A program made the position numbers and the translations under genes. The notes below the pieces were generated by a model, which searched no databases, was not told the origin of the DNA, and saw nothing but the letters and a program-made list of their open reading frames with translations. 33,661 nt of DNA from NCBI GenBank assembly GCA_030600555.1, contig JAUVLW010000009.1:1-33661 (forward strand), written 5' to 3'. Source of the DNA: Candidatus Aenigmatarchaeota archaeon. GTDB lineage: Archaea > Aenigmatarchaeota > Aenigmatarchaeia > QMZS01. Of the stretch, positions 1 through 33,661 are shown piece after piece (position 1 is the first letter of the stretch; each line of letters begins with the position of its first letter).

Positions 1-1004
1 AGAATTACTCGATCAATTACCCCAGATTCTCCCAATTTTATTGATAATGATGTATCTCTCCGGTTTTCTGTTTCAGAGAAAAATTCTTCAACAGGACCAT
101 AAAATCTCAAAGGCGAGACCTTTCCAATAATTATATTTCCGCCTTTCACTTCTGTTTCAGGAGGCGCTATTCCATCTTCATCCAAAAGTTTATAATCTTC
201 CTTTGTTTTGAAATTCTTTACAGATTCGTCAGGAATTCCGATTTCATCACTTTCTATTCCCCAATACTTTTTCTCCCTTGTACCATAAGTTCTGAAAAAC
301 AATGACCTAAATACACCTCTTTCTATGGATTTCTTATTGAATATTATCGCATCTTCCATATTATACCCTTTATAAGGCATTATTGCCATAACAATATTCT
401 GACCCTGAGGATGTTCATTCAGGAAATTTGATTTGTACATCACAGTATCCACAATAGGATGTTGTGTATAATTAAGAGAATAGGCTTTTGTGTCAGGTCT
501 TAATAAATAATTTACCGCATAAACGCCTAAGGATTGAGACATCATTTTTGCGCCATAGTTTATCCTGTCTGACCTATTGTGAGCCGCAAATGGAACCATT
601 GATGCTGAAATTCCTAAAATTACTGTTGGGTTTAATTCAAGGTGTGTATGTTCATCAGTTACTTCTTCCGGGGTAATCGCAATATAAGCGTTTTCTTCTT
701 CTTCCGCATCAAGATATTCCACAACACCTTCTTTAACCAAACCTTCTAAATTAAGTTCGCCTTTTATTATTCTTTTTAAATAATCTTCGGTCAATAAAGG
801 CTCCCCATTCTTAACAATTATAACCGGTCTCCTTAACCTTGAATCCTCTACATCAATTCTTATTTCATCTATATCTTCAAGGTAGGTTATATTAGCTTCC
901 GGAGACAATACGCCTTTCCTTCTCTGTTCTCTGAAACTATTCACCAAAGACTTTGGTTTTTTTGTTTCGCCCACAAGGCTCCCTCCAAGAAATACTCGTA
1001 CCAT
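1..1004 (-). CDS. rpoB1: DNA-directed RNA polymerase subunit B' (Rpo2C), partial, runs off the left edge
   Basis: Reverse-strand frame open from ATG at 1002-1004 to the window edge; reads MVRVFLGGSLVGETKKPKSLVNSFREQRRKGVLSPEANITYLEDIDEIRIDVEDSRLRRP...EHPQGQNIVMAIMPYKGYNMEDAIIFNKKSIERGVFRS...GESGVIDRVI, typical RpoB C-terminal half. Missing from the ORF track because it has no stop in the window. Confidence 0.95.
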   Translation of the reverse strand, partial: MVRVFLGGSLVGETKKPKSLVNSFREQRRKGVLSPEANITYLEDIDEIRIDVEDSRLRRPVIIVKNGEPLLTEDYLKRIIKGELNLEGLVKEGVVEYLDAEEEENAYIAITPEEVTDEHTHLELNPTVILGISASMVPFAAHNRSDRINYGAKMMSQSLGVYAVNYLLRPDTKAYSLNYTQHPIVDTVMYKSNFLNEHPQGQNIVMAIMPYKGYNMEDAIIFNKKSIERGVFRSLFFRTYGTREKKYWGIESDEIGIPDESVKNFKTKEDYKLLDEDGIAPPETEVKGGNIIIGKVSPLRFYGPVEEFFSETENRRDTSLSIKLGESGVIDRVI

Positions 1005-1005
1005 A

Positions 1006-2484
1006 TTATAATTTACCTTTTACAAACTCAAATATACTTTCTTTATCAGAAGGACTGATTCCTTTTGAAACTGTGGATAAACTTGCAAGGTGTTTCCTCA
1101 AACCAATGTGAACACCCTCAGGGGTTTCCTGTGAACAAAACTTACCCCAATGAGTTCCGTGCAATTCACGAGCTTCTGGGTGTTCCTGAGAACTTGAAAG
1201 CATTGATATCACAGCTCTCATGTTAGATAACCTCCTGACATAATTAATCCTGTCGAGCCTCTGAGCAACACCAACTCTTCCGCCAACCCACAAACCAGTT
1301 GCCAAAGAAGAAATAATTCTTTTGCTGATATAACTGGATTCAAACAAAGCCTGAACAACAGGGTTTTTTTTCCTTTTTGTTAATCTCTGATAATTATACC
1401 TGATTCTGCTGGACAAACCATTTTTTCCAAGCAACAATGAACGAAGCAATACATCAAGGAAATATCCTGAAAATCTAATTCTCTTGTTTGACAAATGATC
1501 TATATCATCTCCTCTCTGCAACCCCAAACCAACTTTAATCAGCCTGCTTGCAACATGGGATAAATAATCAGCTTTTACAGATTGTTTGTCTTCTTCAACA
1601 CCAAGATGATGGAGTAAAAAATTGTTCAACAAATTTTGCACTCTTTGTTCCGGTGTCTCTTTGCCCATTCCCTTCACAAATCTCTGAAGATATTCCAAAG
1701 CATTTTCTTTTGTTCCAACTTCCTCAAATTCATAAATATTTGTAAGTATCTCCTCATCCATCTCAGGTGCGTCAGATACTGCTTCAATAATCTGTTTATC
1801 AGTTTCCAATCCCAAAGCCCTTATAACTACAATTAAAGGAACATTTCTTAAGTTTGAAAAGTTCATATATAATATCCTGTCTTTCCGTTCAATCATATGT
1901 CTTTGGATGTATTGGTTTTTCTCAGAATTGATTCTCGCCATTTCAATGCCCTTCTTCCTTTCTTTTGTAACAACCATCCTATTATTTGCTACTTCTTCAA
2001 CTCCAATTATAATTTTCTCAGTTCCATTCACCAGATAATAACCTCCCTGATCATAAGGATCTTCTCCAATCTTAATTAATTCTTCCTTGGTTATATTTGA
2101 ACTTGGATCTAAAATAGAACCAATCATTATTGGAAAATCGCAAAGTTTAATTTTTGTTGGTTCCTGATGAACATCATTTATCACAGGAACAACATTCACA
2201 TATAAAGCGCAAGTGTAATTTAAATCCCTTATTCTTGCTTCCATAGGGGTAATCTCTCTATCATAACCATCCGCTTCTTTTAATACAGCTCCACCAAATT
2301 CAACTTTCAACAAAAGAAGTTTTATATTATCATCCAAAGGTATGTTTTCAATCTCATCAACAATCTTCTGAACTCCTGTTGAGACAAATCGGTTATAAGT
2401 ATCAATGTGATATCTTACAGCCATCTTTGGCAAATCAGTTTCAATTAACTTGCTAAACCCCTCAAATAATCTTTTATTCTTCAT
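1006..2484 (-). CDS. rpoB2: DNA-directed RNA polymerase subunit B'' (Rpo2N)
   Basis: 492 aa ORF with GGYYLVNGTEKIIIGVEEVANNRM, DDIDHLSNKRIRFSG and HGTHWGKFCSQETPEGVHIGLRKHLAS motifs of the RpoB N-terminal half. Confidence 0.97.
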   Translation of the reverse strand: MKNKRLFEGFSKLIETDLPKMAVRYHIDTYNRFVSTGVQKIVDEIENIPLDDNIKLLLLKVEFGGAVLKEADGYDREITPMEARIRDLNYTCALYVNVVPVINDVHQEPTKIKLCDFPIMIGSILDPSSNITKEELIKIGEDPYDQGGYYLVNGTEKIIIGVEEVANNRMVVTKERKKGIEMARINSEKNQYIQRHMIERKDRILYMNFSNLRNVPLIVVIRALGLETDKQIIEAVSDAPEMDEEILTNIYEFEEVGTKENALEYLQRFVKGMGKETPEQRVQNLLNNFLLHHLGVEEDKQSVKADYLSHVASRLIKVGLGLQRGDDIDHLSNKRIRFSGYFLDVLLRSLLLGKNGLSSRIRYNYQRLTKRKKNPVVQALFESSYISKRIISSLATGLWVGGRVGVAQRLDRINYVRRLSNMRAVISMLSSSQEHPEARELHGTHWGKFCSQETPEGVHIGLRKHLASLSTVSKGISPSDKESIFEFVKGKL

Positions 2485-2723
2485 ATTACAGCCCTATAAT
2501 AAAAATAATTCTCTTTTGTTGTAGAAATTGTCCTTTTAATTTCAATCACATCCCCAACCTCAACATCCAATTTTTTTATTGCTGGATCTTTTTTTAACAT
2601 TCTTGGCAATTCTTTCTCAGTAACATTATACTTCTTAAGGATTTCTGCTTTTTCATCCTCTGAAAGTTTTCTATGTTCCGGAACCAAACAATGTTCCCCA
2701 ATCTCCAAATCTTTTTTATCCAT
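2481..2723 (-). CDS. rpoH: DNA-directed RNA polymerase subunit H (Rpo5)
   Basis: LVPEHRKLSEDEKAEILKKYNVTEKELPRMLKKDPAIKKLDVEVGDVIEIKR is characteristic of archaeal RpoH/Rpb5; likely true start is the internal ATG at 2723. Confidence 0.95.
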   Translation of the reverse strand: MDKKDLEIGEHCLVPEHRKLSEDEKAEILKKYNVTEKELPRMLKKDPAIKKLDVEVGDVIEIKRTISTTKENYFYYRAVI

Positions 2724-2761
2724 TTTCTTCAACTAATTGTTGCGACATGAGCCCGACGCGA

Positions 2762-2851
2762 TTTTCAACCACCCATTTAAACTTTGATTTTTCAACCAAG
2801 TTTGTTTTTGGGGTGCAGACCTTTTTAGCTAATTTAACTGAAAAGGGTTGC
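2762..2851 (-). other. T-loop intron of tRNA-Lys, about 90 nt (position 59/60 or a 1-2 nt shift)
   Basis: T stem-loop GCGCG-TTCGAA|gcaaccctttt...aggtctgcaccccaaaa...gggtggttgaaaa|T-CGCGT; shares conserved blocks with the tRNA-Val T-loop intron. Confidence 0.85.
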
Positions 2852-2873
2852 TTCGAACGCGCGACACCCAGGT

Positions 2874-2928
2874 TTCTTCTTACACCATTTATCATGGGGC
2901 ATTACTAATATACCCTCTAAACTTTAAA
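2874..2928 (-). other. Canonical-position (37/38) anticodon-loop intron of tRNA-Lys, 55 nt
   Basis: Anticodon stem-loop TCAGG-CTTTTA|intron|A-CCTGG. Confidence 0.87.
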
Positions 2929-2950
2929 TAAAAGCCTGATGCTCTACCAG

Positions 2951-2980
2951 ATTACTCCCTTCTTTTTTTCAAAACAAGGA
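2951..2980 (-). other. D-loop intron of tRNA-Lys (about 28-30 nt; boundaries ambiguous by 1-2 nt)
   Basis: Insert tccttgttttgaaaaaaagaagggagtaat between GTAGCTCAG and CTGGTAGAGC. Confidence 0.82.
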
Positions 2981-3144
2981 CTGAGCTACGGGCCCATAAG
3001 ATATCTTAAAAAATAGTTTTATATTCTTATTTGTACCTTCTCAGTGATTTATATTTATTTTAATTAAATAAGAATTTCCATGAAAATTTAGCCATCCTAA
3101 ATTAAAAAATATACAGAATTATGCTGAGGTGGCGGAGCGGCTAA

Positions 3145-3184
3145 GTCTTTTTTAGGCAACACTTAAAAAACGGCTCTGAACTAA
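3145..3184 (+). other. D-loop intron of tRNA-Ser, 40 nt (flanked by CTAA direct repeat, so boundary shiftable)
   Basis: Insert gtcttttttaggcaacacttaaaaaacggctctgaactaa between GAGCGGCTAA and CGCG; removal restores the D arm. Confidence 0.8.
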
Positions 3185-3225
3185 CGCGCCAGCCTGGAAA
3201 GCTGGTTCTCGAAAGGGAGCGCAGG

Positions 3226-3261
3226 TAAATACCCTATTCCGAGGAAAAGGGATTTTGCGAA
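3226..3261 (+). other. T-arm intron of tRNA-Ser, 36 nt (53/54 or 54/55)
   Basis: GCAGG|taaataccctattccgaggaaaagggattttgcgaa|TTCAAATCCTGT; removal restores T stem GCAGG/CCTGT and the TTCAAAT loop. Confidence 0.8.
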
Positions 3262-3308
3262 TTCAAATCCTGTCCTCAGCGTATAATTTATTAATTTTAT
3301 TGACTATT

Positions 3309-3824
3309 ATGGCAAAGCTAAGACCAGCTCGATGCACTCGGGAAAAAAAGAGACCTTGGACAAGGCAATCAAGAAAAAAACCGAGAGTTGGATATGTTAA
3401 AGGTGTTCCTCAAACAAAGATAAGAAGGTATGTTACTGGCACCAGAGCAAATTATGAAACCAGCTATTATCTTACATGCACATCAAAACTGCAGATAAGA
3501 GATAACTCGATAGAAGCCGCAAGAATTACAATTTCAAATTACCTGCAAAAAAACATAAAATTAAATTTTTATCTTATTTTAAGAAAATATCCTTTTCAGG
3601 TACTTCGGGAACACAAGCAGGCTGCTGTTGCCGGAGCGGACAGGTTCTTCGCAGGAATGAGGCACGCCTTTGGAAAACCCGCTGGTATGGCTGTTGTAAT
3701 GAACAAAAATGGAATTTTATTTGAACTGAAAATTGACAAAAGATATGAACATTTAGCAAAAAATGCATTTAAACGCGCAAGTCAGAAATTATCCGGAAAT
3801 TATAAAATTGTCTGCAAAGATTGA
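3309..3824 (+). CDS. rpl10e: 50S ribosomal protein L10e (uL16 family)
   Basis: MAKLRPARCTREKKRPWTRQSRKKPRVGYVKGVPQTKIRRYVTG... ; ORF-track start at 3255 is inside the tRNA-Ser gene, so internal ATG 3309 preferred. Confidence 0.93.
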   Translation: MAKLRPARCTREKKRPWTRQSRKKPRVGYVKGVPQTKIRRYVTGTRANYETSYYLTCTSKLQIRDNSIEAARITISNYLQKNIKLNFYLILRKYPFQVLREHKQAAVAGADRFFAGMRHAFGKPAGMAVVMNKNGILFELKIDKRYEHLAKNAFKRASQKLSGNYKIVCKD

Positions 3825-4012
3825 TTCATTAATCCGATTGGCTGAATAATTATAAACAATTTCATTAACACCATTACCAGCAATGCGAAAAATATCACCA
3901 AATAACAACCCACAAAAACAACAATTGCCCGTTTTAAAACAGGATTTATATTCTTGTGACTGGATAAATATGATAAAAACACAAGACCCTGTAAAACAGC
4001 AAATATCAACAC
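3800..4012 (-). CDS. Small (70 aa) predicted two-TM membrane protein, hypothetical
   Basis: Downstream of L14e on the same strand; two hydrophobic segments separated by a KNINPVLKR loop; overlaps the L10e 3' end by 25 nt in convergent orientation. Confidence 0.4.
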   Translation of the reverse strand: MLIFAVLQGLVFLSYLSSHKNINPVLKRAIVVFVGCYLVIFFALLVMVLMKLFIIIQPIGLMNQSLQTIL

Positions 4013-4073
4013 AATTAAATAACCTATCTCAGACAGAATTAATTAATCTCTTTATTAGAATTACCTATTAATC

Positions 4074-4538
4074 TTATTTTTCTGTTTTTGACTTTGTTTC
4101 TGGTTTTGTGGTTGTTTTTGAGGTTTCCTCTGTTTTTGACTTTGCTTCTGGTTTTTTTGTTGTTGTATCTTCAGTCTTTGATTTGGTTTCTGGTTTTTTT
4201 ATTGCTTTTGGAGTTGCTTCTGTTTTCACAGGTTTTTGGTTCTTCGCTTTGTTGAAAAGAAGTTTAAATCTTTTTTTATCCTTCAAAAATCCTAATCTTT
4301 TGATTATTCCGCTCTCAGAGATGCTTTTCTCCACATCTTCCTGTTTCTCTCCTTTTAACGGAATCTTATATTTTGTAATAATCAAATGTTTAACATTGCA
4401 TCTTCTCCTGCTGCACATCCCATATTTAATTGCGCCTGAAATCTCTGCAAAAGAACCTTCCAAAGGTTTTACAATAATACAATATCTTCCTCTTTCTCTC
4501 CCGGCGATTTTCTTGCAAATCTGACCTGCTTCTACCAT
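4074..4538 (-). CDS. rpl14e: 50S ribosomal protein L14e with a repetitive K/T/E/P-rich C-terminal tail
   Basis: MVEAGQICKKIAGRERGRYCIIVKPLEGSFAEISGAIKYGMCSRRRCNVKHLIITKYKIPLKGEKQEDVEKSI...; ATG at 4536-4538 rather than the 4655 start of the ORF track. Confidence 0.88.
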   Translation of the reverse strand: MVEAGQICKKIAGRERGRYCIIVKPLEGSFAEISGAIKYGMCSRRRCNVKHLIITKYKIPLKGEKQEDVEKSISESGIIKRLGFLKDKKRFKLLFNKAKNQKPVKTEATPKAIKKPETKSKTEDTTTKKPEAKSKTEETSKTTTKPETKSKTEK

Positions 4539-4564
4539 TATAAAATTCAGAATAAATTTTAATA

Positions 4565-5569
4565 ATGGATATTCAAAAATTGCTGAAGGAAAGAAACATA
4601 GAATTAAGCTATTTGGATGAGAAATATGATTTTCCTGAATTAAAAAAAGGCACAATTATTACAAATAACGGGGGATTTACCAAAAATCTGCTTTCAAATT
4701 TGGGCTTTGAGGATTTTTACCCGGTTTCTGACGCATCTATTGATAAAGTGGAAGAAATTAAAAAAAATGATCATGTTAATTATATAATTGGATTTGGGGG
4801 CGGAAAAGCGATTGATATTGCAAAAAAGCTGGCTTATGATCTGGATTTAAATCTAATTTCAGTTCCAACTGCACCTTCGCATGATGGATTGATTTCAAAG
4901 AACTGTTCTCTTTACAACGGCGTGAGGAGAGAAACAATCCCCACAAAATATCCCTCAAAAATAATCATTCCTTTATATCTATGGAAATATTCCGGTGATT
5001 TGAAAAAAGCCGGAACCTGCGATTTAATATCCAACCTAACAGCTCTGCAAGATGTAAGTCTATCAGAAAAAAAAGGGGAAAGTTTTTCAGAATTTTACAA
5101 ACAATTAAGTTTTGAATCCGCGGAAAAAGTTTTGGGTTGCGGAACTGACAAAGAACTTGCGGAGGCGTTGATTATGTCAGGCATTGCAATGGAAGAAACT
5201 TCAAAATATTGTTCAGGGAGCGAACATGAAGTTGAAAGACTTCTAGAAGAAAAAATAAACGGGGGTAAATATTTGCACGGGCAACTCGCGGGAACCGGAA
5301 CATTAATTTCAGCAAAAGTTTATGAACTTTATTCCAATGAATTTTCTGGTTTAAGATTTGAGTCAAAAAATTTGTTTGAAGATATCAAAGAAAAAATGAA
5401 AAAAGTTGGAGTATATGAATTTGCGATTGATCCTCTTAAAGATGAAAAATTCAATCCTGAGATTCTTAGAGAAATTAGCAAAATAAGGCCTGAAAGATAT
5501 TCTATCTGGAATGTTATTGACTCTAAAAAAGTTGATTGGGGGAAAGTTGTTAGAGGGATTTTGGAATGA
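4565..5569 (+). CDS. egsA: sn-glycerol-1-phosphate dehydrogenase
   Basis: IIGFGGGKAIDIAKKLAYDLDLNLISVPTAPSHDGLISKNCSL, AGTCDLISNLTALQD, and SGSEHEVERLLEEK.....HGQLAGTGT metal/NAD-binding signatures. Confidence 0.9.
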   Translation: MDIQKLLKERNIELSYLDEKYDFPELKKGTIITNNGGFTKNLLSNLGFEDFYPVSDASIDKVEEIKKNDHVNYIIGFGGGKAIDIAKKLAYDLDLNLISVPTAPSHDGLISKNCSLYNGVRRETIPTKYPSKIIIPLYLWKYSGDLKKAGTCDLISNLTALQDVSLSEKKGESFSEFYKQLSFESAEKVLGCGTDKELAEALIMSGIAMEETSKYCSGSEHEVERLLEEKINGGKYLHGQLAGTGTLISAKVYELYSNEFSGLRFESKNLFEDIKEKMKKVGVYEFAIDPLKDEKFNPEILREISKIRPERYSIWNVIDSKKVDWGKVVRGILE

Positions 5570-5583
5570 ATTGAATATACTGT

Positions 5584-5687
5584 CACTTTTGTTACGACAA
5601 GAGTTGCAAAAGTTTTAAATATACTTAATACATATTATATTATCAGATAATGATAACAACCATATTCTATCTGATAAGGTGAAAAAA
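5584..5687 (+). promoter_or_regulatory. Conserved promoter-leader copy 1: palindrome TTGTTACGACAA (5589-5600), TATA-like TTTTAAATA (5613-5621), hairpin (5640-5677), SD GGTGA (5678-5682)
   Basis: 28 nt identical to copy 2 (cacttttgttacgacaagagttgcaaaa) and near-identical after that; hairpin arms TTATCAGATA/TATCTGATAA. Confidence 0.8.
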
Positions 5688-6329
5688 ATGAGAAAATATT
5701 CATTCGGGGAAATTTCCAAAATTCGACCAGAAGAATTATTGACTAACAGAGAATTGCAGAGAAATATTCATTATTCAATTTACGATAAAACTACAAGAGA
5801 TCCTGAAATTACAGACAAAGAATCGCAATACAACCCAAATTCCCAGATTGTGCTAAAAAATGTATTAGGTGAAAATTCTGCGGTTTTAGAAAAAGATACT
5901 TTCCAGCTGGCTGACGAAACTCACACTTACTTTTTTCCAAAACTCTGGCCAACTGAAGAGATTCCAGATTATTTGAAACAAGAAGATTTAATTCCATCCG
6001 GATATTCTACCTTAGATAATAGTTTATATGAAAATGTGCAGGAAGAACTTAATCTAACTAAAGAACAAATGGAAACGGAAATTTACAAAAAAAATAGGGA
6101 GGTAATTGAAAAATTAGGAACTGAAGAAGTTCCATTTAACAAAACTTTGTTTAGGGTTGAAGGCGAAAATGAAGTACCGGAATTATATAACCGAGCAACA
6201 GGACAATGGGAAGAATATAAAAGTAAAAATGTAAAATGGGGTTATAGAGAAACAAATCCCGGAGTGTCATGGTACATATTCCCTTACAGTGAAGATATGA
6301 TGTTTAGATATGATCTTATCTCCGAATAA
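5688..6329 (+). CDS. Hypothetical protein (unknown family), first gene of an operon with an HDAC-like protein
   Basis: ATG at 5688 five nt after SD GGTGA; stop just before the HDAC ATG. Confidence 0.8.
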   Translation: MRKYSFGEISKIRPEELLTNRELQRNIHYSIYDKTTRDPEITDKESQYNPNSQIVLKNVLGENSAVLEKDTFQLADETHTYFFPKLWPTEEIPDYLKQEDLIPSGYSTLDNSLYENVQEELNLTKEQMETEIYKKNREVIEKLGTEEVPFNKTLFRVEGENEVPELYNRATGQWEEYKSKNVKWGYRETNPGVSWYIFPYSEDMMFRYDLISE

Positions 6330-6331
6330 TT

Positions 6332-7243
6332 ATGACCTCGATTATCTACCACCCGGATTACCTTAAGCATGAAACTGGAAATCATCCTGAAAACAAATTT
6401 AGGTTGGTTGCAATAATGAATGAGATTTATAACTCTGATTTAAATATAAATACAATCAAACCCAAACAGGCATCTATTGATGAAATAAATTTAGTTCATA
6501 CTCCGGGTTATATTAAAAAAGTGGCAGAATATTCAAAAAAAGAATCTCCCCTTGACCCTGATACTATTACCTGTAAAGATTCCTACGAAACTGCGTTGCT
6601 TTCGGTGGGTGGCGCTATAACTGCAGTAGATTCTCTTGATAAAAGAGACAATACCTTTGCATTAGTTCGTCCGCCGGGGCATCATGCTCTTCCCAACCAA
6701 GGAATGGGTTTTTGTCTCTTTAATAATATTGGGATTGGAGCAAAATATGCCCAAACTATTGGATATGATAATATTTTGATTGTGGATTGGGATGCGCATC
6801 ATGGAAACGGAACGCAGAACATATTTTATGATGATCCCTCTGTTTTCTATTTTTCAGTCCACCAATCACCAGGTTACCCAGGAACAGGATTTTCTGAAGA
6901 AACAGGTTCAGGAAAAGGTGAAGGATATACTAAAAATATTCCTCTTCCTCCAGGATTAGGAGATAAAGAATATCTGGATGTTTTTGAAAAATATTTGGCG
7001 CCTGTCGCAGACAAATATAAACCAGACCTTGTTTTAATATCAGCTGGTTTTGATGCTCATATTGATGACCCTATGGCTGAGATGAATGTCACCAGTACTG
7101 GATTTGAAAAAATGGCTTCTGAAGTTTATTCAATTGCAGAAAAACATTGCGATGGAAAACTGGCAATGGTGCTTGAAGGTGGATATAATCCAAAGGCACT
7201 TTCATATTCTACAAAGAAAGTGCTTGAAGTTATGTCTAAATAA
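6332..7243 (+). CDS. Histone deacetylase / acetoin-utilization / acetylpolyamine amidohydrolase superfamily protein
   Basis: Class II-type HDAC motifs: VRPPGHHALPNQGMGFCLFNNIGI, DWDAHHGNGTQNIF, SAGFDAHIDDPMAEM, LEGGYN. Confidence 0.93.
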   Translation: MTSIIYHPDYLKHETGNHPENKFRLVAIMNEIYNSDLNINTIKPKQASIDEINLVHTPGYIKKVAEYSKKESPLDPDTITCKDSYETALLSVGGAITAVDSLDKRDNTFALVRPPGHHALPNQGMGFCLFNNIGIGAKYAQTIGYDNILIVDWDAHHGNGTQNIFYDDPSVFYFSVHQSPGYPGTGFSEETGSGKGEGYTKNIPLPPGLGDKEYLDVFEKYLAPVADKYKPDLVLISAGFDAHIDDPMAEMNVTSTGFEKMASEVYSIAEKHCDGKLAMVLEGGYNPKALSYSTKKVLEVMSK

Positions 7244-7261
7244 AATAATAAAAAATTAAAT

Positions 7262-7690
7262 TCACAAATCCTTAAAAAACAACACATATTCTTTATCCTT
7301 CTTAAACCCAGCCTTTTCGTAAAAATTTAGTGATTTTTTGTTTGATTTTGGGGCAAACAAACTGACCAATTTTATTTTTCTTTTTTTTAGTTCTTTCAGA
7401 TAAGAGTCCATTAATTTTGTGCCAATTTTATAATTCCTGTATTCCGGTTTCACAACAAGATAAGTCAATACGGACAATTTGGTTAAATCATATATTTCAG
7501 AAAGAAGAAACCCAACAATTTTTTTGTCTATTTCCGCAACAAGAACAAAACCATATTCAATAACAACTTCAAAATATTTTAAACCCAAAGTCCTGCCTTC
7601 AACCATAGTCACTTCTTTTGTAGCCTTGCCTATTTTTTCAAGTGTTTTCGCGTCTTCCAGAGTTGCAGTTCTAATCACCAGAGTATCCAT
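7262..7690 (-). CDS. GNAT-family N-acetyltransferase
   Basis: IRTATLEDAKTLEKI...VAEIDKKIVGFLLSE...YLVVKPEYRNYKIGTKLMDSYLKELKKRKIKLVSLFAPKSNKKSLNFYEKAGFKKDKEY. Confidence 0.9.
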   Translation of the reverse strand: MDTLVIRTATLEDAKTLEKIGKATKEVTMVEGRTLGLKYFEVVIEYGFVLVAEIDKKIVGFLLSEIYDLTKLSVLTYLVVKPEYRNYKIGTKLMDSYLKELKKRKIKLVSLFAPKSNKKSLNFYEKAGFKKDKEYVLFFKDL

Positions 7691-7731
7691 AATTTAATAA
7701 CCGTTTATCCAATACTTTGGTAAATATAACT

Positions 7732-8475
7732 TCAAATTTTCCTGCTCTCATCCCACTCCCGATTTAACCATGCGCTTAGACAGAAAATACATTTCTTATA
7801 ATAAATAGCCACTGCATTTATATTGTCTTTGCTTTCAAATAAATTGGTATAATATTTTTTGTCCACCAGTAAATTTCCATGGGCTGGTTTCTCTTCAATT
7901 CCCCTCCTGACATCAAACATTTTTTTAATGCTTCTAAGCGAGGACACTTTTTGCTTTGAACTCAAAATTATTTTTACGCTAACTTTTTTCCTCTTTGCAT
8001 ATTCTAAATCAGGAATTAATTTGTCCAATAAAGAAGTGGAAATATAATTTAAAATTATCTCTGATTTTGCTTTTGAAATAAATGTTTTTATTAATTTCAA
8101 AACTTTTTCCTCTCCCGAGATTAATTCCTGCGCAGCTTCTGAAATTATTTCTTCATCTTTTTTTGAGTGAGCCTCAATTTCTTCAAGAATTTCTGTTTTT
8201 GCTTTTTTTAATTTACTTTCTTCTTCATCCAGCTTCTTTTTGATTATGTTGAAATTTGCTGGTTTATATATTGCAGGTCTTTCTTCTATTATATTCACCC
8301 AGCCCTTTCTTGCCAAGGTTGAAAGTATATCATAGATTCTTGCTCTAGGCACTTTGGATAACTTGGATAACTCTGTGGCTGAAGAAGTTTCTGAAACACA
8401 GACCGCATAATATACTTTTGCCTCATAATCTGTAAGACCAAAAGTTTTCAGGGCATTGAGTATATTCTCTTCCAT
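7732..8475 (-). CDS. TrmB-family transcriptional regulator
   Basis: N-terminal wHTH FGLTDYEAKVYYAVCVSETSSATELSKLSKVPRARIYDILSTLARKGWVN followed by a coiled linker and sensor-like domain. Confidence 0.88.
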   Translation of the reverse strand: MEENILNALKTFGLTDYEAKVYYAVCVSETSSATELSKLSKVPRARIYDILSTLARKGWVNIIEERPAIYKPANFNIIKKKLDEEESKLKKAKTEILEEIEAHSKKDEEIISEAAQELISGEEKVLKLIKTFISKAKSEIILNYISTSLLDKLIPDLEYAKRKKVSVKIILSSKQKVSSLRSIKKMFDVRRGIEEKPAHGNLLVDKKYYTNLFESKDNINAVAIYYKKCIFCLSAWLNREWDESRKI

Positions 8476-8506
8476 AAAAAAATCTGTATTTTGTGTTTAA
8501 ATATAC

Positions 8507-8609
8507 CACTTTTGTTACGACAAGAGTTGCAAAACTTATAAATATACTAAATATATATTATATTATCAGGTAGTGACAACAGATAAATACTACTTGATAG
8601 GTGAAGAAA
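8507..8609 (+). promoter_or_regulatory. Conserved promoter-leader copy 2: palindrome TTGTTACGACAA (8512-8523), TATA-like TTATAAATA (8536-8544), hairpin (8564-8599), SD GGTGA (8600-8604); the palindrome also abuts the divergent TrmB promoter
   Basis: Near-duplicate of 5584-5687; arms TATCAGGTAGT/ACTACTTGATA (11 bp with one G-U). Confidence 0.8.
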
Positions 8610-9203
8610 ATGGAAAAAATTGCGGAATCGGATAGGGTTTGGAGAGATGGTGTTGCTGAAGGAGAAATTATCCACTATTGGCAATCTAATAATTCAGGAT
8701 ACTCTGACGGGAGATTTAAGACCAATTCAGACATTAAAGAATATGCAAAAGACCATCCTGTAATTTTGGTTGTTGACTTAATGATTGGGGCTGGGACTTA
8801 TGACCCACTTAAAGAGCTTTGTGAAGGATTTATAATGAATGATTTTCCAGTCTCTGGAAGTCATAAACCCAACCCAAATATAAAATTTCAAATCAGATAT
8901 GATTCAGGAAGAGAACCTAAGGTCAAAGACCAACCAATTGGTATTATAGATTATGCCTTGGGACTTCATAGAAAAGAACTGGAAAGAGTTCCTTACGAAG
9001 ACAGAAAAGAATTATGGGAAAAATATCCAACCAACCTAAATTGTCCAACAGATATTATTGGTGGTAAACAATATTCTGTTATGATTGAAGATGGTAATAA
9101 TGAAATATTTTATGACTCCAACAGAGCTTTATTAAAGGAAAGGCAAAAAGTCAGGCTTGAATGTAAAGCTGGTAAAACTGTTGTTTATGGGATTGGTGGG
9201 TGA
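8610..9203 (+). CDS. Hypothetical protein (unknown family)
   Basis: ATG at 8610 with upstream SD GGTGA; ORF 8601-9203 in track. Confidence 0.75.
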   Translation: MEKIAESDRVWRDGVAEGEIIHYWQSNNSGYSDGRFKTNSDIKEYAKDHPVILVVDLMIGAGTYDPLKELCEGFIMNDFPVSGSHKPNPNIKFQIRYDSGREPKVKDQPIGIIDYALGLHRKELERVPYEDRKELWEKYPTNLNCPTDIIGGKQYSVMIEDGNNEIFYDSNRALLKERQKVRLECKAGKTVVYGIGG

Positions 9204-9208
9204 AGAAG

Positions 9209-10171
9209 ATGAAAGATGCAGATGAGTATTTGAAAAGATTTCATGGGTTAGATAATAATTTAAACCCTAAAAAAATTCCGCAAGATTTAATTTTCAAAGA
9301 GCACGTTGATAAAGATTGTTATCAAAGTTTCACACAATGGAGTGAATATTATGATAGAAATAATTGGTCTGATAAAGAAGTTTATGAAGTTATTGGTGAT
9401 TATCCGGATTTACCTGAAACTCCTGAAGAAATTCAAGCGCTTATTTACAAAATTGAAAGTGAGCCTAATCTTTTAGAATCCGGGCATTACATTTCTTATT
9501 GTATAAATGAAATTCCCGACAAAGATATTGAACTTGAGCTAAAAAAATCTTATAGTTATCTTGGTAGAAATAATAATAAAAATTTAACCCTTAAAGGGGA
9601 TGTTGCTGATTGGGCTGGATATAAAAATAAAGGGAAAATTATTGTTGAAGGAACTGCTGGAGATTGGGCTGGAGCCTATATGGCTGAAGGGGAACTTATT
9701 GTTGAAGGAAATGCCCATTATTTAGTTGGAGCTCATATGCGGGGAGGAGATATTCTTATCAAAAAAAATTGTAGTGACGGCGCTGGAGATGAAATGCATA
9801 GTGGAAATATTATTGTTGAAGGAAATGCTGGTACTGCTGGAGATGGTATGTATGGAGGGCACCTTATAATCAAAGGGTGCGCTGGTAAGAGAGTTGGAGC
9901 TAATATGCAAGGAGGTGACATTATTATTGAGGGTAATGTTAAGAATCAATTGGGGTGTTATATGGTAGGAGGGAAAATTATTGTTAAAGGTAATGCCCAT
10001 TATTTAGTTGGAGATGAGATGTATGGTGGAGATATTATTATTGAAGGAACTGCCGAAGAATATATTGGAAGAGGTATGCGAGGAGGTTCTATTAGAGTTA
10101 AAGACAAACTTTATGTTCGTGGAGAAAAACATTATTGCGACGACGATTATATTATAGTTGTGGCAGATTGA
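9209..10171 (+). CDS. GXGXG-repeat beta-helix protein (FwdC / glutamate synthase alpha C-terminal domain-like) with a unique N-terminal domain
   Basis: About nine tandem about 19-20 aa repeats of the type GxxMxGGxIIIEGNA (e.g. GDGMYGGHLIIKGCAGKRV, GANMQGGDIIIEGNVKNQL, GDEMYGGDIIIEGTAEEYI); SD GGTGA then ATG at 9209. Confidence 0.85.
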   Translation: MKDADEYLKRFHGLDNNLNPKKIPQDLIFKEHVDKDCYQSFTQWSEYYDRNNWSDKEVYEVIGDYPDLPETPEEIQALIYKIESEPNLLESGHYISYCINEIPDKDIELELKKSYSYLGRNNNKNLTLKGDVADWAGYKNKGKIIVEGTAGDWAGAYMAEGELIVEGNAHYLVGAHMRGGDILIKKNCSDGAGDEMHSGNIIVEGNAGTAGDGMYGGHLIIKGCAGKRVGANMQGGDIIIEGNVKNQLGCYMVGGKIIVKGNAHYLVGDEMYGGDIIIEGTAEEYIGRGMRGGSIRVKDKLYVRGEKHYCDDDYIIVVAD

Positions 10172-10198
10172 TAAATTTGAGAATGAAAGAGAAAAATT

Positions 10199-10693
10199 AT
10201 GAAGGATGGAAAAATATTGTGGATGCACTTTGCGAGATATAATGCCAACAACAATGTCTGGATTGAGACAAAATTAATATTGGATTACTTTAAAGGACCT
10301 CTCGGGAAAAAACTTGATGGGAGTACTTAAGATATGGCTAATCGCGAAAGATATAGAAGGGGTGAGAAATTTCCATCCTATCGTGAAAAAAAGACTTTCC
10401 CCACAGGAGTGCATTATGGAATTGATGGTGGTATGAGATATCTGCTGAATAATCAAGATATTGTTATTTCTTATAAATATTATGAGATAAAACCCTTAGA
10501 CAGCCCTTTTGATATTTACCTTGGTCAATATGACGCAGATAAATCCTTAATTACTTGAAATGGAGTTGATATAATAGATGTGAGGGATTTTAAACGTCAT
10601 ATAGATTTTCAGGACAGTGGGGTTTACGAAGGCTATAATGAATGGAATAAAAAACCTTACTTAATTAAATTCATTGAAATTACTCCTCATTAG
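10199..10693 (+). pseudogene. Single reading frame interrupted by in-frame TAA (10328) and TGA (10556); degraded hypothetical gene or several tiny ORFs
   Basis: One frame reads MKDGKILWMHFARYNANNNVWIETKLILDYFKGPLGKKLDGST*DMANRERYRRGEKFPSYREKKTFPTGVHYGIDGGMRYLLNNQDIVISYKYYEIKPLDSPFDIYLGQYDADKSLIT*NGVDIIDVRDFKRHIDFQDSGVYEGYNEWNKKPYLIKFIEITPH*. Confidence 0.5.
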
Positions 10694-10766
10694 ACTGAAA
10701 TTTAAGTTTTTCTGAAAAGAGATTTATTTTAATTTATTTACCTTTTATGGGCTGGTGGTCTAGACT

Positions 10767-10796
10767 CTGAATAGCAACAGATATCAGGGAGATAAG
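10767..10796 (+). other. D-loop intron of tRNA-Val, about 30 nt
   Basis: Insert ctgaatagcaacagatatcagggagataag between GTCTAGACT and GGTTATGAC. Confidence 0.8.
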
Positions 10797-10839
10797 GGTT
10801 ATGACGCTGCCTTTACAAGGCAGAGGTCGGCGGTTCAAA

Positions 10840-10944
10840 TGCAACCCTTTAAAAACAATCGTTTTCTTTCAGAAAACGGTGCATCATTTTCGAAGAAAAT
10901 GAATGAGGTCTGCACCCCAAAATATAATTGGGGTGAAATGGAAA
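10840..10944 (+). other. T-loop intron of tRNA-Val, about 105 nt (position 59/60 or a 1-3 nt shift)
   Basis: GGCGG-TTCAAA|tgcaaccctttaaaaac...aggtctgcaccccaaaatataattggggtgaaatggaaa|T-CCGCC; shares blocks with the tRNA-Lys T-loop intron. Confidence 0.85.
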
Positions 10945-10966
10945 TCCGCCTCAGCCCATTTTAATT

Positions 10967-11338
10967 TTAAAACGCATTAAAAAATTCAATCCCGAACCCT
11001 TTTTCTTCAATCAGTTTCTCAGAGGCAACCCCCTTGTTTTCTGTCACCTCAATTGCTTTCAGAAATTTCCACCCTTCCTGGGCTTGTTTTATTGCCACCA
11101 AAGGAATTGCTCCTGCTTTTTCCGCAAAGTCAGTCAAACTTCCCATCTGCCTCTCTGAAATTCTCACTGTTGAAGCCCAGCTCTTGCATTCAAAAACAAA
11201 AATGTGCCCAAGTTTACACGCAATCACATCTATGGAATCCTTCCCGGATTTCGGAGCTCTAAGAACCGCAAAGTCAAGACTTGAAAGAAGTTTCATCAAT
11301 TCGTGTTCTGCCCTAAAACCTTTTTTGTAAGTGTGCAT
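10967..11338 (-). CDS. hjc: Holliday junction resolvase Hjc
   Basis: YKKGFRAEHELMKLLSSLDFAVLRAPKSGKDSIDVIACKLGHIFVFECKSWAS matches the Hjc nuclease core (E, D, E-x-K). Confidence 0.9.
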   Translation of the reverse strand: MHTYKKGFRAEHELMKLLSSLDFAVLRAPKSGKDSIDVIACKLGHIFVFECKSWASTVRISERQMGSLTDFAEKAGAIPLVAIKQAQEGWKFLKAIEVTENKGVASEKLIEEKGFGIEFFNAF

Positions 11339-11339
11339 A

Positions 11340-11594
11340 TTAACCGAATTTTAATTTAAGCAATAATAGAATAAATATTAATATTAAACTGATTCCGTTC
11401 GCAAGTAAAACAGCCAAGTCACTAATAAGAAATCCATAAACAACCCATAAAGAGACTCCGGTGAAAAGAATCGCGCACCAAGTTAATGAAATATCTTTTG
11501 TCTCCTTTAATTTTATTGTTTTAAGCAATTGGGGCACAAGCGAAACTGTGGTCAACGCCCCGGCAATAAGACCCACCAAAATAATGTAATCCAT
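11340..11594 (-). CDS. SemiSWEET / PQ-loop family small membrane transporter
   Basis: 84 aa, three hydrophobic segments, LIAGALTTVSLVPQLLKTIKLKETKDISLTW PQ-loop motif. Confidence 0.88.
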   Translation of the reverse strand: MDYIILVGLIAGALTTVSLVPQLLKTIKLKETKDISLTWCAILFTGVSLWVVYGFLISDLAVLLANGISLILIFILLLLKLKFG

Positions 11595-11650
11595 AAAGTA
11601 GAATAAAAATTAAGTTATTGTTGAAACAAAAGAATAGAATTTCTATTATT

Positions 11651-12211
11651 ATGAAAATATTGTTAATCAACAATCTCACAAAACATTTGGAAGAATTGCA
11701 GGAAATATTAAAACCTCATAAAATCACAACCGCGCATTTTCAAGAGTTGCCTGAAAATTATTCGGACTTCGACGGTATAATTCTCTCTGGGGGAAGCAAA
11801 TACAAAGTTAAAAATAATGAAGAAATTTACAAACAGGAGATTGAACTCATAAAAAATTCTGAAATTCCTGTTTTCGGAATCTGTCTGGGATTTGAATTAA
11901 TATGCCACACTTACGGAGAAAAACTTGAAATGCTCAAAGAAAAAAAGAGGTGTTTAAGAAATCTGGAAATTATTGAAAAAAACCCCTTGCTGGAAGGAAT
12001 CAATAAATTGAGTGTTTTTGAAGCTCACAGATTTTATGTAAAAGAAGTCAAAAATATGATTTTACTTGCAAAATCCAAAACAGGTGTAGAAATCATAAAA
12101 CACCCGGAAAAACCAATTTACGGGGTTCAGTTCCACCCTGAAGTTAAGATAAGGGAAAATCAGGGGCTCAGAATCCTGACAAATTTCCTGAAATTATGCA
12201 AAACAAAGTGA
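11651..12211 (+). CDS. Class I glutamine amidotransferase, GMP synthase subunit A-like
   Basis: IILSGGSKYK...PVFGICLGFELICHTYG (nucleophile Cys) and GVQFHPEVK motifs; ATG 11651 preferred over track start 11618. Confidence 0.82.
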   Translation: MKILLINNLTKHLEELQEILKPHKITTAHFQELPENYSDFDGIILSGGSKYKVKNNEEIYKQEIELIKNSEIPVFGICLGFELICHTYGEKLEMLKEKKRCLRNLEIIEKNPLLEGINKLSVFEAHRFYVKEVKNMILLAKSKTGVEIIKHPEKPIYGVQFHPEVKIRENQGLRILTNFLKLCKTK

Positions 12212-12235
12212 ATTAAATAGTTTAATAATTTAGTT

Positions 12236-13168
12236 ATGGATATTAACGAATTGAAAGACAAAATCGCGAAAGAAGCCGAATTAACCCGGGAAGAAGTTGA
12301 TAAAAAAATAGAGGATAAGGTTTTTGAATTGTCTGAACTGGTTTCTGAAGAAGGAGCCGCTTACATTGTTGCAAAAGAAGAAGGACTGGACCTGCTTGAA
12401 AAAAGAGAAAGGAGTCTGAAAATAAAAAACATTATACCTAACCTTAGAAATGTTGAAGTTATCGGAAAAATTGTGGAATTATCCGAGGTTCGGGAATTTG
12501 AGAGAAATGAGAAAAAAGGGCAGGTGAGGAATATTACAATTGGAGATGAAACTGGACGCATTAGAATTGTATTCTGGAATAATATGGTTGAACTAACTGA
12601 AAACCTGAATGAAGGAGATGTTGTAAGAATTAAACAAGGATTCACAAAAGCAAATACTTTTGGAATGCCTGAAATCCATTTAAGCGCAAGAAGCACAATT
12701 GAACCTGAAGAAAAAGAAATTGAAGTCGCTGAAAAATCAGCAAAATATTCAGAGATTCCCACTTCAAAAAATATGGGTGAAAGAAAAAATCTGAAAGAAG
12801 TTGCTGATAATGATTTTCTTGAAGCAAAAGCCGCAATTGTTTCATTGTCGGAAAGAGAATATCTAACCTGCCCTGACTGCAATTCAAAGCTTGAAGAAAT
12901 CAATGGAAGTTGCGTATGCAAAGACCACGGAAAAGTGGAACCCAAAAAAAATTTAATAATTCATGGTTACCTTGATGATGGGTTGGCGACATTGAGATTT
13001 GTTTCATTCAAAGAAACCGCGGAGAGAATCAAAAATGAAAATTTAATCGGTCGGGAAAAACTCTTTACTGGAAGAATAAAGAAAAATGAATATTTCGGCA
13101 ATCTTGAATTAATGGTAAATAAAATCGATGATATTGACCTTGAGGAAGAAATTGAGAAATTAAAATAA
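12236..13168 (+). CDS. RPA-like single-stranded DNA-binding protein (OB fold plus zinc finger)
   Basis: OB-fold NVEVIGKIVELSEVREFERNEKKGQVRNITIGDETGRIRIVFWNNMVE and zinc finger CPDCNSKLEEINGSCVCKDHG. Confidence 0.87.
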   Translation: MDINELKDKIAKEAELTREEVDKKIEDKVFELSELVSEEGAAYIVAKEEGLDLLEKRERSLKIKNIIPNLRNVEVIGKIVELSEVREFERNEKKGQVRNITIGDETGRIRIVFWNNMVELTENLNEGDVVRIKQGFTKANTFGMPEIHLSARSTIEPEEKEIEVAEKSAKYSEIPTSKNMGERKNLKEVADNDFLEAKAAIVSLSEREYLTCPDCNSKLEEINGSCVCKDHGKVEPKKNLIIHGYLDDGLATLRFVSFKETAERIKNENLIGREKLFTGRIKKNEYFGNLELMVNKIDDIDLEEEIEKLK

Positions 13169-13231
13169 GATATTTAAGCAAAATTTGAGGTTCTGACAAA
13201 TTCCGTTAATTTATCAATTTTTAAATTAATT

Positions 13232-13945
13232 ATGGATAAAATAAATAGAGGGGAGCTTGTTGTCGCATCAGTTGAGGAGATTCATTCAAGTTCTGTGGAA
13301 TTAAAACTTGTGGAATATAATTTAAAAGGTTTCCTGAATGTATCAAATATCCCCGGATTATGGATTAGGGATTTAAAAAAGAATATTAAAAAAGGTCAGA
13401 TGATTATTGGAAAAGTTATCCATATTGACCACCTGGTTGAAATTTCGCTTAAAGGCATCTCCCGCAGTGAAAAAGAAAGGAGATTAAAAGATTACGGAAA
13501 AGAGACAAAAGCAATCAGACTTTTTGAAAGAATATCTAAAGATTACAAAATTTCTCCGAAAAAAATTGAAAATGAAATTTCTCTTTTAAAGCAAAATTAT
13601 GGCAGTGTTTTTGAAACTCTTGCGCTTATCAGAAAAAGTGAAGAAGTAAATTTCAGCGAAGATTTTTCTGAATTGAACGAAAGATTTAAAACCGGGGAAA
13701 AAATTTATGAAATTAAAGGTGAAATTGAACTGCATTCCGACAAAGGCAATGGTGTTGATTTAATAAAAAATGGTCTGGATGAATTAAAAAATATTGAAAG
13801 CACTTACAAAGGAAACACAATATTTCTGCTTAAATTAAAAACAACGAATCCAAAAAAAGGTGAAAAAAATCTTGTTAAAGAAGCTGAAAAAGTTATTTCA
13901 AAAATAAAAAGTAAAGGGGGTTCCGGAGAATTTAAATTATTATAA
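13232..13945 (+). CDS. Translation initiation factor aIF2 subunit alpha
   Basis: N-terminal S1 domain GELVVASVEEIHSSSVELKLVEYNLKGFLNVSNIPGLWIRDLKKNIKKGQMIIGKVIHID followed by an aIF2-alpha-like helical and C-terminal domain. Confidence 0.88.
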   Translation: MDKINRGELVVASVEEIHSSSVELKLVEYNLKGFLNVSNIPGLWIRDLKKNIKKGQMIIGKVIHIDHLVEISLKGISRSEKERRLKDYGKETKAIRLFERISKDYKISPKKIENEISLLKQNYGSVFETLALIRKSEEVNFSEDFSELNERFKTGEKIYEIKGEIELHSDKGNGVDLIKNGLDELKNIESTYKGNTIFLLKLKTTNPKKGEKNLVKEAEKVISKIKSKGGSGEFKLL

Positions 13946-13947
13946 TT

Positions 13948-14136
13948 CTACAATTCTTTCACTTCTATTGCCTGAACCGGACAGGTATCTGATGCTTCCT
14001 TGTTGCAACCCTCCTTTTCTACTTCGGTTTTCTTAAGGTGCGCTTTTCCATCATCCTTAATTTCCAGATTATCGCACACAGCAACACAGGCTCCACATCC
14101 TATGCATTTTTCCTTATCTACAGATATCTTAAACAT
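13948..14136 (-). CDS. Small ferredoxin (4Fe-4S)
   Basis: KCIGCGACVAVC...CNKEASDTCPVQAIEV. Confidence 0.92.
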   Translation of the reverse strand: MFKISVDKEKCIGCGACVAVCDNLEIKDDGKAHLKKTEVEKEGCNKEASDTCPVQAIEVKEL

Positions 14137-14178
14137 TATATTATATATAAAATAATAGATTTAAATGAAATTTGGAGA

Positions 14179-14343
14179 TTATTTCAACTCATAATCAGGT
14201 ATTACTCCAGTAGCAATCTCCTTTAAATAACATCCTCCACAAGTACCTATCTGACAGAAATGAGCCGAAGAATAAGGCTCAAGACCCAAGTACTTCAGGC
14301 GTTCATTCACCGCCCCAATACGATGGCATATCTCTCCTTTCAT
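14179..14343 (-). CDS. 54 aa cysteine-containing small protein, hypothetical (absent from the ORF track)
   Basis: Reverse-strand ATG at 14341-14343 reads MKGEICHRIGAVNERLKYLGLEPYSSAHFCQIGTCGGCYLKEIATGVIPDYELK*; fits between CCA enzyme and ferredoxin on the same strand. Confidence 0.65.
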   Translation of the reverse strand: MKGEICHRIGAVNERLKYLGLEPYSSAHFCQIGTCGGCYLKEIATGVIPDYELK

Positions 14344-14357
14344 ATTATTTAGATTAA

Positions 14358-15707
14358 TTAAACCTCAAAATACTTCCGGACAAGGTGAGAATTGAATTCC
14401 TTGTTTTTATTCACAATTTCAATAATTTCTTCTTCTTTCATCAATTTTATCTTTTTCTCCGCAATTCTTTCAGGAATCTCTTTCCTGTTTTCTTTAAGGA
14501 AATGTTTTAGAACTGTTTCAATATTCAGGAATTTCCTTTTTGAACCAACAAAAAACTTGTTATCTTCGATATAAGGTTTATATTCATCATCCAAATATTT
14601 TCTTAAAAAATTATCTGTTTCTTTTGAGAATATTGAAGGACCTTCCTGTTTCTTTAATTTTGACAATATTTTATTTTCAACTTCAAAAATAAGATAAACT
14701 CTATTGGTTTCGTCTGTCCACTCCAAATACCTGACCACAGAAAAATCATATTCTTTCAAATAACTTGCAATCCGTTTGCTTAATTTTCTTATCTGAGGAT
14801 ATAAATTTTCCGGAATCATTTCAGGGGGCGTAAATTTAAGTCCAATAAAATTTGTTCCCCTCTTGTCTTTTAGTTTTTTTATAAGCATATTTCTTACTGG
14901 TTTTTTAAATACAGGAAATTTTCCGGTTTTCAAATATTTTTTTGTTTTAAGTTTTAACCTAAGAAAATTTTGAGGTGAAATTGGAGAACCAACATTCCTA
15001 TTTTTGTCCACAGGATCTATCACAACCAAAGCGTCAGTGAATCTCTTTTTCGCTTCTTTTTTTTCCATTTGATTTTCCAAGTCAATTAGCTCCGCAAAAT
15101 TCAATTTTGAAATTCCTTTCATTGTATTCGCAAAAGTCCCGTAATTTAAAACTAGGAGTTCGCAAAGATATCCGCTTAGTCCATTATGTTTTGCATCAGC
15201 GCCGTATACATCAATCTGTTTGCAGAAATATTTAAACAATCTTGCGTGGTCAACCCCGTAACCCGTTAATTTTTCTTTTATGTATTGAGTATGGTGCGGA
15301 GATCTGTCAACAGCAGATATTATTTTATCTCCTCTTCCCGTCTCATAGCAAGGGACTATATCAATCTCAAAATTTTTAACTTTCACCCTCACATAAGGAT
15401 GCTCTGCATATTTTATATCATAAATTCCTTTCATATCTTCGCAAATTGCAGTTCCGATTAATAAACCATGTTCCTCTAATTTCTCTCTCGAAATTTTCTT
15501 TCTAAAAACAATGAATAAATCAACATCATGGTCGCTGCTCAACCAGGTATCTTTTGATATTGAACCCACAATTTGGGGGTAAGCATAAAAGGGTTTTGCA
15601 ACAATCTTTGCAACTTCAAGCAATTTTGTGACAAATTCTTCAACAATCTCTTTTTCAGACTTGCACGGTTTTATTTTTCTTATAATTACCAATTCTTTTT
15701 GGTTCAT
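14358..15707 (-). CDS. cca: CCA tRNA nucleotidyltransferase (archaeal class I)
   Basis: AYPQIVGSISKDTWLSSDHDVDLFIVFRK (GS...DxD) and KLTGYGVDHARLFKYFCKQIDVYGADAKHNGLSGYLCELLVLNYG. Confidence 0.93.
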   Translation of the reverse strand: MNQKELVIIRKIKPCKSEKEIVEEFVTKLLEVAKIVAKPFYAYPQIVGSISKDTWLSSDHDVDLFIVFRKKISREKLEEHGLLIGTAICEDMKGIYDIKYAEHPYVRVKVKNFEIDIVPCYETGRGDKIISAVDRSPHHTQYIKEKLTGYGVDHARLFKYFCKQIDVYGADAKHNGLSGYLCELLVLNYGTFANTMKGISKLNFAELIDLENQMEKKEAKKRFTDALVVIDPVDKNRNVGSPISPQNFLRLKLKTKKYLKTGKFPVFKKPVRNMLIKKLKDKRGTNFIGLKFTPPEMIPENLYPQIRKLSKRIASYLKEYDFSVVRYLEWTDETNRVYLIFEVENKILSKLKKQEGPSIFSKETDNFLRKYLDDEYKPYIEDNKFFVGSKRKFLNIETVLKHFLKENRKEIPERIAEKKIKLMKEEEIIEIVNKNKEFNSHLVRKYFEV

Positions 15708-15816
15708 AATGTTTATTCACTTTGTTTTATTTTAAGAGTTTCTATTTATTATTTTACATTCTATATTATGAATTTGCAGAAAAAATCAGAAACAAACAGA
15801 TTCAAGGTCAAATAAT

Positions 15817-16392
15817 ATGTTTTATATATTGGATATTCAGGAGAAAGTTGGTGTGGAAGCCCAAAACTTAAAAGGGGATACTGTAGATAGTATTAAAGAA
15901 AGACTGGAAGAATCTCATTTAAAAGAAGAAAATGGAGTCTTCCTTGGAGTCACCGAGATAAAAAAACTAGGGGAAACTGGTGTAATCCTTCCGGAAAAAC
16001 CTTATATTTATTTTGATGTGGAATATTCCGCATTATTTTTCCAGCCAGTCGCTAATGAAATGATTGATGGATATGTCACTGAAGTTGCTGAATTCGGACC
16101 TTTTATCAGAATAGGTCCTGTAGATGCTTTAGTTCACATATCGCAGATTACTCAGGAAAAATTAATATACAACCCTGAACAAGACATTCTTGCGAGCAAA
16201 GATTCAACCATTGTGGTAAAAGATGGGGAACTTGTAAGAGCTATGGTCGCAAACTCATCAATATCAGATGAAAGGACCAGAATAAACCTTACAATGAAAC
16301 AAGACGGTCTTGGATTAACTAAATTATTGAAAAAGAAACCGGCGGAAAAGAAAACTGAGAAAAAAACAGAGGCTAAAAAAGAGAAGAAATGA
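15817..16392 (+). CDS. rpoE1: DNA-directed RNA polymerase subunit E' (Rpo7) with a Lys-rich C-terminal tail
   Basis: YFDVEYSALFFQPVANEMIDGYVTEVAEFGPFIRIGPVDALVHISQI S1 domain; ends KKPAEKKTEKKTEAKKEKK. Confidence 0.92.
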   Translation: MFYILDIQEKVGVEAQNLKGDTVDSIKERLEESHLKEENGVFLGVTEIKKLGETGVILPEKPYIYFDVEYSALFFQPVANEMIDGYVTEVAEFGPFIRIGPVDALVHISQITQEKLIYNPEQDILASKDSTIVVKDGELVRAMVANSSISDERTRINLTMKQDGLGLTKLLKKKPAEKKTEKKTEAKKEKK

Positions 16393-16443
16393 AATTTACA
16401 AAACTAATTGAATAATATAAATTATTTTATATACTATAAAGTA

Positions 16444-16686
16444 ATGGTTAAACTGGAAAGAGAACTATTTAAAACGTATAAACTTGAATGTTTAGGTGTT
16501 GATAGAAATAATTACCCAATTCTTCCTGAAGAAAATCCAGAAATAATTATTTTAAAGATATATAAATCCGGAGAGAGTGTGCCTATGTGCAAATACTATA
16601 ATGAAACCCTATGCACAATTACCAGAGAAAATCATAACTATGGTTCTTGTCCTTACAGAACTTTCGAAGAACCTGACTTTGAATAA
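16444..16686 (+). CDS. Small Cys-containing hypothetical protein (80 aa)
   Basis: ATG 16444 reads MVKLERELFKTYKLECLGVDRNNYPILPEENPEIIILKIYKSGESVPMCKYYNETLCTITRENHNYGSCPYRTFEEPDFE. Confidence 0.6.
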   Translation: MVKLERELFKTYKLECLGVDRNNYPILPEENPEIIILKIYKSGESVPMCKYYNETLCTITRENHNYGSCPYRTFEEPDFE

Positions 16687-16718
16687 TCCCAGACTTTAAA
16701 TTATCTATAGATTTAATA

Positions 16719-17912
16719 ATGGCAATCGCAATAATCGGCACAGGAATTACTAAATTTGGCGAATTGTGGGATAAAAGCTGGGAAGACCTTGTTCAGGAAA
16801 GTTTCTCAGAATCAATGAAAAATGCCAACCTCGAGACAAAAAACATAGACTCCTGTTATGTCGGGAATATGAACTTATCTAGATTTGAAGGGCAAGATCA
16901 CACAGCCTCAAGAATAACGGAAATTCTTGGAATTAATAAAGTTATAAGAACCGAAGCCGCATGCGCTTCAAGTTCAATCGCTATGAAACTTGCCGCAAAT
17001 GAAATTGGTCTGGGTGAATCCAAAGGAGAAAATAAAATAATTCACGTTCTTGGATTTGAAAAAATGACTGACCGGATGGCTGGAGAAACAACAAATATTT
17101 TATCAGGCGCATCTCATTTTGACACAGAAGTTGTAAATGGGGCAACATTCCCAAGTTTATACGCTTTGCTCGCAACAAGATATTTGCATGAAACCGGAGC
17201 GGAAGAAGAAGACCTTCACGCCGTCGGGATAAAGAACCACAAAAATGCAATGCACAATGAAAAAGCAATGTTCCAAAAAGAAATAACTCTGAAAAATTTT
17301 ACAGGCAACATCGCAAGCCCATTAAAATTACTGGATTGTTCCCCAATCTCAGATGGTTCAGCATCCATCATAGCAACAACAGAAAAATACGCAAAAGAAC
17401 TTGGGGTTGATTATGTTAAACTGGAAGATATAGAAGTTGCAACAAGTTCAATTTCGCTGGCAAAACGGGAAGACCTCCTTGTTCTTGATTCCGCAAAGAG
17501 AGCTTCTGAAATAGTTTACAAAAGATTAAACTTAACAGCAAAAGATATTGACTTAATTGAAATCCACGATTGTTTTACAATTAATGAAATTTTATGTCTT
17601 GAAGCCGCGGGGTTTGCAAAAAAAGGAGAGGGTTACAAATTAGTGAGAAGTTTGAAACCTTATGATGATATCAACAAAAGAGAATCTCCAGTTCCTTATG
17701 ATTTTGACGGAAGAAAATTATTTGTAAATACCAGCGGTGGTCTTAAAGCAAAAGGTCACCCTGTTGGGGCAACAGGCGTTGCCCAGATTATAGAAGTTAC
17801 AAATCAACTGCTCGGAAAATGCGGGAAAAGAAATGCAAATCCCAAAATAGGGGCTACATTAAATATTGGCGGAACTGGAGGCACAGCCACGTTCTCCATA
17901 CTAAGACGTTAA
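16719..17912 (+). CDS. Archaeal thiolase (acetyl-CoA C-acetyltransferase)
   Basis: RTEAACASSSIAMKLA nucleophile motif, EIHDCFTINEILCLEAAG, NTSGGLKAKGHPVGATGVAQI. Confidence 0.93.
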   Translation: MAIAIIGTGITKFGELWDKSWEDLVQESFSESMKNANLETKNIDSCYVGNMNLSRFEGQDHTASRITEILGINKVIRTEAACASSSIAMKLAANEIGLGESKGENKIIHVLGFEKMTDRMAGETTNILSGASHFDTEVVNGATFPSLYALLATRYLHETGAEEEDLHAVGIKNHKNAMHNEKAMFQKEITLKNFTGNIASPLKLLDCSPISDGSASIIATTEKYAKELGVDYVKLEDIEVATSSISLAKREDLLVLDSAKRASEIVYKRLNLTAKDIDLIEIHDCFTINEILCLEAAGFAKKGEGYKLVRSLKPYDDINKRESPVPYDFDGRKLFVNTSGGLKAKGHPVGATGVAQIIEVTNQLLGKCGKRNANPKIGATLNIGGTGGTATFSILRR

Positions 17913-17913
17913 T

Positions 17914-19272
17914 ATGATAGTAGCACCAAAAGCTTTGAGGTTAAATAATTTTGAAAATATCGGTAAAGAAGGGGAAGTTTACTCAAAAACAAAAATCTCA
18001 GTTGCATCAACTTTATTTAATTACAACCGAAAAACCCCTTATTATACAGCGCTGATAAAAATTAATGGGGCTCTTATTTTCGGTCTAATTGATGACAAAG
18101 TTGAAATCGGAGACAAAGTTATTTCAAGACCGGGGAAACTTGGAAAAACAGAACAAGGTTTGCATATCTATGGAGGGATTTGGGAATTAAAAAAAGAATT
18201 CAGCAAACCACAAACCAAAAAATCAGAAATAAAAAGAGAACTCCCTGATGAGAAAATTGGGATTCTTGGTTACGGGGTTTATGTTCCAAGATATAGATTA
18301 GACTTGACCACATCCAATAGGGTTTGGGGAAGAGAAATAAAAGGAATTAAAAGTTTTCCCGGAAAATTTGACGACCAGGGGAGTTATGCTTTGAATTGCA
18401 GTTTAAACGCTTTAAAACATTCTGGTGTGAAAGGGGATGAGATTGGATTTATCGAAGTTGGAAGCGAAAGCAAAATATATGCGGTAAAACCCACAGCAAG
18501 TATTGTGGCAGGTCTCCTAAAAACAGAAAACTGCTTCGCATCAGATGTGGAATTTGCATGCAAAGCCGGAACGCAAGCAATAGTAAATACATTTAATTTT
18601 GTAAAAGTAAACGGAGGTTCCGGACTTGCGGTTGGAGCGGATTCCGCTCAGGGAGCTCCGAATGATGAACTTGAAATAACAGCCGGGGACGGAAGCGCAG
18701 GTTTTGTAATTGGGGATAAAAATCCAATTGCTCTGGTTGAAGGATACCTAAGTTACACAACAGACACAACAGATTTCTGGAGAAATGACGGGGACAAATT
18801 TCCTAAACACGCGGGAAGATTCTCAGGCAATCCGGCTTATTACAAACATGTTGAAACAGCCGCAAAAAACCTGATGAAAAAATTAAACCTTGAACCAAAA
18901 GATTTTGATTATGTTGTGTTCCACCAGCCAAATGGAAAATATCCGCGAATTATTGGAAAAAGATTGGGCTTCACCCCAGAACAAGTTGAACCAGGAATTA
19001 ATTTTGAATTCATTGGAAATACATACTCCGCAAATTCGCTTGTTGGTCTTGCGCGTGTTCTTGACATTGCCGCACCTTACCAGAGAATCTTAGTTGTCTC
19101 TTACGGTTCTGGGGCAGGAAGCGACGCAATATCATTCATAACCACTCCAGAGATTGAAAACAAAAGGAAAGGGATTGAGAGAAGCGTCAAAAGTTGGGTT
19201 GGAGAAGAAGATAAATATAATTTAATTATTGAAGATTATTCAGTTTACCTAAAAAATAAAGGAATTATTTAA
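17914..19272 (+). CDS. Fusion of a DUF35-like OB-fold domain (N-term) with hydroxymethylglutaryl-CoA synthase (C-term)
   Basis: Residues about 1-95 OB-fold-like (KIKINGALIFGLIDDKVEIGDKVISRPG region), then IGILGYGVYVPRYRLDLTTSNRVWG...SDVEFACKAGTQAI...VVFHQPNGKYPRIIGKRLGF...GNTYSANSLVGLARVLD typical of archaeal HMGCS. Confidence 0.9.
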   Translation: MIVAPKALRLNNFENIGKEGEVYSKTKISVASTLFNYNRKTPYYTALIKINGALIFGLIDDKVEIGDKVISRPGKLGKTEQGLHIYGGIWELKKEFSKPQTKKSEIKRELPDEKIGILGYGVYVPRYRLDLTTSNRVWGREIKGIKSFPGKFDDQGSYALNCSLNALKHSGVKGDEIGFIEVGSESKIYAVKPTASIVAGLLKTENCFASDVEFACKAGTQAIVNTFNFVKVNGGSGLAVGADSAQGAPNDELEITAGDGSAGFVIGDKNPIALVEGYLSYTTDTTDFWRNDGDKFPKHAGRFSGNPAYYKHVETAAKNLMKKLNLEPKDFDYVVFHQPNGKYPRIIGKRLGFTPEQVEPGINFEFIGNTYSANSLVGLARVLDIAAPYQRILVVSYGSGAGSDAISFITTPEIENKRKGIERSVKSWVGEEDKYNLIIEDYSVYLKNKGII

Positions 19273-19345
19273 CAGAGAATTTAATTTGGGTTTGTTCAAA
19301 ATAAAAAAATCGCATAAACTCAATTATTAAAACTACAATAAAAAA

Positions 19346-20566
19346 TTATTCATATCTCAAAGCATCAACAGGATTTAATTTTGCAGCTTTCATTGCGGGA
19401 AGAATTCCTGATAAAGTGCCAACCAAAAAGGAAAATGCAAGGGACCCAAAAATTAATTCCATGGAAAACGAAGCCTTCAGCATAGCAAACCCGGATTGAA
19501 TAGCAAGAAACTCCGCCAGTTTTGCCAAACCAACTCCAACTCCAACTCCAATAATCCCGCCAACCATTCCAAGCATGCCTGACTCAAACAAAAACAACAA
19601 CATCACATGATAATTTTTTGCCCCAATTGCTTTCATAATTCCAATCTCTCTTGTCCTTTCCAAAACAGAAGTGTACATTGTATTCATTATTCCTATTCCC
19701 CCAACCATAAGAGAAATTGAAGCTATTGCTATCAAAACCGCATTAATTACCCCAAGAATATCTCCCACCATATTCATTAATTGTTCTGTGGTCTGCACCT
19801 GAAAACTCTCCTCTCCTTCTTTTTCGCCTCTTGCGCGTCTTATTTTATGAGTTAATGTTTCCGCCAATGCAGAAGGATCAACATTTGGTTTCATTTTTAT
19901 CATTATCATCCCATATTCACCACCCATATCAAATAATTCGTCTGCTTCCTCAAGAGTTATATACATTTGCGAATCATCCTGACTATTCCCAATTTTATCA
20001 ACTATACCGCAAACAGTAAAAGGTCTGTCTTTTATATAAATTTTATCTCTGAGCCCCGGTCTTTTATCAAAATAATCTGTATAGGCAATATCATACCCTA
20101 TTACAATATCTCCATTTCTCCCATCTTCCAGATCATGACCTTTTAAGATATTAAAAGTATCCATGCTGGTAAAAATTTCCTGAGACTCATCAGTCGGCAT
20201 CCCAGCAACCATCAGGTATTTTGTTTCATCTCTGTATTTTACAGCAATGGTTTTATAAGTCATACCTCCAGCCACATCAACCCCGCTCTGCCGTTTTATA
20301 ACTTTTAAATCATCTTCTGTTAGAGGGACTGCAGCAGTCATCATACTCATAATTCCCAAACCACCTGCGCCACCAGGCATGACCATTAACTTATCAGAGC
20401 CCATTGACTCAAATTGCCTGTTTATCTCATTTTTCATACCTTCCCCAACAGAAATTAAAGATACAACTGCGGCAATCCCTATAAAAATTCCTATAATTGT
20501 GAGCAAACTCCTCATTTTCCGGTTGACTAAATTATTAATAGCAAACCTTAAAAAATCCATTATCAT
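19346..20566 (-). CDS. ABC transporter permease, MacB/FtsX family
   Basis: RKMRSLLTIIGIFIGIAAVVSLISVGEGMKNEI ... GGIGIMNTMYTSVLERTREIGIMKAIGAKNYHVMLLFLFES ... GILPAMKAAKLNPVDALRYE. Confidence 0.95.
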   Translation of the reverse strand: MIMDFLRFAINNLVNRKMRSLLTIIGIFIGIAAVVSLISVGEGMKNEINRQFESMGSDKLMVMPGGAGGLGIMSMMTAAVPLTEDDLKVIKRQSGVDVAGGMTYKTIAVKYRDETKYLMVAGMPTDESQEIFTSMDTFNILKGHDLEDGRNGDIVIGYDIAYTDYFDKRPGLRDKIYIKDRPFTVCGIVDKIGNSQDDSQMYITLEEADELFDMGGEYGMIMIKMKPNVDPSALAETLTHKIRRARGEKEGEESFQVQTTEQLMNMVGDILGVINAVLIAIASISLMVGGIGIMNTMYTSVLERTREIGIMKAIGAKNYHVMLLFLFESGMLGMVGGIIGVGVGVGLAKLAEFLAIQSGFAMLKASFSMELIFGSLAFSFLVGTLSGILPAMKAAKLNPVDALRYE

Positions 20567-20573
20567 TCTAAAA

Positions 20574-21803
20574 TCACTTACTTTTTTTTGAGGAGAAATA
20601 AGAACTCTTCTTTAATTTCTTGTACAACCAATAGCCTATGAAAAGCAGGATTATAAAAATGATTGTATTAGTAGTGCCTGTTGTGTCCGGAACAAGATTA
20701 TAATTTATTAATTCTTCCTGAGTATAAAGTCTTAGATTAACAATAGGTTCTTCTAAATACTCTTTATTATTGGCATCTTTGTAAACCAACTCAATTTTTA
20801 ATGGCAGTTCTTTTCCATTTTCAGGAATATGAATTTTGAAATCAACAGTATCATAATCATCAGAATCAAGACCTCCTACATAAATATCTGAGGGTGAAAG
20901 AACTTCATATCCGTCTGGTTTAAGAGAAACAGTCAGGAATTTTATATCCATCAGACCTTTATTTATTATGTTTATAGAAACAATTCCAGTCTGCCCCGCA
21001 GTTAAAATTCCGGATTCATCAATGTTCACAGTTATCTCTGGTTCGGCAGTTACAATTAAAGTTACATAATTGGTTTTTGTGTAATACATTCCCGCAGAAT
21101 TATAATAAGAAATGTAAGTCAATATTTTGTAAGGACCGCACTCCGCGTTGGGAGAAACAAGCAAATCAAAATCCGCGGTTTTTTCTTCCTTGCTTCCAAT
21201 AAGATAAATTTTTCTGTCTTCTGTTGAGTTTATTGGCAAAAAAGTTGAACTTGAAAGATTTAGTTTTATGTTCACATCTCTTAGATAAGAATCCGCCTCA
21301 TTTCTTAATTTAATTTTAAGGTTTGTAATTTCTCCGGGTGAAACTTCTTTGCTCTCAACTCCGGTTATTGCAAGATTTGCATCCAGTGTTTGTATTGTTA
21401 TTTTTAAAATTTTTTCAACCCAGATGTTTCGGTCTTTTGTGGAATATTTAATTGTTAATTCATTCTCGCCTTCAACAGCATCAGCCGCAATCCTAACTTT
21501 GTACTCAATCACTGAATTATCCATCCCACCTAAAGTTTTGATTTCCTTTGTTGCATTCTCTCCTTCATCAAGGAAAAAAGGATAAGTTGGAGTAAGAACA
21601 AGTAATAAATTTTCTGCTTCTTCATTCCCAATATTTTCCACATTAACCCAAACAGATAAATATTCTCCGGGCTGGGCTGGGCTTGGTTCATATCTAAGAG
21701 GAATTATATTTATTGCTGGACCATCCGCATACGCAGCCATAGGGATTACTCCAGTTAACAAAACTATAATTAATAAACTAAGTAATTCTTGTTTCATAAT
21801 CAA
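20574..21803 (-). CDS. Secreted CARDB / COG1361-type Ig-like domain protein with C-terminal TM anchor
   Basis: N-terminal signal, repeats of beta-sandwich type (SVWVNVENIGNEEAENLLLVLTPT, VSINIINKGLMDIKFLTVSLKP), C-terminal TNTIIFIILLFIGYWLYKKLKK. Confidence 0.82.
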   Translation of the reverse strand: MIMKQELLSLLIIVLLTGVIPMAAYADGPAINIIPLRYEPSPAQPGEYLSVWVNVENIGNEEAENLLLVLTPTYPFFLDEGENATKEIKTLGGMDNSVIEYKVRIAADAVEGENELTIKYSTKDRNIWVEKILKITIQTLDANLAITGVESKEVSPGEITNLKIKLRNEADSYLRDVNIKLNLSSSTFLPINSTEDRKIYLIGSKEEKTADFDLLVSPNAECGPYKILTYISYYNSAGMYYTKTNYVTLIVTAEPEITVNIDESGILTAGQTGIVSINIINKGLMDIKFLTVSLKPDGYEVLSPSDIYVGGLDSDDYDTVDFKIHIPENGKELPLKIELVYKDANNKEYLEEPIVNLRLYTQEELINYNLVPDTTGTTNTIIFIILLFIGYWLYKKLKKSSYFSSKKSK

Positions 21804-21830
21804 ACATATTTAATATTTAAATGAATTGTT

Positions 21831-22523
21831 TCATTTGGTTCTTTTATTCTTCTCAATTTTTTCAATTTTCCCGTCTTTTATATATACAATTTTGTCCGCA
21901 TAAGAAGCAAGAGAAGCATCATGAGTCACAAGTATTATTGTTTTTCCTTCTTTGTTTATTTCTTTCAAACCATCCATTATCTTTTTCCCGGTTTTTGAAT
22001 CAAGGTTTCCTGTGGGCTCATCACCAAGAATTATTTTCGGGTCTGTTGCCAGAGACCTTGCAACCGCAACCCTCTGCTGTTCACCCCCGCTTAGTTCTGC
22101 GGGTTTGTGATCTATTCTGTGACTTAAACCAACATATTCAATTAATTCTATGGCTCTTTTTTTCCTCTTGGCCACAGGCATATTCTGAAAAACCATTGGA
22201 AGCGTAACATTTTCCAAAACCGTAAGAGTCCTAAATATATTAAAAGTCTGAAATATAAAACCAATTGTTTTTCCTCTTACTGTCGCGAGTTCACTTTCTG
22301 AAAATTCCGAGATATTTTTTCCCTCAAGAAAAACACTCCCTTGAGAAGGCACATCCAAACAACCAACAATATGCATTAGAGTTGATTTCCCTGAACCGCT
22401 TGGTCCGAATATTGCAACAAATTCGCCTTCATTTATTTTCAGGTTTGCCTTATCTAAAGCGCGCACCTCGCTATCACCCATCTTATAAATTTTTGAAGCA
22501 TTTTTTAATTCTATAATTGGCAT
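21831..22523 (-). CDS. ABC transporter ATP-binding protein, MacB/LolD family
   Basis: Walker [13 protein letters not shown] signature [33 protein letters not shown]. Confidence 0.97.
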
Positions 22524-22633
22524 AACTTAATTGGTAAAATAATGTTAATATTTATTGATTTATAAAATAACCCCTAAAAAACTTCAATCAAGCAATACTC
22601 GCTCTATTTTAAATTTATAATCTAAATTATACA

Positions 22634-23554
22634 ATGGCAACACCACATGGATCGCGAAGGGGAAGTTTACAATTTTGGCCGAGAGTAAAGGCTAAAAGAA
22701 TATATCCTAAAATATCATTCTGGTCAGGAGATGGCATACAGGGCTTTGCAGGTTATAAAGTCGGGATGGTGCAATATTCCGCAACAGAAACTAGAAAAAA
22801 TGTAAATTTAGGTAAAGAAATTGTAAGAGCTGCCACAGTTCTTGAAATCCCTGTAATATATCCAATAGGAATCACTTTTTATAAAAACAAACGAAAAACC
22901 ACAGAATATTTCAATATTAAAGAATTACCAAAAGACTTAAAGAAAGACCTGAAAAGGAAAATTAAAATTAAAGCTGAAGAATCAGGGAAAATACCTGAAG
23001 AATTTGATGAATTAAGAATAAAAGTTACCAATTTCCCAAGAAAAACCGGATTTAAGAAAACACCTGAAATATTTGAACTTGGGTGTAAACTTGAATTGGA
23101 CAAAGTAAAAGAACTTCTTGGAAATGAACTTAAAGTTGAAGACTGTTTCTCTGATGGGGACTTAATTGAAGTGACCTCAATAACCAAAGGAAAAGGCACA
23201 CAGGGCACAATTAAAAGATTTGGATGTAAATTAAGAAGTCATAAAGCAAAAAAAGGTCGAAGGAGAGTTGGTTCTATTGGTAGTGTTATGCCAAGGAAAG
23301 TTGACTGGAGGGTTCCAATGCCAGGTCAGATGGGATTTCACCAGAGAACTGAATACAACAAATTAATTTTAAAAATCTCAGATAATCTTGAAGAAATCAA
23401 TCCAGTGCAGGGATTCAAAGAATATGGGCTCGTAAAAACAAAATATGTGCTTATAGACGGGTCTATTCCAGGATCAAGGAAAAGAATGATACTTATGAGA
23501 AAATCCAAAAAACAGAAAAAGGAGATTTTGCAGGTTCAGGAGATTTTGAAATAA
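22634..23554 (+). CDS. rpl3: 50S ribosomal protein uL3
   Basis: PHGSRRGSLQFWPRVKAK...GDLIEVTSITKGKGTQGTIKRFGCKLRSHKAKKGRRRVGSIGSVMPRKVDWRVPMPGQMGFHQRTEYNK. Confidence 0.96.
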   Translation: MATPHGSRRGSLQFWPRVKAKRIYPKISFWSGDGIQGFAGYKVGMVQYSATETRKNVNLGKEIVRAATVLEIPVIYPIGITFYKNKRKTTEYFNIKELPKDLKKDLKRKIKIKAEESGKIPEEFDELRIKVTNFPRKTGFKKTPEIFELGCKLELDKVKELLGNELKVEDCFSDGDLIEVTSITKGKGTQGTIKRFGCKLRSHKAKKGRRRVGSIGSVMPRKVDWRVPMPGQMGFHQRTEYNKLILKISDNLEEINPVQGFKEYGLVKTKYVLIDGSIPGSRKRMILMRKSKKQKKEILQVQEILK

Positions 23555-23628
23555 CTAAAATTATTCATTCATCCAAGGTATTCAAACAAATTATTTCTTA
23601 TTAAATTAATAGTTTCAGGCAATCCTTC

Positions 23629-24003
23629 TTAGTTCCTTAATTTTAAACTTTTTAGTTTACTCCTCAAATTTATATCCTCCTGCTCATAATCCTGCATAAT
23701 CTTGTTATATATTCTATCGCCGATTTTTCTGCTATAATAACGCTTCTCCGCCTCTTTTTTGCCAAGTTCTATTAAATTCAGCCTTACTTTTAATTCTTCT
23801 TTGGATTCGCCCTGAGTTAATTTTGTCCTTGAAATATATGAAATATAATACAACATAGCCACCATATCAATAGTCATGAGGATGAAAATTATATTATAAA
23901 TTGTGGGTGGAAACTGGGAAAATAAGGAAACTATAATAAATATTGTAAGAACTAAAACAGAAAGCATAATACCCCAAATAAAATCCTCAGAAACCCGCTT
24001 CAT
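23629..24003 (-). CDS. Small predicted membrane protein (two TM, charged cytosolic tail), hypothetical
   Basis: 124 aa; two N-terminal hydrophobic segments and a C-terminal helical charged region. Confidence 0.65.
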   Translation of the reverse strand: MKRVSEDFIWGIMLSVLVLTIFIIVSLFSQFPPTIYNIIFILMTIDMVAMLYYISYISRTKLTQGESKEELKVRLNLIELGKKEAEKRYYSRKIGDRIYNKIMQDYEQEDINLRSKLKSLKLRN

Positions 24004-24100
24004 AGATAAATAAAGGTAATTATATATAAATGCCTTTATTTCCAGAAAAAACTCTTTTTGAGTGAAAAAAAAGGTTTATTAGTTTTTATTTAATAATTAA

Positions 24101-24496
24101 ATGAGACAGCACTTTAGCCATAAATGGAATGTTAGCGTACAGGCGAGAAAACAGAGAAAATACATGAGAACTGCGCCAAAACACGTGAGACAAAAACTTA
24201 TGCACACAAACCTTAGTCAGGAACTAAGAGATAAATATGACAAGAGAAGTTTTCCTGTAAGAGCCGGAGATAAAGTAAAAGTTATGAGAGGCACTTTTAA
24301 AGGTAGAATCTCTAAGGTTACTGGTCTTAATTTAAAAAGTTTATGCGTTTACGTTGAAGATGTAAAAAGAAAAAAAGAAGATGGTAAAGAAATTCAGATT
24401 CCCGTAAAACCATCAAACCTGCAAATTGTTTCTCTTGAAATGGGGGATAAAAAAAGGATAAAAATTTCAGACCGTAAAAAACCCGCAAAGAAATAA
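24101..24496 (+). CDS. rpl24: 50S ribosomal protein uL24
   Basis: MSxEL-like LRDKYDKRSFPVRAGDKVKVMRGTFKGRISKVTGLNLKSLCVYVEDVKRKKEDGKEIQIPVKPSNLQIVSL (KOW motif). Confidence 0.95.
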   Translation: MRQHFSHKWNVSVQARKQRKYMRTAPKHVRQKLMHTNLSQELRDKYDKRSFPVRAGDKVKVMRGTFKGRISKVTGLNLKSLCVYVEDVKRKKEDGKEIQIPVKPSNLQIVSLEMGDKKRIKISDRKKPAKK

Positions 24497-24518
24497 ATAT
24501 AATTAGTATTAATATATT

Positions 24519-24869
24519 ATGGTATTTGATATATATATTTTATTAAACTGGTTAATTCCATCCATACTTGCCGCAATTGGGATAATGCTTTCATGCAACA
24601 TTATTGAACATGATCTTGAATTCAAACATGCAATTATAATGGCTCTTGCAGCAAATATCATTCCTTCCCTTGCCTTTATGTTTTTTAGTTCTTATTTCAT
24701 TGGAATTCCTTTTGGATTTATGCTTCTTGATTTACTGTGCTGGATTGTTCTTGCATTTTTGATAATGTCCGACATTGAGGTAATTGACAGGATTAAAATT
24801 GCGATTCTTGGATTTGGAATAACGCAGGTTTTGTTGTATATTTTGCCTTTGATAATGAGTTTAATTTAA
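24519..24869 (+). CDS. Small polytopic membrane protein, hypothetical
   Basis: 116 aa with about four hydrophobic segments. Confidence 0.65.
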   Translation: MVFDIYILLNWLIPSILAAIGIMLSCNIIEHDLEFKHAIIMALAANIIPSLAFMFFSSYFIGIPFGFMLLDLLCWIVLAFLIMSDIEVIDRIKIAILGFGITQVLLYILPLIMSLI

Positions 24870-24874
24870 TTAAT

Positions 24875-25486
24875 TTATTGTAAAGTTTGATAAAATTCCT
24901 GAAGTTTATTTAATTCTCCTGTTTGTTGTTCTAAGAGACCAGACTCTTCTCCAAGTCCCTTTGCCTGTTGCTCTAAATTCCCTACATAAGTCCAATATTC
25001 ACCAACAGTCCTATTTATTTCTTCTTCACCTATAAGATCTATAGCCAGTTCCATAACATCTTCATCGGAACCACCTTGACCACTCTCAGGCATACCATTA
25101 TCTTCAAGTTTAATTGCTGTGTCAATAATAGGGTCTAAAACATAAATTCTTTTTCTAATTTTCTTCATAGTTAAACCGCATAATTCTGAAATAATGTCTT
25201 TTTTTCTGTTTTTAGTTTCTTCTTTTAAATCATCTATTGTTCTCAAAGCATAATTCTTAATTCCACCTCTAATATCCAAAGGTATTTTTTCATAATTTCT
25301 AGAAAATCCTGATGCACCAGATACTGGAACTATCATGGTATTCGCAATTCCATCTTTTTCGTAGAGAACGCCAATTTCATCTCCTTTGATAATATCAGGG
25401 AAATAAACTCCAACCACTTCCTGAAAATCAAACTCTCCTGGATTTAAATAAGAAACTCCAGAATTAACACTTTTTGTCATAATCAA
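24875..25486 (-). CDS. Hypothetical protein
   Basis: 203 aa ORF, plausible composition and non-overlapping placement; no family recognised. Confidence 0.65.
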   Translation of the reverse strand: MIMTKSVNSGVSYLNPGEFDFQEVVGVYFPDIIKGDEIGVLYEKDGIANTMIVPVSGASGFSRNYEKIPLDIRGGIKNYALRTIDDLKEETKNRKKDIISELCGLTMKKIRKRIYVLDPIIDTAIKLEDNGMPESGQGGSDEDVMELAIDLIGEEEINRTVGEYWTYVGNLEQQAKGLGEESGLLEQQTGELNKLQEFYQTLQ

Positions 25487-25549
25487 ACTTAGATAAAATT
25501 TTAAATACTTTGTAGTGGTTAAGAATTAAATTTATTTAAGAAATCTAAT

Positions 25550-25668
25550 AAGTCGGCAACGTCATGATGTTTCCACCCATAAGGCAGTACTTACCAAATC
25601 GCTGGAAGACTTAACTTCTGTGTTCGGGATGAGAACAGGTGTACCCCTTCCGCTATGGTCGCCAACTT
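25550..25668 (-). rRNA. rrf: 5S ribosomal RNA, unlinked to 16S/23S in this window
   Basis: Reverse strand aagttggcgaccatagcggaaggggtacacctgttctcatcccgaacacagaagttaagtcttccagcgatttggtaagtactgcc...ggtggaaacatcatgacgttgccgactt with the CCCGAACACAGAAGUUAAG-type 5S core. Confidence 0.95.
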
Positions 25669-25714
25669 AAATTAATTTGGATTAAAAATTTAAAAGAAGG
25701 TGTTGTTTATCGAG

Positions 25715-26452
25715 TTATTTGTAATTCTTGATTTCACCAATGATTTCCACCATTCTGGTCTTATTATCCTCATTTATTGTGCCTGTAACAATTATATCCG
25801 CTCCCGCATCCAGTTTCTTTCTTGCAGTCTCTTTATCTCTTATTCCTCCTCCCACAATCACAGGAATGTCTAAACATTTCTTAATAGCTGATATAGTCCC
25901 CTCAGATACAGAATATTTTGCCCCTGAACCTGCTTCCAGATAAACACATTTCATCCCGAAATACTGCGCTGTAAGTGCGTACGCAACCGCAACGTCCGCT
26001 TTATCTCTCGGTAGGAGCTTGGCATCAGAAACAAGCTGCGAGGTGCAGACATTCCCTGATTCAAACATTAAATATCCCATAGAAATAGGCTCTAAACCAT
26101 AAGATTTCACAAGAGGAGCTCCTTTTAACTGCTCATCCACCATATAAGCCGTACTTCTGGAATTTAACAAAGACATAAAGAAAATTGCATCCGCATATTT
26201 GGAAATTCCTGCGTGAGTGCTCGGAAATAAAATTATCGGCAAATTAGAAGATTCTTTGATTTTCTTAACAGTATCATCCAACTGGATTATTGCTGTTGAA
26301 CTTGAACCTCCAACCATTAAAGCGTCTGTTCCAGCATCTTCCGCGGTTTTTACAATTTCCGCAACCTGCTCAATTGTTTGTTTATCCGGGTCTATGAGTG
26401 TAAAATGCAGTTTTCCGGTTTTCAGCTTTTTGGTAATTTCTTCGAATACCAT
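25715..26452 (-). CDS. Geranylgeranylglyceryl phosphate synthase (GGGPS)
   Basis: LHFTLIDPDKQ, DALMVGGSSS, LPIILFPSTHAGISKYADAIFFMSLLNSRS, YLEAGSGA, PVIVGGGIRDKETARKKLDAGADIIVTGT. Confidence 0.95.
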   Translation of the reverse strand: MVFEEITKKLKTGKLHFTLIDPDKQTIEQVAEIVKTAEDAGTDALMVGGSSSTAIIQLDDTVKKIKESSNLPIILFPSTHAGISKYADAIFFMSLLNSRSTAYMVDEQLKGAPLVKSYGLEPISMGYLMFESGNVCTSQLVSDAKLLPRDKADVAVAYALTAQYFGMKCVYLEAGSGAKYSVSEGTISAIKKCLDIPVIVGGGIRDKETARKKLDAGADIIVTGTINEDNKTRMVEIIGEIKNYK

Positions 26453-26487
26453 AATCTTATTGAAATCTTTAAAAATAGGATTGGTTA

Positions 26488-26991
26488 TTATAATACTTGA
26501 GAACGGTAAAATAAGTTCTTTGATTTCTTATAATCACTGAGACTGTTCTTTTCATTTTTTTCATAAATTCCAGCAAATAACTTTTCTGTATCCATCACAG
26601 AACCAACAACACCCAATAATTCGTCCTTATTTAATTCTTCGCCCATATCCAAGGTTTTAGTTATTTTACTGCCCAAGCCATAACTGGATCTATCCAAATT
26701 TCTTTCTTCAATTTCTTGGTCTATAAATTTACTGAAACGAAAAAGATCTTGATATTCATCTAAATTTGTTGAGCCTTCAATATCAACCGATTCCACTTCA
26801 AAATTATCCATAATTCTCCCAGCCAAAGTTCTCTTCATATTCCTTAAAGAAGATTGAACTGAAGATTCGGGTGAAAGTGAAATACTCACCAGGTCATTCC
26901 CTACAAATTCATACCCCCCAGAATTATAACTCAATTCCATATCTGAATATTTTCCGGTTAACAATTCAACAATCTCATCACGGGTTACCAT
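26488..26991 (-). CDS. Hypothetical protein
   Basis: 167 aa ORF between SecD and GGGPS; no family recognised. Confidence 0.6.
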   Translation of the reverse strand: MVTRDEIVELLTGKYSDMELSYNSGGYEFVGNDLVSISLSPESSVQSSLRNMKRTLAGRIMDNFEVESVDIEGSTNLDEYQDLFRFSKFIDQEIEERNLDRSSYGLGSKITKTLDMGEELNKDELLGVVGSVMDTEKLFAGIYEKNEKNSLSDYKKSKNLFYRSQVL

Positions 26992-27028
26992 AATAAAATA
27001 ATGAAAAGTTTAAATAATTTATAATCAG

Positions 27029-28726
27029 CTACTCAGCCAAAACATATTCAACATACTTGCTGAAAGCCGGTCTTGTAATCAGGATTCCTATCAACACACC
27101 CATTATTGTTGTTAAAGCAAAACCTCCGATTTCCTTGTAAACCCCAAATCCCGCAAATAATATTGGTAACATGGCACAGATTGTTGTGGCTCCTGCCCCG
27201 AAAATCATGAAGAATGCCCTTTTTAAACCTTCCTTGAGAGAATACCTTTCCTTCTTGTTTCTAGTCTCATCAATAATCAGAATTTGGTCATCAACTCCAA
27301 AACCAATTGCAGCAACAATTCCCGCAAAAGCTAATGTGGACAAATTCCAGTTAGTCAGTGCAGCAAAACCAAGAATAATAATTGCTTCAGACAACATTGT
27401 AATAGTAGTGCCTATTGAGATTTTCAGATTTCTATATCTTATATAAATAACCGCGCTAATTAAAAATATTGCGGTCAATCCAGCCATAGCAATTAGGTAA
27501 AGATAACCTCCCCCTAAAGTTGCGCTTAACTGATCCATGGAAACAACTTTTAATTCCACGGGCAAATTTCCTGATTTTAAAACAGCTTTCAACTGGTTCA
27601 TGTTCTGCCTTGCTTCTTCTTCTGTTTCCCCATGTCCGGTAATTATAGGATTCATTATTTCCCGGCCTTTCAAATCCCCGGCAATTGTTAAAGCATCTGT
27701 TTCTTTGCCATCAAGATAAAAATAAATTCTCTCAGATAACTGGCTGCCTCCAGGACTTATTATCTTATCTGAATTCTGCGTAATCTCAGCAAACTTTTTT
27801 GCGCCTTCAGGAGAAACCACCACGCCAAACTGGAATTTATAACCGCCTTCAGTCGCCCCAAAATAATTGCTGGATGCCGGGATACCAATAGAAGTAATCT
27901 CTTTAGTCGTGTATACCAGACCTTCGATAACAACTTTATTTGAAGTCAAGTTTTTTATATTAAATTCAATTCCTTTCAAAGTAAAAATATCCTTAATATT
28001 ATAAACATCTTCATTAATTTTTATTGTGGTGTTGTCCACAATCTCAACCAGATAATCTTCAACTTCTCCATCAACAAAAGTTCCTAAAGTAAAAACAGTG
28101 CCATTTTTTACGGTTATTGGAATCTTAGCTTCAAATTTTCCTTCTCTGGACAACAAATCAGTTATCTCAGATTCTGTCCCTCCGGCTATCTGAACCATTA
28201 TCAAATCCTTACTCCCAACTTCAAGTTTCCTAAATTCCGCCTGTCTTAATCCATAAACATTTATCCTTGTTTCCAGAACGGAAATAATTTCATCCGCAGT
28301 AATATTTGTTTCATTTCCTTGTAATGATTGAACGGGTTCAAGCAAAGCTCTTATACCTCCATCAATATCAAGACCAAATTTCAAATTAGATGATTCGGTT
28401 TCCCCCATAGAGATATTGAACAAATCTCCTTCCTGCAATTTAATATTTTTAAGTCCTTCATCTGTATTCAGATTTAAATATCCTTTTTCGCCCTGAAACT
28501 GGAGTAAATCCCCTAGAGTTGCTATTTCTTTTGGCTCCTGACCTATCATATTTGCGGAATAAATTATTGTGCCTAAATCAATTTTCCCATCAAAAGCACC
28601 GGTTCCAACACTGGTGATTATAACTCCTGAAGAATTGAGTTTTGGGCTAATCATTGCTATAGAACCCACTATACAAAATAACAGCAATATTACCTGCCAA
28701 CTAAGCAATAATCTCTTAAAACCCAT
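27029..28726 (-). CDS. secD: Protein-export membrane protein SecD
   Basis: LKFGLDIDGGIRALLEPV, ETRINVYGLRQAEFRKLEVGSKDLIMVQIAG, C-terminal SSD-like TM region GFGVDDQILIIDETRNKKER. Confidence 0.93.
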   Translation of the reverse strand: MGFKRLLLSWQVILLLFCIVGSIAMISPKLNSSGVIITSVGTGAFDGKIDLGTIIYSANMIGQEPKEIATLGDLLQFQGEKGYLNLNTDEGLKNIKLQEGDLFNISMGETESSNLKFGLDIDGGIRALLEPVQSLQGNETNITADEIISVLETRINVYGLRQAEFRKLEVGSKDLIMVQIAGGTESEITDLLSREGKFEAKIPITVKNGTVFTLGTFVDGEVEDYLVEIVDNTTIKINEDVYNIKDIFTLKGIEFNIKNLTSNKVVIEGLVYTTKEITSIGIPASSNYFGATEGGYKFQFGVVVSPEGAKKFAEITQNSDKIISPGGSQLSERIYFYLDGKETDALTIAGDLKGREIMNPIITGHGETEEEARQNMNQLKAVLKSGNLPVELKVVSMDQLSATLGGGYLYLIAMAGLTAIFLISAVIYIRYRNLKISIGTTITMLSEAIIILGFAALTNWNLSTLAFAGIVAAIGFGVDDQILIIDETRNKKERYSLKEGLKRAFFMIFGAGATTICAMLPILFAGFGVYKEIGGFALTTIMGVLIGILITRPAFSKYVEYVLAE

Positions 28727-28828
28727 TTATTAGAACGTTAAAAATGTTAATAAGTCCAATATAATGGTTTGTATTCACAGAACAGGGGTGTATTTCCAGT
28801 ATATAAAAGTTATAATTATCTATATACT

Positions 28829-29668
28829 ATGGTAGTACCAGAAACAGTTTCGAGAAAAGTCCTTGAAAGCTTAAGAGGCATTGGTCTTAATCTTTACGAG
28901 AGGAATTTATACACCGCAATTTTGATTAAAAAAGTTGCAACCGCGAGTGAACTCTCTGAATTATCCCGAGTTCCAAGAGCAAGAGTTTATGATGTTTTGG
29001 AATCACTTGAACAAAAAGGTTTTGTGGTCGTGCAGCACGGAAGTCCTTTCAAATACGTGGCAGTTGAACCAAAAGAAGCATTTGAAAACTTAAAATCCAA
29101 TATCAAAAAAGAAGCTGAACTTACAGTTACAAGGCTGGAAGAACTGAAAAAAAGCGATATTATGACCGACTTAGTTTCACTCTACAAAAAAGACTTAAAA
29201 ATGGTTTCTCCTGGAAGTTTCAATGCAGTTATAAAATCAGAAGATAAAATAAAAATGCAGACAAAAACTTTATTATCTAAGGCAAAAACACAGGTAAATA
29301 TTTTAACTTCAGAAAAAGGAATTGTGGATTTGAAAGAACATCTCAGATCTTTGAGCAAACTAAAAAGTAAAAATGTTGAAATAAATATAATGGGTCCAAT
29401 AACAACAAGAAACCGAAAACAAGCAATGGAACTATTACCCTATGCAAATTTAAAACATCTGGAAGGTATCGAATTGCCTGTGGGTAAACTGCAGATAATT
29501 GATGGAGAACATGTTCTTATGGGCTTGGTAAATGATACAGAGGTTGAACCTTCACAAGAGATTGCATTTTGGACACAAAGCCCGCATGTTGCAAATGAAT
29601 TAATGGAACCAATATTCAAACAATTATGGAATCAGGCAAAAGATATCACAAAATCAGGAAATAACTAA
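28829..29668 (+). CDS. TrmB-family transcriptional regulator
   Basis: LRGIGLNLYERNLYTAILIKKVATASELSELSRVPRARVYDVLESLEQKGFVVVQHGSPFKYVAVEP; ATG 28829 preferred. Confidence 0.9.
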   Translation: MVVPETVSRKVLESLRGIGLNLYERNLYTAILIKKVATASELSELSRVPRARVYDVLESLEQKGFVVVQHGSPFKYVAVEPKEAFENLKSNIKKEAELTVTRLEELKKSDIMTDLVSLYKKDLKMVSPGSFNAVIKSEDKIKMQTKTLLSKAKTQVNILTSEKGIVDLKEHLRSLSKLKSKNVEINIMGPITTRNRKQAMELLPYANLKHLEGIELPVGKLQIIDGEHVLMGLVNDTEVEPSQEIAFWTQSPHVANELMEPIFKQLWNQAKDITKSGNN

Positions 29669-30475
29669 TCCACCATAACCAACAATTGTAGAAACATCAT
29701 GCGAAGAAGAAAAAGAAGTGTCATGCATAATTTTTTCTATTTTTTTACATCCTAAATTTTTAGCTATTTCTAATAACAATGCTATTGGAGTTGCTCCGCA
29801 AAGGGTTAAATCTTTTTCTCTTGTATAATTCAAAAAACCCTTACCATCAAACTTGCATATTTGCTCAATTATTTCATTATCCAGGTTTTTAACATAATCA
29901 TTTGGGTCATACAAACTCTCTTTCGGAAAAAAATTGTATGAAGAACCATAATGAATTAAATCCGAAGTTGCTATAAAAAAATAATTTTCTTCACTCAATA
30001 ATTTTGCAAGTTCAAGAATTTCATTATATGAAATATTTGGCACTTGAATTGGAACAAATTCAAAATCATTAAAAAGATACTGCAAAAAAGGAATCTGAAC
30101 CTCTATTGAATGTTCACCCTTAAGCGCGAATTCGTCCGATATAATTGCCTGCTCTTTTGTCAGGTAATCAGAAAAAGCCCTATCTATTTTTGCTGTCCCT
30201 AAAGGCGTTTGCCAATTCTCCTTTGAGGTAGCAATAACACCACTCCCATGATGATCCACCCCAAGAATCACAAAATTCCTCTTGTTTGTTCCTGAAATTG
30301 CTTTATAGGTTTTAGCGGCAACCTGACCAGAATACAAATAACTTGCATGAGGAACAATGATTCCTAAAGCATCATTATGATATTCTGTCTTTGCCTGAAA
30401 TAATAGGTTTAATTCCGCTTTCAGCTCATTTTTTGTTGAAGGATAAAAAGTACCTGCAAATTCCGGAAGTCTCAT
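29654..30475 (-). CDS. MEMO1 family protein (AmmeMemoRadiSam system protein B)
   Basis: RLPEFAGTFYPSTKNELK...IIVPHASYLYSGQVAAKTYKAI...VILGVDHHGSG...GEHSIEVQIPFLQYLF...IATSDLIHYG. Confidence 0.95.
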   Translation of the reverse strand: MRLPEFAGTFYPSTKNELKAELNLLFQAKTEYHNDALGIIVPHASYLYSGQVAAKTYKAISGTNKRNFVILGVDHHGSGVIATSKENWQTPLGTAKIDRAFSDYLTKEQAIISDEFALKGEHSIEVQIPFLQYLFNDFEFVPIQVPNISYNEILELAKLLSEENYFFIATSDLIHYGSSYNFFPKESLYDPNDYVKNLDNEIIEQICKFDGKGFLNYTREKDLTLCGATPIALLLEIAKNLGCKKIEKIMHDTSFSSSHDVSTIVGYGGLVIS

Positions 30476-30532
30476 AATAAAATTAGTTATCAAAATATCT
30501 TAAGTGTGTTCTAAAATTACAGTTATTTATTT

Positions 30533-31783
30533 ATGGTATTCTATTCTATTGGCTACTTTGGAATATTTGATATTATCCAGCTGTTATGCTATTTCATAAT
30601 GGTTTATTGTTCCATTCTGTGGTTTATTGTTTTTATTAAAAATCATTATAAATTCTTTGTTGACAAACCCGCAAAAAATTTTCCTTCAGTCACATTTCTC
30701 ATCCCGGCATATAATGAAAAAAAGTTCGTATCTAAATGCATAAATTCGGTTTTAAATCTCGACTATCCTAAAAATAAAATAAAAATTATCTGTATAAATG
30801 ACGGGTCCACAGATGAAACTTCTGAGATATGCAAAAACATAAAAAATCGCAGAGTAATTGTCATTAACAAAAAAAATACTGGAAAAGCGGATTCATTGAA
30901 TGAAGCATTAAAATTAGTTAACACTGAATTTGTTGTGTCTATGGACGCTGATTCTTTTCCAAGAAAAAACTACCTGAAAAAAATAATAGGTCACTTTGAT
31001 GACAAAGATATTGTTGCTATTTCTCCGGCCATGAAAATTAACAAACCGCAAACCCTCATGCAACAGATTCAATGGGTGGAATATATTTTTTCAATTTATC
31101 TGAGGAAATTATTTGCAATATTTGACTGTCAATATGTTCTCCCCGGACCGGGTTCTATTTACAGAACAGATAAACTTAAAGAAATTGGGGGCTGGGATAA
31201 GCATAGCCTTGTGGAAGATATGGAACTTGCTTTTAGAATGTATGAAAAAGGATTTAAAATTGAAAACTGCATAAATGCATATGTTGATACAGAAGCCCCC
31301 AAAACCTTTAAAGAATTATTCCACCAAAGGGTTAGATGGTATAGAGGTTATCTGCAAACCACATTCCAATATAAACATTTATTTGGAAATTCAAAATATG
31401 GTAATCTTGGTCTGTTTATACTGCCAATTAATTTTGCGTGGATTTTTATCTTGGGATTTTTATTTTTTATGCCTTTGTATATGTTCATTAAAGATTTTTC
31501 TGAGTACCTCCATATTCTATATTTAGTTGGTTTTGAATGGTCTCCTTTAATCTTTAATTTTGACATACTATATATAAGTTCTTATACCTATTTTTTTGTA
31601 TTATTCTTCCTAATGGGTATAATAACAATACTCCTGAGTTTATATGCTTCAGGCGAAAAAATAGATTTTAAAACAAAAAAATTATTCTATTTTGGGTATT
31701 TATTTATTTATCCTTTCCTATATTCTCTATTCTGGATTGCGGCTGTGTTATACGAAATATTTAAACAATATAATAAATGGTAA
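30533..31783 (+). CDS. Membrane glycosyltransferase family 2 (processive, hyaluronan/cellulose synthase-like)
   Basis: FPSVTFLIPAYNEKKFV, INDGSTDET, MDADSFP, WDKHSLVEDMELAFRMYEKG, HQRVRWYRGYLQ plus TM segments. Confidence 0.92.
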   Translation: MVFYSIGYFGIFDIIQLLCYFIMVYCSILWFIVFIKNHYKFFVDKPAKNFPSVTFLIPAYNEKKFVSKCINSVLNLDYPKNKIKIICINDGSTDETSEICKNIKNRRVIVINKKNTGKADSLNEALKLVNTEFVVSMDADSFPRKNYLKKIIGHFDDKDIVAISPAMKINKPQTLMQQIQWVEYIFSIYLRKLFAIFDCQYVLPGPGSIYRTDKLKEIGGWDKHSLVEDMELAFRMYEKGFKIENCINAYVDTEAPKTFKELFHQRVRWYRGYLQTTFQYKHLFGNSKYGNLGLFILPINFAWIFILGFLFFMPLYMFIKDFSEYLHILYLVGFEWSPLIFNFDILYISSYTYFFVLFFLMGIITILLSLYASGEKIDFKTKKLFYFGYLFIYPFLYSLFWIAAVLYEIFKQYNKW

Positions 31784-32445
31784 AAAGAAAAATAGACACA
31801 CAATTATACCTTATAGTATTATTTATAACCCTATCCATCTTCGTCGCGGGTCTTTTTCTAGGGAGTATCTTAAGTCAAAATAAATTAAGCAGTTTATCTG
31901 AGGATTTAAACACTCTTGAAAGAATGAGGAACACGCAGGAAACTAATAGTCTGTTGCTTGACTCCCTTGATGAAAAAATATGTCCAGGTCTTGAATCTTA
32001 CATTAACGAAATGTTGCCTGAAATAGAAAGTCTTGCGGAAAGAGTTGCTTATTATGAAAGCAGCGCTGATAGCAAACGATTTGGAATCAAAGAATATGAA
32101 GATATTAAAAAAGATTATAATTTATTGTTGATTAGATATTGGATAATCACCAACAAACTGGAAAAAAATTGCGGTGAAAATATTGTGGATGTTATTTATT
32201 TCTACTCCAACAAAAAATGCGATGACTGTAAAGACCAGGGTATTTATCTAGATAGCATAAAAAAACAATATCCAGAAATTATGATATTTGCTTTGGATAA
32301 AGATTTAAACCTATCCACCACCGAGATTCTTACAAAATCATTTAATATTACTGAAGTTCCTTCATTGATAATTAATGGGCAAAGTTATTCCGGGTTGAAG
32401 AATAAAGAAGAAATAATAAAATTGATTGCTCCTGAAACTAAATGA
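31777..32445 (+). CDS. Membrane-anchored thioredoxin-fold-like protein with CDDC motif
   Basis: N-terminal TM; DVIYFYSNKKCDDCKDQGIYLDSIKKQYPEIMIFALDKDLNLSTTEILTKSFNITEVPSLIINGQSYSG resembles thioredoxin beta-CxxC-alpha ... cis-Pro (EVPS). Confidence 0.75.
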   Translation: MVKRKIDTQLYLIVLFITLSIFVAGLFLGSILSQNKLSSLSEDLNTLERMRNTQETNSLLLDSLDEKICPGLESYINEMLPEIESLAERVAYYESSADSKRFGIKEYEDIKKDYNLLLIRYWIITNKLEKNCGENIVDVIYFYSNKKCDDCKDQGIYLDSIKKQYPEIMIFALDKDLNLSTTEILTKSFNITEVPSLIINGQSYSGLKNKEEIIKLIAPETK

Positions 32446-32446
32446 G

Positions 32447-33661
32447 CTATTTGACTTTATATATAAATATCTCCTGATTGCAATCGCCAGTTATTTTCTT
32501 GACTAAAAATAATTTTTCATGATTATCAAGTAAACTTTTATTATATCCCACCCCAACAATTGAATTATAAGCAAAATATTGCGGTTTATAAAAATCTATT
32601 AAATTTGTGATATTTTCGTCCCAAATGCTTGAAACCGTAATATTGAGATAATATCCCAACCAGGGCCAGTAATTGCTAATTATAACTTGAGGTTTTTCTT
32701 CAAGAGAATCAAAATACTGGACTGAACTTAAAATACTGCTATTGGCATCGCAATTATTATCCAATCCTGCATTAATGAAACCGACTAACAAAAAGAAGCT
32801 GGTCAATAAAACAAATAATAATGAAATAATTTTAAAATTAAAGTTCTTCAATCTGGATTGTTCACCAATCCAAAGTAAACCAGAATAACCAATTAAATAT
32901 AAAAATGGTAAAAAAACCACATAATATCTGGCTAATTTCATATTTACAAAAAACAGAAAATAAACCAAAGATATAATCGCATAAGATACAATTAAATATT
33001 CTCTATGTTTAGTCAAAAAAATAAATCCAAAGGGCAGGAAAAAAATTAACAAACCAAGGGTTAAATATAGATTATTTAATTGTAAAATTACGGGTTGATT
33101 TGTTGTGTAATCCGCAACGATTCTATACTGTCCCTCAAAATCATAGAGGGGATTCTCATAGGTTATATAATTATAACCAAGCCAGGGCAACAAAGCCAGG
33201 GCAACAACAGAAACAAACAATAGGAATCCTTTGTAATCTTTTTTTAAAACAAACTCAATAAATATACCCAAACCAAACAAAGCCACCGTAAATCTGGATA
33301 AAAAACCCAATGTGAAAAAAACACCTGAAAGGGAAATAAACAAAAATTTTCCTGATTTTCTGTATTTAAGAAAATACAAAAAAGACAACAATAAAAACAT
33401 AAGTGATGGGATGTCTGTATAAACCCTAAAACCCCAAAGAACAAATTGCGGTGAAATGGAAAATAAAAAAGTTATTAAAAGGGAATTGTTTATAGAAAAA
33501 AACTCTCTTGAAATTAAATAAAAAACAAACACCGTCAACAAACTCATTAAAATCACAACAAACCTCGCCGCAAAAATACTTTCGCCGGTAAAATACCAAA
33601 CAAAAGCAATTATATATTCTAAAAGAGGATATCTAAAATCCTCAGTAAAATTACTCCCCCC
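32447..33661 (-). CDS. ArnT/PMT-like (GT39/GT83-type) polytopic glycosyltransferase, partial at the right edge
   Basis: Multi-TM protein; frame stays open past the track's GTG start at 33556 to the window end, adding SNFTEDFRYPLLEYIIAFVWYFTGESIFAARFVV. Confidence 0.78.
   Translation of the reverse strand, partial: GGSNFTEDFRYPLLEYIIAFVWYFTGESIFAARFVVILMSLLTVFVFYLISREFFSINNSLLITFLFSISPQFVLWGFRVYTDIPSLMFLLLSFLYFLKYRKSGKFLFISLSGVFFTLGFLSRFTVALFGLGIFIEFVLKKDYKGFLLFVSVVALALLPWLGYNYITYENPLYDFEGQYRIVADYTTNQPVILQLNNLYLTLGLLIFFLPFGFIFLTKHREYLIVSYAIISLVYFLFFVNMKLARYYVVFLPFLYLIGYSGLLWIGEQSRLKNFNFKIISLLFVLLTSFFLLVGFINAGLDNNCDANSSILSSVQYFDSLEEKPQVIISNYWPWLGYYLNITVSSIWDENITNLIDFYKPQYFAYNSIVGVGYNKSLLDNHEKLFLVKKITGDCNQEIFIYKVK

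Follow-up and report, generated by a model that had tools for sequence, protein, structure and literature searches.

A family of small structured elements within and outside the tRNA genes of a Candidatus Aenigmatarchaeota lineage

In the Thermoproteales, tRNA introns have been described as undergoing large-scale transposition (Fujishima 2010, as described in excerpts of PMC4090602, PMC4033280 and PMC4390854). That transposition was inferred without a mechanism, and the origin of new tRNA introns in archaea is still to be explained. ARMAN and Nanoarchaeum, in turn, have an EndA of broad specificity, and a dispersed family of homologous introns is not reported there, as far as the excerpted parts of the two sources go (PMC12397907, PMC4033280). 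Here we describe two tRNA introns from a Candidatus Aenigmatarchaeota genome that, by sequence comparison, are members of a dispersed family of small structured elements found within one family of that phylum. The best reading of the element is probably that of a lineage-specific mobile hairpin that functions as an EndA-spliced tRNA intron.

Interrupted tRNA-Lys and tRNA-Val genes

The features that we located in the window (the whole stretch of 33,661 nucleotides that was analyzed) are collected in Table 1. ARAGORN detected neither tRNA gene in the raw window, yet the joined exons, with the predicted introns removed, were recognized as perfect tRNA-Lys(UUU) and tRNA-Val(UAC). We predict that annotation tools overlook many tRNAs of this lineage, as ARAGORN did here. 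The interruption of both T loops, which an initial annotation had proposed, was confirmed at position 59/60 for inserts of 90 and 105 nt, and both inserts indeed carry the shared blocks GCAACCCTTT and AGGTCTGCACCCCAAAA, the latter an exact 17-nt match. That annotation had missed the introns in the D loops of the two genes and in the anticodon loop of tRNA-Lys; this last intron has the same sequence in three related species.

Table 1. Positions of the tRNA genes, introns and element cores in the window
Feature	Position	Strand	Details and evidence
tRNA-Lys(UUU) gene, three introns	2748..2995	-	exons 2995-2979, 2949-2929, 2873-2852, 2761-2748
tRNA-Lys T-loop intron at 59/60, family member, 90 nt	2762..2851	-	sequence; covariance model R1, E 3.6e-16
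Element's conserved core in tRNA-Lys	2806..2851	-	R1 match; P1 covariation across 48 copies
tRNA-Lys second intron, anticodon, 37/38, without the shared blocks	2874..2928	-	sequence; removal gives a normal anticodon arm
tRNA-Lys D-loop intron, approximate boundaries	2950..2978	-	removal gives a normal D arm
tRNA-Val(UAC) gene, two introns	10749..10958	+	exons 10749-10763, 10797-10839, 10945-10958 (ARAGORN, perfect tRNA-Val)
tRNA-Val T-loop intron at 59/60, family member, 105 nt	10840..10944	+	sequence; R1, E 6.4e-7
Element's core in tRNA-Val	10841..10922	+	R1 match; fold
tRNA-Val D-loop intron, approximate boundaries	10764..10796	+	removal gives a normal D arm

Fold and distribution of the element

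Comparison of the copies gave a core in which a helix, P1, of the form NNAACC/GGUcUN'N' surrounds a hairpin of variable size. In tRNA-Lys, P1 is formed by the 5' block GCAACC and GGTcTGC, with the C bulged, and encloses a hairpin (P2); ACCCCAAAA comes next. The core in tRNA-Val accommodates two additional hairpin modules, CGTTTTC/GAAAACG and TCATTTTC/GAAAATGA. The stem following ACCCC, which had been noticed previously, is present, while the covarying helix GCAACC/GGTcTGC had been missed. Across 48 copies, 95.1% of the P1 cells were paired, as compared to 17-36% in slid registers, and 25 cells were compensatory, against 5.7 ± 1.9 in shuffles (0/500). The outer triplets of P1 occur in seven different versions, all of them fully paired. 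On this covariation, the core of the element is a real fold, and the earlier description, of sequence motifs that are conserved while their scaffold varies, is borne out as that of a covarying structured family.

The element is by no means confined to the two tRNAs of the window, although both of those cases hold. The 815-kb genome contains 17 copies in 16 tRNA genes (14 at 59/60 and 3 at 37/38), and the 16-mer AGGTCTGCACCCCAAA has 13 exact matches in it and 3 more that differ at one position; the reversed pattern, used as a control, gave only 2 + 2 matches even when up to 3 mismatches were allowed. Most insertions in tRNA genes are at 59/60; others are at 37/38, and at least one lies in a D loop. 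The element was found in eight of nine genomes of the same genus (the exception being G003) and in both remaining genera of the Candidatus Aenigmatarchaeota family, while 49 further genomes of the class scored no better than chance. A scan of 84,980 species genomes returned matches in Aenigmatarchaeota records only, under a strict pattern. Homologs and covariation were thus both found, contrary to the outcome that the initial annotation had named as refuting its proposal. Every genome compared is a draft assembly with many contigs, which could raise the suspicion of an assembly or binning artefact; that explanation is hardly credible, since the family occurs in ten genomes, which come from several projects with different names, and this 33.7-kb window alone holds two copies in an intact gene context.

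Excised archaeal introns may be circular. The element could accordingly be imagined as a functional small RNA, a guide or a circular regulatory RNA freed by pre-tRNA splicing, whose fold is under selection. Compensatory changes in P1, which occur in copies within as well as outside tRNA genes, and the conservation of the 16-nt block are in line with such a role. However, covariation would be equally expected if EndA or a transposase had to recognize the hairpin, and sister species differ in the number and location of their copies. Outside the copies of the element, the genome contains no site that matches the 16-nt block perfectly or with one mismatch, which leaves the guide role suggested earlier unsupported, and no box C/D consensus common to the family was seen by eye. 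We regard a functional small RNA as improbable.

Splice junctions and splicing enzymes

Exon nucleotides 54-57 form four base pairs (helix H) with the 3' end of the intron in 34 of 41 T-loop introns, whereas slid registers gave 4/4 pairing in just 0-4 of the 41. The pairing segment at the intron 3' end is short, mostly UGAA-AA, and meets exon positions 54-57 (or 32-35). The gap between H and the T stem is exactly 3 nt, providing a bulge at the 3' splice site. Position 57 covaries with its partner: G57 lies opposite C nine times and opposite U eight times, and A57 is never found opposite C. The introns of the window conform to this arrangement, with H helices UUCG/UGAA (tRNA-Lys) and UUCA/UGGA (tRNA-Val), each followed by the bulge AA|U and, in tRNA-Lys, the T stem. 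In the 37/38 intron of tRNA-Lys, GAAG pairs with exon CUUU (32-35), and the bulge is AA|A.

On the intron side, P1 begins 2-3 nt past H on the 5' strand, while a hairpin, P3, intervenes on the 3' strand. The intron-side helix h' thus does not run on directly from H along the 3' strand, which makes the motif a relaxed one. In order, the parts would be the exon stem h, a bulge, the 4-bp H, a 5' bulge and P1, which takes the position of h'; P3 adds a hairpin to the 3' strand. An earlier statement that no clean bulge-helix-bulge is visible thus applies to h' alone, and not to the 4-bp central helix or to the 3-nt bulge at the 3' site; a clear motif of this kind, which was to count against the proposal of an unusual insert, is seen in part, in H and its bulge.

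The splice geometry did not appear in minimum-energy folds of the whole pre-tRNAs; it emerged from the comparison of copies.

The genome encodes an EndA splicing endonuclease, a single chain of 290 aa with one N- and one C-domain, and an RtcB tRNA ligase. Judging from the junctions, host EndA can very probably excise the element from tRNAs: EndA would cut the relaxed bulge-helix-bulge, and RtcB would join the exons. The initial annotation had preferred something other than an ordinary endonuclease-spliced insert, a view that the relaxed geometry in 34/41 introns and the covarying position 57, both fitting an archaeal EndA, do not support. Nearly all T loops contain UUCRA, so a single intron 3' end is suited to almost every tRNA; this would account for 14 of the 17 copies being at 59/60.

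The conserved motifs, the small size and a short helix with a bulged C could also suit a new type of self-splicing ribozyme. We consider this very improbable, as the junctions fit EndA geometry with covariation, EndA and RtcB are both present, and the core is conserved even in intergenic copies, where splicing is unneeded. A search of Rfam, at the gathering threshold and at E<=5, gave no match to group I, group II or other ribozymes, at odds with the ribozyme-like character considered at first.

Copies outside tRNA genes and comparison with known systems

The same core is found outside tRNA genes, where some orthologous sites have it and others lack it. In G000, for instance, an intergenic copy lies 3' of a thymidylate-kinase-like gene, and the orthologous junctions of G002, G003 and G004 have none. 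Other copies follow stop codons, adjoin tRNA 3' ends, precede antitoxin-like genes or reside within a CRISPR array; in genus g2, some are antisense to tRNAs. Insertions are nested at two loci (L138 and L139), and intergenic copies fall into several subfamilies; some of these copies have short complementary ends, CAACC...GGTTA. Such copies, with their empty orthologous sites, support the mobility already suspected from the two introns. Variation is seen within tRNA genes as well: the anticodon intron of tRNA-Leu(CAA) differs in sequence among the three sister species that have it and is absent from a fourth.

These observations bear on a rival account, by which introns transpose among tRNA genes only, through recombination or gene conversion via the conserved T-arm sequence, and the other copies are tRNA-gene debris. 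Most high-scoring copies of this genome do lie in tRNA genes, the introns of some isoacceptor pairs (Glu) have alike 3' halves, and similar introns are described for many Thermoproteales tRNAs (Fujishima et al. 2010, as summarized in PMC4090602 and PMC4033280). On the other hand, intergenic copies, in several subfamilies and with empty orthologous sites, display no visible tRNA exon remnants, and the antisense, CRISPR and nested copies are also difficult to accommodate. Transposition restricted to tRNA genes thus appears unlikely, if less so than the alternatives discussed above.

According to the preferred reading, a mobile hairpin spliced by EndA, the element would spread as a DNA hairpin, in the manner of MITEs, repetitive palindromes or mitochondrial double-hairpin elements; within tRNA genes, it would persist only where splicing is possible. 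As to what might mobilize it, Y1 transposases are present in some relatives and absent from this 82%-complete genome. An IS200/IS605 parent was rejected, as the four Y1 transposase loci examined held no element copy; so was retro-insertion by a local reverse transcriptase (RVT_1 in 0/11 genomes). A viral carrier was likewise discarded: 19 viral matches to the 16-mer lacked the partner block and lay in unrelated sequence.

In eukaryotes, introners drive intron gain. Whether the element represents archaeal "introners" seems to us an evenly balanced question; they would be a genome-wide mobile hairpin that, on inserting into a tRNA loop, at once provides an intron spliced by EndA, so that ordinary transposition supplies new tRNA introns, with related modules also inserted in CRISPR repeats and spacers and at gene boundaries. 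Our results suggest that the element is a source of new archaeal tRNA introns; should insertion followed by EndA splicing be the route, it would parallel the eukaryotic process. In several close species, the element is seen within tRNAs, beside them and at a distance from them, and with empty sites, which allows a direct comparison of donors, targets and products.

Among described systems, Thermoproteales introns share relaxed bulge-helix-bulge junctions with the element. Their hosts belong to a different phylum (ours being Aenigmatarchaeota, DPANN), and the core had no match in any Thermoproteales genome in a strict pattern scan, which remote homologs could escape. Unlike those introns, the element has hairpin modules in a core that is conserved and covaries, and non-tRNA copies with empty sites. 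With the introns of ARMAN and Nanoarchaeum it has in common DPANN-type hosts, non-canonical positions and relaxed, hBH-type motifs cut by EndA (excerpts of PMC12397907 and PMC4033280), the cutting being inferred for the element; a difference lies in the EndA of this genome, a single chain with one domain of each type. Archaeal group I introns also insert in RNA genes of archaea (PMC6125680), but the element lacks a catalytic core and an Rfam match, and its inserts are far too short.

Mitochondrial double-hairpin and repetitive hairpin-forming elements are, similarly, mobile hairpins littering a compact genome (PMC2800124, PMC4478555). They are organellar, unlike the element, and the likeness is one of description only. 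To our knowledge, such elements are not spliced. As for MITEs, the element is, as they are, non-coding, dispersed in many copies and present or absent at orthologous sites; it differs in that none of the four Y1 transposase loci examined, as candidate parents, contains a copy. As to terminal inverted repeats, short complementary ends were seen in some intergenic copies, and the empty sites demonstrated no target-site duplication. Like MITEs and Rickettsia palindromic elements, it is short, hairpin-rich and found both between genes and within RNA genes (PMC2229807). The Rickettsia inserts, however, remain in the RNA or protein (PMC2229807), whereas that of the element is very probably spliced out.

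Inserts in the window and their core fold

ARAGORN detected neither tRNA-Lys(UUU) nor tRNA-Val(UAC) in the raw sequence of the window (contig 25 of G000, an 815-kb draft genome, 82% complete). Removal of the predicted introns, three from Lys and two from Val, left perfect tRNAs, in agreement with the initial annotation, which had described both T-loop inserts as introns; they occupy site 59/60.

Features of the window
Feature	Position	Strand	Remarks
tRNA-Lys(UUU)	2995-2748	-	three introns
T-loop intron of tRNA-Lys(UUU), 59/60	2851-2762	-	
tRNA-Val(UAC)	10749-10958	+	two introns
T-loop intron of tRNA-Val(UAC), 59/60	10840-10944	+	
5S rRNA gene	25551-25666	-	sole Rfam match at gathering level

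In the core of the element, helix P1 (NNAACC paired with GGUcUN'N') encloses hairpin P2, whose loop accommodates one to several additional hairpins, including the two noted earlier in the Val insert. In a set of 48 distinct short cores, pairing held in 95.1% of P1 cells, as against 17-36% in slid registers. Two-sided P1 changes occurred in 25 cells (5.7 ± 1.9 in shuffles, with 0 of 500 reaching 25); kinship among the sequences can inflate such counts, yet the switches are spread over different species and loci. The covariation supports the reading of these inserts as a structured family. Among the fully paired outer triplets are GCA/TGC, AAA/TTT, TGA/TCA, AGA/TCT, GAA/TTC, GGA/TCC and TAA/TTA, and the orthologous tRNA-Lys intron carries GCA/TGC in G000 and its relative G006 versus TGA/TCA in another relative, G004.

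Splice junctions

For the junctions, we used 41 T-loop introns selected for pairing of the acceptor stem and of the 5-bp T stem; neither this selection nor the choice of 3' exon drew on helix H, described here. In 34 of the 41, nucleotides 54-57 (UUCR) form four pairs (H) with the intron's 3' segment, i.e., the four nucleotides just 5' of a 3-nt bulge preceding C61, a count that is conservative because at least two failures (L008 and L148) stem from a wrong 3' exon chosen by the script. Slid registers gave at most 4/41. Position 57 covaries, A57 lying opposite U 18 times and C 0 times, and G57 opposite C 9 times and U 8 times. By eye, the anticodon-loop copies at 37/38 have a like geometry with nucleotides 32-35 (His CUGU/AUAG, Arg CUUC/GAAG, Leu CUCA/UGAG).

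Judged by pairing, H and its bulge are the exon-side half of a bulge-helix-bulge (BHB), which places the predicted cuts on the 3' side of A59 and the 5' side of U60. On the intron side the helix is P1; hairpin P3 (ACCCC...GGGGU) interrupts the 3' strand, which makes the motif a relaxed one. The earlier remark that no clean canonical BHB was visible thus holds for the intron side, not for the exon side. Relaxed hBH and BHL motifs are known substrates of the tRNA-splicing endonuclease EndA (PMC4033280), an enzyme of broad specificity (PMC4033280, PMC12397907), and G000 carries genes for the ligase RtcB and for a single EndA, a 290-aa protein with both Pfam domains. With high confidence, we infer from sequence that the inserts are removed in the ordinary EndA-type way; junctions matching relaxed EndA substrates, and the presence of both enzymes, speak against the alternative to endonuclease splicing initially put forward.

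Distribution of the element

Within the 815-kb genome there are 13 exact occurrences of the conserved 16-mer and 3 more with a single mismatch. Reading these and the next-best loci gave 17 copies in 16 tRNA genes: 14 at 59/60 (Met, Asn, Glu(UUC), Glu(CUC), Tyr, Lys(CUU), Lys(UUU), His, Val(CAC), Val(GAC), Val(UAC), Gln, Ser(UGA), Ile) and three at 37/38 (His, Arg(UCU), Leu(CAA)), tRNA-His holding both kinds. The same tRNA copies, plus intergenic ones, were recovered in G000 by a covariance model built on the core's 46 nt. When 60 genomes were searched (E-values are rough, and every genome compared is a draft assembly), clear matches appeared in all same-genus genomes except one and in the family's two other genera (1e-8 to 1e-18 for the best E-values); the remaining families of the class gave only E about 1e-3 or weaker. 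Diverged subfamilies are under-counted, because relatives' copies were selected by match to the model built from G000. Among 84,980 species scanned with a strict pattern, only Aenigmatarchaeota matched. Some relatives encode Y1 transposases, with no element copy nearby at the four loci inspected, and a search for RVT_1 in 11 genomes found none.

Signs of mobility come from sites that are empty in relatives. The tRNA-Leu(CAA) anticodon intron is missing in G006, and G000, G001 and G004 each carry it with a sequence of their own, the flanks being otherwise nearly identical among the four genomes; the tRNA-Arg(UCU) 37/38 copy of G000 is also missing in G006. At G000:C3:18821-18902, an intergenic copy comes after the stop codon of a gene that, read by eye, resembles thymidylate kinase; the element is absent from the orthologous junction in G002, G003 and G004.

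Relatives also carry copies immediately past tRNA 3' ends (starting within a few bases at L126, L130, L136, L164 and L231), past stop codons and nested within other elements. Genus g2 has antisense copies within tRNA loops: T-loop introns at L137, L145, L152 and L158 end 3' in an antisense element, and L137 at least also has a sense unit at the intron 5' end, resembling inverted terminal copies. Further copies lie upstream of antitoxin-like genes; those at L140, L147, L151, L156 and L215 are near-identical, antisense, and precede small genes beginning ATGGCAGAGATTGTTGT, a family repeated several times within one contig. In a CRISPR array of G008 (L166, G008:C11:26000-44000; repeats about 37 bp, spacers about 36-40 nt), a roughly 115-nt copy occupies the spacer position at two places (7114-7400 and 9431-9583), and the repeats flanking the first themselves hold a hairpin module, CATTCGTTTTC...GAGTGTC.

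Loci L169, L204, L212, L220, L223, L237 and L244 hold members of a related subfamily (AAAACCC...GGTCTTTACCCC with its variants), placed immediately before start codons in antisense orientation relative to the gene (e.g., CAT-AAAACCC). The genes concerned are several, unrelated to one another and spread over several species; this subfamily may be a hairpin of the 5' leader or a regulator. The tRNA genes for Arg, Glu and Leu also contain, at 59/60 and 37/38, introns of a second and distinct family, T(G)AGGTTTTCTTTC...GAAAGAAACACCTCAAGCAAAAG (L015, L016, L017, L230).

Relation to known introns

The inserts are very probably ordinary in their removal and are unusual in their distribution. The nearest precedent is tRNA intron transposition in Thermoproteales, the mechanism of which is stated to be unknown (PMC4090602, PMC4033280, PMC4390854). 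The present case differs from it in lineage (Aenigmatarchaeota), in the conserved covarying core and in copies located outside tRNA genes, for which empty sites exist, and these are the features that are new against the open-licence literature.
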